The position numbers and the translations under genes were made by a program. DNA of 64,000 bases from NCBI GenBank assembly GCA_029256105.1, contig JAQSYO010000001.1, forward strand, positions 124,001-188,000. The letters run 5' to 3'. Positions within the stretch are counted from its first letter, which is position 1. Each line of letters begins with the position of its first letter. The notes beneath the pieces were generated by a model. It was not told where the DNA came from and made no database searches. It worked only from the letters and a program-made list of their open reading frames with translations. Of this stretch, positions 1-64,000 are shown in pieces. This stretch comes from Herbinix sp. (GTDB lineage Bacteria; Bacillota; Clostridia; Lachnospirales; Lachnospiraceae).

Positions 1-1
1 A

Positions 2-514
2 ACGGGTGTTGCAGCGGCAAGCTCACTTGCTCTAGTTTTTGAAGAGAATAGTGGTACTATTGAATTGGATCCCGATAATATTGCCATTAATGCACGTGGT
101 TGGACGGAAGGCACCGATAATAAACGAATTAATATTTATGCTGATATTGACAGTGAGCTGTCAATTGGTGGTGTTTCAGTTGAAGAGATCGACGGATCTC
201 TGTATACGTCTGCTGGTAGCAAAGTAGGTAATGTATGGCCGTTGGGTGATACCGGTCGGAGATTGTATGCTATGTATAATAATAATTATACTATAATTTC
301 TAGCGGCGATATTAAAGTTGAATATATGAATAACGGATATTTTGAAAAAATTGTAGAATATAATTTGGGCGGACTTAAAGCAACTGTAGATATTGAGGAT
401 TATTCTTCAAAAGTAGTTACTTGCATAACAGCAGAAGCTTCCGATAGGAGTGCTGCTAAGTATTATTCACATGTGTACACTGATGATGAGTTGATGGTTT
501 TAAATCAAGACTAA
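2..514 (+). CDS. unidentified protein, C-terminal part, cut by window edge
   Basis: The frame is open from the first bases to a TAA at 512-514, so only the last ~170 residues are present and the true start lies outside. The visible part is hydrophilic and rich in Tyr, Asn and Asp, with short alternating hydrophobic stretches suggestive of beta structure. It has a single Cys and no membrane segment. I recognise no family and propose no function. A hairpin 20 bp after the stop probably ends the transcript. The next gene downstream is a separately initiated small membrane protein. Confidence 0.6.
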   Translation, partial: TGVAAASSLALVFEENSGTIELDPDNIAINARGWTEGTDNKRINIYADIDSELSIGGVSVEEIDGSLYTSAGSKVGNVWPLGDTGRRLYAMYNNNYTIISSGDIKVEYMNNGYFEKIVEYNLGGLKATVDIEDYSSKVVTCITAEASDRSAAKYYSHVYTDDELMVLNQD

Positions 515-534
515 TTAAATATATAATAGTAAAA

Positions 535-583
535 GTAAACTACCATGCGGGTATAAATTGTAAATACCAGTATGGTAGTTTAC
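535..583 (+). terminator. stem-loop after the first gene
   Basis: Two 19-base arms (535-553 and 565-583) are complementary at 17 of 19 positions around an 11-base loop. No T run follows on the plus strand, so it may act as a weak terminator or mRNA-end stabiliser. The rest of the ~270 bp gap shows nothing coding. Confidence 0.45.
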
Positions 584-785
584 ACAATTATATATTCTGA
601 TATTCTGACCATTATATGGCTCCCATTCAATGACCTTGACACATTCCTTATACATAGCTATTATGGTATTAAAATACATATATTTTATGTACGCTAGCAT
701 TTTCCTTGTATTTGTTTCTTGATTTTCACTGTTTGGTAAACCTGTAATGAATTGTGAATAAATAAACTTTTTGGAGGTGTTTATT

Positions 786-1118
786 TTGAATGATACTCAT
801 GTTCTCATAGCTATTGCTGTTATTCTAATCTTAATTTCTGGTATTATTCAATATGTTATTTGTTGCGTTTGTAATTCATTGATAATTAAACTTTTACCTG
901 CCATTTTATTTGTACCAATTTGGCTTATATGTATATTAGGCGCATTTAATGTGTTTGATTTACCTCCTACATCTTATATTATCGATGGAGGGTTTATTGC
1001 ATTCCACGATTCAGATGTAATAGCAATAGCGGGAATTCCAATTAATCTTGGTTTACTTTTTTCGTGGATCGTATATTCTGTAATTCAAAGATCAAAAAAA
1101 CGAAGATGTAATCTTTAA
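786..1118 (+). CDS. small integral membrane protein, unknown function
   Basis: About 110 residues. The GGAGGTG at 773-779 is a ribosome binding site, so the start is most likely TTG at 786, not the upstream TTG at 771 that overlaps it. Three hydrophobic segments are visible (roughly residues 5-27, 34-54 and 78-102), with an aspartate-containing loop between the second and third and a strongly basic tail (RSKKRR). The topology resembles small three-helix membrane proteins of unknown function. It lies 90 bp upstream of a lipoprotein gene on the same strand; whether they are co-transcribed is unclear. No family assigned. Confidence 0.6.
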   Translation: MNDTHVLIAIAVILILISGIIQYVICCVCNSLIIKLLPAILFVPIWLICILGAFNVFDLPPTSYIIDGGFIAFHDSDVIAIAGIPINLGLLFSWIVYSVIQRSKKRRCNL

Positions 1119-1208
1119 CATTATACATGTATCATTTGCATTAGAAAATTATACTATGGCTCTCAGTTTGGATTTGAATAAATATATCTGACGAAAAGAG
1201 GAGGTAAT

Positions 1209-2456
1209 ATGAAAAGAATAATTATAATGCTATTATTCATGATAATGATATCAGTGACAGGTTGTTCCTCAAAGGATACTCCATTAACTGCATCCGATTA
1301 TGAAGACTCTGATTTTGATAATTCTAGTGATATTATTTTAACTACTCAACATCAGGTGTATGGGAACGATATAGAGAGAATTACGTGTTTTTTACAGAAT
1401 AATACTGACAAGGAATATATGTACGGCGAACCTTATGCAATAGAGCGATTTATTAATGGAATATGGTATCAAATTCCCTTTCCAGAGAACTCAGGTTGGA
1501 ATGCCTTGGGGTATATTCTTTTGCCAAAATCTACGGCTACAATATATGTAAGTTTGTCCTATTTGGACTATAAATTTAAAGATGGAACATATCGCATTGT
1601 TAAGAATATAGGAGATAAGAATTACTGTGCGACGTTTGAACTAGGGGAATCCAATATTACTAAAGCTACACCATTCGGTTTCAAAGATCTAAAAAAACTA
1701 GAAAAGAATTATAGTAAGGAAAAGGCGATCAAGGATGGTGTTGTTGTAATAACGTATGAAGGAATAGAAAATAGTAAGGAGATAGGAGAATTTGTAGAGA
1801 ATGTAAGTAGAAATATTGAAACCATGCTTCGGATTATTCAATATACAATCGAGGGAGACCCAATCATAACAGATATTACTTATCATGTTGACCGCGACAA
1901 CTATTACACACTAAGTATAGACAATTCACGTGACCATTTCGCTGGAAAAGGCAAGGGGATAAGTGAAATAATATACAGTTATATGGTTACAGATGGAACT
2001 CGTTTATACCTGAGTAATTATGCTAAATGGGATAAGGAAAATGACAAGAAAAATATTTGCCTTGTAGACGCTCTTGAGAATGAAGAGTGGATAAGCATGG
2101 TGCCGATTGTTGAGAAAATGACGGAGAATAGATTATTATCGAACATTACAATCTATAAAGAGTTTTCATCAGACCATACTAAGATTATATTACTTGCTGA
2201 AGATCCTCTTGAGTTCGGTTATAACAACGATAATGGGTTAAGTGAAATGCGTAGAATATATAATAAAATGGGAATAGCAGTTAAGATAAAAGAGGCTTTA
2301 TGGGCAGACACGAATACTATCTTGTTAGTATGTGATACGAATTCAGATATGAAATATTATGAGTTTTTTGATATACAAAGTGGAAAGCTACGCTCATATA
2401 AGGCAAGCACTCAGGATTATTATATTGACGACGGAGAGATTATTATTCCTGATTAA
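1209..2456 (+). CDS. secreted lipoprotein of unknown function
   Basis: 415 residues with a lipoprotein signal: Lys/Arg start, hydrophobic stretch, then lipobox VTGC with Cys19. Start ATG at 1209 follows a strong AGAGGAGG site. Residues ~45-135 look like an immunoglobulin-like beta-sandwich of the kind found in bacterial lipoproteins (pattern of 'N-N-T-x-K-E-Y', then a W-Y pair). The rest (~140-415) is a soluble alpha/beta region without a motif I recognise. It probably sits on the outer face of the membrane. It is the last gene before a terminator and faces the convergent solute-binding protein gene. Confidence 0.6.
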   Translation: MKRIIIMLLFMIMISVTGCSSKDTPLTASDYEDSDFDNSSDIILTTQHQVYGNDIERITCFLQNNTDKEYMYGEPYAIERFINGIWYQIPFPENSGWNALGYILLPKSTATIYVSLSYLDYKFKDGTYRIVKNIGDKNYCATFELGESNITKATPFGFKDLKKLEKNYSKEKAIKDGVVVITYEGIENSKEIGEFVENVSRNIETMLRIIQYTIEGDPIITDITYHVDRDNYYTLSIDNSRDHFAGKGKGISEIIYSYMVTDGTRLYLSNYAKWDKENDKKNICLVDALENEEWISMVPIVEKMTENRLLSNITIYKEFSSDHTKIILLAEDPLEFGYNNDNGLSEMRRIYNKMGIAVKIKEALWADTNTILLVCDTNSDMKYYEFFDIQSGKLRSYKASTQDYYIDDGEIIIPD

Positions 2457-2465
2457 TGACAGTAT

Positions 2466-2505
2466 GCGAGGGGGGGGTGAAAAACAAATTCTCAGCCTCC
2501 CTCGC
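2466..2505 (+). terminator. GC-rich hairpin between convergent genes
   Basis: GCGAGGGGGG pairs with CCTCCCTCGC across an 18-base loop, just after the lipoprotein stop. A short T-rich tract follows (CTTTGTTGTTT). It may serve both converging transcripts. Confidence 0.5.
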
Positions 2506-2614
2506 TACCGTCTTTGTTGTTTACAGTAACAACATCTTTGACATTCACTATAATTTACTAATTCATAATAGTGGTACGCTCGCAAACATTATTGGTAATC
2601 CTGCTATCTAATAT

Positions 2615-4225
2615 CTACTTAGTTCCATTATATTCTGCCACATAAGCATCTAACTGTGTTTGGACAGCTGCTAACAGCTTATCGATGCCAGCAGCATCTA
2701 ATTTCTGTTTCATCTTTTCCAAACCTTCCTTTTGATCTGTTAGACCAAGTTCAATCGGAATCATATAGGTCTCTACAATATTGGTAATTGCTGCAATCTC
2801 ATTTTTATATTCAGTGTCATCAAAGGTAAAGGTAGCAAGTGGTGTTTCTATGGAATCTTGTGCAAGAGACTTATTGTATGCATCAATTTGTTCCTGTGGT
2901 ACAGTTGCATTCTGTCGGATTAAATTAGAATTATTTGTTCCCCAAGATAATGTAAAACCACCAAAGTCATTATATTTTGGTAAAAGTGCATTGAATTTGG
3001 TATCACCAACTGCTTCATAGTGAGTTCCTTCAATACCATAGTTGATTAAGTCGTAGTATGACTTATCTGTTTCAAATAAGTTATACATCATCATAACTCT
3101 TTCAGGATACTTGCTATTGGCATTGATGGAGATCATAGACATGTTGCCACCCTCAGGAATCTTTTTGAAACCGGGATTTACTTCAAAATATCTGTTTGCA
3201 TATGTTTCATTCAGTGCTGTCATTGTTGCATTATTTTTGTTATAGGTATCAAATGCATCTGCGATGTAGCATGCTGATTTTTCTGCAATAAAGTTATTCT
3301 CGTCAGTATCTGAATTGGAAAGAGCACTCTTTGACCAAACTCCGGCATCCGCTAACTTCTGTGTTGTTTCTAGATATTTCAAATAGTCAGGATCTTCATA
3401 TGTTTTGAAGATCTTATAGGAAGGATCCAGCATGTCTACGCAAAGGAGTGGTACTCCGGCAATTACGTCTTTCAAATTTTTAGCCTGGCTATAGAGTGTC
3501 CCCCTCATTCTACCATTTTGCTCTGCATTTCCGACATTCCATGCTAATAATTCATCTTCGCCTGCAGCAATGGTCAATAAGGCGTTTACAAATTCATCTG
3601 GACTGGCAATACTTGTTATGTTGTACTTGTCCAAGAGGTCTCCACGAAATATTGCGAGTGGGTTCTTGATCTTGGCATTAATGTTTGGAAGACCATAGAT
3701 ATTTCCTTTAACCGTAACCTGTTTCCAGCGGTCTGCGGAAGTGGCAGCATAGGTGTCTGGAGCAAAGGTTTTTATCTTATCAAGATCAAGACTCATATAT
3801 CCATTTGTTGTTGCTACTGAATTGAAACCAATCCAAGCACCGGAATAGCAGAAGTCAAATTCTTCACCGGATGCAAACATCAATTTATACTTGGTTTCTG
3901 CATCTGTCCAGGGTATTCCTCTTATTTCAATGGTCGTGTTAATATCAGCTTCTAACTTCTCATTAAGCTTTGCTAATACAGCATCATGATCGACGGAATT
4001 ATCACCAAACTGATATCCGATTAGGGTTACATGACCCTTAGCAAGCTCTTCTTGAATTGGGTCGGCAGTAGTACCATCCGTGGCTGCCGTAGTGACCTGT
4101 GTTGCAGCTGGTTTCGATTCAGTGGTGTCATCCGTTGAGGATGCTTTCTTACATGCACTGAGTGGCATAACTGCTATCAGCAATACTGCCAGGATTAAAC
4201 TAAACTTTCTTCGTACATTCCTCAT
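2615..4225 (-). CDS. extracellular solute-binding lipoprotein (CUT1 sugar ABC transporter)
   Basis: 536 residues. The signal peptide ends in lipobox LSAC, followed by a Thr/Ala-rich linker. The mature part shows the two-lobe binding-protein fold of the large LplA/YtcQ-type group (often with a DUF3502-like C-terminus): an early 'LNEKLEADINTTIEIR' segment, a WTDAETKYKLMFASGEEFDF pocket region and a long helical end. It captures an oligosaccharide outside the cell and delivers it to the permeases encoded upstream. Start ATG has AGAGGAGGA in front. It is third in the permease-permease-binding protein operon. No ATPase gene accompanies it, as usual for CUT1 systems that share one MsmX-type ATPase. 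Substrate unknown; the neighbouring beta-mannosidase suggests a manno-oligosaccharide. Confidence 0.85.
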   Translation of the reverse strand: MRNVRRKFSLILAVLLIAVMPLSACKKASSTDDTTESKPAATQVTTAATDGTTADPIQEELAKGHVTLIGYQFGDNSVDHDAVLAKLNEKLEADINTTIEIRGIPWTDAETKYKLMFASGEEFDFCYSGAWIGFNSVATTNGYMSLDLDKIKTFAPDTYAATSADRWKQVTVKGNIYGLPNINAKIKNPLAIFRGDLLDKYNITSIASPDEFVNALLTIAAGEDELLAWNVGNAEQNGRMRGTLYSQAKNLKDVIAGVPLLCVDMLDPSYKIFKTYEDPDYLKYLETTQKLADAGVWSKSALSNSDTDENNFIAEKSACYIADAFDTYNKNNATMTALNETYANRYFEVNPGFKKIPEGGNMSMISINANSKYPERVMMMYNLFETDKSYYDLINYGIEGTHYEAVGDTKFNALLPKYNDFGGFTLSWGTNNSNLIRQNATVPQEQIDAYNKSLAQDSIETPLATFTFDDTEYKNEIAAITNIVETYMIPIELGLTDQKEGLEKMKQKLDAAGIDKLLAAVQTQLDAYVAEYNGTK

Positions 4226-4275
4226 TTTCTTTCCTCCTCTTAATACATTATATTTGATAAACCAATGAAATGGTA

Positions 4276-5169
4276 TTATCCTTTTACTGCACCAATTGTT
4301 AACCCTTTTACAAAATACTTCTGTAAAAATGGATATAATAAAATAATTGGTCCTGTTGCAATTACGGCCATAGCCATTTTTATATTTTCCTTCGGCATCT
4401 CTCCTACATGGTAGCCTGATAGACTGGAGATGCGCGCCAATGCTTCTGCAGCGTTCAATATTTTATATAAGTAAAACTGCAAAGAGTAATGTGCTGCTTT
4501 ATCTACAAACATAAAGCTTAAATACCAATCGTTCCAATAACCAATCGCAATAAACAGAGTAATAGAGGCTAGGACTGGTTTCGACAAGGGCAACATGAGT
4601 TGTCGAAAGATCCGAAATTCTCCGGCACCATCAATTTTGGCCGCTTCTGTGATGGAATCAGGGATAGATTGCATAAAGCTCTTAATAATCAGTATGTTAA
4701 ATACCGATATGAGATAAGGAACTATTTGAGCTACCATAGGCATATCCTTCAAATGCAGATAACGAACACAAAGTATGTACCACGGTACTATTCCACCACT
4801 GAATAATGTAGTAAAGTAAAAGAAAAACGAAAATTTATGTCTCCAAACAAAGTATGTTCTTGAAAGGACATATGCTGTCATTGCTGTTGTGAATAATCCT
4901 ATTACAGATCCAATGATAGTATTACGTATGGTTACCCAATAGGCTCGTAATACATCATCCGGAAAACCAAATATTTTTTCATACGCTTGTGTAGAAAATT
5001 CTTTTGGAATTAAAGAATATCCGTATTTTAGTATGGTATGTTCTGCCGTAACTGAACTGGATATAATCATTACAAACGGAACTACTGCTATAATTGCTAA
5101 TATTGTTAAAATAGTATAACCGATTATATTAAAAAATCTTTCGCTAGCACCTTTTCTTTGCACGCTCAT
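4276..5169 (-). CDS. carbohydrate ABC transporter permease (LplC/YtcP-type)
   Basis: 297 residues, six predicted membrane helices. The cytoplasmic EAA loop that docks the ATPase is clear: EAAKIDGAGEFRIFRQLMLP, about 100 residues from the C-terminus. The end reads KGLTIGAVKG, a signature of the MalG-like half of CUT1 transporters. Start ATG at 5169 has TTGGAG in front. It lies 19 bp after the other permease and 50 bp before the binding protein gene, so all three form one transcript. Role: inner-membrane half-channel for oligosaccharide import. Confidence 0.88.
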   Translation of the reverse strand: MSVQRKGASERFFNIIGYTILTILAIIAVVPFVMIISSSVTAEHTILKYGYSLIPKEFSTQAYEKIFGFPDDVLRAYWVTIRNTIIGSVIGLFTTAMTAYVLSRTYFVWRHKFSFFFYFTTLFSGGIVPWYILCVRYLHLKDMPMVAQIVPYLISVFNILIIKSFMQSIPDSITEAAKIDGAGEFRIFRQLMLPLSKPVLASITLFIAIGYWNDWYLSFMFVDKAAHYSLQFYLYKILNAAEALARISSLSGYHVGEMPKENIKMAMAVIATGPIILLYPFLQKYFVKGLTIGAVKG

Positions 5170-5188
5170 CGCTCCAATCTATCTGTTT

Positions 5189-6118
5189 TTAAAATAAAGA
5201 ATAATCCTTGTTATAACGTTTCACTAGGGCATTAAAAATCATAATAATTACAAAACACAATACGGATTGATATAGACCGGCAGCGGCTGTCATGCCGAAC
5301 TCTGAAGTACTTATGAGAGATCTTGTTACATATGTATCAATAACATCCGTCGTAGAATATAGCATCGCATTGTTTCCTGTCACTTGGAAGAACATACTAA
5401 AATCGCCTCGGAAGATACTTCCCATAGAAAGTAATATCAAAATAACAATGGTAGGAACCAAGCTTGGCAATGTTATATGACGAATCCTTTGAAAAATATT
5501 TGCACCATCAATTGATGCTGCTTCATACATTGCTCCATCGATACCCATAACAGCGGATAAATAGATTATGGTTCCATAACCGATATTCTTCCAGGCACAT
5601 ACAAGCACAATAATTAGAACCCATATCTTTGGCGAATTGTAAAAATCAAAAGACTGTAAATTTAGTGCTTTCATCAACGTATTAAAGGACCCAGATTCAT
5701 AATTCAATACGTTATATGCAAATGCCCCAACAACGACCCAGGATATAAAGTATGGTAAGAACATCATGGATTGTGTAATCTTCTTAAAATGTTTATTGGT
5801 TATCTCGGCTAGAATAATGGCACAGATGATCTCGATACTATTATTTACAAGAATAAACAAAACATTGTAAAACAGAGTGTTCTTGGTTACATTCCAAATA
5901 TCTCCCGACAGAAACATGAACTTAAAGTTATCAAGCCCTACCCATGGACTGTGAAAGAGTCCTCCATCAAAGGTAAACCTTTCAAATGCGATTCCGATAC
6001 CCACCATTGGTAGGTAACTAAAAACCGTAAAAAATATAACACCTGGTAACAGCATAAGAAGCAGTTGTCTGTATGCCAGTACTCTTTTAAAAAAGAGTTT
6101 TCTTTTCCCATGTTTCAT
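5189..6118 (-). CDS. sugar ABC transporter permease (LplB-type)
   Basis: About 309 residues, MalF-like half of the CUT1 importer, with six hydrophobic helices and an EAA loop (YEAASIDGANIFQRI). The frame extends upstream to an ATG at 6160, but that one has no ribosome binding site and overlaps a promoter -10. The ATG at 6118 has AAGGTGGAGAG at the right distance and is my chosen start. It is the first gene of the permease-permease-binding protein operon, and its promoter region is shared head-to-head with the YesN-type regulator gene. Control by that two-component pair is therefore likely. Confidence 0.85.
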   Translation of the reverse strand: MKHGKRKLFFKRVLAYRQLLLMLLPGVIFFTVFSYLPMVGIGIAFERFTFDGGLFHSPWVGLDNFKFMFLSGDIWNVTKNTLFYNVLFILVNNSIEIICAIILAEITNKHFKKITQSMMFLPYFISWVVVGAFAYNVLNYESGSFNTLMKALNLQSFDFYNSPKIWVLIIVLVCAWKNIGYGTIIYLSAVMGIDGAMYEAASIDGANIFQRIRHITLPSLVPTIVILILLSMGSIFRGDFSMFFQVTGNNAMLYSTTDVIDTYVTRSLISTSEFGMTAAAGLYQSVLCFVIIMIFNALVKRYNKDYSLF

Positions 6119-6165
6119 TCGTCTCTCCACCTTGTTTGTAATTTCTTTTTCTGTTTGCATGCAGA

Positions 6166-6193
6166 TTATAACAAATGCAATATTACATCAAAA
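6166..6193 (-). promoter_or_regulatory. promoter of the sugar transporter operon
   Basis: On the minus strand a perfect TATAAT (6166-6171) lies 16 bases downstream of a poor -35 (TTTTGA). The weak -35 suits an activator-dependent promoter. Its place 48 bp upstream of ATG 6118 supports that start. Confidence 0.5.
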
Positions 6194-6326
6194 TGGACGT
6201 TTTTTTTATTTTTGTGTAATATATTTTGTTTCTGCCTCTGGAGAGCCCCATCGCCCTTGACGCATCTTCTTACATTTTCTATAATGAAAATGTACCTAGA
6301 AAGAGTGGGAAGAGGTGGGTTAACTG

Positions 6327-7913
6327 GTGAAACTATTGGTGGTTGATGATGAAATTATATCCAGAGAAGGGATTATTCGTAACATCAATAAAAGAAATCT
6401 CGATATATCCTTTATTAAGCAGGCAGATGATGGAATGCATGCGCTTTTGCTCGCGTCCACTTATCATCCGGATATAGTATTATCTGATGTACGAATGCCT
6501 CGAATGGATGGTATCGAAATGGCCTATAAACTTCGTGAAATGGATCCTAATATAAAGATAATTTTTATGAGTGGATATTCCGATAAAGAATATTTGAAAT
6601 CCGCTATTCATTTGCGTGCTCTTAGCTATGTTGAAAAGCCTATTGATTATGATGAGTTGGAAAAAGTCCTGGTAGAAGCCATACAGATGATAGTGGGAGA
6701 GCGTAAAAAGCGGGAAGAAACAGATATACATGAACGTTTGGCAAAGAATTTTCCTTTCTTAAAAAACGAAATTGCACTTAAATTAATTACAAATTATCAT
6801 AATTCCGGGCAGCCTTTTGATTATACCCTTCTAGGAATTTTACCAGAATCCGACTTCGTCACGGTCCTGATTCAACTAATTCATAAAGAGATCATTACAA
6901 ACGATGCCTATTTTACGCTTATAGAAGAAACCATGGAACAACTCATGCATAATCTTGAGGCGAATAATTTAGTCGGCATACCCACCTTTAAAGACGATCA
7001 ATATATCCTTATGCACATTGCCTGCCCAACAGACAAACGACATCTTTTGAAAAAGGATCATACCATTAAGATGTTTTCTAATCTATTACCACTTTGGCAT
7101 AATATAAATTATTTCGTAGCCGTTGGAAAACAGGTTTCCGGCATAGGAAATGTACCAGAATCATATCGTAGCGCTGTACTATCTCTACAAAAAATGTTTT
7201 TTGTTGGTTATAATCAGATCATTTTTTCTACTGGCGAAAAAGGAGATAGTTTTTTATTCCTTGATGAAAACATAAAGGAATTACAGAAGTACCTCATTCA
7301 AGATAATAAGGAGCATGCAATTTCTCTAATCCATAAGCTAATCAAAGAGCTTTCCTTGCATACGGACACCTTAGCGAGCAATATTAAAAATTACTTTTAC
7401 AGAATGCTCCTACAGTTATATGAAACATCTAGGGATTTGCTCCTGGATACATTTTTGGAAACTCATGATTATAACCAATCCTGGCAGACTTTGATTAAAT
7501 TTAATACAATATATGAATTAGAAACCTATACCATAGAACAAATTGAAGCGTTTTTTGGATATCGCAATGAAAAGAGGGACAATTCAAGCAAAGTCTTGCA
7601 AATTAAAAACTACATCGCTTCCAATTACATGGATAGTAGTTTATCTGTGAAACAAATAAGTGAATATGCCTTTATCAGTATGGCTTACATGTGTTCTATG
7701 TTCAAACAGGAAACAGGAAAAACAGTGAACCAATATATTACGAACCTTCGTATTGAGAAAGCAAAGGAACTTCTAAAAAATAAAAGTTATAATATATCCG
7801 ATGTCGCGGAGCATGTTGGAATTAGTGATAGTCAATATTTTGCAAAAATATTTCGAAAGAATGTGAATATGACGCCAACGATGTATAAGGAGACATATCA
7901 AAATGAAATATAA
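6327..7913 (+). CDS. YesN-type response regulator, AraC-family output
   Basis: 528 residues. Receiver domain ~1-120 with acidic pocket VVDDE and phospho-acceptor Asp54 (VLSDVRMPRMDG), switch Thr/Ser region and Lys in VEKPID. A long middle region follows without a clear motif. The AraC-type double helix-turn-helix occupies ~420-525 (SVKQISEYAFISMAYMCSMF, then NISDVAEHVGISDSQYF). Start is GTG at 6327 after AGAGGTGG. It overlaps the next gene, its cognate kinase, by 11 bp. Expected role: when phosphorylated, activate the divergent transporter operon and perhaps the hydrolase genes. Family identity is sure; target genes are inferred from position. Confidence 0.9.
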   Translation: MKLLVVDDEIISREGIIRNINKRNLDISFIKQADDGMHALLLASTYHPDIVLSDVRMPRMDGIEMAYKLREMDPNIKIIFMSGYSDKEYLKSAIHLRALSYVEKPIDYDELEKVLVEAIQMIVGERKKREETDIHERLAKNFPFLKNEIALKLITNYHNSGQPFDYTLLGILPESDFVTVLIQLIHKEIITNDAYFTLIEETMEQLMHNLEANNLVGIPTFKDDQYILMHIACPTDKRHLLKKDHTIKMFSNLLPLWHNINYFVAVGKQVSGIGNVPESYRSAVLSLQKMFFVGYNQIIFSTGEKGDSFLFLDENIKELQKYLIQDNKEHAISLIHKLIKELSLHTDTLASNIKNYFYRMLLQLYETSRDLLLDTFLETHDYNQSWQTLIKFNTIYELETYTIEQIEAFFGYRNEKRDNSSKVLQIKNYIASNYMDSSLSVKQISEYAFISMAYMCSMFKQETGKTVNQYITNLRIEKAKELLKNKSYNISDVAEHVGISDSQYFAKIFRKNVNMTPTMYKETYQNEI

Positions 7914-9705
7914 TCCCTTACAAAAGTTGTTTTACTCTTTTGCTAACCTAAAGCTTCGGAATAAACTGCTTTTGACCTATATTTTTCTGGTTGTTTTATC
8001 ATTGTTTGTGTTTTCGTCCCTGACCTATTATAGTTTTTCGAAAACACTGCAAGAAAAAACCTTGTTTTCGGCTGACAAAAGTTATAGTCAAGCTTATGCT
8101 TTCATTTCCGACAGGCTGCAAAAAGTGCAAAACACAATGAATGTCATTGTGCAGGATAAAAATCTCATTGAGATTGTCAATCAAACAACTTCGGATACCG
8201 ATATATTTACTCAGATGAGTGATATGAATCGCTTAACCACCTTTTTAGACAGTCTGGAAGATAAAACAGTGGTGAATAAAATTCGTCTTTATGTACAGGA
8301 TGGATTGATATACGCCAACAGTCCCGAAAATACAAAAACCCATTTGTATAATCTGAAGGATATAGCAGATACTTCGTGGTACCAGATTCTGGAGGAACGT
8401 AATAAGAGATTCCTTTTCTGTCCTTCCGCATATTTTGAGGGTAACAAAAAAGCGGACCAAACAGTGTCGGTCATTTCTTTTCTTCTTAGCAGAAGGGATT
8501 ATTCGAAGTCAATTGGACTGATACGGATTGATATCAATACCGAAGCACTCCTCGAAATAATGTCGAATGCAAATACAGTAGAAAGTAGCGTTACTTACAT
8601 TCAAACGGAGAGTGGTATCCCGGTCTGTTCTTCCAATGAACAATTAAAAACCTTCATAGAACCGTCATCTGTAGTAAAGCAGGCGGAGGGAACAGAATGG
8701 TCTATTACAAATACAGTAGAGGGAGAGAAAGTCTTCTGCAGAAGCCAGGTTATCGATAAAACAGATTGGTATATGGTAACCTTTTTACCATACGATGAGA
8801 TTTTCGCTGAAAGTAATATTCTTCTTACAAAAACTATAATAACGGCAGCTGTATTGTCTCTAATTGTTTACCTGCTTGCTTACTTAATATCAACCAGTAT
8901 TACCCGCAGAATTACTCTTATTATTAATCAAATGAGAAATGTCCATAACGGTATTCTTTCCCCGCTGGAGCAATCGAAAACAAAGGATGAGATTGGTGAA
9001 TTGATTCAGAATTATAACTACATGATTTCTCGTATACATTTGTTGCTATCAGAGCAGTTTAAACATGGTAAAGAGGTAAAAAACTATGAATTAAAGGTAC
9101 TGCAGGCGCAGATCAATCCGCACTTTCTTTATAACACTTTGGATATGGTGATCTATCTGGCACAAGAAAAAAAGAATATGGAAATCGAAGATTCTGTAAA
9201 AGCTTTAGCAAAATTTTATCGTCTTAGTTTGAGCAAAGGGAAGGAAGTCATTGCGTTAGAAGATGAACTTGCGCATGTTTCTGCTTACATCAATATTCAA
9301 AATATACGTTATGAGAATAAGATAGAATTCATTATAGATATTGATGATTACTTATTAGAGTTTTGTATTTTAAAAATCACCTTACAGCCCATCGTAGAAA
9401 ATGCAATTATACACGGGATACAAGGAAAAGAAATAAAAGAAGGAACTATTGTCATAAGCGGAAATGTGGTCGGTGATGAAATTGTGTTAAGCGTTTCAGA
9501 TGATGGAATCGGCATTTCTTCGGACAAACTTGAGCAAATAATGGCAGGTAATTTCCAAAATACTAGGGGAAGTAATTATGGCATCAAAAATATCAATGAT
9601 CGCATTCAGTTGTTCTACGGAACAAACTATGGTATTTCCTTTAAAAGTGAATACAATGTCGGGACAACCGTAGAAATTAAAATCCCAGCTAATAAAGTAA
9701 CTTAA
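7903..9705 (+). CDS. YesM-type sensor histidine kinase
   Basis: 600 residues. Short cytoplasmic start, membrane helix ~20-45, extracellular sensor ~46-305 (Cache-like), second helix ~308-330, then HAMP and the His_kinase domain. The phosphorylated His407 lies in QAQINPHFLYNT, typical of the LytS/YesM group. ATP-binding boxes follow: N-box LQPIVENAIIHG, G1 DDGIGI, and GIKNINDRIQLFYG. It starts inside the end of the response regulator gene, so the pair is translationally coupled. It presumably senses an extracellular sugar or its bound transporter protein. A terminator follows. Confidence 0.9.
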   Translation: MKYNPLQKLFYSFANLKLRNKLLLTYIFLVVLSLFVFSSLTYYSFSKTLQEKTLFSADKSYSQAYAFISDRLQKVQNTMNVIVQDKNLIEIVNQTTSDTDIFTQMSDMNRLTTFLDSLEDKTVVNKIRLYVQDGLIYANSPENTKTHLYNLKDIADTSWYQILEERNKRFLFCPSAYFEGNKKADQTVSVISFLLSRRDYSKSIGLIRIDINTEALLEIMSNANTVESSVTYIQTESGIPVCSSNEQLKTFIEPSSVVKQAEGTEWSITNTVEGEKVFCRSQVIDKTDWYMVTFLPYDEIFAESNILLTKTIITAAVLSLIVYLLAYLISTSITRRITLIINQMRNVHNGILSPLEQSKTKDEIGELIQNYNYMISRIHLLLSEQFKHGKEVKNYELKVLQAQINPHFLYNTLDMVIYLAQEKKNMEIEDSVKALAKFYRLSLSKGKEVIALEDELAHVSAYINIQNIRYENKIEFIIDIDDYLLEFCILKITLQPIVENAIIHGIQGKEIKEGTIVISGNVVGDEIVLSVSDDGIGISSDKLEQIMAGNFQNTRGSNYGIKNINDRIQLFYGTNYGISFKSEYNVGTTVEIKIPANKVT

Positions 9706-9760
9706 AGGAATTTTAGCCTTTTGAAATTCTTTTCACGCCTTCAGATATGTTATCGCATAA

Positions 9761-9816
9761 CAAAAGAGTTGCATCACAAAGAAGACATCTATCTCTTTGT
9801 ATATCAACTCTTTTTT
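9761..9816 (+). terminator. rho-independent terminator of the yesN/yesM-type pair
   Basis: CAAAAGAGTTG pairs with CAACTCTTTTTTG; inner bases ACAAAG/CTTTGT extend the stem. It ends in six T residues about 55 bp after the kinase stop. Confidence 0.8.
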
Positions 9817-9884
9817 GTTAATCGACTTGAAATTGCTTATATTTCTATATTCCTAATTGTATAGTCAACATAATACCGTGAGCA

Positions 9885-10040
9885 TTAACTAATCTTAAAC
9901 AACTTTATAGCTTCATTTAATTTATTGGCATCACTTGCCAATTCTAATGCTGATTGACTTAGTCCTTCTACTGAATTAATCTGATTTAATGCCATCGCAC
10001 TCATTTCTTCAGAGGCCGCAGCAGTTTCCTCTGAAACGGC
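9885..10040 (-). pseudogene. C-terminal remnant of a methyl-accepting chemotaxis protein
   Basis: Minus-strand codons give 51 residues starting AVSEETAAASEEMSA, the conserved segment after the signalling hairpin of chemoreceptors, and running to a natural-looking end (KLNEAIKLFKIS, TAA at 9885-9887). An in-frame TGA (10041-10043) stands directly before it and no start codon fits. The remaining several hundred residues of a receptor are absent. The piece begins only 7 bp after the beta-mannosidase stop codon, so a deletion probably joined the two. Confidence 0.75.
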
Positions 10041-10047
10041 TCAAATA

Positions 10048-12456
10048 TTAACTGAAGCTATCAAATAAGCTATAGATTTTAGGCTCTCCGGCAACCGCTT
10101 CCTCGGTTTCAATTATTTTTTCCATTCCTGGCACCAGATCGAAATAATTATCAGACAATATAACATCATCATCAAATTTTACCTCTACAAACTTACAGAA
10201 TTGGTCTGCTATCAGCTGATATTTTCTGTCATCAATTTTTTGACATAGAATATGAGGCTTTCTAAAATTAAAATGTTTTGCAGGGGTAAACATAACGGTA
10301 CCTAAGCCCAAAGCTTTTCCCTCTGATTGATAGGAATATACTAAATAATAGGACCTTTTATCTTCCTTTGTCCCAAGTATATCTGAAAAATCAAGTCTTG
10401 TAATACAATCAGAATGTAGTCTATCAATCTTGCAGGCAATGCTTTCTTCCTTTATTACACCTTGATCTGCGTGACATAATTTCCATTCCAGATTACCGGT
10501 AGTTTCTATCAGAGTTTCATTCGTAACATGAAGTTCTACGATATTGCCTTCTTCACAGGCGGATACTAAAATTGGCTCAAAGAAACGTTTTGCTCCATAA
10601 TGAAGTGCTTTCCACCGTCCAAAATAGTCGATGCTTGCCCAAGAAGCAACTGGCCAACAGTCATTCACCTGCCAGAAAAGTGCTCCCATGCAATGCTGAT
10701 CATTACGATTACGGCGCCAATGTTCCACTCCATAACGGATACCCTCCAACTGAATCGCTTGTGAAAGATAAATTAATGCTTCAAAATTCGTTGGGAATTT
10801 AAAATATTGTGCGATATAGTAATTGATATATTCATTCCCACTTAGGCTTTTTTGATGCCCCTCCATTACATAGGAGAAGATATTACGATCTTCCGGGCGA
10901 GTAAAGGTTTCGATTGTCTTCATACAGGGAAAAGATTGAAGTCCAAACTCTGAATTAAACCTTGGAAAGGTACTCCTGAAATAGGTAAATGGTTTTTTGC
11001 CGTGCCATACATTCCAGTCATGAGTGTCACCAATACTCATATTTTCTACATCACGCATACTTCCGGTGGATGAGGGAGAGCTTGGCCAGTAGAAGATGTG
11101 GGGTGCTTCTTTATTAACAATTTCTTTCATGTCAACTTCATACTGTTTGATATACATTTCCTTGTATTTTGGTTCCATGGAATCATAGACCATTAGCTCG
11201 GTTTCGTTGTTACCACAAAGAATGGCAATACAAGGATGATTACGCATCCTATGTGTAATCTGAAGGATCTCTTTGATCATGGTTTCTTTTTCTTCACCTT
11301 CCCAGATGGTAACGATATTCGCAAACATAAAGTCTTGCCAAACCATGACTCCTTGTTCATCACAGTAATTCAAAAAAGCCTCTGTTGGATATACTCCACC
11401 ACCCCAAATTCGAATCATATTAAAATTCGCTTTGATACAGCTATCAATTACCTTCTTGGACTTATCAAAACTCATGCGACCAAGGAAGCTGTCTTCTGGT
11501 ATATAATCGCCACCCTTTGCAAATACTTCAACACCATTTATCTTGAAATGGAATTTCTGCCCGAATTCATCATTATCCTGGCAGACAGTTAGGGTTCGCA
11601 AACCTATGTGTTTTCGGAAGGTATGTATAACCTTACCGTTTAAAATTGCTTCTGCTTTTATGGTATATAAGGGTTGTTTACCATAATTAATACACCACCA
11701 CAATTCAGGATTAACTATCTCAAATACTGCATTGCCACAATCCGCTTCTTTACTAAAAAGCAACTGACCATCCGGTGCATAGCAGGAGAATTTGATTTCC
11801 ACTCCTTCTGAATATGCTTCCCAAGTAGCACTACAAGATAATTTTACTTTCTCAAAGAGGTGTATCTGTTCTACATTGATATCAGTAATACGTGAATCGC
11901 TGTATCCTCTTAAAAATACGGACTTGTAGATACCCATATCTGCTAGTGCTGGACCCCAATCCCATCCAAACATATAGTGGGCTTTTCTCATTTGCATCTT
12001 ACCTTGAAATAAATGTCGGTCAAGATCCATATAGGGATGGTTCTTCTTAATAATCTCAATCTGTTTATACGGAGAGGTAAAGGAAATTAATATTTCATTT
12101 TCACCCGCTACTAAATCAGCTTTGACATCTACTTCTAAGACCATATGCATATTGTTACACTGCATAACTTTCTTTTGATTAATAAAAACATCTGCAATTG
12201 TATCGATTCCTTCACATATTAGATATACCTTATCCTGATTAAGCATATCTTCCTCTACGTGAAACAACCTTTTATACTCATAATTTTTCTCAGAAACAAC
12301 GCGGGAGCGATCTTCATTATCGCGATAAAAAGGATCTTCGATGACACCTGCTTCTAATAGATTTTGATAAACGCTTCCTGGTATGTTTACCAGAGCTCTT
12401 TTATTATCTTCAACACATGCTAATTCCCATAAACCATCAAGCACTAATTCTTTCAT
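10048..12456 (-). CDS. beta-mannosidase, glycoside hydrolase family 2
   Basis: About 802 residues. Jelly-roll N-terminal domain, Ig-like domain, then a TIM barrel. Acid/base Glu418 in GNNETE and nucleophile Glu503 in FNSEFGLQSFP; this SEFG-[LM]-QS pattern is typical of beta-mannosidases (EC 3.2.1.25) rather than beta-galactosidases. An IRIWGGGVYP strand is also diagnostic. No signal peptide, so it acts in the cytoplasm on imported manno-oligosaccharides. The frame is open 90 bases further upstream, but ATG 12456 (MKELVLDGLWELA) has AAGGAAGG at a good distance and matches family starts. A chemoreceptor remnant follows immediately. Confidence 0.88.
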   Translation of the reverse strand: MKELVLDGLWELACVEDNKRALVNIPGSVYQNLLEAGVIEDPFYRDNEDRSRVVSEKNYEYKRLFHVEEDMLNQDKVYLICEGIDTIADVFINQKKVMQCNNMHMVLEVDVKADLVAGENEILISFTSPYKQIEIIKKNHPYMDLDRHLFQGKMQMRKAHYMFGWDWGPALADMGIYKSVFLRGYSDSRITDINVEQIHLFEKVKLSCSATWEAYSEGVEIKFSCYAPDGQLLFSKEADCGNAVFEIVNPELWWCINYGKQPLYTIKAEAILNGKVIHTFRKHIGLRTLTVCQDNDEFGQKFHFKINGVEVFAKGGDYIPEDSFLGRMSFDKSKKVIDSCIKANFNMIRIWGGGVYPTEAFLNYCDEQGVMVWQDFMFANIVTIWEGEEKETMIKEILQITHRMRNHPCIAILCGNNETELMVYDSMEPKYKEMYIKQYEVDMKEIVNKEAPHIFYWPSSPSSTGSMRDVENMSIGDTHDWNVWHGKKPFTYFRSTFPRFNSEFGLQSFPCMKTIETFTRPEDRNIFSYVMEGHQKSLSGNEYINYYIAQYFKFPTNFEALIYLSQAIQLEGIRYGVEHWRRNRNDQHCMGALFWQVNDCWPVASWASIDYFGRWKALHYGAKRFFEPILVSACEEGNIVELHVTNETLIETTGNLEWKLCHADQGVIKEESIACKIDRLHSDCITRLDFSDILGTKEDKRSYYLVYSYQSEGKALGLGTVMFTPAKHFNFRKPHILCQKIDDRKYQLIADQFCKFVEVKFDDDVILSDNYFDLVPGMEKIIETEEAVAGEPKIYSLFDSFS

Positions 12457-12508
12457 TAACACTTTCCTTCCTTTCGTTTGACCATCCAATGGTGCTACAA
12501 TAGATTGC

Positions 12509-12514
12509 ATTATA
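12509..12514 (-). promoter_or_regulatory. -10 box of the beta-mannosidase gene
   Basis: TATAAT on the minus strand, 53 bp before ATG 12456. No good -35 is visible 16-18 bases upstream, suggesting activator dependence. The position also argues against the farther upstream ATG. Confidence 0.4.
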
Positions 12515-12674
12515 ATGATACAGCCATGGTGAGCTGAGTATAGCATATGGAAATCGGCGTCAAAAGGGAGATTTTTTATGTTTTTGTGTATATTTTTCGG
12601 GTTTTATTCTATATTGAAGCTGCTTATGAATAGCTATTAATACATTTAAGATTGCGATAATATATGTAAACACT

Positions 12675-12726
12675 AAAAAACCAAGGAATCAAAGATTGTT
12701 ATAGACTTTGAGGCCCTTGGTTTTTT
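12675..12726 (-). terminator. terminator of the AraC regulator gene
   Basis: AAAAAACCAAGG pairs with CCTTGGTTTTTT, extended by CAAAG/CTTTG inside. It has T runs on both strands, lies 30 bp after the minus-strand regulator stop, and can also stop plus-strand transcription. Confidence 0.8.
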
Positions 12727-12755
12727 AGCTGTAAGAATTATTCTTGATATGCGAG

Positions 12756-13574
12756 TTACATATTATTTCTATATTCACTTGGAGTCATTCCTTTTACTCG
12801 TTTGAAAATCTTTGAAAAAAGCAAAGGATCTGAGTAACCAACGGAACGTGAGATGTTACCAATGGTTAATTTAGGGTTTGGTAATAATTCACATGCCTTT
12901 CTAATCCGGAATTCTATTAGGTATTCTTGTAATGTCATATTTAGGGAATTTTTGAAGATGGAAGTAAAATAACTTCTGTTTAGTCCTACATGCTGGGAAA
13001 TTGCTTCGATGGATATTTTTCTTGAGTAATTCATTTCGATAAATTGTAATGCTTGAGTGAGATAAGCATCTCTTCTGCCATCGGTGGAGTCGTAGTATAA
13101 TCCGACTGGGTTCATTTGTATCAGTTTGTCTAAGAACAAATATAGGAAGGCCAGTCTTTTTACTTCACCTCCCCTTTTTAAGTAATACGCGGAAACCATC
13201 TCATTAAAACAATGATCAATAAAATCATCCTGGTCATACTCAAATACAGGATTATTCAAGGTCAGATTAGCGTCCTTTAAATAAGCTTCTGCCATTATAC
13301 CATGAAAACCAATCCAAGAATAATGCCAAGGATCAAGGTCATCTGCCTTATAATAGGTTAGGATATCAGGACAGATTAAAAAGCCGGAACCTGCCTTTAA
13401 ATGATAAATGTCATTACCGATTTTAAAGATACCTTTTCCGCTATGTACATAATGGATTAGAAAATGATCACGTACCGCTGGACCATAAGAATGTCCATTT
13501 TCACAAGATAATGAACCACATTGATATACATAAAGATTTGTATGTTGTAAGTTATCTACCATATGATTATCCAT
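12756..13574 (-). CDS. AraC-family transcriptional regulator with cupin sensor domain
   Basis: 272 residues. The N-terminal ~150 residues form a cupin-like arm (HYVHSGKGIFKIGNDIYHL, then GSGFLICPD), the sugar-binding module of AraC regulators. The C-terminal ~100 residues hold two helix-turn-helix motifs (SIEAISQHVGLNRSYFTSIF and TIGNISRSVGYSDPLLFSKI) ending in GMTPSEYR. Start ATG follows TAGGAGA. It is transcribed away from the alpha-galactosidase gene across a 715-bp gap with a long tandem repeat, and probably regulates that gene or the beta-mannosidase. The ligand is not predictable from sequence. Confidence 0.88.
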   Translation of the reverse strand: MDNHMVDNLQHTNLYVYQCGSLSCENGHSYGPAVRDHFLIHYVHSGKGIFKIGNDIYHLKAGSGFLICPDILTYYKADDLDPWHYSWIGFHGIMAEAYLKDANLTLNNPVFEYDQDDFIDHCFNEMVSAYYLKRGGEVKRLAFLYLFLDKLIQMNPVGLYYDSTDGRRDAYLTQALQFIEMNYSRKISIEAISQHVGLNRSYFTSIFKNSLNMTLQEYLIEFRIRKACELLPNPKLTIGNISRSVGYSDPLLFSKIFKRVKGMTPSEYRNNM

Positions 13575-13881
13575 ACTATATTTTCTCCTATAAATGTTAA
13601 TTAGCTATTATTATATCCAATCAAAAGGTAAAATGCAAAGGCAATCCTTGAATTATATATTATCAAGGAACATCCATAAAATCGATAAGATCCATCTGTT
13701 AAAATCTAAGCGAAATCTAGCATTATTCCATAACAATCTATCATAGTTCTATTTACTAAGTTTCTATAGGACGTTATACTTGCAGAATAAATAATGAAAA
13801 TCAAACTGATCCATAGAGAATGGACATCTACAAAAATAGTAATATACCATATAAAGTAACAAATTTATTTAGGAAGGAAGG

Positions 13882-13927
13882 GAATAAGGATAGGTAGAGA
13901 ATAAGGGCAGGTAGAGAATAAGGATAG
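13882..13927. repeat. 17-bp tandem repeat, 2.7 copies
   Basis: Units GAATAAGGATAGGTAGA (13882-13898), GAATAAGGGCAGGTAGA (13899-13915) and a partial third to 13927. It sits just upstream of the larger 13-bp array in the same gap. Confidence 0.8.
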
Positions 13928-13960
13928 TAACTATACTATTATAGCATCCGGTGATAAAGA

Positions 13961-14246
13961 AGACAGATAGAACAGACGGATACAGCAAACAAAAACAATA
14001 GACAAATAAAACAGAAAGATACAACTGACTGATACAATTGACAGATACAACAGACAGATACAACAGACAGATACAACAGACAGATACAACTGACTGATAC
14101 AATTGACGAATACAAAAGACATATAAAACGGACGACTACATCAAACAAATACAACAGTCAGATAAAACAGATGTAGAAAACAGACGAACAAAACAAGCAG
14201 ATAAATCAGACAGACAGACCGAACATATAGAACAGACAAATCCAAC
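13961..14246. repeat. 13-bp tandem repeat array, 22 copies
   Basis: Twenty-two consecutive units of exactly 13 bp, consensus AGACAGATACAAC, with no insertion or deletion from 13961 to 14246. Units 8-10 (14052-14090) are identical; the outer units diverge, mostly keeping the A/C-rich plus strand. A partial unit (AGATT) follows, then the ribosome binding site of the alpha-galactosidase 33 bp later. Because 13 is not a multiple of three, each open minus-strand frame shows a 13-residue repeat; these are not real genes. The remainder of the 13575-14289 gap is AT-rich with no other feature I can support. Confidence 0.9.
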
Positions 14247-14289
14247 AGATTAAAATTAGTGACAACCGAGTCACATAAGGAGGTATCCC

Positions 14290-16383
14290 ATGATTACATA
14301 TAACAATAATATATTTAATATTGAGACCAAGAATTCATCCTACGTTTTCACCAATGAAAATTGTCTACAGAATATCTACTGGGGTGATAAAATTTATGGT
14401 GAGGATTTAACTTATTTAATAAAGGATCGCGAACATAGCAGTTTTGATCACAATATTAATTTAGAGAGGGATGAATATAGTTTTTGGACAGGTTATTCAT
14501 TTTTGGAAAGCTGCTTAAAAATCAGTTATCCTCATACTAGAAAATTAGATATGAAATTTATTGATTATGCGCTTGAAAAGGTGAACAAGGATTTAGAACG
14601 TTTGTCCTTTCGTTATAAGAATAGTTACTCGGGGCTCTATGTTACCTTGGTATATGAGGTCTATGCAGAATATGATATCATTTCCCGTTATGCGGAAATT
14701 TATAATGAGGGTGAAGAGGTTGTAATTGAAAACCTAAAATCAGCTTCTGTATGTGTGCCAAAGTTAGATAAATACCGGGTGAAGTACCTAACTGGCAAAT
14801 GGGCAGCAGAATCACAAATCAATGATCAATATTTAACAACAGGAGCCTTTGCCCTACAATCCCGTAGTGGGAATACAGGTCCTCATTTTAATCCAAGCTT
14901 TGCTCTTGATGATGGTACAGCTACCGAAAAAAGCGGAGAGGTTTGGTTTGGATTATTGGGCTACAGCAATAACTGGCAGATTACCTTTGAGAGGACAATA
15001 TACAATAATGTTAAGATCACAGGTGGAATAAGTAATTTCGATTTTGCATACACACTGAAAACCGCGGAGACTATTAAGACTCCAACTATGACTCTTGGTT
15101 ATTCCTCTGGCGGTTTCGGTGAAATGAGCCGCAAACTCCATGCCTTTGAAGCAGCTCATATTTTCCCAAAACGAGGTCTTGGTAGAGTTTTATATAATTC
15201 GTGGGAGGCTACCTATTTTGATGTAAGAATAGATAGTCAAAAGGCGTTGGCAGAGAGGGCAGCAGGGATCGGAGTTGAACTTTTTGTTATCGATGATGGT
15301 TGGTTTGGGGAGAGACATAATGACAGAGCAGGACTTGGAGACTGGCTGGTAAATAAAGAAAAATTTCCAAATGGATTATCCGAATTAATTGACTATGTAA
15401 AATCTCTTGGCATGGATTTCGGAATTTGGGTGGAACCGGAAGCCGTAAATCCAGACAGTGATTTGTACAGAGCACATCCGGATTGGATTTATCGTTTCAA
15501 GGACCAAGAACCTCTGCAGGCAAGAAATCAATACACTCTAAATATCAGTAAAAGGGAGGTAAAAGAGTTCATTATTGATTTTATGTCTAAATTACTATCG
15601 GAGAATAAAGATATCACATTTATTAAATGGGATATGAATAAAACCTTAACCGATGTTAGTCAAGGAGATACCGCAAAAGATAAGGAACTGTGGTTTCGGC
15701 ATGCACAGGCACTTTATGAAATTTGGGCGGTTTTACGAGATAAATTTCCTCATGTGGAATTTGAAGTTTGCTCCGGCGGTGGCGCAAGAATAGATCTTGG
15801 AATTTTACAATATGCAGATCAATGCTGGCCGAGTGATAATACAGATGCCTATGAAAGACTCTTTATCCAAGAAGGTTTCTCTTATTTTTATGCACCTAGA
15901 ATCATGACAGCTTGGGTGACAGATGCATCTTCGAACAATGAACGAAAATTCGAAAGACCATATAGCTATCGATTCCACTCATCAATGATGGGAGTTCTTG
16001 GAATTGGTGCAAACATTACTAAATTTAGCGAAGAGGTCTTAGAAGAATTTAGAAAATATATTGCAATCTATAAGGAAATACGCGAAACCGTACAATATGG
16101 GAAGCAATATCGTCTTTCCTCCGTTAGAGATAGTTCCTTGCATGCAGTGGAATATATTAGTCAGGATCAGAAAGAGATCATAGTTTTCGCTTTTCGACAG
16201 GGCTATCAATTCGGAGGTGAGATGCCAAATCTACTTTTATCTGGACTTAATCCGGATGCCTTGTATCAGATCGATGGATTTGATAAGCCAATTCACGGAA
16301 GCACCTTGATGAAAGTAGGAATTGAAACAAGTTTATCAGGAGATTTTGACAGTCAGTTTCTTAAAATTACTCGTGTAGATTAG
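14290..16383 (+). CDS. alpha-galactosidase, glycoside hydrolase family 36
   Basis: 697 residues, normal for bacterial GH36. N-terminal beta-supersandwich (1-~300), (beta/alpha)8 barrel, C-terminal beta domain. Motifs: WEATYFDV, LFVIDDGWFGERHND, nucleophile Asp448 in IKWDMNK, the CSGGGARIDLG loop and acid/base Asp516 in SDNTDAYE. It removes alpha-1,6-galactose from raffinose-type sugars or galactomannan fragments (EC 3.2.1.22). No signal peptide, so cytoplasmic. Start ATG follows AAGGAGG at ideal spacing. With the nearby beta-mannosidase it points to galactomannan oligosaccharide use. It is followed by a TPR-gene remnant. Confidence 0.93.
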   Translation: MITYNNNIFNIETKNSSYVFTNENCLQNIYWGDKIYGEDLTYLIKDREHSSFDHNINLERDEYSFWTGYSFLESCLKISYPHTRKLDMKFIDYALEKVNKDLERLSFRYKNSYSGLYVTLVYEVYAEYDIISRYAEIYNEGEEVVIENLKSASVCVPKLDKYRVKYLTGKWAAESQINDQYLTTGAFALQSRSGNTGPHFNPSFALDDGTATEKSGEVWFGLLGYSNNWQITFERTIYNNVKITGGISNFDFAYTLKTAETIKTPTMTLGYSSGGFGEMSRKLHAFEAAHIFPKRGLGRVLYNSWEATYFDVRIDSQKALAERAAGIGVELFVIDDGWFGERHNDRAGLGDWLVNKEKFPNGLSELIDYVKSLGMDFGIWVEPEAVNPDSDLYRAHPDWIYRFKDQEPLQARNQYTLNISKREVKEFIIDFMSKLLSENKDITFIKWDMNKTLTDVSQGDTAKDKELWFRHAQALYEIWAVLRDKFPHVEFEVCSGGGARIDLGILQYADQCWPSDNTDAYERLFIQEGFSYFYAPRIMTAWVTDASSNNERKFERPYSYRFHSSMMGVLGIGANITKFSEEVLEEFRKYIAIYKEIRETVQYGKQYRLSSVRDSSLHAVEYISQDQKEIIVFAFRQGYQFGGEMPNLLLSGLNPDALYQIDGFDKPIHGSTLMKVGIETSLSGDFDSQFLKITRVD

Positions 16384-16385
16384 TA

Positions 16386-16550
16386 GTGAAAACGATTATT
16401 ATCAGAGAACAATTACATTGCAACTATAGGAAGGCACTTGGACATCTCGGGTTAGGAAATAAAGAAAAAGCAGATTATTTCTTTAACGAAGTTCAAGTTC
16501 TAGCGATTGATCCGAAGCATGCAGGGGCAGTAACGCATCACAGATTATAG
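16386..16550 (+). pseudogene. C-terminal remnant of a TPR protein (DUF5107-type suspected)
   Basis: A 54-residue frame begins 2 bp after the alpha-galactosidase stop. It contains a tetratricopeptide-like helix pair (YRKALGHLGLGNKEKADYFF, then LAIDPKHAGAVTH) and then stops. This closely resembles the last repeat of large DUF5107/TPR proteins that often accompany glycosidase genes. GTG 16386 has no ribosome binding site, and the ~1000 upstream residues of that family are missing. I read it as a leftover end of a deleted gene; a tiny real protein is less likely. Confidence 0.6.
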
Positions 16551-16570
16551 CAGACAGATGGGAGTTTCGT

Positions 16571-18787
16571 ATGGAAAAAGGAAATAAGAAGTTAGTGATT
16601 GACCAACTGCCCCAGCGATTCAATGAAGGGCTGTTTTGGGGGAATGGGTTTATTGGTGGATTTTTATATGTTGTTGGCAATTCCTTGCGCTTCTCCGTAG
16701 ATAATATTCACCTTTGGGAAACCAGAGACACCACGGAGGATATGCCTGCAGCTAAATTTCAGGACTTCGTAAAAAATCCGGAATTGTTTCATGATGGGAC
16801 TTTTACCAGACAAACAGATCTGCAGGAACCAAGAATTTGGCGGACTCATCTTCCGGGACTAAGCCTTAATATTGCATTAGAAGATGAAATTATTGATTTT
16901 TATGGGGAACTTGATTTTGCGACAGGTAGCTCTGATATTCAGGTTACATTAAAGAATGGAAAGAAAGTGAACTGCTCAGTATATGTTGATTCTAATGTAA
17001 ATATCTTAAAAGTACAACTCGATACGACACAGTCGAACATTGAGATCAAGGGTTGGGATACACAAGGTGGAAATCTTCCGCAACTAGCAAGGTGGAACTA
17101 TCCTAAATATAAGGAAGAAAAAGAGGGGCAGGTGTCTCATGTACTGCAGCCTTTTTCCGAACGCGGACTTTCAGTTATCAGTTTAATTAAAAAGTCAAAG
17201 CAGGTTTATATTGCGTTAGATGCTAATACCTTAGGGGATGAGGAAGATGTCAATTCGCCTTTTAGCAGTGATACAAGGCAAGAGCTGATTGATACAAATA
17301 CGGCTTTGTTAAACAGTTACATAGAGAGGGAAGTAGTGTTTAAAGAAGCACATGATGCTTCTTGGAGACATTTTTGGAATCGCTTTGATATCAATATACC
17401 AAATGATCGTTTGCAGCAGGCTTTTTATCAAGAGATGTATAAAATATATGCGAATGAGAGAAAAGGATCTTGGCCAGTTACGCTGCAGGGCGTATGGAAT
17501 AATGATACAAGAATGCCAGCCTGGTATGGGGACTGGCATAATGATTTAAATGTGCAGGCATGTTACTGGCCTGCGTATAAGACAAACAATATTGAACTGG
17601 CAGAAGCTTATATCGATTATTACACCAGAGCAATACCTCGTCTTACAGAAAGAGCCTATAAACTATTTGGCATAGCAGATGCGATTCACTGCCCGGTTAT
17701 GATGGGACCGGACGGTTATGGAGTGGGCGGTGAATGGTGCTCTTGGAATGTATTATTAGGACCGGAGTTATTTGTTGCCACAGACTTTTGCTGGTATTAT
17801 GAATTTTCCAGGAATTTGGTTAAATTAGAATGCAGCATTTATCCTTTTGTAGAAAAGGTAATTCATCTTTATCAAGGGATTGCATATCTGGGTGAAGATG
17901 GATATTACCATATTCCATTTACAAATTCCCCGGAAGTGTTCCAGCAGGGCTCTATGTTGATCAAAGACGATGCAACAGTTGTTATAGCTACCTTGCATTA
18001 TCTGCTGGACCACATGGAGCATTATGCTAAATTATTAGGCAAAGATGGGGATAAATTTGTTGAATTTAAGAAGCAGCTGACGCCTCTTAAAACAACAGAA
18101 AAAGGGTATCCTCTGTTTCCGGATGAGGAGGTGTTTGAATCCCATCGCCATTTTTGCCAACTGTTCCCTATCTTTCCGTTGGGCATTGATACCCACAGTG
18201 AAATTGCAGAGAAATCTTTGAATGCGGTGGTTGATATGGGATTTTTGGAATATGCATCCTGGTCTTTTCCTTACCTAGCTATCTTTGCTTCTCGCTGTGG
18301 TAGAGGGAATATGGCTCGCACCATGCTTGAGGTATACTGTATGGCCTTCCGAGCAAAAAATACCTTTGTTGTGAATGGAGATCCAAATCAAAATGGCATC
18401 TTAAAGATAGCGGATACCAATGCTGGCGAAAGTTCAGATGCATTTACCTTGGAGGCCGGTTTTATGGTGGCAGCAGCCCTCAGTGAAATGTTTGTACACA
18501 GATCAAAGGATACCGTTTATATCGCTTTCGGAATTCCGGATGATTGGAATAGTTGTTCTTGTAGCAATATGACAATCGAAGGTGGACATAAGATATCCGT
18601 CATAATAGAGAAGTACATAATAAAAAGTGTAACAGTTCAGGCAAATTGCAATGAGACAATTCAATTTTCCTTTGCCAAATTAACAGGGGAGCTGATACTT
18701 GACGGACATAGACTTCCAACAGGGGAAAAGTATACGGTTTCTTTAATGGAAGGGAAAACCACTTCATTTGGAGTATATCATGAATAA
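16571..18787 (+). CDS. GH95-like glycoside hydrolase
   Basis: 738 residues. N-terminal beta-sandwich (1-~270) with GLFWGNGFIGG, then an (alpha/alpha)6 barrel. The stretch LQGVWNNDTRMPAWYGDWHN followed by NVQACYWPAYKTNN matches the GH95 active-site region, where Asn and Glu/Asp residues act in inverting hydrolysis of alpha-L-fucosides or alpha-L-galactosides. The later block GDPNQNGILKIADTNAGESS looks like the C-terminal conserved region. No signal peptide. It has GGGAG before ATG 16571 and follows the alpha-galactosidase in the same direction. Family level is fairly secure; substrate is not. Divergence from typical GH95 motifs leaves room for a related family. Confidence 0.65.
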   Translation: MEKGNKKLVIDQLPQRFNEGLFWGNGFIGGFLYVVGNSLRFSVDNIHLWETRDTTEDMPAAKFQDFVKNPELFHDGTFTRQTDLQEPRIWRTHLPGLSLNIALEDEIIDFYGELDFATGSSDIQVTLKNGKKVNCSVYVDSNVNILKVQLDTTQSNIEIKGWDTQGGNLPQLARWNYPKYKEEKEGQVSHVLQPFSERGLSVISLIKKSKQVYIALDANTLGDEEDVNSPFSSDTRQELIDTNTALLNSYIEREVVFKEAHDASWRHFWNRFDINIPNDRLQQAFYQEMYKIYANERKGSWPVTLQGVWNNDTRMPAWYGDWHNDLNVQACYWPAYKTNNIELAEAYIDYYTRAIPRLTERAYKLFGIADAIHCPVMMGPDGYGVGGEWCSWNVLLGPELFVATDFCWYYEFSRNLVKLECSIYPFVEKVIHLYQGIAYLGEDGYYHIPFTNSPEVFQQGSMLIKDDATVVIATLHYLLDHMEHYAKLLGKDGDKFVEFKKQLTPLKTTEKGYPLFPDEEVFESHRHFCQLFPIFPLGIDTHSEIAEKSLNAVVDMGFLEYASWSFPYLAIFASRCGRGNMARTMLEVYCMAFRAKNTFVVNGDPNQNGILKIADTNAGESSDAFTLEAGFMVAAALSEMFVHRSKDTVYIAFGIPDDWNSCSCSNMTIEGGHKISVIIEKYIIKSVTVQANCNETIQFSFAKLTGELILDGHRLPTGEKYTVSLMEGKTTSFGVYHE

Positions 18788-18872
18788 GTTTCGTGTTGGG
18801 GATATGCAGATTAATGGTCAGACGGATCTGTCAGATATGGAAGAGGAGATAATACATGGGATTCGTAAATGA
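18780..18872 (+). CDS. possible 30-residue peptide overlapping the GH95-like stop
   Basis: ATG overlaps the preceding stop codon region (ATGAATAA) and runs to TGA at 18870-18872. The peptide is hydrophilic with an acidic patch (DMEEEII). It may be a translationally coupled peptide, a leftover end of a lost gene or chance. The following ~180 bp to the terminator hold nothing I can support. Confidence 0.2.
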   Translation: MNKFRVGDMQINGQTDLSDMEEEIIHGIRK

Positions 18873-19052
18873 AAGACGGATTAAAGCAATTAATATCTAA
18901 GAATACGTACTAACAAACATGGTCGCATAGATGTGCATAAATAATGGACTTACTGAGATTAGAAGAGAAAACTGGAGACCAGCTAATAAATGAACCGTCA
19001 GACTCTTACTAGCAACTCAAGGTTCATATCCTTATCGGTCAGTAAGTAAAAT

Positions 19053-19106
19053 GAAGGGAGTGCTGCTTTGCTAACTTAATAATGTTAGTTTGGCTACACT
19101 CCCTTT
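19053..19106 (+). terminator. terminator of the alpha-galactosidase/GH95-like transcript
   Basis: AAGGGAGTG pairs with CACTCCCTT, with an inner GCTAAC/GTTAG stem, followed by TTAATCTTAT. Strong hairpin, modest T content; it may also stop transcripts leaving the minus-strand defence genes. Confidence 0.65.
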
Positions 19107-19143
19107 AATCTTATCACATTATAATTTTGGTAGTTAAAACAGC

Positions 19144-19290
19144 TTATATTCGATTATAGTTATGGCTATTAATTTCAGCAGGAATATTACCATACATATC
19201 TAAGTCAAAATTGGGATTAGTATTCCAAACTTTTAGTAAATAACGATACTGCCTATCTTCAGAATAATCAAAGCTAATACATATTTTTAT
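19144..19290 (-). pseudogene. truncated TIR-like (ThsB/DUF1863-type) gene remnant
   Basis: Minus-strand codons 19290 to 19144 give 48 residues. The start KICISFDYSEDRQYRYLLK followed by WNTNPNFDLDMYGN and a closing EINS block is the first strand-helix-strand part of TIR-like proteins of the Thoeris ThsB / DUF1863 kind. It ends at TAA 19144-19146, where family members continue for over 100 residues. The expected start codon reads ATA (19288-19290), with AAGGAGA at a perfect 6-base spacing, so an ATG-to-ATA change is likely. It begins 16 bp after the HD gene stop, so the two were an operon. Confidence 0.65.
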
Positions 19291-19306
19291 AATTTATCTC
19301 CTTCCA

Positions 19307-20521
19307 TTATTTGATAGCTACTTTTGTAAAGACATTTTCTGTTCTTAGAATCTTTTTAAGGGAGTCGAACTTATTAGCTGCAAAAGCATCGCCATTCCAA
19401 TTAGTATCACTGTATACATATTTAAGTTCCAATGAATTATTAAGCAACTGAATATCTATTTCTTGCGGGTACACCTTGTCTTTGTCTTTTAATCCATATG
19501 GCATACGCCCCCAGTCTTGCAATTCATCACATAAAATTAAAAGATAACTGAGGGGGTGATTTTCAGCATCAAGTCGATCTAAATGAAATGGTGTCTTCAT
19601 TAATCCATTTTTATAATAATTATGGAGTATTATCGAAGTTGCTGAATTCAAAATTGGGAAATAAAAATAAACTGGGTTCCATCCTTGGCTATCTACTAAG
19701 TGATAGAACCATCTTAGTACAATTAATGAACTGTAGTACCCATGGTCAACGTACTTATCTTCATTCATTCTATCAATATAATCAAACATTTCATGGTTGA
19801 TGGTGTTAAAATCAATTCCAAAACTTTTGCTTATTTCCATAGCAATAAGTGATAATGAATTAGTATCATATTTCTTGAAATCGGGATATTTTAGAAAGAA
19901 TTCATCTTCATAAATGGAGTTGGGGTTCATCTTAGGTAATAAATTAAAAGAATCAGTGTTTTTAATAAACATACTTGCTTCTAAGGAATGATCAGTTAGG
20001 CCGCATTTAACTGAGATGAATTTTAGATATTGTTTTAACTGATTGTAAGAAATTTCTATTGGGTACGCTATATCATGGAAAAGAGAAGCTATACCCCAAC
20101 GATAGAAAAACTCTTCATGCTTTGTCTTATAAAAATCTAAATAATCAGTATTAATAATATTAAATTTTTCGAAGAACAATCTTAGATTGCCATTGCCACC
20201 ATATATAGCAATACCTAAAAGAAAAGTATATACTGAGTGAATAAAGTGGTCTCTTTGTTTTTCTGTAAGAACGCCTGCTTTTTCTTCAAAAAATTTCATT
20301 TCATTTATCATTCGAATAATAGAGTCATCATTATTGATCATCCAATAGGTACGTGAAAAAACTTCATAAACGGCTAAGGCCTTAACTGTTGATAATGAAT
20401 CTTCTAAAAAAATTTTTATTACTTGAATAAAATCTTTCTTATACGATGTATCATTATTTATGTCTTCATAAATCTCTAATTCATTAAAAAAATTTTCGCA
20501 ATATAATAAAAGTGAATTCAT
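19307..20521 (-). CDS. HD-domain protein, putative phosphohydrolase of a defence cassette
   Basis: About 404 residues from ATG 20521 (AAGGAGG 6 bases before it; ATG 20524 is a possible alternative). A metal-dependent HD arrangement is visible: His92/His95 in RDHFIHS, the His149-Asp150 pair in SLFHDIAYP, His260 in VDHGYY, His300, and Asp332 in LLILCDELQDWGR. This spacing fits HD-superfamily phosphohydrolases that act on nucleotides or cyclic nucleotides. No membrane segment or signal peptide. A truncated TIR-like gene follows and a MazG-TIR gene is divergent. Function is inferred from fold motifs and context only. Confidence 0.6.
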   Translation of the reverse strand: MNSLLLYCENFFNELEIYEDINNDTSYKKDFIQVIKIFLEDSLSTVKALAVYEVFSRTYWMINNDDSIIRMINEMKFFEEKAGVLTEKQRDHFIHSVYTFLLGIAIYGGNGNLRLFFEKFNIINTDYLDFYKTKHEEFFYRWGIASLFHDIAYPIEISYNQLKQYLKFISVKCGLTDHSLEASMFIKNTDSFNLLPKMNPNSIYEDEFFLKYPDFKKYDTNSLSLIAMEISKSFGIDFNTINHEMFDYIDRMNEDKYVDHGYYSSLIVLRWFYHLVDSQGWNPVYFYFPILNSATSIILHNYYKNGLMKTPFHLDRLDAENHPLSYLLILCDELQDWGRMPYGLKDKDKVYPQEIDIQLLNNSLELKYVYSDTNWNGDAFAANKFDSLKKILRTENVFTKVAIK

Positions 20522-20819
20522 CATAGCCCTCCTTGGCAAGATCTGCCACTAAGATAATCCTACACAATACTAGTAAATATGTCAAATTAAAATATCAAAT
20601 CACTTAATATCCTGATAGAAGTATTTAAAAATCATTATTAGTGATAGTTGAATACTTTATTATATAATATATTATTTATGGACATGTAAATGTAAAATGT
20701 GGTAAAATTGAATTACATATATTAGAAAATTATTTTATACATATCATACGGCAGAGTATATTTGATTATAAAAATGCAAATGAGAAATGAATAAATACTT
20801 TAGGTAGATGGAGAAAATT

Positions 20820-22388
20820 ATGAGAGTAAAATATAGTAATTTTAAAGAAGCTTCAATCGATGATTTTTACAATGATTTTAATGAAGTATGGGCTAGAGAT
20901 TCAAATGAGAGGTCGATTTTTGATCTTTGGTTACATGTTGTCGATCATGGATCAAAAATAGCAAGAGCAGTAAAGCAAGATAATCCGCCAGGTATCATAG
21001 ATGATATAGCTGATACTACAGTATGGCTGATGAGCTTTATATCTTTCTGTGAAAAACTGTCATCTAATGACATTAATAGTTTAACATCAATTGAAAATCC
21101 ATCTGAAATTATATGGAATAAATATCCTGCAATCTGTCCTATGTGTTTTGATAATTGGATAATTGATAAATTGGAGTTATCAAATTCAAAATCTCCACTA
21201 GCAGACTTTAATGAAAGGTATAAAGGTTTTGAGGAGTTTTTCGACGAAAAGATTTATAATGAATTATATTTAATTACTTGTGATTGTCTTAATCGTACAA
21301 CGATTAATATGGAGAAAAACGTAATAATTGATAGCCTAAGAACTGAGTTGGACACAATTAGAAGAGAGTATGCAAATCATCTTAAAATAAAGGACAAAAA
21401 ACTACTTAAAGTCATGGACATTGAAAATATGTTTAATAAAATATATTCAAACTATTATCAGGTTTTATCGCTTGAGTCAATAATTTTTAACTTATTAGGA
21501 GAAATTGGAGAAGCCTCACAGGCAATTGTTAATCTGTATACATACGATGAATCTAGGGAACCTTTCTCATATGAATTACTTAAAAAAAGGAAACAAAGAT
21601 TTTCTGAGGAAATAGCTGATATTTTTGCATGGTTATTTGCTGCATCTATAAAAATAAGATTAACATATGGAAAAATTGCTCATTTGTATTATATTACATT
21701 AACTAAATCTAATAAATGGTCAGAAAATATTTATGATTTAAACTTCGCAGATATTATTTGGGCTAAGTATGGTATGACGTCGGATGGAGCTAATTTGGCC
21801 CATCTTAATTGTCCTGGTTGCCAATCTGCACCATGTATATGTCAAAGAGATCTAAAAATAAATTGGGATTCTACAAGTGCATTTGCTTTAGAAACAAAAG
21901 ATAATTCGCAGTTGGTAAATATTGAAAGTGAAGAAAAGAATTTGGTGTTTATTAGTTATAGTCATAAGGATGTTAAAAGTCTTAATCAAATAAAGTCAAT
22001 GCTTATGCCGCTTTTACGAGATAAAAAAATAAGCTTATGGGATGACACTAGAATTCAGCCTGGAGAAAGGTGGCGTGAAGAAATCGATTCAGCCTTAAGT
22101 CGTGCTAAAGTAGCATTACTACTTGTTTCGTCAGATTTTTTAGAATCAGATTTTATTGCAAAAAACGAATTACCTCCATTGCTAGAATTAGCAAAGACAG
22201 GAGGGACAAAGGTATTATGGGTACCTCTTAGTTCCTGTATGTATAAAGAAACAGAGTTGATTAATTATCAAGCAGTTTGTGATACTGGTAAGCCACTTGA
22301 TACATTGAGTAAACCTAAAAGAAACAAGATACTAGTTGATATTTGTGAAAAAATAAAAGAATATGCTCAAGAAAAAACAGTAATGTAA
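20820..22388 (+). CDS. double MazG-like / TIR fusion protein, putative anti-phage effector
   Basis: About 522 residues from ATG 20820, which has TGGAGAA before it; ATG 20808 is in frame but poorly placed. Two tandem halves each show a MazG-like helical domain followed by a Cys cluster. First half: degenerate metal site (D42..S45, D62..D65) with CPMC at 106-109 and CDC at 154-156. Second half: canonical E228xxE231 and E264xxD267, then CPGC (331-334) and CIC (339-341). The second MazG half should bind Mg2+ and hydrolyse a nucleoside triphosphate-like substrate. The C-terminus (~374-506) is a TIR_2 domain (FISYSHKD, WDDTRIQPGERW) with putative catalytic Glu450 in KNELPPL, as in NAD-cleaving TIRs. 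It is followed by a terminator. Confidence 0.8.
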   Translation: MRVKYSNFKEASIDDFYNDFNEVWARDSNERSIFDLWLHVVDHGSKIARAVKQDNPPGIIDDIADTTVWLMSFISFCEKLSSNDINSLTSIENPSEIIWNKYPAICPMCFDNWIIDKLELSNSKSPLADFNERYKGFEEFFDEKIYNELYLITCDCLNRTTINMEKNVIIDSLRTELDTIRREYANHLKIKDKKLLKVMDIENMFNKIYSNYYQVLSLESIIFNLLGEIGEASQAIVNLYTYDESREPFSYELLKKRKQRFSEEIADIFAWLFAASIKIRLTYGKIAHLYYITLTKSNKWSENIYDLNFADIIWAKYGMTSDGANLAHLNCPGCQSAPCICQRDLKINWDSTSAFALETKDNSQLVNIESEEKNLVFISYSHKDVKSLNQIKSMLMPLLRDKKISLWDDTRIQPGERWREEIDSALSRAKVALLLVSSDFLESDFIAKNELPPLLELAKTGGTKVLWVPLSSCMYKETELINYQAVCDTGKPLDTLSKPKRNKILVDICEKIKEYAQEKTVM

Positions 22389-22466
22389 TGTTTATTGGGG
22401 GATGTTAAAAAAGCATTGTGAGTTAATTCTAACTGCGATATAGATTCGAATCTTTATAGCCTGATT

Positions 22467-22495
22467 AAAAAACAAGTTCCTAAGGACTTGTTTTT
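22467..22495 (+). terminator. terminator of the MazG-TIR gene
   Basis: AAAAAACAAGT and ACTTGTTTTTT pair around TCCTAAGG, with six T at the 3' side. Confidence 0.85.
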
Positions 22496-22510
22496 TATGA
22501 TTTTCTCTAA

Positions 22511-22693
22511 AATAGATCATTTAATGATGAGACAAGAGTGCAGGCCATCAATATTCTAAACGAATTGTCAAAAGGAAAGAGACTGGTCGGAGTTATTTCG
22601 CATGTTACAGAATTGAAAGCTCAGATAGGGACAAAGCTTGTTATTACGAAAGGTGATAAGGGTAGCAAGGCAAGGTGGGCAATCGGAGAATAA
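22511..22693 (+). pseudogene. C-terminal remnant of sbcC (SMC-like exonuclease subunit)
   Basis: An open plus-strand frame with no usable start gives ~60 residues: SFNDETRVQAINILNEL, KGKRLVGVISHVTELK and a KGDKGSKARW end, then TAA at 22691-22693. This is the D-loop/H-motif end of the SbcC ATPase (the SHV-ELK segment carries the switch His). The preceding ~1000 residues are absent, cut just after the MazG-TIR terminator. It marks a junction where the defence genes probably replaced most of an sbcC gene. Confidence 0.75.
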
Positions 22694-22769
22694 GTAGAAA
22701 ATTATATCTTATATCAAAAAGCCTTAAGATTGTTGTGCTTGAGCACAAACATCTTTGTTCACATAACAA

Positions 22770-22797
22770 TTGATTTCGCATTTCTACATGATATAAT
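22770..22797 (+). promoter_or_regulatory. promoter upstream of the M20 amidohydrolase gene
   Basis: TTGATT (22770-22775), 16-base spacer, TATAAT (22792-22797). The nearly palindromic TTGTGCTTGAGCACAA (22733-22748) lies 22 bp upstream and could bind a regulator. Confidence 0.6.
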
Positions 22798-22820
22798 TAG
22801 AACTAAATTAATTCAACAGC

Positions 22821-22866
22821 AAGCAGCAAAGGAGCAACTTAGCGTTACTCCGGTGCTGCTTTTTTA
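22821..22866 (+). terminator. leader terminator (attenuator or small-RNA end)
   Basis: AAGCAGC, GGAG and AAC pair with GTT, CTCC and GCTGCTT, followed by T residues. It lies ~25 bp downstream of the promoter but 55 bp before the gene start, so transcripts must pass it to reach the amidohydrolase. Confidence 0.6.
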
Positions 22867-22872
22867 TTCATG

Positions 22873-22901
22873 ACAAGTGAATTGGCTTGCCAATCACTTG
22901 T
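22873..22901 (+). promoter_or_regulatory. second leader hairpin before the amidohydrolase start
   Basis: ACAAGTG-A-ATTGG pairs with CCAATCACTTGT around CTTG: 12 base pairs with one bulged A. It ends 9 bases before the ribosome binding site. Confidence 0.5.
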
Positions 22902-22921
22902 AACAATAAGGGAGGTTTACC

Positions 22922-24151
22922 ATGGTAGTGTGTAATTTTGAAAGGATGGAAGATAAAATTAAAACCTTCAGCGGATTTGGTGATACAGGAAAGGGTGGAA
23001 TTACAAGATTCTCTCTATCCCCCGAAGCCTTGGCTGCCAGATTGGAATTTAAAAAGAGAATGGAAGTAATCGGTGCAACTGTGGTAACGGATGATATGGC
23101 CAATATGTATGCGACTATCCCAGGAACAGAAGATCTTCCTGCAATTCTGTCCGGTTCCCATCTTGATTCCGTAAGGCAGGGTGGTAATTATGATGGTGTA
23201 TTGGGTGTATTAACAGCTATGGAAGCAGTAGAGACGATTGTCAGTGAGCATATTCCACACAGACATCCGATCGCGGTTGTTGTTTGGACGAATGAAGAGG
23301 GGGCGCGCTTTGAGCCTGCTATGATGTCTTCCGGTGTTATATGTGGAAAATTTAATAAGGATGATATGCTGGCATCGGTTGCAAAGGATATGCCGGAGGC
23401 TTATACCTTTGGAGAAGCTCTCGAAGCCAGTGGATTTAAGGGCGAGGAAGCGAACAGACTGAGTACGGAGAAATATCTGGCACTCGTGGAACTTCATATC
23501 GAGCAGGGGCCTGTACTGGAAGCGGAAGGTTATGATATCGGTATTGTGGAAGGCGTTTGCGGAATGATCAACTATGAATTCACCTTTAGCGGTCAGGCTG
23601 GTCATGCCGGAACTACACCGATGAAGTACCGGAAGGATGCGTTATACGCAGCTGTCAAAGCAATACAATACCTGCATGATGAATTGGATCAATTGGATAG
23701 CAAATTGGTCTATACGACTGGTAAGATGTCCTGCCATCCCAATATTCATACCATTATCCCGGATGAAGTTAAATTCACCTTGGATGCAAGACATCAAGAT
23801 CCCGAAGTAATAAAACAAGTACTTACTATTATTAATAATATCCCACCCATGATTGAGAAATGTATGGTCAGCTACGCAGAGGCTTGGTCTCGCAAAACAG
23901 TTTCCTTTACTCCGGAATTAGTTGACTTTGTGGAGAAGAGCGCGAAGGAATTTGGCTATTCCATTAAGAGAATGTATAGTGGTCCGGGACATGATGCACA
24001 ATTTGTTATCGACGTACTTCCAACAACAATGATCTTTGTACCTAGCATCGGCGGTCACAGTCATAGTGAGATTGAATTTACCCCGACAGAAAACTGTCTC
24101 AAAGGAGCCAATGTATTATTGAAAACGTTATTGTATATTGATCAGAAGTAA
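22922..24151 (+). CDS. M20-family N-carbamoyl-amino-acid / allantoate amidohydrolase
   Basis: 409 residues, the usual length for the HyuC/AllC group. Metal ligands visible: His in GSHLDSV, Asp in GNYDGVLGV, the Glu pair in WTNEEGARF, His in ELHIEQGPVLE, and a late His in GHSHSEIEF. The lid domain (~210-320) contains GQAGHAGTTPM. It hydrolyses N-carbamoyl or ureido bonds in the cytoplasm, releasing CO2 and ammonia for nitrogen use. ATG 22922 follows AAGGGAGG. It stands alone between two terminators with its own promoter and a structured leader. Exact substrate cannot be told from sequence. Confidence 0.88.
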   Translation: MVVCNFERMEDKIKTFSGFGDTGKGGITRFSLSPEALAARLEFKKRMEVIGATVVTDDMANMYATIPGTEDLPAILSGSHLDSVRQGGNYDGVLGVLTAMEAVETIVSEHIPHRHPIAVVVWTNEEGARFEPAMMSSGVICGKFNKDDMLASVAKDMPEAYTFGEALEASGFKGEEANRLSTEKYLALVELHIEQGPVLEAEGYDIGIVEGVCGMINYEFTFSGQAGHAGTTPMKYRKDALYAAVKAIQYLHDELDQLDSKLVYTTGKMSCHPNIHTIIPDEVKFTLDARHQDPEVIKQVLTIINNIPPMIEKCMVSYAEAWSRKTVSFTPELVDFVEKSAKEFGYSIKRMYSGPGHDAQFVIDVLPTTMIFVPSIGGHSHSEIEFTPTENCLKGANVLLKTLLYIDQK

Positions 24152-24224
24152 AGAACGACCATAATGAGACAGGGACTAAAAACCAACGCTTTTTATTGAT
24201 TTCTTAAACCAATTTTAGAAGAAT

Positions 24225-24272
24225 AAAAAATAGTGGTAAAAAGTTCATGTTGGACTTTAACCACTATTTTTT
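24225..24272. terminator. bidirectional terminator
   Basis: AAAAAATAGTGGT pairs with ACCACTATTTTTT, extended by AAAAGTTCA/TGGACTTT. T runs on both strands serve the amidohydrolase gene and the convergent agr-associated genes. Confidence 0.8.
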
Positions 24273-24365
24273 CATATAGGATAGTTAAATAGTTGATTAT
24301 ACTACAAATAATTAAAAAATTGGTTTAATTATTCGGATTTTTTTAGGTCAATGCATTCATCAGTC

Positions 24366-24833
24366 TTAATTTGTAGGAATATAGTTGCTTATAAAAAAAC
24401 TAGTTTTTTCGCTTATTTTATCATAATAGCCTTCATATTCATAATACAATAGATCTTTATGGAAGTTCTCCTCTGAAATGAAATCTCCGAATGGTATTAA
24501 TACAGAAATGAACATCTCTTCTTTGGGTTTCATAACTTTCTTAGTAAGGACTGCTTCTATTTTATACTTATTTTCTACATAACCATTTTTTTGTTTGATC
24601 GGGTAATTAAAAAAGACGTTATCATTATAAATCTTTAAGTCGCTATTATTTACTATTTTTATTATTAGTAAATCCCCTTTATTTGAAGCAGTACTATCTT
24701 GAACAGCAAAACTCAGATTGTTTATAACATTCGCAACAAGCTCTGCTTTTGGGGTTATGTTGTTAATATATATAATCACCATACTTACTAAAATTATAGT
24801 AATAATTGCGGCAACTCCAATTTTTTTCTTCAT
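24366..24833 (-). CDS. small membrane-anchored extracellular protein, unknown
   Basis: About 155 residues from ATG 24833, which follows GGAGG; the ATG at 24845 lies over that site. One N-terminal membrane helix (~5-24) after a KKK cluster, then a ~130-residue external domain with beta-rich pattern (IIKIVNNSDLKIYND, FISVLIPFG) that could be Ig-like. No Cys and no catalytic motif. It is the last gene of the agr-linked group and nearly overlaps the upstream subtilase gene (11 bp gap), so the two proteins may work together, for example as partner or inhibitor of the protease. That pairing is inference. Confidence 0.55.
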   Translation of the reverse strand: MKKKIGVAAIITIILVSMVIIYINNITPKAELVANVINNLSFAVQDSTASNKGDLLIIKIVNNSDLKIYNDNVFFNYPIKQKNGYVENKYKIEAVLTKKVMKPKEEMFISVLIPFGDFISEENFHKDLLYYEYEGYYDKISEKTSFFISNYIPTN

Positions 24834-24844
24834 TATTTCCTCCA

Positions 24845-25669
24845 TTAATCACATACACTTTTAAGATAACTCTTGGCTTTTTCTATATCTAATAGACCAT
24901 AACCAAAAATATCATCCTTACCATCAAGTCCAAAATCTATGGTAGCATTTTTGATAACATTCATCAGCATTTCATTATTTAAATCTGGATAATCTATTTT
25001 TAACCTTACAATTTTAGAAGTAAACAATGCTGCTGACGCGGATGATCCAATAATCATTTTCACTTTATTATCTTCTGTTATAAGAGTCTCAACATTTTCG
25101 CCTAATTCACATACAAGAATCATATCATTTCTATTATTATTAATCAAGGGTTCATTATTTGAGTCTATGCAAGACACGGAATATACCCCAGGATAAGAGG
25201 CTGGATATAAATATTGCTGTGTATAATCATCTCCGCTAGAGCATATTATTATAATTCCTTTCTCAATTGCAGAATCTATTACTCTTTTTAATTCCGAATC
25301 ATCTTTATACGTACCTAAACTAATATTTATGATATCTACATTTAAATCTTTGGCTTTCTCAATACCTTTGATTAAATTATCTATATCTAATTTATCGTAC
25401 TCCCCTACATCTATAATATGAACCTTAACACTATTACTTGCATGAATATTTCCTAAAATAATACTTGATACATAGGTTCCATGGGTATTATCCCCTTCTT
25501 TTGTGATGTTATATTTTTTTATTTGATACTCTTTTGACCAATCATCTAAATTAATACCAGTGTCAATAACGGCTATCTCAATTATATCTCTTTTTTTATA
25601 TGTTAATATCGCTAAAGTAGCGGCTGTAATCATTAAAAGAAAAATTATTATACATTTTTTATTTTTCAT
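24845..25669 (-). CDS. membrane-anchored S8 subtilisin-like protease, atypical oxyanion residue
   Basis: 274 residues from ATG 25669 (AAGGGGGA before it). The frame is open to 25774, but that stretch overlaps a strong hairpin. N-terminal membrane anchor (~6-23). Catalytic triad visible: Asp36 (AVIDTGI), His63 (NTHGTYVSS), Ser210 (IGSSASAA). The oxyanion-hole Asn of subtilisins is replaced by Asp147 (SSGDDY), as in a few proprotein convertases, which may lower or alter activity. There is no propeptide, unlike secreted subtilases. It sits downstream of agrB and a secreted protein, so processing of that protein or of the autoinducer is plausible. Family sure, role inferred. Confidence 0.78.
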   Translation of the reverse strand: MKNKKCIIIFLLMITAATLAILTYKKRDIIEIAVIDTGINLDDWSKEYQIKKYNITKEGDNTHGTYVSSIILGNIHASNSVKVHIIDVGEYDKLDIDNLIKGIEKAKDLNVDIINISLGTYKDDSELKRVIDSAIEKGIIIICSSGDDYTQQYLYPASYPGVYSVSCIDSNNEPLINNNRNDMILVCELGENVETLITEDNKVKMIIGSSASAALFTSKIVRLKIDYPDLNNEMLMNVIKNATIDFGLDGKDDIFGYGLLDIEKAKSYLKSVCD

Positions 25670-25756
25670 TACAATATCCCCCTTATTATGATTACCAGTT
25701 TCGTCAATGGTACTTTTATACATATCAAGACCTTTTTCGCTTGTATAGCAAAGGTA

Positions 25757-25804
25757 CCCTGATGGGTACACCATAGATTATCCTCTATGACACACCCATC
25801 AGGG
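25757..25804 (-). promoter_or_regulatory. strong intergenic hairpin before the subtilase gene
   Basis: CCCTGATGGGT and ACCCATCAGGG form 11 perfect pairs, continued by CATAGA/TCTATG across a symmetric internal loop. No T run follows on the minus strand, so it is more likely an mRNA processing or stability element than a clean terminator. Confidence 0.55.
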
Positions 25805-25930
25805 ATTATTTTAATATCTTATTGATTTAGTCATCCCAACCCAGATGTGTAGTTCCTTGTTAAGTTGCTTGTTACTATGTACCCTACCAATAACAGAGAG
25901 CTGGTTGATCCGTTTTCAGAGTTATATCTA

Positions 25931-26995
25931 TTATTTCGTACAGTATTCATGTGCATATGACAAACTAATTGCCACTTGCTGGATTTGAGTCCACCAAATA
26001 TTTTCATTTACACTAAAATTGAATACTCCTGCAATTGTTCCTCCAACACTCGCTGTAGCCATCCATTGATACGAGCTATGTCCTTGCGTCCATATCGTAG
26101 GAGTTCCGTTATAATGAGACTCCGATATATCAACACCCGCACCTTCACTATTTGCAACAAAGATGCCTGCACCACCTGAGCTTCCAATCACAGAGTTTAA
26201 ATAGATATCATGATTTCCATTTAGTACACTATAATTGTATAACATGGTTTGATAATAAATACCTGCCGGACTAGTTTGTGTCCAAGTAAATGTCCTTTGT
26301 TTAAAGCCGCTTTCTCCATAAATATCGATTTGTTTTACCTCAACCGTCGCATAAGTATTAACTGAATCATCATTAATTTCGCTTAATTGTTTTTGACTTT
26401 GTTCCACTACAACAGTTGAACCATCATCAAAAGTCATCGAATATTTTGTTCTGTATGGATTTTCTTGCATCAGGCTGTTCATTGCTTCTTGTTTTTCTTC
26501 GATAGTAACTTTATTTCGATGCACGCTTATCTCATTTTCAAAGATATCAATAATAAACACCTTATCTTCATTACGAATACTTAAGTCGTTATTGCCCCTG
26601 CTTAAGTCATCTTTGTTAACACCAGCGTCATTTTTAGAGTTAATAATAACAACTTTACCATTAATATACTCAATTTTTTGCCCTTTTTGTGCCATTTCAT
26701 CAAGAATCCTTTGTATATTAACATACTTGGTTGCATCTGTTTCCGTTATATCCATTTGCATTAATTCATCTTTATTAAGCTTCTTATACGGCAAATTAGT
26801 AGATTTACTATCATCGGGACTACTAAATCTCATAATTAATCCAGTTAGGTTAGCTGAACCATCTTCTCCCGATGCCTTTTTCAGATCAACTGCGGTTGTT
26901 CTCGACAAAAATTCATTATTAGTACTTGCATAAACATTGAATGATGGAACGATTAATAATAATCCTACGATAAATAGACATAATGTTTTTTTCAT
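25931..26995 (-). CDS. secreted protein of unknown function, agr-associated
   Basis: 354 residues with a classical signal peptide (MKKTLCLFIVGLLLIVPS, cleavage near VYAS). A charged, Lys/Asp-rich region (~30-215) could be a propeptide. The C-terminal ~140 residues (from about 215) are rich in Tyr, Trp, Ser and Gly with beta-strand pattern (QRTFTWTQTSPAG, SSGGAGIFV, WMATASVGGTIAG), like a secreted toxin or enzyme core. It ends in HEYCTK. Start ATG follows AAGGAGG. It is 22 bp downstream of agrB and upstream of the subtilase, so it belongs to the quorum-controlled unit. No family recognised. Confidence 0.65.
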   Translation of the reverse strand: MKKTLCLFIVGLLLIVPSFNVYASTNNEFLSRTTAVDLKKASGEDGSANLTGLIMRFSSPDDSKSTNLPYKKLNKDELMQMDITETDATKYVNIQRILDEMAQKGQKIEYINGKVVIINSKNDAGVNKDDLSRGNNDLSIRNEDKVFIIDIFENEISVHRNKVTIEEKQEAMNSLMQENPYRTKYSMTFDDGSTVVVEQSQKQLSEINDDSVNTYATVEVKQIDIYGESGFKQRTFTWTQTSPAGIYYQTMLYNYSVLNGNHDIYLNSVIGSSGGAGIFVANSEGAGVDISESHYNGTPTIWTQGHSSYQWMATASVGGTIAGVFNFSVNENIWWTQIQQVAISLSYAHEYCTK

Positions 26996-27017
26996 TTGAA
27001 TTCCTCCTTATAATCTC

Positions 27018-27584
27018 TTACTGTTTAATTAATCTTTTACTACCTAGTAAAATCATAAAACTCAAAGTAATGATTGCCATCATGAGACAGACAGAAATGC
27101 TTGCATTTATAAACCAGAATAAGAAAATCATTCCGAAAAGTATTAACAATAATACTCTAGAATTCCTTCTAAAAACTATTTTCTCTAATTGGTTTAACGG
27201 TTTATTTGGGTCCTCTATTGGAGCTTTAATATAAACAATTCCTCCAGAGAATAATACTATGAGGATACTGCCAAGGTTTATCCAAGAAAGTAGCCATATT
27301 CCTAAAAGTGCTGTTATAATTAGCAACACAGAGAATATGTAACATCTTATCTGTGTCTTTGCATGATACCCCCCGGCATAACTTCTTAGAGGTATATATG
27401 CTATTAAAAATACAACACTTTGCCAAACCATCCCAAAAGCAAATCCGATTATTACAGTTGTAAAAATATTCAACAATAATACCAATCCTTGTTGCAGTCC
27501 ATATGAAAATAATTCTTTATCATCAGAAGTGATTATTCCATGCTTTACAAATCTATCAGCAATGCTGATTTTTACCAATCTCAT
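27018..27584 (-). CDS. agrB: AgrB, accessory gene regulator B protease
   Basis: 188 residues, multi-helix membrane cysteine protease that cuts the C-terminal part from AgrD and helps form the thiolactone ring. Catalytic His74 and Cys81 lie in RSYAGGYHAKTQIRCY, as in all AgrB proteins. Several hydrophobic helices follow. ATG 27584 overlaps the agrD stop in an ATGA arrangement, so the two are translationally coupled. The cytoplasmic KAPIEDPNKPL segment is also typical. Downstream genes encode the secreted protein and protease. Confidence 0.93.
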   Translation of the reverse strand: MRLVKISIADRFVKHGIITSDDKELFSYGLQQGLVLLLNIFTTVIIGFAFGMVWQSVVFLIAYIPLRSYAGGYHAKTQIRCYIFSVLLIITALLGIWLLSWINLGSILIVLFSGGIVYIKAPIEDPNKPLNQLEKIVFRRNSRVLLLILFGMIFLFWFINASISVCLMMAIITLSFMILLGSKRLIKQ

Positions 27585-27727
27585 TTATTCTTTCGAAACC
27601 GTTCAGCACCATGTGGTAATTTCGGCTGATGTGCAACAAATGTACAATTAATGTTTACATTTGCTGCTGTAACAAATAATGCCAATCCGGCTAAAATCCT
27701 TCCTAAGGTATAAATTAGATTATTCAT
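27581..27727 (-). CDS. agrD: AgrD-type cyclic lactone autoinducer precursor
   Basis: 48 residues on the minus strand, starting ATG at 27725-27727 after a strong AAAGGAGGG site. Amphipathic leader (MNNLIYTLGRILAGLALF), then the signal region NINCTFVA, then the charged recognition tail HQPKLPHGAERF. The pattern Cys + four residues before HQPK-P matches clostridial AgrD, so the mature signal is probably a five-member thiolactone C-T-F-V-A with a short N-terminal tail. The stop overlaps the agrB start. Ring borders are inferred from family habit. Confidence 0.9.
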   Translation of the reverse strand: MNNLIYTLGRILAGLALFVTAANVNINCTFVAHQPKLPHGAERFRKNK

Positions 27728-27807
27728 TGGCTTACCCTCCTTTCTCGTTTAGAATTGTTAGGTTTCTTGTTACATGCATATCATATAATAAAATTCAATT
27801 AATTTAC

Positions 27808-27866
27808 ATAATATGTCATAAAAGGCACTTTTATTGTAATAACTCGTATGAATGTTTACAAGTAAC
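27808..27866 (-). promoter_or_regulatory. candidate agrD/agrB promoter
   Basis: Minus-strand TATTAT (27808-27813) with no -35. Two GAGTTAYT elements lie upstream with a 23-bp period (GTT at 27841-27843 and 27864-27866). The GTT-to-minus-10 distance (27 bases) is almost that of the agrA promoter (28), but the sites fit the LytTR consensus poorly. Confidence 0.3.
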
Positions 27867-27931
27867 TCATTGCATTAATAAAGCATGTAAAATGAAAAAG
27901 TTAATCCACATGCAGGAATTTACTATTACAT

Positions 27932-29233
27932 TCAACGCATTAATAAAACAATAACAGAAAAATCATTCTCAGTGATTTCAATATTAAATATTCCCTGATA
28001 TTTATCAATAACATTTTTTACATTCATAAGGCCAATACCATGATTAAGTTTATCCTTTTGTGAAGTAATAATTTTATCTCCTTTATAAAGCACTACTCCG
28101 TTATATTTATTCTTAATATTAATTCTCAAGACATCTTTATCTAATCGAATAATAATACTAATTTTTCGATTTTCCTTCCCTAGTTTATCGGAAGCATTAA
28201 TTGCATTATCTAATAGATTGCCCAGAATAACTGTCATATCCAATGGATCGATCGTTAACTCTTCTGGAATATTGATATCTAGTAGTACTTGGATATCTTT
28301 TTGTTCAATTACCTGAAGTTTATAATTTAAAATACAATCGATAATTATATTTCCCGAACGTATAAATTTTTCATGTTGATTACTTACCTTTAATAAATTT
28401 GCCAAATATTCCACTAATCTACTCTGTTCATTTTTCTGAACCATCATTTGAATTATAGTCAGATGATTTACTATATCATGACGAAAAGATCTTGTTGTAA
28501 GTAATACTTTTTTCATAAGCTCGAATTGATTTTCATAATAACGGTTCTGCTGCAATAACATTCTCTTTTCCATTTTATCTTCATATGATGTGATTATATT
28601 GTCATATAATGTGAATGTAACAATATTTAAAACAAACAAAAAAAATATGCACAATATGATTTGAATAATACTAAGTCCCCTCGCATAAAACAAAGTCATA
28701 ATTATATATAACGTAAGTAGCAATATAGTAACAATACTAATCCAATACGATAATGATACTTCTTTCCCATTCTTTATATTGTGGAAATTCTGGAGAACAA
28801 GCACAACAGCATACGTCAAAATGTGGATGAAAATAATACCAAATATGGATGTATAGTAATTCCTTTCGAACAAGGGGAAGTTGATATACCCAGTAATTAA
28901 TACCACAAAGCTTTCTATACATAGCAATATAATATAAATAAATAATGTGGATAAAACTCTCTGTTTATTGCTTACCTTATAATTTAAAGATAAAAATATG
29001 AATCCCATAATATTTATCAGCATCATAATTATTGGTATGTTTATTACCAAATAAGATACTGTGATAAGTAAATAATAGATAATGTAGGATGCGTATTCCA
29101 AGAATCTATATCTTACCTTATCACCATAAAATAGATAGATAAACTTATATATTAAATATGTCCTAAAAATATTTATCAAAATATAAACCCAGTCGTAAAT
29201 AGTCAGCTGCAAATTAAACTCCTTCTTTCTCAT
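27932..29233 (-). CDS. agrC: AgrC-like sensor histidine kinase
   Basis: 433 residues. Six or seven hydrophobic helices in residues ~12-215 form the peptide-sensing membrane domain. The cytoplasmic part is of the GHKL/SPOB type: His252 in SFRHDIVNHLTI, N-box LGNLLDNAINASD, and G-box GIGLMNVKNVID. It is the receptor for the agrD-derived signal. ATG 29233 lies inside the agrA gene with no good site. TTG 29212, just after the agrA stop and 6 bases past AAGGAG, is a credible alternative start. Directly upstream of agrD on the same strand. Confidence 0.88.
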   Translation of the reverse strand: MRKKEFNLQLTIYDWVYILINIFRTYLIYKFIYLFYGDKVRYRFLEYASYIIYYLLITVSYLVINIPIIMMLINIMGFIFLSLNYKVSNKQRVLSTLFIYIILLCIESFVVLITGYINFPLFERNYYTSIFGIIFIHILTYAVVLVLQNFHNIKNGKEVSLSYWISIVTILLLTLYIIMTLFYARGLSIIQIILCIFFLFVLNIVTFTLYDNIITSYEDKMEKRMLLQQNRYYENQFELMKKVLLTTRSFRHDIVNHLTIIQMMVQKNEQSRLVEYLANLLKVSNQHEKFIRSGNIIIDCILNYKLQVIEQKDIQVLLDINIPEELTIDPLDMTVILGNLLDNAINASDKLGKENRKISIIIRLDKDVLRINIKNKYNGVVLYKGDKIITSQKDKLNHGIGLMNVKNVIDKYQGIFNIEITENDFSVIVLLMR

Positions 29234-29933
29234 ATTGTAATAAAAGCCGCATTACTTCATCACTTTTATTTCTACTAATTGGAAGAATTATATTATTTGA
29301 CATAACAACCTCCTTCCGATTAAACTTTATAACGTGCGCATAGTTTATTAAATACGATTTATGTATAAGAAAAAAATGATATTTACTTAATTTTTGACTA
29401 ATATCACACAATCTATCGTAAAAATAGCTTTCACCGTCAACTCCAATCATTTTCACTTGTCTTTTATTAGCCTCAAAATAAAAAATACCTTTAATCGATT
29501 TTCTATAAAAATTATGACCTTGATGATAACTAAATGTATTTCCAAGTAGTTCAACCAACTCTATTGCTTTTTCAATATCCTTTATAATTTTTTCTGGTTC
29601 CAATGGCTTATGTAGAAAATGCATTGGCCTCACGTCAAACAACGCTCGATAATAATTATCGAGGGCTGAAATATATACTATTTGTATTGTTTCATTTTTC
29701 AATTCCTCACGTATTCTTCTGCCGACCTCGACACCGCTAATTTGTTTTAACTCAATATCAAGAAACACCAAATCAAACATTTCTCCCTCACTTAAAAATT
29801 TACACAATTCTTCCCCTGAATGGAAAACCTCAATATTAATGTCATTTATGACTTTACTTCCATAGTCTAATATAATTCGTTCGATCTCTGAACAAATATA
29901 TTTATCATCATCACACACTGCTATACGAAACAC
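29214..29933 (-). CDS. agrA: AgrA-like response regulator (receiver + LytTR)
   Basis: 239 residues. Receiver domain with CDDD acidic cluster, phospho-acceptor Asp59 (VFLDIEL) and Lys in HKPLEP. The C-terminal LytTR DNA-binding domain (~135-235) includes FYFEANKRQVKM and HKSYLINYAHV. ATG 29933 follows AAGGAGGA. It is first in the order agrA-agrC-agrD-agrB, unlike the classical BDCA order. A LytTR-type repeat pair lies ~170 bp upstream, which suggests positive autoregulation. Confidence 0.9.
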   Translation of the reverse strand: MFRIAVCDDDKYICSEIERIILDYGSKVINDINIEVFHSGEELCKFLSEGEMFDLVFLDIELKQISGVEVGRRIREELKNETIQIVYISALDNYYRALFDVRPMHFLHKPLEPEKIIKDIEKAIELVELLGNTFSYHQGHNFYRKSIKGIFYFEANKRQVKMIGVDGESYFYDRLCDISQKLSKYHFFLIHKSYLINYAHVIKFNRKEVVMSNNIILPISRNKSDEVMRLLLQYEKEGV

Positions 29934-30069
29934 ACATATCCTCCTTAAAAATCAAATACAATTCGGATATAACTGATATATTAAAATTATATATTTCCGA
30001 CTCGTACTTAAATTAATAATAATTCCAAACATAAGCATCTAAATCCAATATATTACATTTTAGTATAAC

Positions 30070-30131
30070 ATTATATGAATACTTTTCCTATACTCTATGA
30101 CATGAACGTCGAGTTTTCCTTCCTCAACGTC
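30070..30131 (-). promoter_or_regulatory. AgrA-type LytTR repeat pair and promoter
   Basis: Minus-strand repeats GACGTTGAG (30123-30131) and GACGTTCAT (30102-30110) are 21 bp apart, two helical turns, and each matches the LytTR half-site pattern around GTT. A TATAAT (30070-30075) lies downstream with a poor -35, as expected for an activator-dependent promoter. The leader to agrA would be ~130 bases. Confidence 0.65.
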
Positions 30132-30161
30132 GAATTTTAAGATTAAACAAAAGCTGCATGA

Positions 30162-30326
30162 AAGGAATATGCATTTATTATCGATGGGGTATTTAATCAT
30201 TGAAGCTGGGATTTCTTTGCCTTTGAGGTTGTTGTAAATAATAGGGAGAAATCAATAGGTATTGGTCATTTGGGTGTTGCTAATGATGCTTTGGAATATA
30301 TTTGGTGTAAAAAGATAGACAGTTGA
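30162..30326 (+). pseudogene. fragment of a GH13 alpha-amylase-type gene
   Basis: Plus-strand codons read KEYAFIIDGVFNH, a TGA at 30201-30203, then SWDFFAFEVVVNNREKS and ~25 more residues to TGA 30324-30326. DGVFNH followed by a DFFAF segment is conserved region I of GH13 enzymes. Both flanking parts are missing and an in-frame stop interrupts it, so it is dead. The residues after REKS no longer resemble GH13. Identification rests on ~25 residues. Confidence 0.45.
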
Positions 30327-30389
30327 AAGGTGCAATCATAGTATCTTTCTGTAGGATAAGAATATTTGAATAAAAGGAGTAATTAAAAA

Positions 30390-30414
30390 TCCTGCAATCT
30401 CTAAGGTTGCAGGA
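30390..30414 (-). terminator. terminator of sfsA
   Basis: TCCTGCAA pairs with TTGCAGGA; on the minus strand it is followed by TTTTTAATT. It lies 29 bp after the sfsA stop. Confidence 0.8.
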
Positions 30415-30442
30415 CTTAATATGCCAAAGAATCTCTATTAAT

Positions 30443-31129
30443 TTATAGAATTACAGGAACAAGTTCCACTATAATTGCCTCTTCCGGTGAAATATGACAC
30501 CGGTAGGCTAAAACTTCAACACCATTTGCCACAGCAGTTTTCACTTTCTCCGCAAAGGATGGATCCGTAACGGCATTGGGGCTGAACCCCTTCGCATGTT
30601 CAATCTGTATAACAAATAGAAGAATTCCACGATAGCCGCTCTTAACAGCATGAAAGAGTTCATCTATATGTTTACGCCCTCGTTCGGTCGGGGCATCAGG
30701 GAAATAACACCATCCGTCTCGCTCTAAGGTAACCCCTTTCACTTCCACATAGCAGATATCCTCGCCAAGTAATTGAAGATCAAAGCGACTATTCTGATAG
30801 GTGACTTCGCGTTTGATTTGAACATAACCTTGTAACTCTTGGATTACATTATTTGCAATTGCTTCATGGGCCAGAGCATTCGGAAGCTGCGAGTCGATGG
30901 AAATCCAGTCGGAGCCCTTTTTTACCATCCGAAGTTCATATTTAGTCTTTCTTGTGGGTGCAGGGTGATAAGAGACCATGACCTCAGCTCCTGGAATAAG
31001 TAGCTCCCGTAATCTGCCTGTATTAGGCACATGGCAAATAAGCTCAGTATCATCTATATTAATATATGCGATAAAACGGTTTGGCCGATAGAGGAAAATT
31101 CCGTAGTGTATTTCATAGTTTAGTTTCAT
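30443..31129 (-). CDS. sfsA: SfsA, sugar fermentation stimulation protein / nuclease
   Basis: 228 residues, full family length. OB-like N-terminal domain with RFIAYI and HVPNTGRLRELLIPG, then a PD-(D/E)XK-type nuclease fold: RFDLQLLG, CYVEVKGVTLE and FPDAPTERGRKH. These segments are hallmarks of SfsA, first described as raising maltose gene expression and later linked to DNA binding/nuclease activity. Cytoplasmic, stands alone, ATG 31129 after AAAGGAT. No oddities. Confidence 0.93.
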   Translation of the reverse strand: MKLNYEIHYGIFLYRPNRFIAYINIDDTELICHVPNTGRLRELLIPGAEVMVSYHPAPTRKTKYELRMVKKGSDWISIDSQLPNALAHEAIANNVIQELQGYVQIKREVTYQNSRFDLQLLGEDICYVEVKGVTLERDGWCYFPDAPTERGRKHIDELFHAVKSGYRGILLFVIQIEHAKGFSPNAVTDPSFAEKVKTAVANGVEVLAYRCHISPEEAIIVELVPVIL

Positions 31130-31236
31130 GGAGATCCTTTCTATTGTAAAACTGGAATACTGTTCATAGAAGTTAATTGTATCAATTTTAGATACTAACC
31201 TAATTTATCACAACAAAGTAATCCTTACAATAAGGA

Positions 31237-31335
31237 ATGATAATTACTACTGGAGCAGGTAATATATTCAACTGAATCCATCGGATGTAGGAACAATAGA
31301 TATCAATTATACTTTAAGTATAAACTGAATAATTC
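31237..31335 (+). pseudogene. possible tail of a lost secreted protein
   Basis: Plus-strand codons give DNYYWSR, a TAA, then YIQLNPSDVGTIDINYTLSIN and TGA, ending 10 bp before a strong terminator. The beta-strand pattern and the terminator directly behind suggest the last residues of a vanished gene. I cannot name the family and chance is possible. Nothing else is visible between sfsA and 31346. Confidence 0.2.
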
Positions 31336-31345
31336 ATATTCATAT

Positions 31346-31371
31346 GAGGTCGTGAGACCTCATTTTTATTT
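31346..31371 (+). terminator. rho-independent terminator without an intact gene in front
   Basis: ATGAGGTC-GTGA-GACCTCAT followed by TTTTTA. No intact plus-strand gene ends upstream, which supports loss of a gene here. The stretch from here to 31620 is AT-rich and holds only the presumed promoter region of the next gene. Confidence 0.75.
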
Positions 31372-31670
31372 ATCCTATTTTCATAATGTTCCAAAGTCGA
31401 TTAGAGTAGGACCTTTTACCTTTCGTATATTTCCTATTATTTTCTTATTGCAATATGTCAATTGATAGCTAGTCCAGTAGAATTTTAAGCATTAATAGAC
31501 AAAATAATATAAAAATCAATAAAAACACGAATAATCAAACATCATTCTTCTTTACAGCACTTAATTCGGATGCTAGTATGAAATCGTATTAAAAGTAAAA
31601 TATTACCAAATTGAGAGGAGGGTTAAGGACTTAGGTTTAATCAAATTTTTATATGGAGAAGGGAGCTTTT

Positions 31671-34600
31671 ATGTTTAAACTGTTCAGAAAATGCTTACCA
31701 ATGATATTATCACTTTGTATGATTTTTACGACCTTTGACAATGTTTCCTTTGCAGCAGAATTATCTGAGGTATTTGATGTAAACGAAGCATCCGAAGTTA
31801 CAGAAGTGCCGGATATAACAGGAGCACCAGAAGCAACAGTGGCACCAGAGATAACGGAAGCACCAGAAGTTACAGTGGTCCCAGGTGTTACAGAGGAGCC
31901 AGAAGCAACAGTGGCACCAAAGATAACGGAAACACCAGAGATAACAGATGTCATGAATGCACCAGAAGCACTGAATGCACTTGTAGTAGGTGCTAACTAT
32001 GAATCCAATGATAATTATACTTATATAGTGTCCGTAAAGACCGGTAAAGCGATTCAAGTAACGGGAGGTAATACAGCTGCCGTTACAGCTGACGCAGAAA
32101 TTCCGGACAATCAAGGGAATAATTTACCTGACAGGGCACTTTTTCAGATGAGAAAAGACTCAGCGAATGCTTTGCATGTAAGCTTTTCTTCCAAGGGAAA
32201 TGCTTGGAGAATGCTAAAATCAGAAAGCATTAATGGTGAGGATATTATAGATACGAATAATGCGTTAAAAACAGCGGTGAATGGCTGGGAAGCATACTTT
32301 TTGGAGGATCAGGGCAATGGTATCGTAGCAATCAAGGATGGTCGGCTCGGTAAATATTTGAATGTAGCTGATGATAATAGAGTAATGGCAACGATGAGCG
32401 TGGTATCCGGTTCAGCGGTACAATTTATTATCAAAGAAGCGAAATATGAGCCGGAACCGGAGGTAAATGCGGAAGTCTATATAGAGCATAAAGCAACCGG
32501 GAAGCTAATTACCGTGGATGGTACCTTGGATCACGTCATCGATGTTAACCTGTCGAAGTCAGATACAACACCGGACAATGCTAAGTTTACTGCATATTAT
32601 GGAGTATTTAATGGTTTGCCGGTTATTAACTTTGAATCGAAGCAATTCGGTACGATGTGGAAATCCGACGGGAGCAGGGTATTTCAGATTAACAAACTAA
32701 CGCCGACTGGATGGGAATCTGTAACCATAGAACCTCAGGGAGATGGTACAGTAGCCTTTAAAAACAATAATAACAATGCTTATATCTCTGTTCAAGACGG
32801 CAAGATGGTAACACCATTTAACGGTAGGCTTACGGATAATGAAAAATTCATACTACATACCGCAACCGCACCGAAAAAGGTTAGTAAAATTAAGACGGTT
32901 AATACGGAAGGGACAAGCATCTCTCTTAACTGGGAGCCGGTAAATAACACATTATTTACTGGGTATGAGGTGTGGCGTGCCGACAGTTCGCAAGGGAGCT
33001 ATGTTAAGGTGAGCAATGAATTAACAGGAACCTCCTTTACGGATACCGGACTTACCTTTAACACGACCTATTACTATACGATTCATACAGTAAATGGAGC
33101 TAGTCCCTATGCGACAAGTCTCGAACACTTTGCCACTACTTTGGCTGGAAATCGACCTGAGACACCAAAGGGACTTGATATCGTACAAGATGCAAACACC
33201 ATAAAACTTAATTGGGAAGCTGATATCGATGTTACAACCTATGATATCTATAAGGCGCCTAGTAAATATGCCGCGTATGTGAAGCTTGGTACCGTTAGTT
33301 CAACGGAATTTACGGATGCGACTCCAAATGCTGATAAATATGCAAATTATTATAAGGTAGTAGCAGTAAATGCAAACGGCAGAAGTGATGAAACAGCACC
33401 GATCTCATTAGAAATAAAGTTATTTGGTGATAATATGATTTTCTTTGCTGAAACCGATATTGCAACGTCAATTGACAAAGAAGTGGCAAGGATTTATGAA
33501 ATTCAGAAGAATGCACAGTTTGGATCAGAACGTTTTGCACTGATGTTTAAACCGGGTGATTATACTGATACGGCCATGATGCAGGTCGGCTTCTATACCC
33601 ATATCGCTGGACTTGGCAAGACACCACTTGAAACGAAGATCAAAAACATAGAGACACCGGCGTATTTGTCCGGCAACAATGCAACCTGTAATTTCTGGCG
33701 TTCCGCTGAGAATCTCAGTATTGTAGATACCGACAATAACAACGATGGGTATTTTAACTTCAAGTGGGCTGTTTCACAGGCAGCACCCCTTAGACGTATG
33801 GATGTAGGACGCAAAACCTCTTTTGACTGGTGGTCTGGATGGGCAAGTGGCGGATTTGCAGCCGATAGCATATTCCATAAGGCAGCAGGTTCCTATTCGC
33901 AACAGCAGTATTATACTAGAAACAGTGTATTAGAAGCTGGCTTTTATGGTGTTAACTGGAATGGATTTTTCCAGGGTGTAACGGGTGCGCCGGCAAATAA
34001 CTGGGAGCTGGGTCAGGGAGGCACCAACTATACCAATATTGCAACGACACCGGTTATCAGAGAAAAACCATTTTTATATTTGGATAACGGAGAATATAAA
34101 GTATTTGTTCCATCCTTGCGTAAGGCTTCTACAGGTGTATCCTGGTCCGAAGGAAATATTGGAGAGGGTAGTTCTTTGAGCTTGGATCAGTTTTATATCG
34201 CAAAGCAGGGCGTTGACAATGCGTCAACCATTAATGCGGCCTTAGGACAGGGTAAGCATATCTTATTAACACCTGGCATCTATTATGCAGAAGAGCCAAT
34301 CGTTGTAACCAATCCGAATACCATCATTTTGGGTATTGGCCTTGCTACTATTATACCAACGAATGAAACTGCTGCTATGATTGTTGATGATGTAGACGGA
34401 GTTACGATTGCGGGTATTATTTTTGACGCTGGTGCTTATTCTGACCATTTATTATTGGTTGGGCAAAAGGACAGTAATGATGATCATTCTGCTAATCCGA
34501 CGTTGCTAGCTGACTTATTCTTCCGAGTAGGTGGTGTCCATGGTGGAGTTGCTTCAGCGGATGTTGCTTTAGAAATTAATAGTGATGATGTGATTGGAGA

Positions 34601-36536
34601 CCATTTCTGGATTTGGAGAGCAGATCACGGGGATGGTGTGGCCTGGGATTTGAATACAGTAAGAAATGGACTCCTTGTCAACGGCGATGATATGACGATG
34701 TATGGATTGTTCAATGAGCATTTCCAAGAGTATCAGACCTTGTGGAACGGGAATGGCGGACGTATGTATTTTTACCAATGTGAGACGCCTTATGATCCAC
34801 AAAATCAGGACGACTGGATGAGCCATGAGGGTACCGTAAAAGGTTATGCTGCATATAAAGTATCGAACCAGGTTAATACGCATTATGCAGTAGGACTTGG
34901 TATCTATGATGTATTTATTAATACCAATGGTGCCAGTATATTTATAGATAATGCAATCGAAGTTCCGAATAAAGAGGGAGTAATCGTTCAAAATGCTTGC
35001 ATTGTAGAAATTGCAAGTGATACCGGACCTCTTGTAGGTATTAACAGTATCGTAAATGGTACAGGAAATGGTATTAGTACCGGTATTGGAGGAAAAGGAT
35101 ATGCTAGAGAATTTGTCCTCAAATACGAAAATGGAGTTGCTACCTTAAAGGATGGAACAGAAGAAGGTACACAGCCGGCGGATGATCCAACACCGACACC
35201 ATCTGTAACACCGACACCATCCGTAACACCGACACCATCCGTAACACCGACACCATCCGTAACACCGACACCAACAGTAACGCCGACACCATCCGTAACA
35301 CCGACGCCATCCGTAACGCCGACACTAACAGTAACACCGACACCAACAGTAACACCGACACCAACTATAACGCCGACGCTGAATCCAACGCCAATTCCAT
35401 CTCAAACTTCAGCTCCAGTACCAACCCCAAACCCTATTGTTGAGGATGTTGATATCTCGGGAGTGGATGGAAATGCATCTCTTAGCATAGTAGAGAAGGA
35501 AGGGAAAGGTGCACTTCAGGTTACGGTAGATTTACCAACGGAGCAAATTCTCAAACAGGCTTCGAATAAAGGAGAAACAGAGAAGCTTAACGTTACCATT
35601 CCAATCTCTTCCGATACGATTGCTTCCTTATTGCAAACGGAAGATGTAACAAAAGTAGATATAACGGTTAACCTTCCAAGCAGTTTGCAAAGTGACGATA
35701 GAATTCAATTAACAGACATTACGTTGGATAGAGATATTCTAGAAGCAGCGAAAAAAGCGAAGAAGGATGTAGAAATCTCAGTAGTTGATGAAAAGGGTAA
35801 AGTGAAATATGAATGGACCTTCCTTGGAGAGGATCTTGCAAATTCGAAACTAGATATTACAGATGTCAATCTATCCTTACAAGTAAATAGTGGAGCTTAC
35901 AATGATCAAGTTCAGCAGCTGTTGAAGAAGAACCCGGCATATGAGAACACTGCAAACAGTCTAATCCTTAGTTTTAATCATCACGGAGTATTACCAGCAC
36001 AAGCCAGCGTGAGAATTTATGTTGGAGATATGAATATAAAAGCAGGGGAGAAGGTTTTCCTATATTATTTCAATTCTGATACTGGTTTACTAGAGACGTT
36101 ACCATTTAGTTCAGGTTATCAGATTGATGAGGATGGTTATGTTACAATTAATCTTTTGCATTGCTCAGATTATGTACTGCTACCAATGCTAATAGATAAT
36201 AGTATAATCACCTCCTTAAGAAATCAGATAAAGGCTACTACATCAAAGAAAACTCTATATATTGGAGGAAGGACAAACGGCATAGCATGGCTTCAGGTTG
36301 AATTACCGTTAACCTTAGAATTGGTAAATAACCTAGAAGATAAAACCTCCTCAAGTGCAATAGGTGCAGTAACTGTAACGTTTGTATCAAATAATAATAA
36401 GGTAGCAACCATAAATAGGGATGGCTGTATCACTGCAAAGAGTGCAGGTACCGCAATTATTACAACTAAAATAACGCTCTATAGTGGTAAAGTTAAGATT
36501 ATAAAGACAAAGATTACAGTTAAAGAGATTCGTTAA
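31671..36536 (+). CDS. large secreted beta-helix protein with FN3, Pro/Thr linker and Ig-like end
   Basis: 1621 residues from ATG 31671 (GAAGGGAG before it; an ATG at 31653 is in frame upstream). Order: signal peptide (cleaved near FAAE); TEAPEVT-type repeats (~35-100); two beta-trefoil/fascin-like modules (~105-405); two FN3 domains (~410-585); a right-handed beta-helix of the pectate-lyase superfamily (~590-1160, with [52 protein letters not shown]); a PTPSVT linker; a structured domain; and a C-terminal Big2-like Ig domain. Relatives are labelled 'coagulation factor 5/8' or 'adenylyl cyclase' in databases, without evidence for cyclase activity. It is probably a polysaccharide-active or binding protein. 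No cell-wall sorting signal. Confidence 0.8.
35190..35370 (+). repeat. 18-bp coding repeat encoding PTPSVT
   Basis: About ten 18-bp units, consensus ACACCGACACCATCCGTA, encode PTPSVT with Thr/Leu/Ile variants toward the end. Near-identical units make copy-number change likely; 18 bp keeps the frame. Confidence 0.85.
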
Positions 36537-36739
36537 TTTAAGGAAGAGAACCAATGAGAAAAGATACATTTTTATTCCAATATCTCTTGGTTTGAACTCT
36601 TTATACTAAAAAGAGGCTTTTGCTAATAGCGAGTTATAATGCATAGAAAGATAAGTTCCCTATTACGAATTTATTGTAAAATGATAAATACCTTTGGCTA
36701 TTAGGGAAAGAGAAGGTTACAAATAAATAGTAGTAGAGA

Positions 36740-36783
36740 AACCTCCCAAATTGATGTAACTTTCCATCAGTTTGGGAGGTTTT
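36740..36783. terminator. bidirectional terminator
   Basis: AAACCTCCCAAA pairs with TTTGGGAGGTTT, with inner TGATG/CATCA. It serves the beta-helix gene on plus and the PASTA gene on minus. The 200 bp between 36537 and 36739 show no other feature. Confidence 0.85.
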
Positions 36784-36822
36784 ATTGAGTAATGGTTATT
36801 TTACCATTGATAAGGCAGTTCA

Positions 36823-37113
36823 TTATGATCCTGAGGACACCGTTACTACAATTGTACCATTCAGATCAATCTCAGTATCCTTCACATTTTGGCTAACGAT
36901 CTTACCTTTTTCTACATTATGGGAATACTCTTCTACAAATATTATTTTTATATCAGCGTTCTTCTTATTGACTCCCCTCTGCCATTCAATCATCGCTGAT
37001 TTTGTCTGATAAGTAAAATCCGTTACATAAACTTTACCTAGTGAATGGGATATCCTTAAATATTCACCTTTTGGTAGATAAGTGTTAGTATAGTTTTGAC
37101 CATAAAGGGTTTC
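36823..37113 (-). pseudogene. severed 3' end of the PASTA-protein gene
   Basis: After the TAA at 37114-37116 the same frame continues for 97 codons to TAA 36823-36825: YLRISHSLGKVYVTDF, a W-containing helix, then KGKIVSQNV and GTIVVTVSSGS, the usual layout of one more PASTA repeat with a terminal strand. No start or ribosome binding site lies between. The ancestral protein was therefore ~737 residues. Confidence 0.8.
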
Positions 37114-39036
37114 TTATTCATAAGTATCACTGTAGTAATCTTTCACGATATAAGGGATATCATTGATATCGCACCATAATTTGAAATCTTCTAATTCTGC
37201 GCCATCAAAGTTCTTAATCAGGACACCATTATCTGTTGCTGATACCCATACACGGATGCTTCGGTCTAGTGCTACAAGCTCCCCTTTGATACTTTGACCC
37301 GTAATCACACCCTTTTCTTTTGCTGTGTTTGTATCATCGGTAAAGGATAACTCTATGTTGGCACCTTTGCTATTAATCTCATCCCTCCATTTTAGAATAT
37401 CAGATTTGGTTTTACCGATAAAATCCTCCACCATGACAAATCCGAGAGAATGATATACAGTCAGTATCTTACCTATCGGTAGCCACTCATTTGCGTTGCA
37501 GTCTTGATAATATAGCTCTCCAGCTGAATATTCACTGTTGTAGTTATCAACTACATTTAAGGTAATTCCTTTTTGTGTAGCCCAGGCCTGTGCTTCCTTA
37601 AGACTCATATTCCACATGTTCTTAACACGGATACCACTGTTGATAGCAAGGGTAAGAAGGACTGATTCACCTACACCAATTTGATTATTTGCTTTAATAT
37701 TCTGATTGGTTATAGTTTGGTTCAAAGTTTTTGTTGTCTCTACTTCATTGAAGATTAGATCAATCGATAAATTCTTCGCAAGTACTGTCGCTTCATTTTT
37801 CGTCATCCCTATAAAATTTGGAATAGTAACTGTTTTACTTTCCTTAAACTCCAAAGTAACAATTTGCTTCTCTTTGATCCTTTCACCGGAAGCAATGGAC
37901 TGGGAAGTTACAATACCGTTAGCACCTGCTTCCTCCAAATTCCTTAGGAACACCTTGAGGCCGTAAAGGCCAGCAAGATTGTTCACTTCTGCTTGGTTCA
38001 ACCCTGTAAAGTTCGGTACTAGAATTTTGCCTTCTTCCTTTGCTATCTGAAGCGTAATCATTTGTTTCTGATCAATTTCGGTTCCCTCAGCTATATCTTG
38101 GCGTATCACGGTATCAACTTCTTCATTGCTGACTTCTAGCTTAAAGAATACGTTCATTCCATAAATTGTTGCCAGTTCGGTAGCTTCACTTCGGCTCATT
38201 CCTAGGAATTCAGGCATTTGAATGGATTTTCCGCGGGAAATATCCACGGTAATCAAATCCTTGCGGGTAATCTTTGTATCCTTCTTAATACTTTGCTCAA
38301 ATACTTTTCCATATTCAACATATTCATTAAACACCTCTTGAATGGTAACTTCAATTTGTTGCTCCTTCGCCCATTGTGTTACCTCAGCTCTGGTCTTTCC
38401 GTAAAAATCCGGCATTTGAAAGGTTTCACTCATATCCTCGGAACCGCTTGACACATAAATTGCCATCCGGTTTTTACGAAGAAATTCTTCGGCTGAGCCA
38501 TCTACAAATTCATAAGTAATAACCTTGTCTTTTTGAATTACTTCGCTGGTTTCATATTTAATTGATATTCCTCCCAACTGATTATCACTAATCCAGGTCT
38601 TAATTTCTGTTAACGACATGTTCTTAATCTCTGGTAGTACGATGGCTTCTTGAGGATCCGCACCTAAGGAGTAGGTTATAGTGAAAGTTTGGTTTTTCTT
38701 GAGTTTCTTTCCTGGCTTTATATCTTGTGAGATTACGATGTTTTGGGAAATATCCTTATTATATACTCCATTTAGCTGGGTGTTATCATGATACTTGGTA
38801 ACCCAATTTTGTACATCCTCCAACTGCCATTTGGACATGTCTGGAACGGTAATCTTACTAAGTTGTAATATAAACGTAAAAAATATAATGACAATTACAA
38901 TTGCTATAAGAGTGGCAATAATTCGGCCGGGTCTTTTTTGTACTGGAACAAAGACTTCTTCCCTAAAGCTTTCTGGTTTCTCCTTCGATAGATCTTCTAG
39001 AAAATTCTTTTGTTTCTCCACTATGTTATTCCCCAT
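37114..39036 (-). CDS. membrane-anchored multi-PASTA protein, shortened by an internal stop
   Basis: 640 residues. Cytoplasmic head (1-~38), one membrane helix (~40-60, IATLIAIVIVIIFFTFIL), then a chain of about eight PASTA-like repeats outside (signatures VPDMSKWQ, MPDFYGKTRAEV, MPEFLGMSRSEA, VPNFTGLNQAEV, IPNFIGMTKNEA, EDFIGKTKSD). PASTA modules bind peptidoglycan fragments or beta-lactams; no kinase or transpeptidase domain is attached. It overlaps the ABC ATPase gene by 11 bp, so it is the last gene of that operon. The TAA at 37114 cuts off one further repeat. Possibly a cell-wall sensor for the ABC system. Confidence 0.8.
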   Translation of the reverse strand: MGNNIVEKQKNFLEDLSKEKPESFREEVFVPVQKRPGRIIATLIAIVIVIIFFTFILQLSKITVPDMSKWQLEDVQNWVTKYHDNTQLNGVYNKDISQNIVISQDIKPGKKLKKNQTFTITYSLGADPQEAIVLPEIKNMSLTEIKTWISDNQLGGISIKYETSEVIQKDKVITYEFVDGSAEEFLRKNRMAIYVSSGSEDMSETFQMPDFYGKTRAEVTQWAKEQQIEVTIQEVFNEYVEYGKVFEQSIKKDTKITRKDLITVDISRGKSIQMPEFLGMSRSEATELATIYGMNVFFKLEVSNEEVDTVIRQDIAEGTEIDQKQMITLQIAKEEGKILVPNFTGLNQAEVNNLAGLYGLKVFLRNLEEAGANGIVTSQSIASGERIKEKQIVTLEFKESKTVTIPNFIGMTKNEATVLAKNLSIDLIFNEVETTKTLNQTITNQNIKANNQIGVGESVLLTLAINSGIRVKNMWNMSLKEAQAWATQKGITLNVVDNYNSEYSAGELYYQDCNANEWLPIGKILTVYHSLGFVMVEDFIGKTKSDILKWRDEINSKGANIELSFTDDTNTAKEKGVITGQSIKGELVALDRSIRVWVSATDNGVLIKNFDGAELEDFKLWCDINDIPYIVKDYYSDTYE

Positions 39037-39712
39037 AATCTACCACTAGCTTACCCTCATGAAGTCGCAAGGAGATATCACTATTTCTCGCTACTTCATC
39101 CGAGTGTGTTACAAGAATAATTGTTTTACCGTAATCGTGAGCCAACCGTTTGAATAAGTCTATGATTTCTCTTGCCGTAGCGGTATCTAGTGCTCCGGTT
39201 GGCTCATCGCCCAGAATTAAATCCACATCCTTTGCTAAGGCTCTGGCTATGGCTACCCTCTGTTGTTCTCCACCGGACAGCTTGGTAACCCTTCGATCTG
39301 CTTTTGTTTGTACAATGCCCATAGAAGATAAGATCTGATAAGCAATCTCTTTTCGGTTTTTAGTAAATTTCTGATCCATAATCATCAAATTTGATTCCAC
39401 ATTTTCCATTCCGGTTAAATAATCGATTAGATTATATTTCTGGAATATAATCGCCATGTTGTTACGTCGAAACTTCGTATATCCGATTTTTTTAATATCT
39501 TCTCCATTATAAATAACCCGACCGTTCTCCGGTGCATCAAGTGCGCTAGCCAGCGCTAGGAGAGTAGTTTTACCCGAACCTGACGGCCCAAGGATTGTAT
39601 AGAACCTTCCTTTTTCAAATTGGAAGGAGAGATCATTCAGTATCAACCTCTTTTTCCCCCCATCAATGTAACCATACGATAATTGCTCTAATTCAAATAT
39701 AATTGATTTCAT
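39026..39712 (-). CDS. ABC transporter ATP-binding protein (LolD/MacB-type)
   Basis: 228 residues. Walker A GPSGSGKTT, Q-loop IIFQKYNLID, signature LSGGEQQRVAIARAL, Walker B LILGDEPTGALD, and switch His in LVTHSDEVA. Such ATPases pair with FtsX/MacB-like permeases in peptide export, lipoprotein release or antimicrobial-peptide resistance. It lies 15 bp after the permease gene and overlaps the PASTA gene; GTGAGGT precedes ATG 39712. The motifs are intact, so it should be active. Confidence 0.92.
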   Translation of the reverse strand: MKSIIFELEQLSYGYIDGGKKRLILNDLSFQFEKGRFYTILGPSGSGKTTLLALASALDAPENGRVIYNGEDIKKIGYTKFRRNNMAIIFQKYNLIDYLTGMENVESNLMIMDQKFTKNRKEIAYQILSSMGIVQTKADRRVTKLSGGEQQRVAIARALAKDVDLILGDEPTGALDTATAREIIDLFKRLAHDYGKTIILVTHSDEVARNSDISLRLHEGKLVVDYGE

Positions 39713-39726
39713 TTTTACCTCACTTT

Positions 39727-41091
39727 CTAATCCTGTAGGGATTCTCTTGGTTTATAACCGAGTATGATCAACAGCGGGGCTCCGGCTGAAAGAATGACTA
39801 AACCAAAACTCAGTAACATTAAATTTATTATCACATCTTTATCTACAGCTACATTAAACTCACGGGCAACATCGTCGATTTTTACCTCGTCCTTCGTTGC
39901 GCCACCGATACTTACGCCAAACATACCGCCAGTGTCTTGCGTTTTGTCCTCCACTAATTGATTTTTAACAATCCAGGAAGCCGCATAATCAGAGGAAAAT
40001 TTACTAGCGCCGGCTGCAACTCCAAAGGCAAGCACAGAAATCAGAAGTATTTCCAGTACAAACTGAGATAGAATTCTTAATTTCCCTTCTCCACTGGATA
40101 ATAAAAGCCCTATTTCAAACTTACGATCTCGAACAAAGATTGTAATTATGGCTAACATGATGATAACACCGGCGACAAATACTACGACCAACAGGATTGA
40201 TATGATTGTACTGATGAGATCCAATGGTCTTGTTAAGGACTTATATTCACTGTCATTCGCATACAAGATAATGTAATCATTGGGCATCTGGTCTTTATGT
40301 TGTTTGATAAAGTTATCGATATCCATGGGATCGTATAGTTGAAAATTAATTGATGTAGCAGCATCCGAATCGTCTTGGGTACCAGCTAATTTTTTGACAC
40401 TATCAAGCGAGGCAAACATCTGATCCACTAGATAGGAAGGACTACCCTTATAGATTCCGATTATTTCAAAGGAATACTTCTGTTTGTCAACACTGGAGGT
40501 TAAATCAATAGAATCTCCAACGGATAAGCTATTCTTACTTGCTAATTCTTGCGATACTAAAAGGGTGTCTCGTCCCTGATCTTCTGAGGAGCGATGACGA
40601 CCCTCCGTAAGTTCATAAGTTCCATTAGCGAAATCCATCCCAATATCTGTATTGCTGCCCAACAAAAGAAAGGAGGAAGAAGAGGGAGAAGAGGAGGAAG
40701 CGCTCGCTGCCATCACGAGATTCCCTTCACCATCACCACCCATGCTTATTGCACTTTCCAGTTCCTCATTGGTTGCATTACTCATTTCTGTTATGTACAA
40801 GTCCTTTACCAAGGGATCCTTAGCGATTTCCTTTGCCAGGGAGGCGGAAAGATTCATCTTCGTATAATCTTCTCCCGATAGTTGGTCCTCCATGGCCTTC
40901 ATATAATCGCCCCTCATTTCAACTACAGCACCTAATTCCTTACGTACATATTCCTTTGATGTTTTCACACTATTTTGAATAATTATTCCGGTAAACACTA
41001 ACCCAAATACGACAAATAATATTACAAATATCATAATGGCTTTGGTTGGCTTCCTAATTAGACTTAGGAATGCGTGTTTTATTGCTCTCAT
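39727..41091 (-). CDS. FtsX/MacB-type ABC permease
   Basis: About 454 residues from ATG 41091 (TGGAGGA before it; ATG 41112 lies upstream without a site). One N-terminal membrane helix (~14-36), a ~250-residue extracellular MacB-like domain, then three helices (~290-315, ~340-360, ~425-447): the normal FtsX fold. A Ser-rich stretch (ASASSSSPSSSSF) interrupts the outer domain. First gene of the permease-ATPase-PASTA operon, divergent from a two-component pair that probably controls it. Substrate unknown; cell-envelope stress is the likely context. Confidence 0.82.
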   Translation of the reverse strand: MRAIKHAFLSLIRKPTKAIMIFVILFVVFGLVFTGIIIQNSVKTSKEYVRKELGAVVEMRGDYMKAMEDQLSGEDYTKMNLSASLAKEIAKDPLVKDLYITEMSNATNEELESAISMGGDGEGNLVMAASASSSSPSSSSFLLLGSNTDIGMDFANGTYELTEGRHRSSEDQGRDTLLVSQELASKNSLSVGDSIDLTSSVDKQKYSFEIIGIYKGSPSYLVDQMFASLDSVKKLAGTQDDSDAATSINFQLYDPMDIDNFIKQHKDQMPNDYIILYANDSEYKSLTRPLDLISTIISILLVVVFVAGVIIMLAIITIFVRDRKFEIGLLLSSGEGKLRILSQFVLEILLISVLAFGVAAGASKFSSDYAASWIVKNQLVEDKTQDTGGMFGVSIGGATKDEVKIDDVAREFNVAVDKDVIINLMLLSFGLVILSAGAPLLIILGYKPRESLQD

Positions 41092-41153
41092 ATCATTTTC
41101 CTCCATTATCATCGTTGGCTCATGGCCTCAAAATCAATGTTAAAGGCTCAATG

Positions 41154-41225
41154 TGTGGTTTGAGTGAAAGTGTTGTGCGACTTAAGTGAAGTCTTAGGTT
41201 CACACTCGTTTCACACAAACAACAC
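41154..41225. promoter_or_regulatory. candidate operator between the ABC operon and the two-component genes
   Basis: GTTTGAGTGAAAGTGTT and the oppositely oriented CACTCGTTTCACACAAAC flank a central TTAAGTGAAG. These half-sites of similar sequence in the divergent promoter region look like sites for the neighbouring OmpR-type regulator. Confidence 0.4.
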
Positions 41226-41306
41226 ATCAAGATGATACAATAATTCTAACTAGCCGGCTGCCAATGCTGCAAGGAGCCGCTGATTATTTTATGAAAGATT
41301 GTTTTT

Positions 41307-42005
41307 ATGAAAGGGATAGGATTTGGTATGGGACTTAATGTATTAGTAGTTGAAGATGATAAAAAAATGAATGAGATTTTGGTGGATTATCTGGAGAGCG
41401 ACGGATATCAGGTGTATAGTGCCAGGGACGGCGTTGAAGCATTATCCTTATTTGATAAAGAAAAAATCCAGCTTGTTATCCTGGATATCATGATACCAAA
41501 ACTGGATGGCTGGTCTGTATGCCGTCGGATCAGGCAAAAATCTGATGTGTTAATTATTATCTTAAGTGCCCGTAGTGAAGAAGATGACAAGCTACTAGGC
41601 TATGAGCTTGGTGCAGATGAATATATAACTAAACCCTTTAGCCCGAAGGTACTACTTGCCGGCATGTCGGCCTTATTAAAACGTACCCAAGTGGTTAATA
41701 CACCGGACCTTATCCTTAGTCATAATGAAATTGCAATCGATAAAGAAGCATATTTGGCTACACTGTCCGGAGAGGAGCTGCCCCTTACGATGAAGGAATA
41801 TGAATTGCTGCTTCGGTTGATGGAAAGCCCAGGCAAGGTATTTCGACGAGAGGTATTAATCAATGCAATCTGGGGCTATGATTATTATGGTGACGGCAGA
41901 GTTGTAGATACCAATATTAAAACTCTTCGTAAGAAGTTGGGTAATTGCGCTAGATATATCCATACCGTAATTGGTGTTGGTTATAAATTCGAGGTGAAAC
42001 CATGA
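41307..42005 (+). CDS. OmpR-family response regulator
   Basis: 232 residues; a second start at ATG 41328 (225 residues, AGGA at 7 bases) is at least as likely. Receiver with VVEDD, phospho-acceptor Asp in VILDIMIPKLDGW, and KPF. A winged helix follows (~135-230) with LTMKEYELLLRLMESPG, RREVLINAIWGYDY and VVDTNIKTLRKKLG, ending YKFE. It overlaps the kinase gene by 4 bp (ATGA). Probably controls the divergent ABC/PASTA operon. Confidence 0.9.
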   Translation: MKGIGFGMGLNVLVVEDDKKMNEILVDYLESDGYQVYSARDGVEALSLFDKEKIQLVILDIMIPKLDGWSVCRRIRQKSDVLIIILSARSEEDDKLLGYELGADEYITKPFSPKVLLAGMSALLKRTQVVNTPDLILSHNEIAIDKEAYLATLSGEELPLTMKEYELLLRLMESPGKVFRREVLINAIWGYDYYGDGRVVDTNIKTLRKKLGNCARYIHTVIGVGYKFEVKP

Positions 42006-43699
42006 GAACATCCTTATCTGTTAAAATGTTAATACTGACCTTAAGTTCCTTCCTTATTTTGATTACAGGCATCATAGCGGCCTTATTTCTTTATTTTGAC
42101 CGATTTTATGAACCCGAGAAAATCAATCAAATGGTAAATGCAATTAATGAATTTACCTCGGATTTTGAAGAAAAGCAGTGGTCTGATGAACAGCTATATT
42201 CTGAGGTGTCCAAGTTTATGAAAAGCCAGAATGCTACGTTGAGCATTCTACCTCAGGAATCAGTTCAGTATGCCACAGCTACAGCTGCCGCTACCGAACC
42301 ACTTTCCGCAGTCACCACTAGTTCAAGTCCCGACTTTTTAGTTCTACCCAACCGAATATTTAGTAGCGAAATATTGAACCAAATCCCCGATTTTCATAGT
42401 ATTGATATCAATTTAATCCCCTCCTTAAGAATAGCACAGAAAGCAGTTCCACTCTCTTCGTTTACTCCAACGATGAATGACGTTAAGTACGGCACCGGAA
42501 CTGCTACTACGATTAATGGTACCGTTGTTCTTTATCCGGTTGTAATGGCAGCTGGTGTTACTGCTAGCACTAGTATAGAGAGCCACGAAAAAGCTGGAGT
42601 GAATTATACCATAAGTACCATCCCCTATACGAATTACAGGCAAGTCAATTTCAGCAAAATCAGTACCTTAGATAATGGAGAAACCAAGATCACCAATGTT
42701 AACCTTTCCCTACAATCGGTGAGTGAGGTTATGACCTTCCTGATACGCTTTTTCCCTTTTCTGATAGGAGCAGCAATCCTTCTATCTTTTGTTATGGTGG
42801 CAGTATATGCGAAAACCATCTCAAGACCGATTGTAAGTATTACAAGTACTGCCAACCGGATGGCTAATATGGAATTAGGTATTGTTTCAGAAATTAAGCG
42901 AAAGGATGAATTGGGAGCGCTATCTACCAGTCTTAATACCTTATCTACCAACTTAAAAAACGCTCTGGATGACTTAGTGATAGCGAACGAACAGCTAAAA
43001 GATGATTATGAAAATGAACTAAAACAAGATAAAGCCAGAAAAGAATTTGTCGCTAATGTATCCCATGAGTTAAAGACGCCTTTAGGAATTATCAAGAGTT
43101 ATTCCGAAGGAATTCGGGATGGTGTTAAAGTCGAGAAGAAAGATTATTATGTTGAAGTTATCCTGGAGGAAATTAACCGTATGGACCAGATGATCATAGA
43201 AATGCTCGAATTATCCAAATTTGATGCAGGTGCAGTTACTTACTTGAAGAAGAATACAGACTTCGAAATACTACTAGATAAAGCGGTGCGCATATTTACT
43301 AGTAAAGCTAGTGAAAAGGAAGTTACCTTTGATATCCTCGGTGAATTTGGAAGTGTTACTATAGATGAGAAAAAAATCGAGCGTGTAATTCAAAATCTGC
43401 TTGGAAATGCAGTGAAATATTGTAACCCAAACTCAATTATTACAATTCGTGGAGAAAGAGTAAAGGATACTCTTACTATTTATATTGAAAATGAATGCCA
43501 ATTATTTACCGAAGAGGTCTTGAGTAAAATATGGGAGCGATTTTATAAAGCAGATACCTCCCATAACCGAGATACGGAGGGTACGGGATTGGGTCTTGCA
43601 ATTACAAAGTCTATTTTGGAGGGTCACGGTAGTCATTATGGAGTTCATACGACTGACTTGGGAATTTGTTTTTATTATTCGATGGATGCCATAGAATAG
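42002..43699 (+). CDS. HisKA sensor histidine kinase, partner of the OmpR regulator
   Basis: 565 residues. Helix 1 (~8-30), a ~215-residue extracellular sensor rich in Ser/Thr/Ala with no family I know, helix 2 (~248-270), HAMP, then HisKA with FVANVSHELKTPLGIIKSYSEG (split over the phospho-His) and an HATPase domain with QNLLGNAVKYC and GTGLGLAITKSILEGHG. Translationally coupled to the regulator. The atypical sensor domain probably reads an envelope signal handled by the divergent ABC transporter. Confidence 0.88.
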   Translation: MRTSLSVKMLILTLSSFLILITGIIAALFLYFDRFYEPEKINQMVNAINEFTSDFEEKQWSDEQLYSEVSKFMKSQNATLSILPQESVQYATATAAATEPLSAVTTSSSPDFLVLPNRIFSSEILNQIPDFHSIDINLIPSLRIAQKAVPLSSFTPTMNDVKYGTGTATTINGTVVLYPVVMAAGVTASTSIESHEKAGVNYTISTIPYTNYRQVNFSKISTLDNGETKITNVNLSLQSVSEVMTFLIRFFPFLIGAAILLSFVMVAVYAKTISRPIVSITSTANRMANMELGIVSEIKRKDELGALSTSLNTLSTNLKNALDDLVIANEQLKDDYENELKQDKARKEFVANVSHELKTPLGIIKSYSEGIRDGVKVEKKDYYVEVILEEINRMDQMIIEMLELSKFDAGAVTYLKKNTDFEILLDKAVRIFTSKASEKEVTFDILGEFGSVTIDEKKIERVIQNLLGNAVKYCNPNSIITIRGERVKDTLTIYIENECQLFTEEVLSKIWERFYKADTSHNRDTEGTGLGLAITKSILEGHGSHYGVHTTDLGICFYYSMDAIE

Positions 43700-43759
43700 C
43701 GACCAGGAAAGGGTAATACGTGATCCTAAGCATCGATTCACAAAGTTAAAAATTAACTA

Positions 43760-43813
43760 TTGACAATCCCGTATTACAGTTGTAGTATGTAATTGTAGTA
43801 CTACATATGTAAT
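43760..43813 (+). promoter_or_regulatory. promoter and paired operator of the BlaI/M56 genes
   Basis: TTGACA (43760-43765), 17-base spacer, TAGTAT (43783-43788). Two 14-bp dyads, ATTACAGTTGTAGT (43773-43786) and ACTACATATGTAAT (43800-43813), match each other at 12 of 14 bases when one is inverted. One covers the -10, as BlaI/MecI operators do. Confidence 0.8.
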
Positions 43814-43836
43814 ACGGAGAAGGGGATACCAATTAT

Positions 43837-44205
43837 ATGAACAATATATCTGATTCAGAATGGAAGATCATGAAGGTTCTATGGAAGAGATCACCTAGGT
43901 TGGGGAGTGAAATAGTTGAGGAACTTGAGGCTGCTACAGGATGGAATCCGAAGACGATCCATACCTTGATTAGAAGATTAGTTACCAAAGGAGCAATCAT
44001 AGCAAAGAAAGAGAATACCTATTATTCTTATCATGCGGCTGTGACGGAAGATGAATGTGTAAGAGAAGAAACAAAAACATTTCTTGAAAAGTGCTTTAAC
44101 GGTTCTCCGAATATGCTGTTATCTAATTTTATCAAGGACGAGAAGCTATCAGAAAAAGACATAGAGGAGCTTCAGGCCTTACTAAATTCGAAAAAGAGTA
44201 GGTAA
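43837..44205 (+). CDS. BlaI/MecI-family transcriptional repressor
   Basis: 122 residues, full length. N-terminal winged helix (ISDSEWKIMKVLWKRSPRLG; PKTIHTLIRRLVTKGAI) and C-terminal dimerisation helices (NMLLSNFIKDEKLSEKDIEE). In this family a partner M56 protease triggers cleavage of the repressor and frees the operator. GAGAAGGGG precedes ATG 43837, two dyad operators lie just upstream, and the M56 gene starts 6 bp after its stop. Targets other than its own operon are unknown. Confidence 0.92.
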   Translation: MNNISDSEWKIMKVLWKRSPRLGSEIVEELEAATGWNPKTIHTLIRRLVTKGAIIAKKENTYYSYHAAVTEDECVREETKTFLEKCFNGSPNMLLSNFIKDEKLSEKDIEELQALLNSKKSR

Positions 44206-44211
44206 TTTATA

Positions 44212-45975
44212 ATGAATCAATTATTGTTAATATTTAAAGAAATTCTTTATCTAGGAGCGATATCAAGTATCTTAATTCTACTTATATTGCTGATAAAAAA
44301 ACTTTTTAATAAGGTCTTGAGTCCGAAATGGCATTATTATATTTGGGGTTTACTGCTCCTTCGACTTCTTGTCCCTTATTATCCGGAAGCTTCAATGAGT
44401 GTATTCAATTTATTCTACATAGTAGCGGAACAAGTCAATATTCCGGTTGATGAGATTGATGCCCCTTTTCAAGGAAATTCGGGAAAGGATAGCACGATTA
44501 ATTTAAATTCGCCCAATGAAACAGCTAATGAAACCATTACGAATAACAGCAGTCCAATTATCCCTAGCACCACAACGAATACGACCGTAAAGGTCAAGGA
44601 TTCTACCTCCAATTCCTTCATGATGACAATGGCATTTCTTTGGACCTTAGTAGTTCTTCTGCTGAGTATTTACACCATTATAGTCAATACAGTTTTTGCA
44701 ATCAATGTACGTAGAAGATACACCAGACTAAAAGACGCGAGAATAGTCAATATTCTTGAAGATTGCAAAAGTATCATGAAGGTAAACCAACCGATTACAC
44801 TTCTCACCTCGAATAAAAGGAGGACCCCCTCTTTATATGTTTCTTTTCACACGAAAATATTAGTTTCGAAAGCTACGTTAGAACAATTAAGCGATAGGGA
44901 AATCAAATATATTTTTCTTCATGAATTATCGCATTACAAAAGAAAAGACATAGCAATTAATTGGATCCTAGCTCTTTTGCAGATTATTTATTTCTTCAAT
45001 CCACTCATATGGTATGCTTTTTATAAAATCCATGAGGACTGTGAGATATCCTGTGATGCAGCTGCTTTACAATATGTAAAGGAAGAGGAATATCAAAACT
45101 ATGGCAGTACTGTTATAAAACTAATTAAACTCATATCTGAGTCAAATTTCATTCCGGCAACCGCTGGAATATGGAAGAATAAATCTAGTTACAAAAGGAG
45201 AATTATCATGATTAGTAAATTTAAAAAAAGTAAATGGACCAGTACTTTATTAAGTATAATCTTAATCGTATCGGTGGCATTGATTGGCTTAACAGGCTGT
45301 AGTCTGTCTGGTAAAGAGGATGCATATAGTGACAATACAGACGTATCCAGTACTACAACGGATACAGATATTACAGAAATACCTACCGTAACAAATTACC
45401 CTACTCCGGTAATTACTGAAGCTCCGGTGAAGGAAGAGGCAGATAACCAAGGTGATCCTAACATTACGGATACAGAACAAAGTGATCCTACTGCTCCGGC
45501 ACAAGAAGGTTCGGCAACAACGGAACCGGCACGAGACGACACAGCAGGGGCTGAGCCAGTTCGAGACGATACCGTAGCGGCTGAAGCGGCACAACGAGAT
45601 GAAGTATTCTACGGAGATTGGGTTATTAACAGTGTATTAGCTTACGGTTCAGCAGGAACCTATAGTAAAGAAGACGCAGAAAGCTTAGTGGGTAAGAGTT
45701 TAAGCTTTTCAGCGGATAAGGCGACTTGCTTCGGAGATGAACCCTCCTATTTGAGGAAAGTGGCTACTAACCCAGAGTATCTAGCGACTGAAATTACAAG
45801 TAGTGATTTTGTAACAAATTACCGTATGACATTCGATAAATTAGGGCTCGAAGGTGATACTGTTACGGAAATTACGGCAGTTGATTCAGAGAGAAATGGA
45901 TGTACCTTTTTTGTGAAAGATAAGGATACACTAATTGTATATGGTGGCGGAACATATTTTGAACTTGTTCGGTAA
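44212..45975 (+). CDS. BlaR1/MecR1-type M56 metalloprotease with non-penicillin-binding sensor
   Basis: 587 residues. N-terminal helices with the BlaR1 pattern (LSPKWHYYIWGLLLLRLLVP), an external Asn/Thr-rich loop, then the M56 zinc protease with HELSHYKRKD and ISCDAAAL. A membrane helix (~345-365, ending LTGC) leads to a Thr/Glu/Pro-rich linker with repeats (PARDDTAGAEPVRDDT). The C-terminal ~125-residue domain (YGDWVINSVLAYGSAG ... IVYGGGTYFELV) is lipocalin-like. There is no transpeptidase-like sensor, so it should respond to something other than beta-lactams. Last gene before a terminator. Confidence 0.85.
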   Translation: MNQLLLIFKEILYLGAISSILILLILLIKKLFNKVLSPKWHYYIWGLLLLRLLVPYYPEASMSVFNLFYIVAEQVNIPVDEIDAPFQGNSGKDSTINLNSPNETANETITNNSSPIIPSTTTNTTVKVKDSTSNSFMMTMAFLWTLVVLLLSIYTIIVNTVFAINVRRRYTRLKDARIVNILEDCKSIMKVNQPITLLTSNKRRTPSLYVSFHTKILVSKATLEQLSDREIKYIFLHELSHYKRKDIAINWILALLQIIYFFNPLIWYAFYKIHEDCEISCDAAALQYVKEEEYQNYGSTVIKLIKLISESNFIPATAGIWKNKSSYKRRIIMISKFKKSKWTSTLLSIILIVSVALIGLTGCSLSGKEDAYSDNTDVSSTTTDTDITEIPTVTNYPTPVITEAPVKEEADNQGDPNITDTEQSDPTAPAQEGSATTEPARDDTAGAEPVRDDTVAAEAAQRDEVFYGDWVINSVLAYGSAGTYSKEDAESLVGKSLSFSADKATCFGDEPSYLRKVATNPEYLATEITSSDFVTNYRMTFDKLGLEGDTVTEITAVDSERNGCTFFVKDKDTLIVYGGGTYFELVR

Positions 45976-46066
45976 AACGAATAGCAAAAAACAAGATTAA
46001 TTAATGGTTACAATTAACCCATGTAGAAATACTGAGATAGAAATCGTATAAAGTTTAGTTAAAAAT

Positions 46067-46114
46067 AAGGTGCTGGATTATCCCGATTAGGATTTGGGTA
46101 ATCCAGCATCTTAT
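46067..46114 (+). terminator. terminator of the BlaI/M56 operon
   Basis: AAGGTGCTGGATTATCCC pairs with GGGTAATCCAGCATCTT around an 11-base loop, followed by ATTAT. Long, nearly perfect stem. Confidence 0.75.
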
Positions 46115-46238
46115 TATGCGATCTGCTCCGTGGTAATTGAGAAAACTGTCAAGGACAAGATAAGATTGCCATTTCTTTTGTTATGCTATATGCTATCAAT
46201 AGAACTAAAATATCATAATTCGAAAGGTAAGTTATCCT

Positions 46239-47285
46239 ATGAAAAGATATGAACAAAACCCAATTATTCAGCCATCCGATGTAAAACCATCAAGAGAAGA
46301 TTTTGAAGTAATTGGTGTATTTAATGCTGGAGTAGCAAAATATAACGATAAGATAATATTATTACTCCGTGTTGCTGAAAAACCAATAGATCGCAAGGAT
46401 GGTATCTGCCGTTCTGTATATTATGATGTAAATGCAGGTGAGATTAAACTTTTAGAATTTGACCAAGCGGATAAAGAGATTGATTTGTCGGATTCCAGGT
46501 GGATTAAAACTCCCTCGAAGAATTATATTACTTCGATATCGCATTTTCGTTTGGCAAGTAGCGAGGATGGTCTTCACTTTGATATAGATGAGAAACCCAG
46601 TATGAGTGCTTCAAATTTATACGAAATATACGGAATTGAAGACCCTCGTATCACGTTGATCGATAAGGAGTACTACATTAGTTATAGTGCCATATCCGAT
46701 GTGGGGATTACAGAATGTTTGGCGGTAACAAAGGATTTCAATAATTTTGAAAGGTTAGGCGTTATATTTCATCCGGATAATAAGGATGTAGAAATCTTTC
46801 CTGAAAAAATAGGGGGATACTATTATGCCTTAAATCGCCCGTCCACCTCATTATTTGGTAAGCCGGATATTTGGATTGCCAAATCTCCTGATCTAATGTG
46901 TTGGGGAGATTACCGTTATCTTATGGGTGCCAGGGAAGGTTCGTGGGATAATGGACGTATTGGAGGAAGTGCAATCCCTATTCGAACAGAACAAGGTTGG
47001 CTCGAGATCTACCATGGTGCGACGAAGGAGGATGTCTATTGTTTGGGTGCAGTACTGCTAAAGATTGACGAGCCATATAAAGTGATCGCCCGTTCAACGA
47101 AGCCCATTCTGAAGCCGGAAGCAGACTATGAGAAGGAAGGCTTCTTCGGAGGAGTTGTGTTCTCCTGTGGTGTAATACTTGAGGATAAACTTGTTCGAAT
47201 TTATTATGGAGCTGCTGATACCTGTATGTGCTATGCAGAAGCAAGCTTGGAAGAAATTATGGATACCTTGGAGGATGTAGATTAG
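46239..47285 (+). CDS. GH130 mannoside phosphorylase / mannosidase
   Basis: 348 residues, single five-bladed beta-propeller. Motifs: FNAGVAKYNDKIILLLRV, GIEDPRITLID, NRPSTS, and IGGSAIPI with EIYHGA. These are typical of GH130 enzymes that phosphorolyse or hydrolyse beta-mannosides, yielding mannose-1-phosphate in the phosphorylase branch. Cytoplasmic (no signal). It stands alone ~120 bp after a terminator, with AAAGGTAAG before ATG 46239. It fits the mannan-use genes at 2.6-18.8 kb functionally though not physically. Subfamily, and so phosphorylase versus hydrolase, is not resolved here. Confidence 0.85.
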   Translation: MKRYEQNPIIQPSDVKPSREDFEVIGVFNAGVAKYNDKIILLLRVAEKPIDRKDGICRSVYYDVNAGEIKLLEFDQADKEIDLSDSRWIKTPSKNYITSISHFRLASSEDGLHFDIDEKPSMSASNLYEIYGIEDPRITLIDKEYYISYSAISDVGITECLAVTKDFNNFERLGVIFHPDNKDVEIFPEKIGGYYYALNRPSTSLFGKPDIWIAKSPDLMCWGDYRYLMGAREGSWDNGRIGGSAIPIRTEQGWLEIYHGATKEDVYCLGAVLLKIDEPYKVIARSTKPILKPEADYEKEGFFGGVVFSCGVILEDKLVRIYYGAADTCMCYAEASLEEIMDTLEDVD

Positions 47286-47416
47286 AGTTAAATAAACTAG
47301 AAAATCTAAATTCTGCACCCCGAATCCGCAGTAAATTTTCACAGATTGTTATATCACATAAATACATGCAGTTCTTTTCTATAACGCAAGATTATTAATA
47401 TACTGTGAGGTGCATT

Positions 47417-48103
47417 ATGAATATTTTTATTGTTAGACATGCAGAAAGCTATAATAATACACAAGGTAAAATGTTGTCTACTACTGATTTAGCTTTGACC
47501 GTAAAGGGAGTGAAACAGGCAGAAGCTCTTTACAAAAGTATAAGTAAATTATTTATTTCAAATCAATTTGATTACATTTTTAGTAGTCCATTAATAAGAG
47601 CAGTTCAAACTGCTGTGATTGTAAGCAAAACACAAAATATAGTCACAACAGATTTATTAGGTGAAATGAATTTAGGGGTGTTTGAAGGGTTAACCTGGAA
47701 TGAGAGAACTTTGATGTTTCCTAATGTTGATATAGATAACGCATTGTCGCACGTAGATTGCGTAAAAGGAGAAAGTTATTTGACGGTTGAGAGTCGTTGC
47801 ACCGAGTTCATTCACCGATTTCTAAAAAATATTGATGAAAATTCTAATATACTTATAACGACTCACGGTATTACTATGCGTATATTAACAAATGTTCTGT
47901 TGAACAAACCAAGAGAACATGTAAATTATTTGAACTGGGCTGAAAACACGGCTATAACACATATTGAATATGACAACTCAAAAAGTTATGGTAAGGCTAT
48001 CTGCATAAATAATAGACAACATCTTTTTTCTGATGAATTGAGAAATAAAGATTATGAATCATGGGGACTGTTTTCAAAATCAGATTACTTATCATTAGCT
48101 TAG
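47417..48103 (+). CDS. histidine phosphatase (phosphoglycerate-mutase-like)
   Basis: 228 residues from ATG 47417; the GTG 12 bases earlier overlaps the GAGGTG ribosome binding site. The catalytic RHAES motif is at residues 7-11, followed by FSSPLIRAVQTA and a second His in ITTHGITMR, the complete histidine-phosphatase core. A Glu in LGEMNLGVFEGLTW serves as proton donor. Substrate unknown: the branch includes phosphosugar, nucleotide-loop and broad-specificity phosphatases. A single gene with a terminator behind it. Confidence 0.88.
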   Translation: MNIFIVRHAESYNNTQGKMLSTTDLALTVKGVKQAEALYKSISKLFISNQFDYIFSSPLIRAVQTAVIVSKTQNIVTTDLLGEMNLGVFEGLTWNERTLMFPNVDIDNALSHVDCVKGESYLTVESRCTEFIHRFLKNIDENSNILITTHGITMRILTNVLLNKPREHVNYLNWAENTAITHIEYDNSKSYGKAICINNRQHLFSDELRNKDYESWGLFSKSDYLSLA

Positions 48104-48144
48104 TAATGGAATAAACATAGGCTGAGTAGAGCCAAATAAATGTA

Positions 48145-48176
48145 AAAGGCTATCCGAGTGTGGACAGCCTTTTTAT
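48145..48176 (+). terminator. terminator of the histidine phosphatase gene
   Basis: AAAGGCTATCC pairs with GGACAGCCTTT (one mismatch) around GAGTGT, followed by TTTT. The following ~240 bp to the convergent hydrolase gene show nothing coding. Confidence 0.75.
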
Positions 48177-48418
48177 TATCACTAAAAATCATTAGAAATT
48201 CATTGATTTGAGGTGTGAATATAATTGTGATTTAGTATATTGTTTTATAACTTTGTACCTCAAAATCAAACCCGTTAAACTCTATGCCCCTCCTTTTTGT
48301 TAGGGCAGAATACAATATCTTTATCTAACAGAGCCTAATATATAGATAATTGTACCATATATTATTTTTTACCATTAATATTGTAAAAGTATTCTGCTCA
48401 TATACTAAGCTAATCTTG

Positions 48419-49120
48419 TCATTTCATAAAGTCCACAATAGCCATCGCTGCAATATCCTGTTGCTCCTCTCGTGTAATTGTGGCGGTTCCATCTCCCTTT
48501 TGCTCTCCATAATTTCCATAATACGCATGATTACCGCCTTCAATAACCACAATATTTTCCTCATAAGTAATCTTAGTTTTATCAAGAACCATGTCATTAG
48601 AGCCATAGATTGTTAAGGCTCGCTCAGGCTTGATATCACCATAAATATAGGCACCCAATAAGAGTAACCCTTCCACTTTATCTGGATGTTTAGCCATGTA
48701 ACTACTTGCCATAGCGCCTCCCAGGGAATGGCCACCAATGTACCAGCTTTTGATATTAGGTAACTTATCATAGATGCCCTCGGCAGCATTTACATTAAAT
48801 ACAGCAAGATGAAAGGGCATTTTCACGAGTACACAGGTAATCCCATTCTCTGCAATTTTATGAAGTAGAGGATAATAAGCCATAGCATCCACTTTTCCAC
48901 CTGGATAGAAAATCAGTGCCGAACCGCTATCGTCAGTTGTATGAAAGATAGTTAGATTCTGGTCAACCGTAATCTTTTCCGACGCTTGATCAGAGGCCAT
49001 TACACTTAATGCAATATCATCTGCCTTATAATAATCGGTTACATAGAGAAAGAAGGCGGCAGTAGATATTATTATCACGGAGACTATACTAATAAGAATG
49101 ATCTTAATTATTTTTTTCAT
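48419..49120 (-). CDS. membrane-anchored alpha/beta hydrolase
   Basis: About 233 residues from ATG 49120 (GGTGA before it), overlapping the end of the MFS gene by 17 bp. N-terminal membrane anchor (~3-25), then a compact alpha/beta-hydrolase fold facing outward: oxyanion strand FYPGGKVDAMAY, nucleophile Ser in IGGHSLGGAM, Asp in YGSNDMVLD, and His in EGGNHAYYGNYG. The substrate is unknown; relatives act as lipases or esterases. It is co-transcribed with MarR and MFS genes, so it is part of a detoxification or export unit. Confidence 0.8.
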   Translation of the reverse strand: MKKIIKIILISIVSVIIISTAAFFLYVTDYYKADDIALSVMASDQASEKITVDQNLTIFHTTDDSGSALIFYPGGKVDAMAYYPLLHKIAENGITCVLVKMPFHLAVFNVNAAEGIYDKLPNIKSWYIGGHSLGGAMASSYMAKHPDKVEGLLLLGAYIYGDIKPERALTIYGSNDMVLDKTKITYEENIVVIEGGNHAYYGNYGEQKGDGTATITREEQQDIAAMAIVDFMK

Positions 49121-51404
49121 TGTCACCAAAATCAACTTTCTTAGATTTATAAAACATTAATAACACCAGCGCAATAAATGCTGCAATTGCTGCAGTGTAA
49201 TATACATTTTTAAAGCCTTGATTTAGTGTTGCTTGAAAGGTATCTTGTAGCTTTTCATCTTTGCTACCAATCTCACCGATATAGTTTGACTTAGCGGTTT
49301 CAAAGGAAGAAGGGATCGCCGCTTTCAGAGTAGTCATTTTATCCTTCAAGTCGTTCATCTTTGTAACACTGCTTTCCATTGCAGTAATAGCAATGGCCAT
49401 GTCATCTTTATTTTTTGTATTTGTCTCTACTTTCTGTTCCAGTGCTTCGATCCCTAGGTTAAGCTCATCAATTTTTTGCTTTAACTCCTCTGCGGTAGTC
49501 ACTTTCTCCAGTTCTTCCAATGCACTTGGTGGTATCTCAATATTAGCAGGAATTAAATCTGCGATACTCATACCAGGCTGTAATTGGATTGTGCCCATAT
49601 TTGTGAGCATATCGTATGCGCTTTTAAGAAGTAATACTGTGCTTTTTTGGGCATTTAGTCCCGCCTGCATTCCAGCGATGCCCTCGGAAATTCCATTGTA
49701 TCCATCTTTTAATTGTGAAAGAGCAGGTGCCATTTCAGAAGAACCGGTAGTAATCCCTTGAATGCCACTATCAATGCCAGTTTGAATTTTGGTTATAATA
49801 CCGAGGGACATGGCTTCAAACATTCGGTCAGCTAAGGTTTGGCTGTTTTGAGTGATGGTTGTAACATCCGACGTTTGCATGAGTGCGATTAAATCATCCG
49901 GCATTTTATAATTACTGTTACTGTTAAAGTTGATTTCAACAGTCTGCATCGATGCTAGATCTGGAATAGTTACATTGGCTAATTTATCCTTCATTTGTGG
50001 ATTTTCTTTAAACTCGTCAAGGGCCGCGGTAATCTCTTGTGAATAAGGAAGCGGCGGCAAGGTGATCTCTTTCGGAAGCAAATTCATGATATCTGTTTGA
50101 ACCAGACTACCTGCATGAGCAAGAAATCCTACCATAATTGCAGGTGCTACTGCTGTACCAATCGAACGAATAAGGGAGAGAGTAGCAAGTGCGGAATTAG
50201 ATTCCTTCGCATCTGTATTCTGAAGCATCATATAATTAAGTGGGGTACCCATTGTAAAACCGATACCGACGCCAATGAGCATAAGCGATATCGCTACAGT
50301 TATAATATTAGGATAATTAGTGGTTACAAAAATCAGGAATAGGGATCCGATAATGGATACAATAAATCCTATGGATAAGATAAACTTAACTCCAAACCGA
50401 TCAATTAGTTTCCCGGAAAGTGGTGCTCCAAAGCCTGCAAATACACCTAGAATAATTACAAAATAACCACCGTTACCAGAAGCTATTTTAAGCGCATTTT
50501 CAGAAAACTGAGGTACAAATATCATACCCATCATAACGATTCCGCTAATAAATGAAATTATCAAGGTGAGAAGGATATTTTTGTTAGTAAAGTACGATAA
50601 GTTCATAACTGGGTCGGATACCTTCTTTTCAATCAATAGGAAAATCGGTAAAAGTACAAGAAATAGGAGTAAGAAGGGATAAACCTCAGTGCTGATCAGG
50701 GTTTCTTTAAAGTGAAAGAAATCAATATTTGTAAGTCCATACAACAGGGATACAACCATAGTGACAATGGTTAAGATACCAAAATAGTCTATGCTTCGTG
50801 TATTCGTAATTTTTGTGTTGGGAAGAGTTAGAAAGCCAATGATTAAGACAAAAATTGCAATCGGAATGTTTATGTAAAATATAAATTGCCAGTTGTTAAC
50901 GCCAAAGAGATTTAATATAGCACTGCCGGCAGAAGCACCAAAGATATTAGCCACACCATAAACACCACCAACAAGGCCCAGTGCCATGCCCCTTTTTTCA
51001 GCGGGGAAGCTAGTGCCAAATTCTGCAGTTGCGATCGGCATAATGCCACCGCCGCCAATTGCTTGAATTACTCTGGCAATCAGTAAGAGGGTAAAGCTTC
51101 CGAAGTTCTGTGATAGTCCACAGAAAAGGGAACCGAGGCCAAATAAGAAAATACTGGTTAAATAGATATACTTTCTTCCGAATTTATCTGCTAGTTTTCC
51201 CATAATAGGAATACTTGCAGCATAGGCGAGTGTATAAATCGTTATCATCCAAATGCCGACTTGTTCATTTACATCCAAATTATTCTGTATGATTGTTCTC
51301 GCCGGGGTAACAATTCCGGTATCAATCGCTCCCATGAACACACCGAATAGATAAATAACCATGATTAGTATAAGACTTGGTTTTCGCTCTGATTTCGTTT
51401 TCAT
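49104..51404 (-). CDS. DHA2-type MFS drug transporter with a large extracytoplasmic insert
   Basis: 766 residues, much longer than the usual ~480-500 of EmrB/QacA transporters. Fourteen-helix plan: motif A GKLADKFGRK, motif C region AIGGGGIMPIATAEFG, GSLFCGLSQNFG. About 270 residues (~430-705) are inserted between the last two helices. They are rich in Ala, Met, Gln and Lys with coiled-coil heptads (AALEQKVETNTKNKDD region) and probably form an outside extension. ATG 51404 overlaps the marR stop by 4 bp. Expected role: proton-driven export of a toxic compound, controlled by the MarR protein. Confidence 0.87.
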   Translation of the reverse strand: MKTKSERKPSLILIMVIYLFGVFMGAIDTGIVTPARTIIQNNLDVNEQVGIWMITIYTLAYAASIPIMGKLADKFGRKYIYLTSIFLFGLGSLFCGLSQNFGSFTLLLIARVIQAIGGGGIMPIATAEFGTSFPAEKRGMALGLVGGVYGVANIFGASAGSAILNLFGVNNWQFIFYINIPIAIFVLIIGFLTLPNTKITNTRSIDYFGILTIVTMVVSLLYGLTNIDFFHFKETLISTEVYPFLLLFLVLLPIFLLIEKKVSDPVMNLSYFTNKNILLTLIISFISGIVMMGMIFVPQFSENALKIASGNGGYFVIILGVFAGFGAPLSGKLIDRFGVKFILSIGFIVSIIGSLFLIFVTTNYPNIITVAISLMLIGVGIGFTMGTPLNYMMLQNTDAKESNSALATLSLIRSIGTAVAPAIMVGFLAHAGSLVQTDIMNLLPKEITLPPLPYSQEITAALDEFKENPQMKDKLANVTIPDLASMQTVEINFNSNSNYKMPDDLIALMQTSDVTTITQNSQTLADRMFEAMSLGIITKIQTGIDSGIQGITTGSSEMAPALSQLKDGYNGISEGIAGMQAGLNAQKSTVLLLKSAYDMLTNMGTIQLQPGMSIADLIPANIEIPPSALEELEKVTTAEELKQKIDELNLGIEALEQKVETNTKNKDDMAIAITAMESSVTKMNDLKDKMTTLKAAIPSSFETAKSNYIGEIGSKDEKLQDTFQATLNQGFKNVYYTAAIAAFIALVLLMFYKSKKVDFGDNEKNN

Positions 51405-51832
51405 ATGGTGTCCCCTCCATTGATATGATTTGTTGCATTCTTTGATATCTTCATTGCTATATCAGTAAATAAATTCAGTTCTTCCTCTGTGATTCCGCTA
51501 GACAAAATATCATTCCATTCATTTTGAAGGGACTTCATCTCGTCGATAATGGACTTGCCGGTCGCAGTAAGTGTAATCAGTTTTTCACGTTGATTTCTTT
51601 TATTCGTCTGACGGTTAATGTAATTTTTGTTCTCTAATTTTTTGATGGTTTTAGCGATTGCACCTTTATCGATCATATAATATTGTGCGATTGAATCTTG
51701 GTTTGCCTTTTCGTTGGTGACTAGGTAGATTAGAATTCCATATTCCGCATAGCCAATTTCAAACTTTTGTAACCTTCTCATGGTAAAAATATTACTGTAT
51801 CGAGTTATAATTGAAAGATTGTGAATTAACAT
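51401..51832 (-). CDS. MarR-family transcriptional regulator
   Basis: 143 residues. Winged helix-turn-helix with KANQDSIAQYYMIDKGAIA (recognition region) and the wing RQTNKRNQREKLITLT typical of MarR; helical ends form the dimer. ATG 51832 after TTAGGAG. First gene of the marR-MFS-hydrolase operon, with two palindromes right at its promoter, so autorepression released by a small molecule is likely. Ligand unknown. Confidence 0.92.
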   Translation of the reverse strand: MLIHNLSIITRYSNIFTMRRLQKFEIGYAEYGILIYLVTNEKANQDSIAQYYMIDKGAIAKTIKKLENKNYINRQTNKRNQREKLITLTATGKSIIDEMKSLQNEWNDILSSGITEEELNLFTDIAMKISKNATNHINGGDTI

Positions 51833-51872
51833 AGTACACTCCTAACCGCACTTGCTTTATTTGAATTAAATA

Positions 51873-51931
51873 GTTGCCATTGCAACAGTTGTAATTACAA
51901 CTATAATAACAGTAAAAATATGTAATGTCAA
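51873..51931 (-). promoter_or_regulatory. MarR promoter with twin operators
   Basis: Minus-strand TTGACA (51926-51931), 17-base spacer, TATTAT (51903-51908). Directly downstream lie the perfect palindrome AGTTGTAATTACAACT (51887-51902) and a second, GTTGCCATTGCAAC (51873-51886). A repressor bound there would block transcription. Confidence 0.8.
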
Positions 51932-52144
51932 TATGAGAACCATAAAGAGATATCTTGATATACCAAGAAATGTAAGTTATACTATAGGCTAAACAGCCGT
52001 AACTTGGCCCTAATATCCTTATTGTAACATCGGAATACAGTCATTACATTAATGTATGAGAAGGGAGCTTAAGGATGTAGAACATTGAATTTAAAGGTTA
52101 GTGTTATAGTTTTCTATAGACTTCTATATTTTAGGGAGAATTTA

Positions 52145-53050
52145 ATGGTAAAAAAAAGAATTGATGAATGTGAATTTGAGTTGAAAGAAGACCATGATTT
52201 TTCATGGCTAAGTAACTATGGAACTGTATTTGCAGTATTTGCGGGACAAGATTCAGGAAATATAGCTTTCGGAACTCAGGATGGAAAGAATAAGTACTTT
52301 ATAAAATATGCCGGATGTCATACAAAAGAGTACACTGGTGAAATTGCTGATGCTATCATTCGGATGAAAGCCGCTGCCCATGTATATGAGGATATTAAAC
52401 ATCCAAACTTAATTCAATTGCTTTGGCACGGTGAAATAGGAAAAGGCTATGCTTCTATTTATAAATGGGCCAAGGGGGAATGCTTACATGCTCATTGGAA
52501 CTTTGAAGCGTTTCCCAAATACACGCATCCGCAATCACCTAATGTTAAGTTCAGCAGCCTAGATCTTCGGTACAAGTTGGAATGCTGTGATGTAATTTTT
52601 AGTTTACATGAAGAGGTTGCGAAACAAAATTATGTTGCCATAGATTTTTATGATGGTAGTATCATGTATGATTTTGATACGAATACAACAACGATCTGTG
52701 ATATTGACTTTTATGCAAAGAAACCATACATAAATGAAATGGGTAGAATGTGGGGCTCCTCAAGGTTTATGTCACCGGAAGAATTTATAAAGGGAGAGGT
52801 TATAGATGAAGTGACCAATGTATTTACGATGGGAGCCGTTGCATTTGAAATACTGGGAAACAATCATGACCGAAATTTAGAGACCTGGAAGGCACCAGAA
52901 CTTTTATTTGCGGTTGCTACAAAAGCAACTAGTCAAGCTAGAGAAGATAGATATAACTCAATACAAGAATTTCGCATTGCCTGGAATGAAGCAAAAAAAA
53001 TAATATACGAAAATCAATATAGAAAAAACAATATAGTAAAAATAATATAG
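52145..53050 (+). CDS. divergent protein-kinase-like protein
   Basis: About 301 residues from ATG 52145 (TAGGGAGA before it); the frame extends upstream without a site. The pattern is that of a small Hanks-type kinase: a beta-strand Lys (KYFIKYAG), helix Glu region, hinge SIYKWAKGECLH, a catalytic loop AIDFYDGSIMYD in place of HRDLKxxN, metal-loop CDIDFY in place of DFG, and SSRFMSPEEF like the APE motif. Asp residues needed for catalysis appear to remain. No membrane helix, so cytoplasmic. Relatives are usually called Ser/Thr kinases or phosphotransferases. The stop codon lies inside a 14-bp tandem repeat. Confidence 0.65.
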   Translation: MVKKRIDECEFELKEDHDFSWLSNYGTVFAVFAGQDSGNIAFGTQDGKNKYFIKYAGCHTKEYTGEIADAIIRMKAAAHVYEDIKHPNLIQLLWHGEIGKGYASIYKWAKGECLHAHWNFEAFPKYTHPQSPNVKFSSLDLRYKLECCDVIFSLHEEVAKQNYVAIDFYDGSIMYDFDTNTTTICDIDFYAKKPYINEMGRMWGSSRFMSPEEFIKGEVIDEVTNVFTMGAVAFEILGNNHDRNLETWKAPELLFAVATKATSQAREDRYNSIQEFRIAWNEAKKIIYENQYRKNNIVKII

Positions 53051-53084
53051 AAAAAATAATATAGAAAAAACAATTTAGAAAAAT
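53015..53084. repeat. 14-bp tandem repeat, 5 copies, across the stop codon
   Basis: Units such as CAATATAGAAAAAA and TAATATAGAAAAAA, five in a row at exactly 14-bp spacing. The kinase-like gene stop (TAG, 53048-53050) is in the third unit. Confidence 0.85.
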
Positions 53085-53175
53085 AATTAAAATCTATATG
53101 AGCAGTCTTTGTACTATTAAGTAGTAGGATAGGCTCAATAAAAGTTGTGGTAGGTATGGAGGAAAGAAATTAAAG

Positions 53176-54714
53176 ATGATGAAACATAGACAAGTTATTC
53201 ATTTGATTAGTATTTTATGTATAATAGTTTCCTTAGGGAATTATGCGAATAGAGCATATGCAGCGGAAATAAATGTGACTGGGACAACCGGTCAAATAAC
53301 TGAAAATCAATTAGATAAAAATAGTGATATAAATGGAACGATAGATCCCTTGGAGATAGGAGATAAGGTAGTAGGAGAGTTATCGGAAGTACAAGAAGAT
53401 GGTACATCAAAGGATCAACAGGCAACCGAGGAGCAAGAGGTCACAGATGATCAAAAGCAAACAGAGGATCAAGAAATAACTGATGTAGTTGATCAGAAGA
53501 AGGAATACGCCGGTAAGATTATATTAGATGTGAAAAAAGTTTCCATAAAACAAGGGGAAGACTATATCCTAGAAGCATCATTAACAGAAAATAATCTAAG
53601 CGATGAGAAAGTCAGGTATTATAGTGGCGATAAGAAGATTATAACTGTTTCACAAAAGGGAGTAATAAAGGCAGTACATTGGGGTGAGGCGACGGTGACC
53701 GTGACCCTTGGAGAAGCAAAGGCAGTTTGCAAAGTGACAGTAACAAAGGATGTGCAAATATTGATTAGCGCAGCAGGTGATGTCACCTTATCCAGTGATA
53801 TTAAGCAGTCGGCAAGTGTAAATTTCTTTTCAGTTTACAATAAGCAAAAGAATAACGCCTACTTTTTTAAAAATGTTAAATCAATTTTTGAAAAAGATGA
53901 TATGACAATTGTTAATTTTGAAGGTACATTAAGTAATCGGGGAAGCCGGGTAGAGAAACAGTGGGCCTTCAGAGGAAAACCGTCCTATATAGATATTTTA
54001 AAGAAAGGATCAATTGAAGCCGTTGCTTTTGCGAATAATCATGTCAAAGATTATGGCCAAATTAGTTATACAGATACAATAAACAGTTTTAAAAAAGCGA
54101 ATATTGTTTATTCCTCCTATAGTGAAATTGGAATTTACGAGGTAAAAGGGATCAAAATTGGTATGATATCCATTCAAGAAACATCAGTAGCAAAGGTGGA
54201 TTATGTTGCTACACTCCGTAAAGCGTTAAAAACGATGAAAGAGAAAAAACCCGATTTATTAATCGTTAGTTTTCATTGGGGAATTGAAAGAACAAGTAAT
54301 GCAACAAAAGCTCAGACTGATTTAAGCCGGATTGCGATCGATGAAGGGGGTGCAGATCTGGTATTAGGTCATCACCCACATGTTCTTCAACCGATTGAAA
54401 AGTATAAAAATGCCTATATTGTATATAGCCTTGGGAATTTCTGCTTTGGAGGAAATACGAACCCTCCGGACAAGGATACGATGATTTATCAACAGACCTT
54501 TACCTTTCATAATGATAAATTAGTTCCTGATGATAAGATACGAATTATTCCATGCTCCGTTTCTTCTATTAGTACAAGTAATAATTATCAGCCTATGCCT
54601 AGTGTGGGCAGCGAGAAAACTAGAATTCTTAAGCGATTGAATAGCTATAGTAAGCAATATAGGATTACTTTCAACAAAAGTGGAACTCTTATTAAGAAGA
54701 CCGTGACACAATGA
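53176..54714 (+). CDS. secreted CapA-family protein with Ig-like domain
   Basis: 512 residues (ATG 53176 or the next codon). Signal peptide cleaved near AYAAE, then a Glu/Gln/Asp/Thr-rich linker (~30-110), a Big2-like Ig domain (~110-195, ending VCKVTVTKD), and a CapA metallophosphatase-like domain (~195-460): ISAAGDVTL, NFEGTLSNRGS, FANNHVKDYG, VSFHWGIERTS, VLGHHPHVLQP, YSLGNFCFGG. CapA proteins take part in poly-gamma-glutamate or related polymer handling. No CapB/CapC genes are nearby, so a wall-associated hydrolase role is equally possible. Confidence 0.85.
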   Translation: MMKHRQVIHLISILCIIVSLGNYANRAYAAEINVTGTTGQITENQLDKNSDINGTIDPLEIGDKVVGELSEVQEDGTSKDQQATEEQEVTDDQKQTEDQEITDVVDQKKEYAGKIILDVKKVSIKQGEDYILEASLTENNLSDEKVRYYSGDKKIITVSQKGVIKAVHWGEATVTVTLGEAKAVCKVTVTKDVQILISAAGDVTLSSDIKQSASVNFFSVYNKQKNNAYFFKNVKSIFEKDDMTIVNFEGTLSNRGSRVEKQWAFRGKPSYIDILKKGSIEAVAFANNHVKDYGQISYTDTINSFKKANIVYSSYSEIGIYEVKGIKIGMISIQETSVAKVDYVATLRKALKTMKEKKPDLLIVSFHWGIERTSNATKAQTDLSRIAIDEGGADLVLGHHPHVLQPIEKYKNAYIVYSLGNFCFGGNTNPPDKDTMIYQQTFTFHNDKLVPDDKIRIIPCSVSSISTSNNYQPMPSVGSEKTRILKRLNSYSKQYRITFNKSGTLIKKTVTQ

Positions 54715-54722
54715 ATTAATTC

Positions 54723-54772
54723 AATAAACCTCCCAAACGAATGCCATATTCTATTCGTTTGGGAGGTTTATT
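54723..54772. terminator. bidirectional terminator
   Basis: AATAAACCTCCCAAACGAAT pairs with ATTCGTTTGGGAGGTTTATT; both sides are AT-rich ends. Its core matches the terminator at 36740 (ACCTCCCAAA). Serves capA-type gene and the convergent GNAT gene. Confidence 0.85.
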
Positions 54773-54778
54773 TCAACA

Positions 54779-55639
54779 TTAAAGAGGAAGGTACATTTCA
54801 TACTGTTCAATCTTATCTTTTTGAAATTGTAGTTTTCTGAAAAATCCCTCCAGTAAGGCATTGCTTGGAATACAAACAGTCATTTTCTCCACCTTTAACT
54901 GTTGGAGTGCTGCTAGCACTAAATAATGCGCAAGTCCTTTTGAGCGATATGCTGGATCAACCCATAGAAAGTTAATTTTACCTTTTGAATTCACTGCAAT
55001 CATAGCCAGGAGTTGGTCTTCATCATACATACCAAGAAAGACATCATTTGTAGTATGCTCGTAATAAGGGGTATCACTTTGCCAATTGATGTGGCAGGCT
55101 CTCAATTTATCGCGAAAGCCTTTTATATTATCATAGGTTAGTGTTGTAAGTTTATAAGGAGGAGCTTCCATCAAAGAGGGAATGGATGTTACGGTGGCGG
55201 AGTAGTATTTCAAAATAGTCGCTTCTAGGTATCCCTGTTTCTTGTAAAATTTAATAGCTCTATGATTTTCTCGGAGTACTTCAAGGAATAATTGCTTACA
55301 ACCTGCATTGATTGCCGCTTTCTTGTGCATTTCAAATAATACTTGACTTATGCCCTTTCCGCGATACTCTGGACTAAGACATAACGTACCACAACGCATG
55401 GTCTTTATACCATCAAATATGCGAATGCCGCTTAATATAAGCCCAACGGGATGAATATCATCAAAGGCAATATAAGAATAATCCAGTTGATTTCCTTCGG
55501 GACCCCAGAAATGAGTATTAAAATCGATTTCATTTATAGTCACTGGAATAATATAGTCTGAGAAACCAAGACGAAAGGCTTCAAAAATTTGTTTTAAAGA
55601 GACATCAGTACAAGTTTTATATGTAATCATATAATTCAC
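54779..55639 (-). CDS. tandem GNAT acetyltransferase
   Basis: 286 residues with two GNAT modules. The first (1-~150) carries the acetyl-CoA motif LSPEYRGKGISQVLFEMH and a complete core (EVLRENHRAIKFYKKQGY). The second (~165-286) has WVDPAYRSKGLAHYLVLAAL. Which module is catalytic is not obvious; both keep an R/QxxGxG/A-like loop. ATG 55639 after AAAGGAG. It stands alone. Substrate (amino group of small molecule, peptide or antibiotic) cannot be predicted. Confidence 0.85.
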   Translation of the reverse strand: MNYMITYKTCTDVSLKQIFEAFRLGFSDYIIPVTINEIDFNTHFWGPEGNQLDYSYIAFDDIHPVGLILSGIRIFDGIKTMRCGTLCLSPEYRGKGISQVLFEMHKKAAINAGCKQLFLEVLRENHRAIKFYKKQGYLEATILKYYSATVTSIPSLMEAPPYKLTTLTYDNIKGFRDKLRACHINWQSDTPYYEHTTNDVFLGMYDEDQLLAMIAVNSKGKINFLWVDPAYRSKGLAHYLVLAALQQLKVEKMTVCIPSNALLEGFFRKLQFQKDKIEQYEMYLPL

Positions 55640-55881
55640 TCCTTTAATAAGTAAAGTGCTACTATGATGCTTAGTATCGTCCTAGTTTGACTAAAAGCAT
55701 CCTGTACGGATAAATCGTCCGTAACCATATCTTAACATTATAAAAGTCAAAACCGCAAGTAGAATCTCGTATCCTTGAAGCCTATATGGTAGCCATAAAA
55801 AAAGTTTGATTGCATTAATAAAGTAAGGCTTTATTATATGAATCCATTAACTAAAGGTAGTTTTTCATATTTGGGTTCGCC

Positions 55882-55933
55882 AAAACCTTCTATACTGAGT
55901 AATCTTATATCAGTATAGAAGGTTTTATCTTAT
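55882..55933 (+). terminator. isolated hairpin in the gap upstream of the second transporter
   Basis: AAAACCTTCTATACTGA pairs perfectly with TCAGTATAGAAGGTTTT around 11 bases, followed by ATCTTATT. No plus-strand gene ends before it. The remaining 55640-56174 gap is AT-rich and, apart from the operator at 56112, holds nothing I can support. Confidence 0.55.
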
Positions 55934-56111
55934 TAATTCTTATATCGTTTGGTAGAATATTAGTTATTCGGTATTGAATTATCTCAATAACAATACTGAA
56001 AGGATCACCAGTGTAATATTTTATAACATTTTACATAAATTATTGATATTTTCATATCAGTGCATATAACATATAATCATTTTGTAAAGGTCTTGTACCA
56101 ATACATCGAAA

Positions 56112-56129
56112 ATGATTTGCGCGAATCAT
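56112..56129. promoter_or_regulatory. 18-bp near-perfect palindrome, LacI-type operator candidate
   Basis: ATGATTTGCGCGAATCAT is symmetric except for one base pair and has the central CG step of LacI-family operators. It lies 46 bp upstream of the binding-protein ATG, within the promoter region. No LacI-family gene is in the window. Confidence 0.55.
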
Positions 56130-56174
56130 AATTTCTGTTAAGTATATGATATAGAGGAAAGTAGGAGGATTAAT

Positions 56175-57542
56175 ATGAAAAAGAATATAAAAAAGACATT
56201 AGCATTAGGTTTAGCCGTTGCAATGTGTATCGGCTTGGTTGGATGTAGCAGCAAACCATCAGACTCTTCAGGTTCAGCAAATCCAACAAATTCACCAAGT
56301 ACAACAGAGACGGACAAGGGCTCAAAGGCTGAAAAGGTTTCTATTACAATAGCAACAAACTGGGGAGAAGGGGACTCTAAGTACGATTATTTTTATCCGG
56401 CATTTCAGAAGTTCCAAGAAGAGAATGCTGACACTATGGAGATCAAGTTAGAGACCTACAGCACCGAAGACTATAAGACGAAGATTAAAGTACAAACAGC
56501 CTCAGGTGATTTGCCCGACGTATTCACCTATTGGGGTGGTTCTATGATTAATGATATGAAAGATGCTGGATTATTATTAGAGGCAGATCAGTATTTTAGC
56601 GACAGTACTGAAGTAGAACGAGATGATTTTAATCCTTCCTCCTTTGATTATTATACAGCTGCAGATGGTAAGACCTATGGAGTACCGATTGAGTCCACCA
56701 GAGGTGTATTCTTAGCCAATAAGGATATCTTCGACCAATATGGTTTGGATTATCCCACCACTTATGAAGAGTTAAAAGCGGTATCCAAAGTATTAAATGA
56801 CAAGGGTATTATTCCAATTGCTATGGCAAGTAGTGGGGGTACACCTTCCGAGTTCTTTTTCAGCGAATTATACAATCAATATGCAGGGGCTGAAGAGGAA
56901 TTAAAGAATTTAACTTCTTCTAGAGTATTTGCTACTGATAATGCGTTAAAAGTAGCAACCAATATTCAGGACATGATTGATAACAAAATGTTCCCAGAGG
57001 ATACGGTAGCGAATGGTGGATGGGCTGCATGCCTACAGTTATATACGGACAAAAAGGCAGCAATGACTTACACCTATCCTTGGATGTTTGAATCTATTCC
57101 AGAAGAAATTCAAAATGCTAGTGAGGTAATTACAATTCCAATGTTACCGGATGCTACCCTTGATCCAGCTACCATGATGACAGGCTTTACCGTTTATGGA
57201 TTTGAGATTAATAAAAAAGCTTATGAAGATACAGCAAAACATGATGCTATGGTTAAAGTATGTGATTTCCTTGCATCAAATGATTTATCCACAGAATTAA
57301 CGAAGAGCGGTATGATTCCGGCGAAAAATATTGATGTGGATTTAACTACCCAGAAAGTAATATATCAGAAGATGATGGCCTTTAGTGAAGGAAAGAAACT
57401 GATACAGGTTCATTTTACAACCATGCCGGATGCGGATGCAATTACAATGATGGATTCAAGTCTTGATGAATTATTTATCAAAGCACTTACACCACAGGAT
57501 TTCGTAAATAAGGTTCAGTCAGTACTTGATAAAAATAAATAA
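56175..57542 (+). CDS. extracellular solute-binding lipoprotein, second CUT1 transporter
   Basis: 455 residues. Signal with lipobox LVGC, Ser/Thr-rich linker, then the family-1 sugar-binding fold: KIKVQTASGDLPDVFTYWGG, TYGVPIESTRGVFLANKDIF and the hinge AAMTYTYPWMF. It is smaller than the LplA-type protein at 2615-4225 and belongs to a different binding-protein group. ATG 56175 after AGGAGGA. First gene of a binding protein-permease-permease-GH35 operon; a hairpin separates it from the permeases. Likely substrate: a beta-galactoside-containing oligosaccharide, inferred from GH35. Confidence 0.88.
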   Translation: MKKNIKKTLALGLAVAMCIGLVGCSSKPSDSSGSANPTNSPSTTETDKGSKAEKVSITIATNWGEGDSKYDYFYPAFQKFQEENADTMEIKLETYSTEDYKTKIKVQTASGDLPDVFTYWGGSMINDMKDAGLLLEADQYFSDSTEVERDDFNPSSFDYYTAADGKTYGVPIESTRGVFLANKDIFDQYGLDYPTTYEELKAVSKVLNDKGIIPIAMASSGGTPSEFFFSELYNQYAGAEEELKNLTSSRVFATDNALKVATNIQDMIDNKMFPEDTVANGGWAACLQLYTDKKAAMTYTYPWMFESIPEEIQNASEVITIPMLPDATLDPATMMTGFTVYGFEINKKAYEDTAKHDAMVKVCDFLASNDLSTELTKSGMIPAKNIDVDLTTQKVIYQKMMAFSEGKKLIQVHFTTMPDADAITMMDSSLDELFIKALTPQDFVNKVQSVLDKNK

Positions 57543-57569
57543 GTACAAACATATAATATCTTAATAAGG

Positions 57570-57604
57570 AAGGCTGTCTTAAGATTACAATTTGAGACAG
57601 CCTT
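57570..57604 (+). terminator. intercistronic attenuating hairpin
   Basis: AAGGCTGTCT pairs with AGACAGCCTT around ~15 bases, followed by ATCTTA only. It lies between binding-protein and permease genes, where partial termination or 3'-end protection raises binding-protein levels. Confidence 0.65.
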
Positions 57605-57626
57605 ATCTTAAGAGAGGAGAAGTTCT

Positions 57627-58505
57627 ATGAAAAGTAAAATATCTAAATTAGGGCTGCCTATTTTGTTCTTGGCACCCGTAATTCTTATCTATTCCATCTT
57701 TGTATTTCTACCGATGATTTCCTCTTTGTATTATAGCTTCACAGAGTGGAATGGAGTTACTGAGAAAGTATTTGTCGGATTTCAGAATTATAAATCATTA
57801 TTTGAAGATAGTGATTATTGGGTTGTATTTATTAATACGATAAAATTAGTTGTCATTACCTTAGTTGTACAGATTCCGATGGGGCTTATTTTAGCTTTTT
57901 TACTATATAGTAAGACAAAAGGTATGAAGGTTTTTCGTACCATATTCTTTCTTCCCGTTGTAATTGCACCGGTTGCCATCGCATTAATGTTTTCTCTTTT
58001 TTATAACAGTGAGATCGGAATTTTTAATATTATCCTGGAGGCAGTGGGTCTTGGGATGCTTAAGAAGAACTGGTTATCGGACACACATACATTACTCTAT
58101 GCAGTTATGGCACCTCAGGTATGGCAGTATATTGGTTTATATGTCACCATTTTTCTAGGTGCTCTGCAATCAATTCCGGAAGAATTAATGGAGAGTGCGC
58201 AGATTGATGGAGCGAATAAGTTTAAGACGTTCGTACACATTATACTTCCTCAGATATCCGGGTTTACCTCCATTTGTACGGTTTTATGCATCACGGGTTC
58301 ATTAAAAGCATTTGACCATTCTTGGATAATGACTGGTGGTGGTCCGGGAGTGCGTTCCGCATATTTAGGGGTTTATATGTATAAGACTGCCTTTGTTAAT
58401 TCCGATTTTGGTTTGGGTAGTACAATTACGATTACGATTATTACTGTTTCATTAATCATTACAGGGATACTTGGCAAGATAACAACAATGAGAAGTAATA
58501 ATTAA
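57627..58505 (+). CDS. sugar ABC transporter permease (MalF-like)
   Basis: 292 residues, six helices, EAA loop SAQIDGANKFKTFVHIILP. ATG 57627 follows AGAGGAGA. N-terminus short and no large outer domain, as in MsmF/UgpA-type permeases. It lies 10 bp before the second permease gene. Forms the membrane channel with it; the ATPase is presumably the shared MsmX-type subunit encoded elsewhere. Confidence 0.9.
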   Translation: MKSKISKLGLPILFLAPVILIYSIFVFLPMISSLYYSFTEWNGVTEKVFVGFQNYKSLFEDSDYWVVFINTIKLVVITLVVQIPMGLILAFLLYSKTKGMKVFRTIFFLPVVIAPVAIALMFSLFYNSEIGIFNIILEAVGLGMLKKNWLSDTHTLLYAVMAPQVWQYIGLYVTIFLGALQSIPEELMESAQIDGANKFKTFVHIILPQISGFTSICTVLCITGSLKAFDHSWIMTGGGPGVRSAYLGVYMYKTAFVNSDFGLGSTITITIITVSLIITGILGKITTMRSNN

Positions 58506-58515
58506 GGAGAAAACC

Positions 58516-59358
58516 ATGAGAAAATTTCTAAAAAAGACATTAAAAGACAAAATCGCTGCAATCGTAAAATACTTATTTTTACTTATAGTAGCCATCGTTT
58601 CCTTATACCCTTTTATATGGGTAGTTACTTCCTCATTTAAAGATAATAATGAAATATATAGAAATTCCTTTGGGTTGCCTAAGGTAGTACTATGGGGAAA
58701 TTATGTCGAAGCTTGGAAAGGTGCGCATGTAGGAACAAGCTTTTTCAACAGTTTGACCGTCTGCTTGGTAACGATTCTGGTCCTAGTCCTTGTAACTGCA
58801 ATGGGAAGTTATATACTGACCAGAGTTCATAAAAGTGCATTTTTATCTACCTACTTATCACTCGGAATTATGATTCCTATTCATGCGTTGTTAATACCGT
58901 CCGTTATATTATTTAAATTTTTGCATTTACAGGATAATCTGGTTAGCTTGGTCATTGTCTATGTTGCAACGAATATATCCTTTAGTATGTTCATCATGAA
59001 GGGATTTCTCGAGGGAATACCGAAGGAACTGGATGAAGCAGCTACCATTGATGGCTGCAATTTGGCGGGTATTTTCTTTAAAATAATATTTCCAATTGCA
59101 AAACCAGGAATTGCTACGGTTGCAACCTTAGCTTTTCTGAATTGCTGGAACGATTTACTCTTAGGTTTGGTCTTAATCTCAGATCCTGCAAAGAAGACCT
59201 TGTCCATGAGTATCTCAGCGTTAAAGGGCTCTTATGTAACACAGTATGGATTATTATGTGCCGGTTTCATCATTTCGATTATCCCGGTAGTCATAATGTA
59301 TCTATTATTACAAAAACAAGTTGTTCAAGGTATGACAGCAGGTGCAGTCAAAGGATAA
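58516..59358 (+). CDS. sugar ABC transporter permease (MalG-like)
   Basis: 280 residues, six helices, EAA loop EAATIDGCNLAGIFFKIIFP, and the terminal VVQGMTAGAVKG typical of the MalG half. AAGGAG precedes ATG 58516. Followed after 36 bp by the GH35 gene, so uptake and first hydrolysis are co-expressed. Confidence 0.9.
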   Translation: MRKFLKKTLKDKIAAIVKYLFLLIVAIVSLYPFIWVVTSSFKDNNEIYRNSFGLPKVVLWGNYVEAWKGAHVGTSFFNSLTVCLVTILVLVLVTAMGSYILTRVHKSAFLSTYLSLGIMIPIHALLIPSVILFKFLHLQDNLVSLVIVYVATNISFSMFIMKGFLEGIPKELDEAATIDGCNLAGIFFKIIFPIAKPGIATVATLAFLNCWNDLLLGLVLISDPAKKTLSMSISALKGSYVTQYGLLCAGFIISIIPVVIMYLLLQKQVVQGMTAGAVKG

Positions 59359-59394
59359 GCAATAACCTGCTAGATCAGGTAAACGGAGGTTATT

Positions 59395-61416
59395 ATGACA
59401 AAATTCACAGAGAATGGTATAGAAATAAATGGCCTAGAAAAGCCTCTCTATAGTGGCTCGATACATTATTGGAGAGTTCAAAGAGAAGATTGGAATAAAA
59501 TATTGGATGAGATAAAAGGTATGGGATTTGAGATTATTGAAACCTATATACCCTGGTCCGTACATGAATACGAAGAAGGAAAATATGATTTTGGTGAGAT
59601 AGATAAAAATAAGGATCTTGATGGATTTTTATCCTTATGTGAAGTAAAAGGGTTGTCTGTGATAGTAAGACCTGGCCCTCATATTAATGCAGAAATGACT
59701 CTGTTTGGATATCCGGAATGGATTCTTCACGATGAGACTATTCAAGCGAAAAATCCGTGGGGTACTACAGTTGTTTATCCTTATGTAACGAAACAGTTCC
59801 CTATTCCCTCCTATGCAAGTGAAAAGCTATATGTAAAGACGGAACAATATTTTCATAAAATAACACCAATATTAAAAAAGCATACGAAAGAAAATGGCTG
59901 TATCATTACAATTCAAGCGGATAATGAGACCTGTAATTTCTTTCGGGATAAACCGTATATTATGGATTATTCAATTGCTTCCATCAAACTGTATCATCAA
60001 ATGCTACAAGAGAAATATGAGACAATTGAAAACTTGAACGACGCATATGATCAATACTATCAAAATTTTGAAAGTGTGCTTGCTCCCACCGGATTTAAAG
60101 GGAAGAAAAAAGAAGACTTGCCATATTATTTCGATTGGGTTGAGTATAAAGAGTATCAAATACTGTATGCATTAAAGAAAATGATAGCGATAATTCAAAA
60201 GATGGAATTAGATGTGCCAATTTTCCATAATTGCGCGTACCAGGAGTATACTCCGATATCAGTTCAGCGAGATGAAGAATTGGAGGGGATGAGTGTCGCT
60301 GGAATTGATGCTTACCCAGAACCAAAGGATTCCTCCATGTTACGAGAACGCATTCGATATATGGCTGGCAGCAGTAGACTTCCATATGTTCCTGAATTCG
60401 GTTCGGGCTCTTGGTTTGATCGAAACTGTTTGCTTACAGCGAAGGAAGAAGAGTATGGGTACCTTTATTCGATTATGAATGGTTTAAAAGCAGTCAACTT
60501 TTATATGCTGGTAGAAAGGGATCGTTGGACTGGATGCCCAATTACTAATGATGGTAGAATACGCAAAGATTTTTATGAGATGTTTCAAAATATGATCAAA
60601 ATATTAAAAGGCGCAAAGATCTATAAATATAAGAGACAGCCCAAAATCTTAATCCTAAAAAATTATGATATGGGGAGATTGAAAGCGTTATTCTCCGTTA
60701 TGGATAACAATATGCTCTCCTCGAATTGCTTTATTACCGGCCCGGATATACCAGCGGAGCTATTTATTCCGGATACAGATTTGCAGCTTTTTATGGACCA
60801 GGATCCCAACGGCTATGCAAGTGAAGAGTGGGTTCAAGCGATTACGACGTCCCTGGACCTGCATCATTATGAATACAACTACTCCGATAAATATTTGTCC
60901 GAAGAAAAACGAGAAGAGTATGATGTAATATTTGCTGCGACGTATGATTTTATGGACGAAGAAGAGCAGAAGAGACTTGTAAACTTTGCAAATCATAAGG
61001 GGAAGAAGTTAATCCTCGGACCCAAGATACCATATCTTAGTCGTAATTTTAGGGATTGCAGCATTTTAAAGAATGCAATTGAGCAGGATGTAGATCATAA
61101 ATTTACCCTCTTAAAGGATGCGAATCTACTTGATTACGCTTCCTTAGATTTACAAAATGAATATACTTATGAAAATTCGGAGGTCGAGATATCCATACAT
61201 TGGCAGAGTACAGGAAGAAGTCATCTGCTGTTTATGGCGAATCGATCAAATCAAACGCAAACCCTACAACTTTATTATACTGGCAAAAGAAGTTTTTTGA
61301 ATATCTGGAAGGGACAAGGATATGAGAAAGATAATAGCCTTGAGACGGAAATAACTCCTTATACGGTAAGTTTATGGAGAGTTGAAATGGAGGGGGAAGC
61401 TTATGATAAGCAATAG
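59395..61416 (+). CDS. GH35 beta-galactosidase-like enzyme
   Basis: 673 residues. TIM-barrel start YSGSIHYWRVQREDW and TYIPWSVHEYEEGKYDF are diagnostic GH35. Acid/base Glu178 lies in QADNETCNF, where classical members have Q-[IV]-ENEYG, so the site has diverged. Nucleophile Glu334 is in VPEFGSG. No signal peptide: cytoplasmic. The C-terminal part (~420-673) includes a glutamine-amidotransferase-like/beta-galactosidase-trimerisation-type region. It overlaps the following unknown gene by 14 bp. Likely removes terminal beta-galactose (or a related sugar) from the imported oligosaccharide; linkage unknown. Confidence 0.83.
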   Translation: MTKFTENGIEINGLEKPLYSGSIHYWRVQREDWNKILDEIKGMGFEIIETYIPWSVHEYEEGKYDFGEIDKNKDLDGFLSLCEVKGLSVIVRPGPHINAEMTLFGYPEWILHDETIQAKNPWGTTVVYPYVTKQFPIPSYASEKLYVKTEQYFHKITPILKKHTKENGCIITIQADNETCNFFRDKPYIMDYSIASIKLYHQMLQEKYETIENLNDAYDQYYQNFESVLAPTGFKGKKKEDLPYYFDWVEYKEYQILYALKKMIAIIQKMELDVPIFHNCAYQEYTPISVQRDEELEGMSVAGIDAYPEPKDSSMLRERIRYMAGSSRLPYVPEFGSGSWFDRNCLLTAKEEEYGYLYSIMNGLKAVNFYMLVERDRWTGCPITNDGRIRKDFYEMFQNMIKILKGAKIYKYKRQPKILILKNYDMGRLKALFSVMDNNMLSSNCFITGPDIPAELFIPDTDLQLFMDQDPNGYASEEWVQAITTSLDLHHYEYNYSDKYLSEEKREEYDVIFAATYDFMDEEEQKRLVNFANHKGKKLILGPKIPYLSRNFRDCSILKNAIEQDVDHKFTLLKDANLLDYASLDLQNEYTYENSEVEISIHWQSTGRSHLLFMANRSNQTQTLQLYYTGKRSFLNIWKGQGYEKDNSLETEITPYTVSLWRVEMEGEAYDKQ

Positions 61417-62083
61417 TATTTTGGTGGATCATTTAAAGCCGGAGAATTGGACAAATCTTGGTATCATACTTTCTATCCTTAAGCAGGAGAAACAGGTGCT
61501 TCATATACTGAAGACAGATGCTGATAAGATGAAAGGTGTAACCTCGGACCATAAAATAATTGCCTTAGAGGAGTTTGTGACGTTAGGTCAGCTCGATGTT
61601 CTTGGAATATTTTCAAAGTACGAAAAACTAGAAGAAATCAGGGTATATTCGATGCAGGGGTTGATTGATTATTATAAGAAAGTTCAGGACCCATCCATTT
61701 ATCAAATGGATATCGACGATTATCTTATTTATATGTATCAATTGCAAGAAGAAATAGAAGGTATTCAGATCTATAACCGCACGAGCAAAAAAAGAGGTTA
61801 TATGGAATATATGCAATTATTAGTAAATCGGAAGGTGGAAGATGGAGCATTTTTATTATGGCTGACAAAGGATCAGGATTTATTTTTTAATTGCATTATG
61901 GTATTCCAATCAGGTAAATTGGTTCAACTGACAACCACGGATAGATATCACGAAGCGTATCAAGATTATGATCAAGTATGTTCCTTACTGAAGAAGGAAT
62001 ATCCCAATTCGGCTAAGTGTGTTAAAATGGAGATGATAGAATTTCAAAGGAAAATAGCAGATTTATATCATAATGAAGTCTAG
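61403..62083 (+). CDS. unknown protein coupled to the GH35 gene
   Basis: 226 residues from ATG 61403 (GGAGGGGG in front; an ATG at 61382 is in frame without a site). Soluble alpha/beta protein without signal or membrane helix, Tyr- and Gln-rich in the middle (YYKKVQDPSIYQMDIDDYL), one Cys-poor C-terminal helix. No motif recognised. Starting inside the GH35 gene and ending 27 bp before the kinase gene, it belongs to the sugar operon. It may be a small regulatory or sugar-binding protein; that is a guess from position. Confidence 0.65.
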   Translation: MISNSILVDHLKPENWTNLGIILSILKQEKQVLHILKTDADKMKGVTSDHKIIALEEFVTLGQLDVLGIFSKYEKLEEIRVYSMQGLIDYYKKVQDPSIYQMDIDDYLIYMYQLQEEIEGIQIYNRTSKKRGYMEYMQLLVNRKVEDGAFLLWLTKDQDLFFNCIMVFQSGKLVQLTTTDRYHEAYQDYDQVCSLLKKEYPNSAKCVKMEMIEFQRKIADLYHNEV

Positions 62084-62110
62084 TGAAATTGTAAAATGAG
62101 GAGAGAAGTC

Positions 62111-63910
62111 ATGAATAAGAAACGAAATAGTTATAAACCAATAAAGAATACATCTATGAGATTTCGTTTTATTATCGCAATTCTTTTTATGTCAATTGTA
62201 CCAGGGCTGATATTGACCTTCCTCTTTTATAACAACATGGAGACCTTTTACAAAGAGAAAATTCAAATTTACCAGTTGAATTTGCTAAACGTGATGAGTT
62301 CACAATTGGATAATATTATTAATCAAAGTAAAGTAGTTTCAAATCAAGTTCTTGGGTTGGCAGTTACATCAAGCTCGTTTGATGATTATCCAAATAAAGA
62401 TTTATATCAAAAATTAAAGCTAATGCGAGAAGTGGATGCGCAGTTATTAAATATCAGGCTTGCCAATGATTCAATAGATAATATCTACTTAATCGGATTT
62501 GATAATAATTTTTATACCTCCAACTCTGTTTGGAATAAGGAGGAATTTTTGAAGCTTGATTGGGTAAAAATCGATGAGAAGCAAGGGGGGAGTTCGACAA
62601 CCATCCCGACTCATAAGGCAGATTATCGATATTTTAACGCAGGGTCTTATTCACCTCTTGTAATTAGTCAAGTAACTTATCTGAATACGTATAACAAAAA
62701 TAGTATTATTGGATTAGTACAGATTGATATCAGCTATAAGAATATCGAAAGAGCGATGTCCCCAATGACTATGACGGATAAGGATTTTGCATATATTGTT
62801 GACAGTAAAGGGAATGTTATATACTGTCCTGATCAGAGTTTAGTGGGTTTGAAGGTGGAAGGGTTATCTTTTAAAGGGAATAATCTTCAAAGCATCGGAA
62901 AAGATATCGGAGATAACGCTTATCGTAAGGCTGGTAATCAAACCATTCATGCAAGTAATATTAGCGGAACAGACTGGAAGATTATTCAGGTGAATAGTGA
63001 AACGATGCTGAAGGAGGAATTAACTAAGGCGCGTAATATATGGTTTTTTGTTGCTATCATATGTCTGGTATCTGCTATTTTGCTGGCTCTTCGATTATCG
63101 CTCAGTATCACGAAGCCAATTTTACAGATTGTAAAAAGCATGAAAAAAGTAAGTAATGGTAATTTTGACACAAAGGTTGAGCCAATCGAGGACAAAGATC
63201 TGGCTGTATTAGCAGACAGCTTTAATATTATGGTATCGGAGATAGAGAAGCTGATGAAAGAAAATGTTCAAAAAGAAAATGAACGAATTACGATGGAGTT
63301 AACGGCATTAAACGCTCAAATTAATTCCCATTTTCTTTACAACACGTTGAATACGGTTAAGTGGATGGCAATCCGTAGTGGTGTGAATGACATAGCTAAG
63401 ATGATTGTATCATTAGTTAATATGCTGGAGTATAGCTGTAAGAATGTCGATACACCTGTTCTAATTTCGGATGAAATAAGATTTATCGGCGATTATGTAT
63501 ATATTCAGCAGGTGAGATGTAATAATAGTGCTAATATCAAATACGAATTAGAGGATGAGCTTCAAAATTGTATGATATTAAAAATGCTCCTACAGCCGAT
63601 TGTTGAAAATGCTATGTTGCATGGCTTCGCCGATCGCAGTTCCGGCAATTTGATTCGCATCAGTGGTAAGCTCATTGAAGATCATATCTTGTTCCAAATA
63701 TATGATAATGGGAAAGGATTTCCTTATGACCGTATGGATAAGCTTACGGGAGTAGGACTAAGTAATATTCAAGACAGACTTCGACTAAATTACGGCGAGA
63801 AATTTAGTTTGATATTACAAAGTGAAGTGGGAATTGGTACCTGTGTATCAGTGGAAATACCAGTAATAAAAAAGGTGGAGGATATAAGTGCAGAAGATAC
63901 TAATCGTTGA
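62111..63910 (+). CDS. YesM-type sensor histidine kinase, second sugar module
   Basis: About 599 residues from ATG 62111 (AGGAGAGAAG before it). Helix 1 (~20-45), extracellular Cache-like sensor (~46-305, DFAYIVDSKGNVIYCP), helix 2 (~308-330), HAMP, then the His_kinase domain with His407. The motif reads NAQINSHFLYNT: the Pro of the usual NPHF is Ser. ATP-binding boxes are intact (LQPIVENAMLHG, DNGKGF, GLSNIQDRLRLNYG). It overlaps the response regulator start by 23 bp. Expected to sense the substrate of the upstream transporter and drive that operon through the regulator. Confidence 0.88.
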   Translation: MNKKRNSYKPIKNTSMRFRFIIAILFMSIVPGLILTFLFYNNMETFYKEKIQIYQLNLLNVMSSQLDNIINQSKVVSNQVLGLAVTSSSFDDYPNKDLYQKLKLMREVDAQLLNIRLANDSIDNIYLIGFDNNFYTSNSVWNKEEFLKLDWVKIDEKQGGSSTTIPTHKADYRYFNAGSYSPLVISQVTYLNTYNKNSIIGLVQIDISYKNIERAMSPMTMTDKDFAYIVDSKGNVIYCPDQSLVGLKVEGLSFKGNNLQSIGKDIGDNAYRKAGNQTIHASNISGTDWKIIQVNSETMLKEELTKARNIWFFVAIICLVSAILLALRLSLSITKPILQIVKSMKKVSNGNFDTKVEPIEDKDLAVLADSFNIMVSEIEKLMKENVQKENERITMELTALNAQINSHFLYNTLNTVKWMAIRSGVNDIAKMIVSLVNMLEYSCKNVDTPVLISDEIRFIGDYVYIQQVRCNNSANIKYELEDELQNCMILKMLLQPIVENAMLHGFADRSSGNLIRISGKLIEDHILFQIYDNGKGFPYDRMDKLTGVGLSNIQDRLRLNYGEKFSLILQSEVGIGTCVSVEIPVIKKVEDISAEDTNR

Positions 63911-64000
63911 TGACGAGGCATTCTCAAGAGAAGCTATCGCCGAAACTATAAATTGGGAAGAATATCAGATGCAGGTACTATGCGCTTCCAACGGCAAGGA
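63888..64000 (+). CDS. response regulator (YesN-type expected), cut by window edge
   Basis: GTG 63888 with GGTGGAGG 7-8 bases before it, inside the end of the kinase gene. The 37 visible residues are a receiver start (KILIVDDEAFSREAIAETI, then NWEEYQM). The output domain lies beyond the window; an AraC-type domain is expected from the YesM partner. Confidence 0.85.
   Translation, partial: MQKILIVDDEAFSREAIAETINWEEYQMQVLCASNGK

What the first reader, a model, noticed from the sequence alone, without database searches (positions are those of the whole stretch)
20820..22388. Fusion of two MazG-like halves, two Cys clusters and a C-terminal TIR domain
Seen: the second half carries E228xxE231...E264xxD267 and the first a degraded version, each followed by CPxC...CxC; the C-terminus is a TIR_2 domain with Glu450. 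Known: MazG-like enzymes hydrolyse NTPs or modified nucleotides, and bacterial TIRs cleave NAD in anti-phage systems. Inference: the MazG part senses or edits a nucleotide (for example phage-modified or alarmone) and the TIR kills the infected cell. The internal duplication with one dead and one live metal site suggests a sensor/enzyme split.
Basis: partly seen in the sequence, partly recalled or inferred. Interest (0 to 1): 0.92.

Follow-up and report, generated by a model that had tools for sequence, protein, structure and literature searches.

The report
Double MazG sensor fused to TIR
A bacterium carries a single gene that joins a worn-out and an intact copy of a nucleotide-handling domain to a TIR domain, and relatives of its front half occur as passenger genes in several unrelated kinds of phage, so it may be a one-gene anti-phage suicide switch with a sensor of an unusual kind.

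Summary
The ORF 20820-22388 (+) encodes two MazG-like units, each with a four-cysteine cluster, and a C-terminal TIR domain. The N-terminal part belongs to a rare family; I found 9 other distinct members, some close to each other. In 10 of 10, half 1 lacks the Glu pair (ExxE) and half 2 keeps ExxE...ExxD. A tree groups all first halves and all second halves used (supports 77 and 69, modest). Relatives lie in P1-like phage-plasmids, at the Orf30 spot of P2-like phages, in a Vibrio filamentous phage and in a Photobacterium prophage; one is beside an HNH effector gene, one has an AbiTi-like module. Six of the nine came from phage, plasmid or virus collections, so that share is biased. Best reading: a single-gene abortive-infection protein in which a MazG-derived nucleotide sensor switches on a TIR NADase. 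Defence and ligand are inferred. The TIR fusion was seen once. New variant of a known kind.

The parts
20820..22388 (+). Fusion gene, 522 aa (526 aa if started at 20808): MazG-like half 1, Cys cluster 1, MazG-like half 2, Cys cluster 2, TIR
   Evidence: GGAG 6 nt before the ATG at 20820
20847..21146 (+). MazG-like half 1 (residues 14-113); ExxE lost, Asp at both positions of the second pair
   Evidence: HMM of single-unit MazG-CPxC proteins, 16.4 bits; profile of 9 doubles matches SSO3215 (1vmg) E 1.5e-7; residues
21135..21287 (+). Cys cluster 1: C110, C113, C158, C160 (44 residues between the pairs)
   Evidence: the four Cys are invariant in 9 doubles
21471..21641 (+). MazG-like half 2 core with E232xxE235 and E268xxD271
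   Evidence: Pfam MazG 222-278, 16.2 bits, below cut-off; invariant acidic residues
21810..21842 (+). Cys cluster 2: C335, C338, C343, C345
   Evidence: aligned with the other doubles except L108, which is cut by its contig end
21933..22367 (+). TIR domain
   Evidence: Pfam TIR_2 E 1.1e-11; PADLOC ThsB1 E 9e-21; Foldseek lists mainly TIR structures, E 0.0037 or more
22167..22169 (+).
   Evidence: aligned with Glu in 6 of 6 TIR rows in 12 of 15 alignment settings, 4 of 6 in the other 3 (6 of the 8 loci used); that this Glu is catalytic is recalled
19307..20521 (-). Divergent neighbour, about 404 aa, HD-hydrolase-like motifs (RDHxxH, LxHDxxY); possible partner, unproven
   Evidence: no family over a cut-off; motifs shared with 2 distant relatives; the HD label is mine, by eye
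22466..22497 (+). Terminator-like stem after the fusion gene
   Evidence: consensus scan only (2 found, 1.3 expected)

Best explanation
A single-gene, probably horizontally acquired anti-phage protein. The N-terminal pair of MazG-derived units is a nucleotide-binding sensor: half 2 keeps the metal/nucleotide site, half 1 is a structural or regulatory pseudo-subunit, and each is pinned by a four-cysteine (perhaps zinc) cluster. A nucleotide that appears or changes during infection binds half 2, the protein assembles, and the TIR domain cleaves NAD+ and stops the infected cell. Half 2 may hydrolyse the ligand and so act as a reset. Shown: the domain order, the paired units, the dead/live split, the mobile-element setting of most relatives found, and different C-terminal modules. 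Inferred: nucleotide sensing, NAD cleavage, abortive infection, zinc.
For: Acidic set kept in half 2 in 10 of 10 doubles and ExxE lost in half 1 in 10 of 10; the window shares only 19-24% with the eight others aligned. All first halves and all second halves used form separate clades. C-terminal module varies: TIR here, AbiTi/PDC-M14B-like in L020, a tail of about 90 aa, helix-like by eye, in the six aligned. Settings: between S and V, where phage P2 has the nonessential Orf30, in two P2-like contigs (L098, L101); P1-like phage-plasmids, 19 of 5426 E. coli genomes, all on plasmids, gene not at that place in reference P1; filamentous Vibrio phage; between packaging and major head genes in Photobacterium; beside an HNH gene of CBASS/PDC-M68A type in L019. 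The three closest plasmid TIRs lie near helicase/AAA/PDDEXK, type I restriction, or Piwi and SIR2 genes. No match to the N-terminus in the 33 other genomes of the genus or in 294 of 295 of the order.
Against: No assay and no co-conserved gene proves defence. The TIR fusion was seen once. Six of the nine other doubles come from phage, plasmid or virus collections, so the phage setting is partly a sampling effect; of the three from genome contigs one is in a prophage, one by an HNH gene, and one (L020, 5.3-kb contig) has neither. The ten are not independent: L014 is 79% identical to P0004. Of six sequences scanned, none has a firm PADLOC hit in its MazG part (weak LmuB hits, best E 0.0011). The two half-clades are not exclusive sisters: the best split holding both also takes in 8 single-unit proteins (support 33), so one duplication or a fusion of two related units is open. 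The low GC of the gene pair is not special in this window (24-30 kb is as AT-rich). Structure models are poor (mean pLDDT 62.5 and 54.2). Nothing identifies a ligand.
Confidence: 0.5

Rival explanations
1. Defence protein whose MazG pair binds a phage protein (for instance a phage nucleotide enzyme) rather than a nucleotide; the acidic site is kept for folding or metal only. The TIR is again the killer.
For: Single-gene TIR protein SpbK works through interaction with phage protein YonE (abstract start in the listing). The window protein has long inserts of its own in both halves, as a protein-binding surface might.
Against: All four acidic residues of half 2 are kept in 10 of 10 doubles, more than a mere scaffold needs.
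Confidence: 0.25
2. The family is a phage aid, not a defence: MazG activity removes alarmones or damaged nucleotides, as reported for phage Atd1, and the TIR copy has been co-opted for something else.
For: Phage MazG-like Atd1 counters TIR-STING defence according to a review (passages read). Doubles sit in phage genomes.
Against: Here the MazG pair is fused to a TIR that keeps its Glu. One relative carries, and one adjoins, an effector-type module. The gene sits at accessory spots, is rare, and is not at these spots in reference P1 and P2.
Confidence: 0.12
3. The TIR makes a signalling nucleotide (ThsB-like) for a separate effector, perhaps regulated by the divergent HD-like protein.
For: Best PADLOC model for the TIR is ThsB1 (72.4 bits). 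The HD-like gene is divergent from it across one intergenic region.
Against: No ThsA-like gene seen among the ORFs of at least 80 aa listed around it (by eye; not searched genome-wide). HD-like relatives were found in only 3 of 246 genomes of the order, own included, and I noted none by eye beside other doubles (not searched). Profile rank does not tell ThsB from effector TIRs.
Confidence: 0.12
4. Housekeeping house-cleaning enzyme or regulator with no link to phages.
For: Single-unit MazG-CPxC proteins are widespread in planctomycetes, archaea and others. Flanking genes in the window look metabolic by eye. L020 has only metabolic-looking neighbours.
Against: No match in the 33 other genomes of the genus; TIR fusion; own genome has a separate ordinary MazG with two MazG stretches.
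Confidence: 0.06

Closest known systems
Single-unit MazG proteins with C-terminal CPxCxxxPCxC (Pfam MazG/PRA-PH; nearest solved structure SSO3215, 1vmg)
   Same: Same unit: acidic ExxE...ExxD set and the four Cys; L024 matches 1vmg at E 6.9e-16
   Different: One unit, mostly 131 aa or less (63 of 77); the window has two units, one without ExxE, and a TIR
MazG / all-alpha NTP-PPase enzymes (E. coli MazG, 2q73, DCTPP1)
   Same: Half 2 acidic set; profile match to 2q73; weak fold match to DCTPP1
   Different: Below the Pfam cut-off, Cys clusters, fused to TIR
Thoeris ThsB
   Same: TIR most like the ThsB1 model among PADLOC models
   Different: No ThsA-like neighbour seen; sensor part is MazG-like
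Single-gene TIR defence proteins such as SpbK (PMC12847820, listing only)
   Same: Sensor part plus TIR in one protein (domain layout of SpbK recalled)
   Different: Different N-terminal part (recalled)
Predicted MazG defence genes of DefensePredictor (PMC13092281, passages read)
   Same: MazG named there as a predicted, unvalidated defence domain
   Different: Architecture not given in the passages that I saw; the term TIR does not occur in its text
Phage MazG-like Atd1 (review PMC10419184, passages read)
   Same: MazG-like protein in a TIR-related conflict
   Different: Anti-defence; no fusion to TIR mentioned in the passages

Membership tests
MazG-like all-alpha NTP-PPase superfamily | ExxE...ExxD acidic set | tested here: met
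   Half 2: E232, E235, E268, D271, in 10 of 10 doubles; half 1 lacks ExxE in 10 of 10
MazG-like all-alpha NTP-PPase superfamily | Pfam MazG score over the curated cut-off | tested here: not met
   Window 16.2 of 22 bits. Of four other doubles with a MazG row, P0003 (26.7) and L018 (23.1) pass, L019 (17.4) and P0004 (14.7) do not; L020 has none
MazG-like all-alpha NTP-PPase superfamily | All-alpha four-helix fold | tested here: inconclusive
   Both halves all-alpha but mean pLDDT low. 8 of 50 listed Foldseek rows have prob >= 0.80: seven named DCTPP1, dCTPase or RS21-C6 and one unnamed mouse protein (2a3q), E 0.6-1.4; four unrelated rows rank above them by E
MazG-like all-alpha NTP-PPase superfamily | Pyrophosphohydrolase activity | not testable with these tools
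   needs enzyme assay
MazG-CPxC family, doubled | Four-Cys cluster after each unit | tested here: met
   Both clusters in the window; 72 of 77 single-unit loci have the motif
MazG-CPxC family, doubled | Same origin of the doubling as the other members | tested here: inconclusive
   h1 and h2 each one clade with the window in it, UFBoot 77 and 69; h1+h2 are not exclusive sisters
TIR domain | Pfam TIR_2 over cut-off and conserved Glu | tested here: met
   45.8 of 28 bits; Glu aligned
TIR NADases | NAD+ cleavage | not testable with these tools
   needs assay
Thoeris | ThsA-type effector gene next to the TIR gene | tested here: not met
   The adjacent gene is HD-like with no SIR2 or other effector hit; genome-wide not searched
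Anti-phage defence gene | Carried at variable spots of mobile elements or near defence genes | tested here: met
   For relatives: 7 of 9 other doubles in phage, prophage or phage-plasmid sequence, 1 by an HNH effector, 1 with neither; sampling bias. For the window itself no known defence gene was seen adjacent
Anti-phage defence gene | Lowers phage yield | not tested
   experiment

The most novel reading that the evidence does not exclude
A new class of immune sensor: an old tandem MazG pair, one unit dead and one live, works as a gauge of the cell's nucleotide pool with a built-in hydrolytic timer, and phages and bacteria have plugged different outputs onto it (TIR, AbiTi-like, other tails). 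In the window the divergent HD-like gene is its nucleotide-processing partner.
Probability: 0.25. Interest if true: 0.85.

Novelty: new variant of a known kind. Interest (0 to 1): 0.62.

Why it matters
MazG domains have been proposed as defence parts, but a 2026 paper lists them as not experimentally validated (PMC13092281, passages). This gene gives a directly testable case: the MazG pair is fused to an effector-type domain whose expected output (NAD loss) is easy to measure, and relatives on P1-like E. coli plasmids and in P2-like phages can be tested in K-12. If nucleotide sensing is right, a house-cleaning fold has become an immune receptor by pairing two units and losing one active site.

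Tried and rejected
Pfam, NCBIfam and PADLOC on the whole protein: firm hits are to the TIR only. Plasmid, phage and virus searches with the window's own N-terminus found one Vibrio phage hit at E 4e-5; that weak hit opened the family. Searches of whole genomes found no further double and no second TIR fusion: 295 genomes of the order, 34 of the genus and 398 of the phylum gave the window's own genome and one weak 16.7-bit MazG-only hit; 301 genomes of the phylum of L020 and 369 of the class of L018, at E 1e-10, gave only the seeds. The genome-contig scan kept the best 80 of 239 relatives, ranked by likeness to the Vibrio protein, so a TIR-fused relative could be among the 159 not shown. Of the 80 kept, 3 were doubles and 77 had one unit; 5 of those 77 lacked the Cys motif and were dropped from the HMM. 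For the tree two rows, L108's cut second half and one single-unit protein, were dropped for gaps or identity.

Empty site: the only other genus genome with the downstream gene has different genes upstream, so no clean empty site could be shown. HD-like neighbour: no hits on plasmids or virus contigs, no solved relative (best E 0.87). The tails of the other doubles do not resemble the AbiTi-like end of L020 (hhalign prob 3.4). TIR relatives in phage records: none at E 0.01. Fold search of the full model was swamped by TIR chains. Low GC as a sign of transfer: weak, as other parts of the window are equally AT-rich. Literature: MazG with TIR domain, defense and phage gave 4 papers, MazG with Thoeris 3, MazG with TIR, NACHT and effector none, MazG with anti-phage 14, MazG-like with prophage and abortive infection 4. 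I read passages of PMC13092281, PMC9503650 and PMC10419184, and of two papers on phage hotspots in which MazG does not occur; none of these passages describes this fusion. The other papers of those lists I saw as listings only, the library holds only open papers, and Burroughs 2015 is not held. So 'not in print' is not established. The labels P1-like, P2-like and filamentous rest on records and synteny; that the Photobacterium prophage is of PM2 type is recalled, the tools show packaging and major head genes on either side. The umuDC label in L108 and other gene names given as 'by eye' come from no call.

Full report
What is in the sequence. The ORF 20808-22388 (+) has 526 codons. Numbers here count from 20808. 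The C-terminus is a TIR_2 domain, 45.8 bits against a cut-off of 28. PADLOC's best models for it are ThsB1 (E 9e-21) and a SAVED-TIR model (E 2.6e-13). Pfam sees MazG in half 2 at 16.2 bits, below its cut-off of 22, and no MazG in half 1.

How the family was found. The N-terminal 371 residues matched only their own genome among 295 of the order, nothing on plasmids and one phage record, a 330-aa protein of a filamentous Vibrio phage, at E 4e-5. That protein has the same plan: two units, two Cys clusters, but no TIR. It led to a protein 29% identical on 17 E. coli plasmid records, and then to virus contigs and genomes. Together there are 10 distinct doubles: the window, the Vibrio protein P0003, the P1-like P0004, L014, L018, L019, L020, L098, L100 and L108, the last cut by its contig end. 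They are not all independent; L014 is 79% identical to P0004. The genome scan also brought 77 loci with one unit; in 63 of them the open frame is 131 aa or shorter, and 72 have a C-terminal CPxC..CxC. The four of these that I scanned pass the MazG cut-off.

Is the doubling more than chance? An HMM of the 72 single-unit sequences finds two units in all nine other doubles. In the window it finds half 1 at 16.4 bits and half 2 in two pieces of 13.7 and 9.6 bits, 43.5 bits in all. The best listed domain among 1000 shuffled sequences had 6.7 bits. The 72 were picked with patterns from an alignment that includes the window, so the test is not wholly independent. The window is the most diverged member, with inserts inside both units. 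A profile of nine doubles matches SSO3215 (1vmg) in half 1 at E 1.5e-7 and 2q73 in half 2 at E 0.006. When the halves are aligned to the single-unit proteins, half 2 has the whole acidic set in 10 of 10 and half 1 lacks the first pair, ExxE, in 10 of 10. The window's half 1 still has Asp at both positions of the second pair. The four Cys of cluster 1 and E232, E235, E268, D271 and W275 are invariant in the nine-sequence alignment, in which the window shares 19-24% with the others. A maximum-likelihood tree of 90 sequences over 93 columns puts all ten first halves in one clade (UFBoot 77) and the nine second halves used in another (69), window included in both. The supports are modest. The two clades are not exclusive sisters: the best split that holds both also takes in 8 single-unit proteins (support 33). 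So the doubles most likely share one origin, but whether by duplication or by fusion of two related units is open.

Where the relatives sit. P0004 lies on P1-like phage-plasmids, typed IncY in the three records examined, among par, ant and hok genes. It occurs in 19 of 5426 E. coli genomes, always on plasmids. Reference P1 and P7 align only up to the gene before it, and reference P1 has pmgF and rlfBA there. L098 and L101 (the contig of L014) are P2-like and carry the gene between S and V, where P2 has Orf30, marked nonessential. L100 lies after an integrase gene and L108 after tail-fibre and umuDC-like genes. L018 lies between packaging and major head genes of a Photobacterium prophage. L019 has an HNH gene of CBASS-effector type about 100 bases upstream. 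L020 has an extra C-terminal module matching PADLOC's PDC-M14B and AbiTi, and its 5.3-kb contig shows only metabolic-looking neighbours. So 7 of 9 are in phage-related sequence. Six of the nine came from phage, plasmid or virus collections, so this share is inflated. The three from genome contigs are one prophage, one beside an HNH gene and one neutral.

The window's own surroundings. No known defence gene was seen adjacent. A divergent gene (19307-20521, -) has HD-hydrolase-like motifs (RDHxxH, LxHDxxY) shared with two distant relatives, but no family over a cut-off. The block from about 19 to 22.5 kb has 27-32% GC against 37-45% in the genes on either side, but 24-30 kb of the same window is as AT-rich, so this says little. 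The fusion's N-terminus has no match in the other 33 genomes of the genus. The downstream gene is found in one of those 33, with different genes upstream, so I cannot show an empty site. The genome has no second TIR_2 match and has an ordinary MazG with two MazG stretches elsewhere.

The TIR. Its three closest plasmid relatives (38.8-44.6% identity, Bacteroidota) are near helicase/AAA/PDDEXK genes, type I restriction genes, and Piwi plus SIR2 genes. E454 aligns with Glu in 6 of 6 TIR rows in 12 of 15 alignment settings and in 4 of 6 in the other three. That this is the catalytic residue is recalled.

Structure. AlphaFold2 gave mean pLDDT 62.5 for the whole chain and 54.2 for residues 1-359. 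In the whole-chain model the TIR (381-520) and the cores of both halves (about 31-80 and 221-280) have block means of 70-91; the rest is poor. Both halves are all-alpha. Foldseek with the whole chain lists mainly TIR structures. With residues 1-359 the four best rows by E are unrelated helical proteins (E 0.14-0.38). The 8 of 50 listed rows with probability of at least 0.80 are seven chains named DCTPP1, dCTPase or RS21-C6 and one unnamed mouse protein, at E 0.6-1.4 with poor superposition. This agrees with the NTP-PPase fold and does not prove it.

How it may work. Conservation of the half-2 site at this divergence argues for nucleotide or metal binding. Constant loss in half 1 argues for a pseudo-subunit. 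Different C-terminal modules argue that the MazG pair is a sensor or trigger. With TIR as output, the simplest picture is ligand binding, assembly and NAD+ cleavage. The ligand is unknown. Protein sensing, as for SpbK (listing), is the main rival.

Verdict. What is added here is the family: a rare tandem MazG, one dead and one live, carried by unrelated phages and joined to different C-termini. I rate it a new variant of a known kind.

Noticed in passing
window 22526-22690 (+): A 55-codon open stretch that looks like the C-terminal end of an SbcC/SMC-type ATPase (by eye, recalled), probably a gene remnant just downstream of the fusion; no other copy in the genome at E <= 0.1.
   Followed up: partly
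window 24366-29933 (-): Possible agr-type signalling block: AgrB-like (27018-27584), sensor kinase and LytTR-type regulator, with a subtilisin-like and secreted proteins beside it (by eye).
   Followed up: no
L126 566-4705: Hymenobacter plasmid with Piwi, SIR2-family and TIR genes in a row.
   Followed up: no
L018 7129-7802: The prophage packaging gene is read as two overlapping ORFs that match successive parts of phrog_2666, so it may be frameshifted.
   Followed up: no
L127 1103-2980: On a virus contig a TIR 42-43% identical to the window's is fused to a repeat-rich N-terminus (Sel1/TPR-like by eye), so this TIR type is joined to other sensor parts too.
   Followed up: no
L024 and the other single-unit loci: A widespread small MazG with a C-terminal four-Cys cluster (72 of 77 loci) in planctomycetes, Armatimonadota and archaea; the nearest solved protein is SSO3215.
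   Followed up: partly
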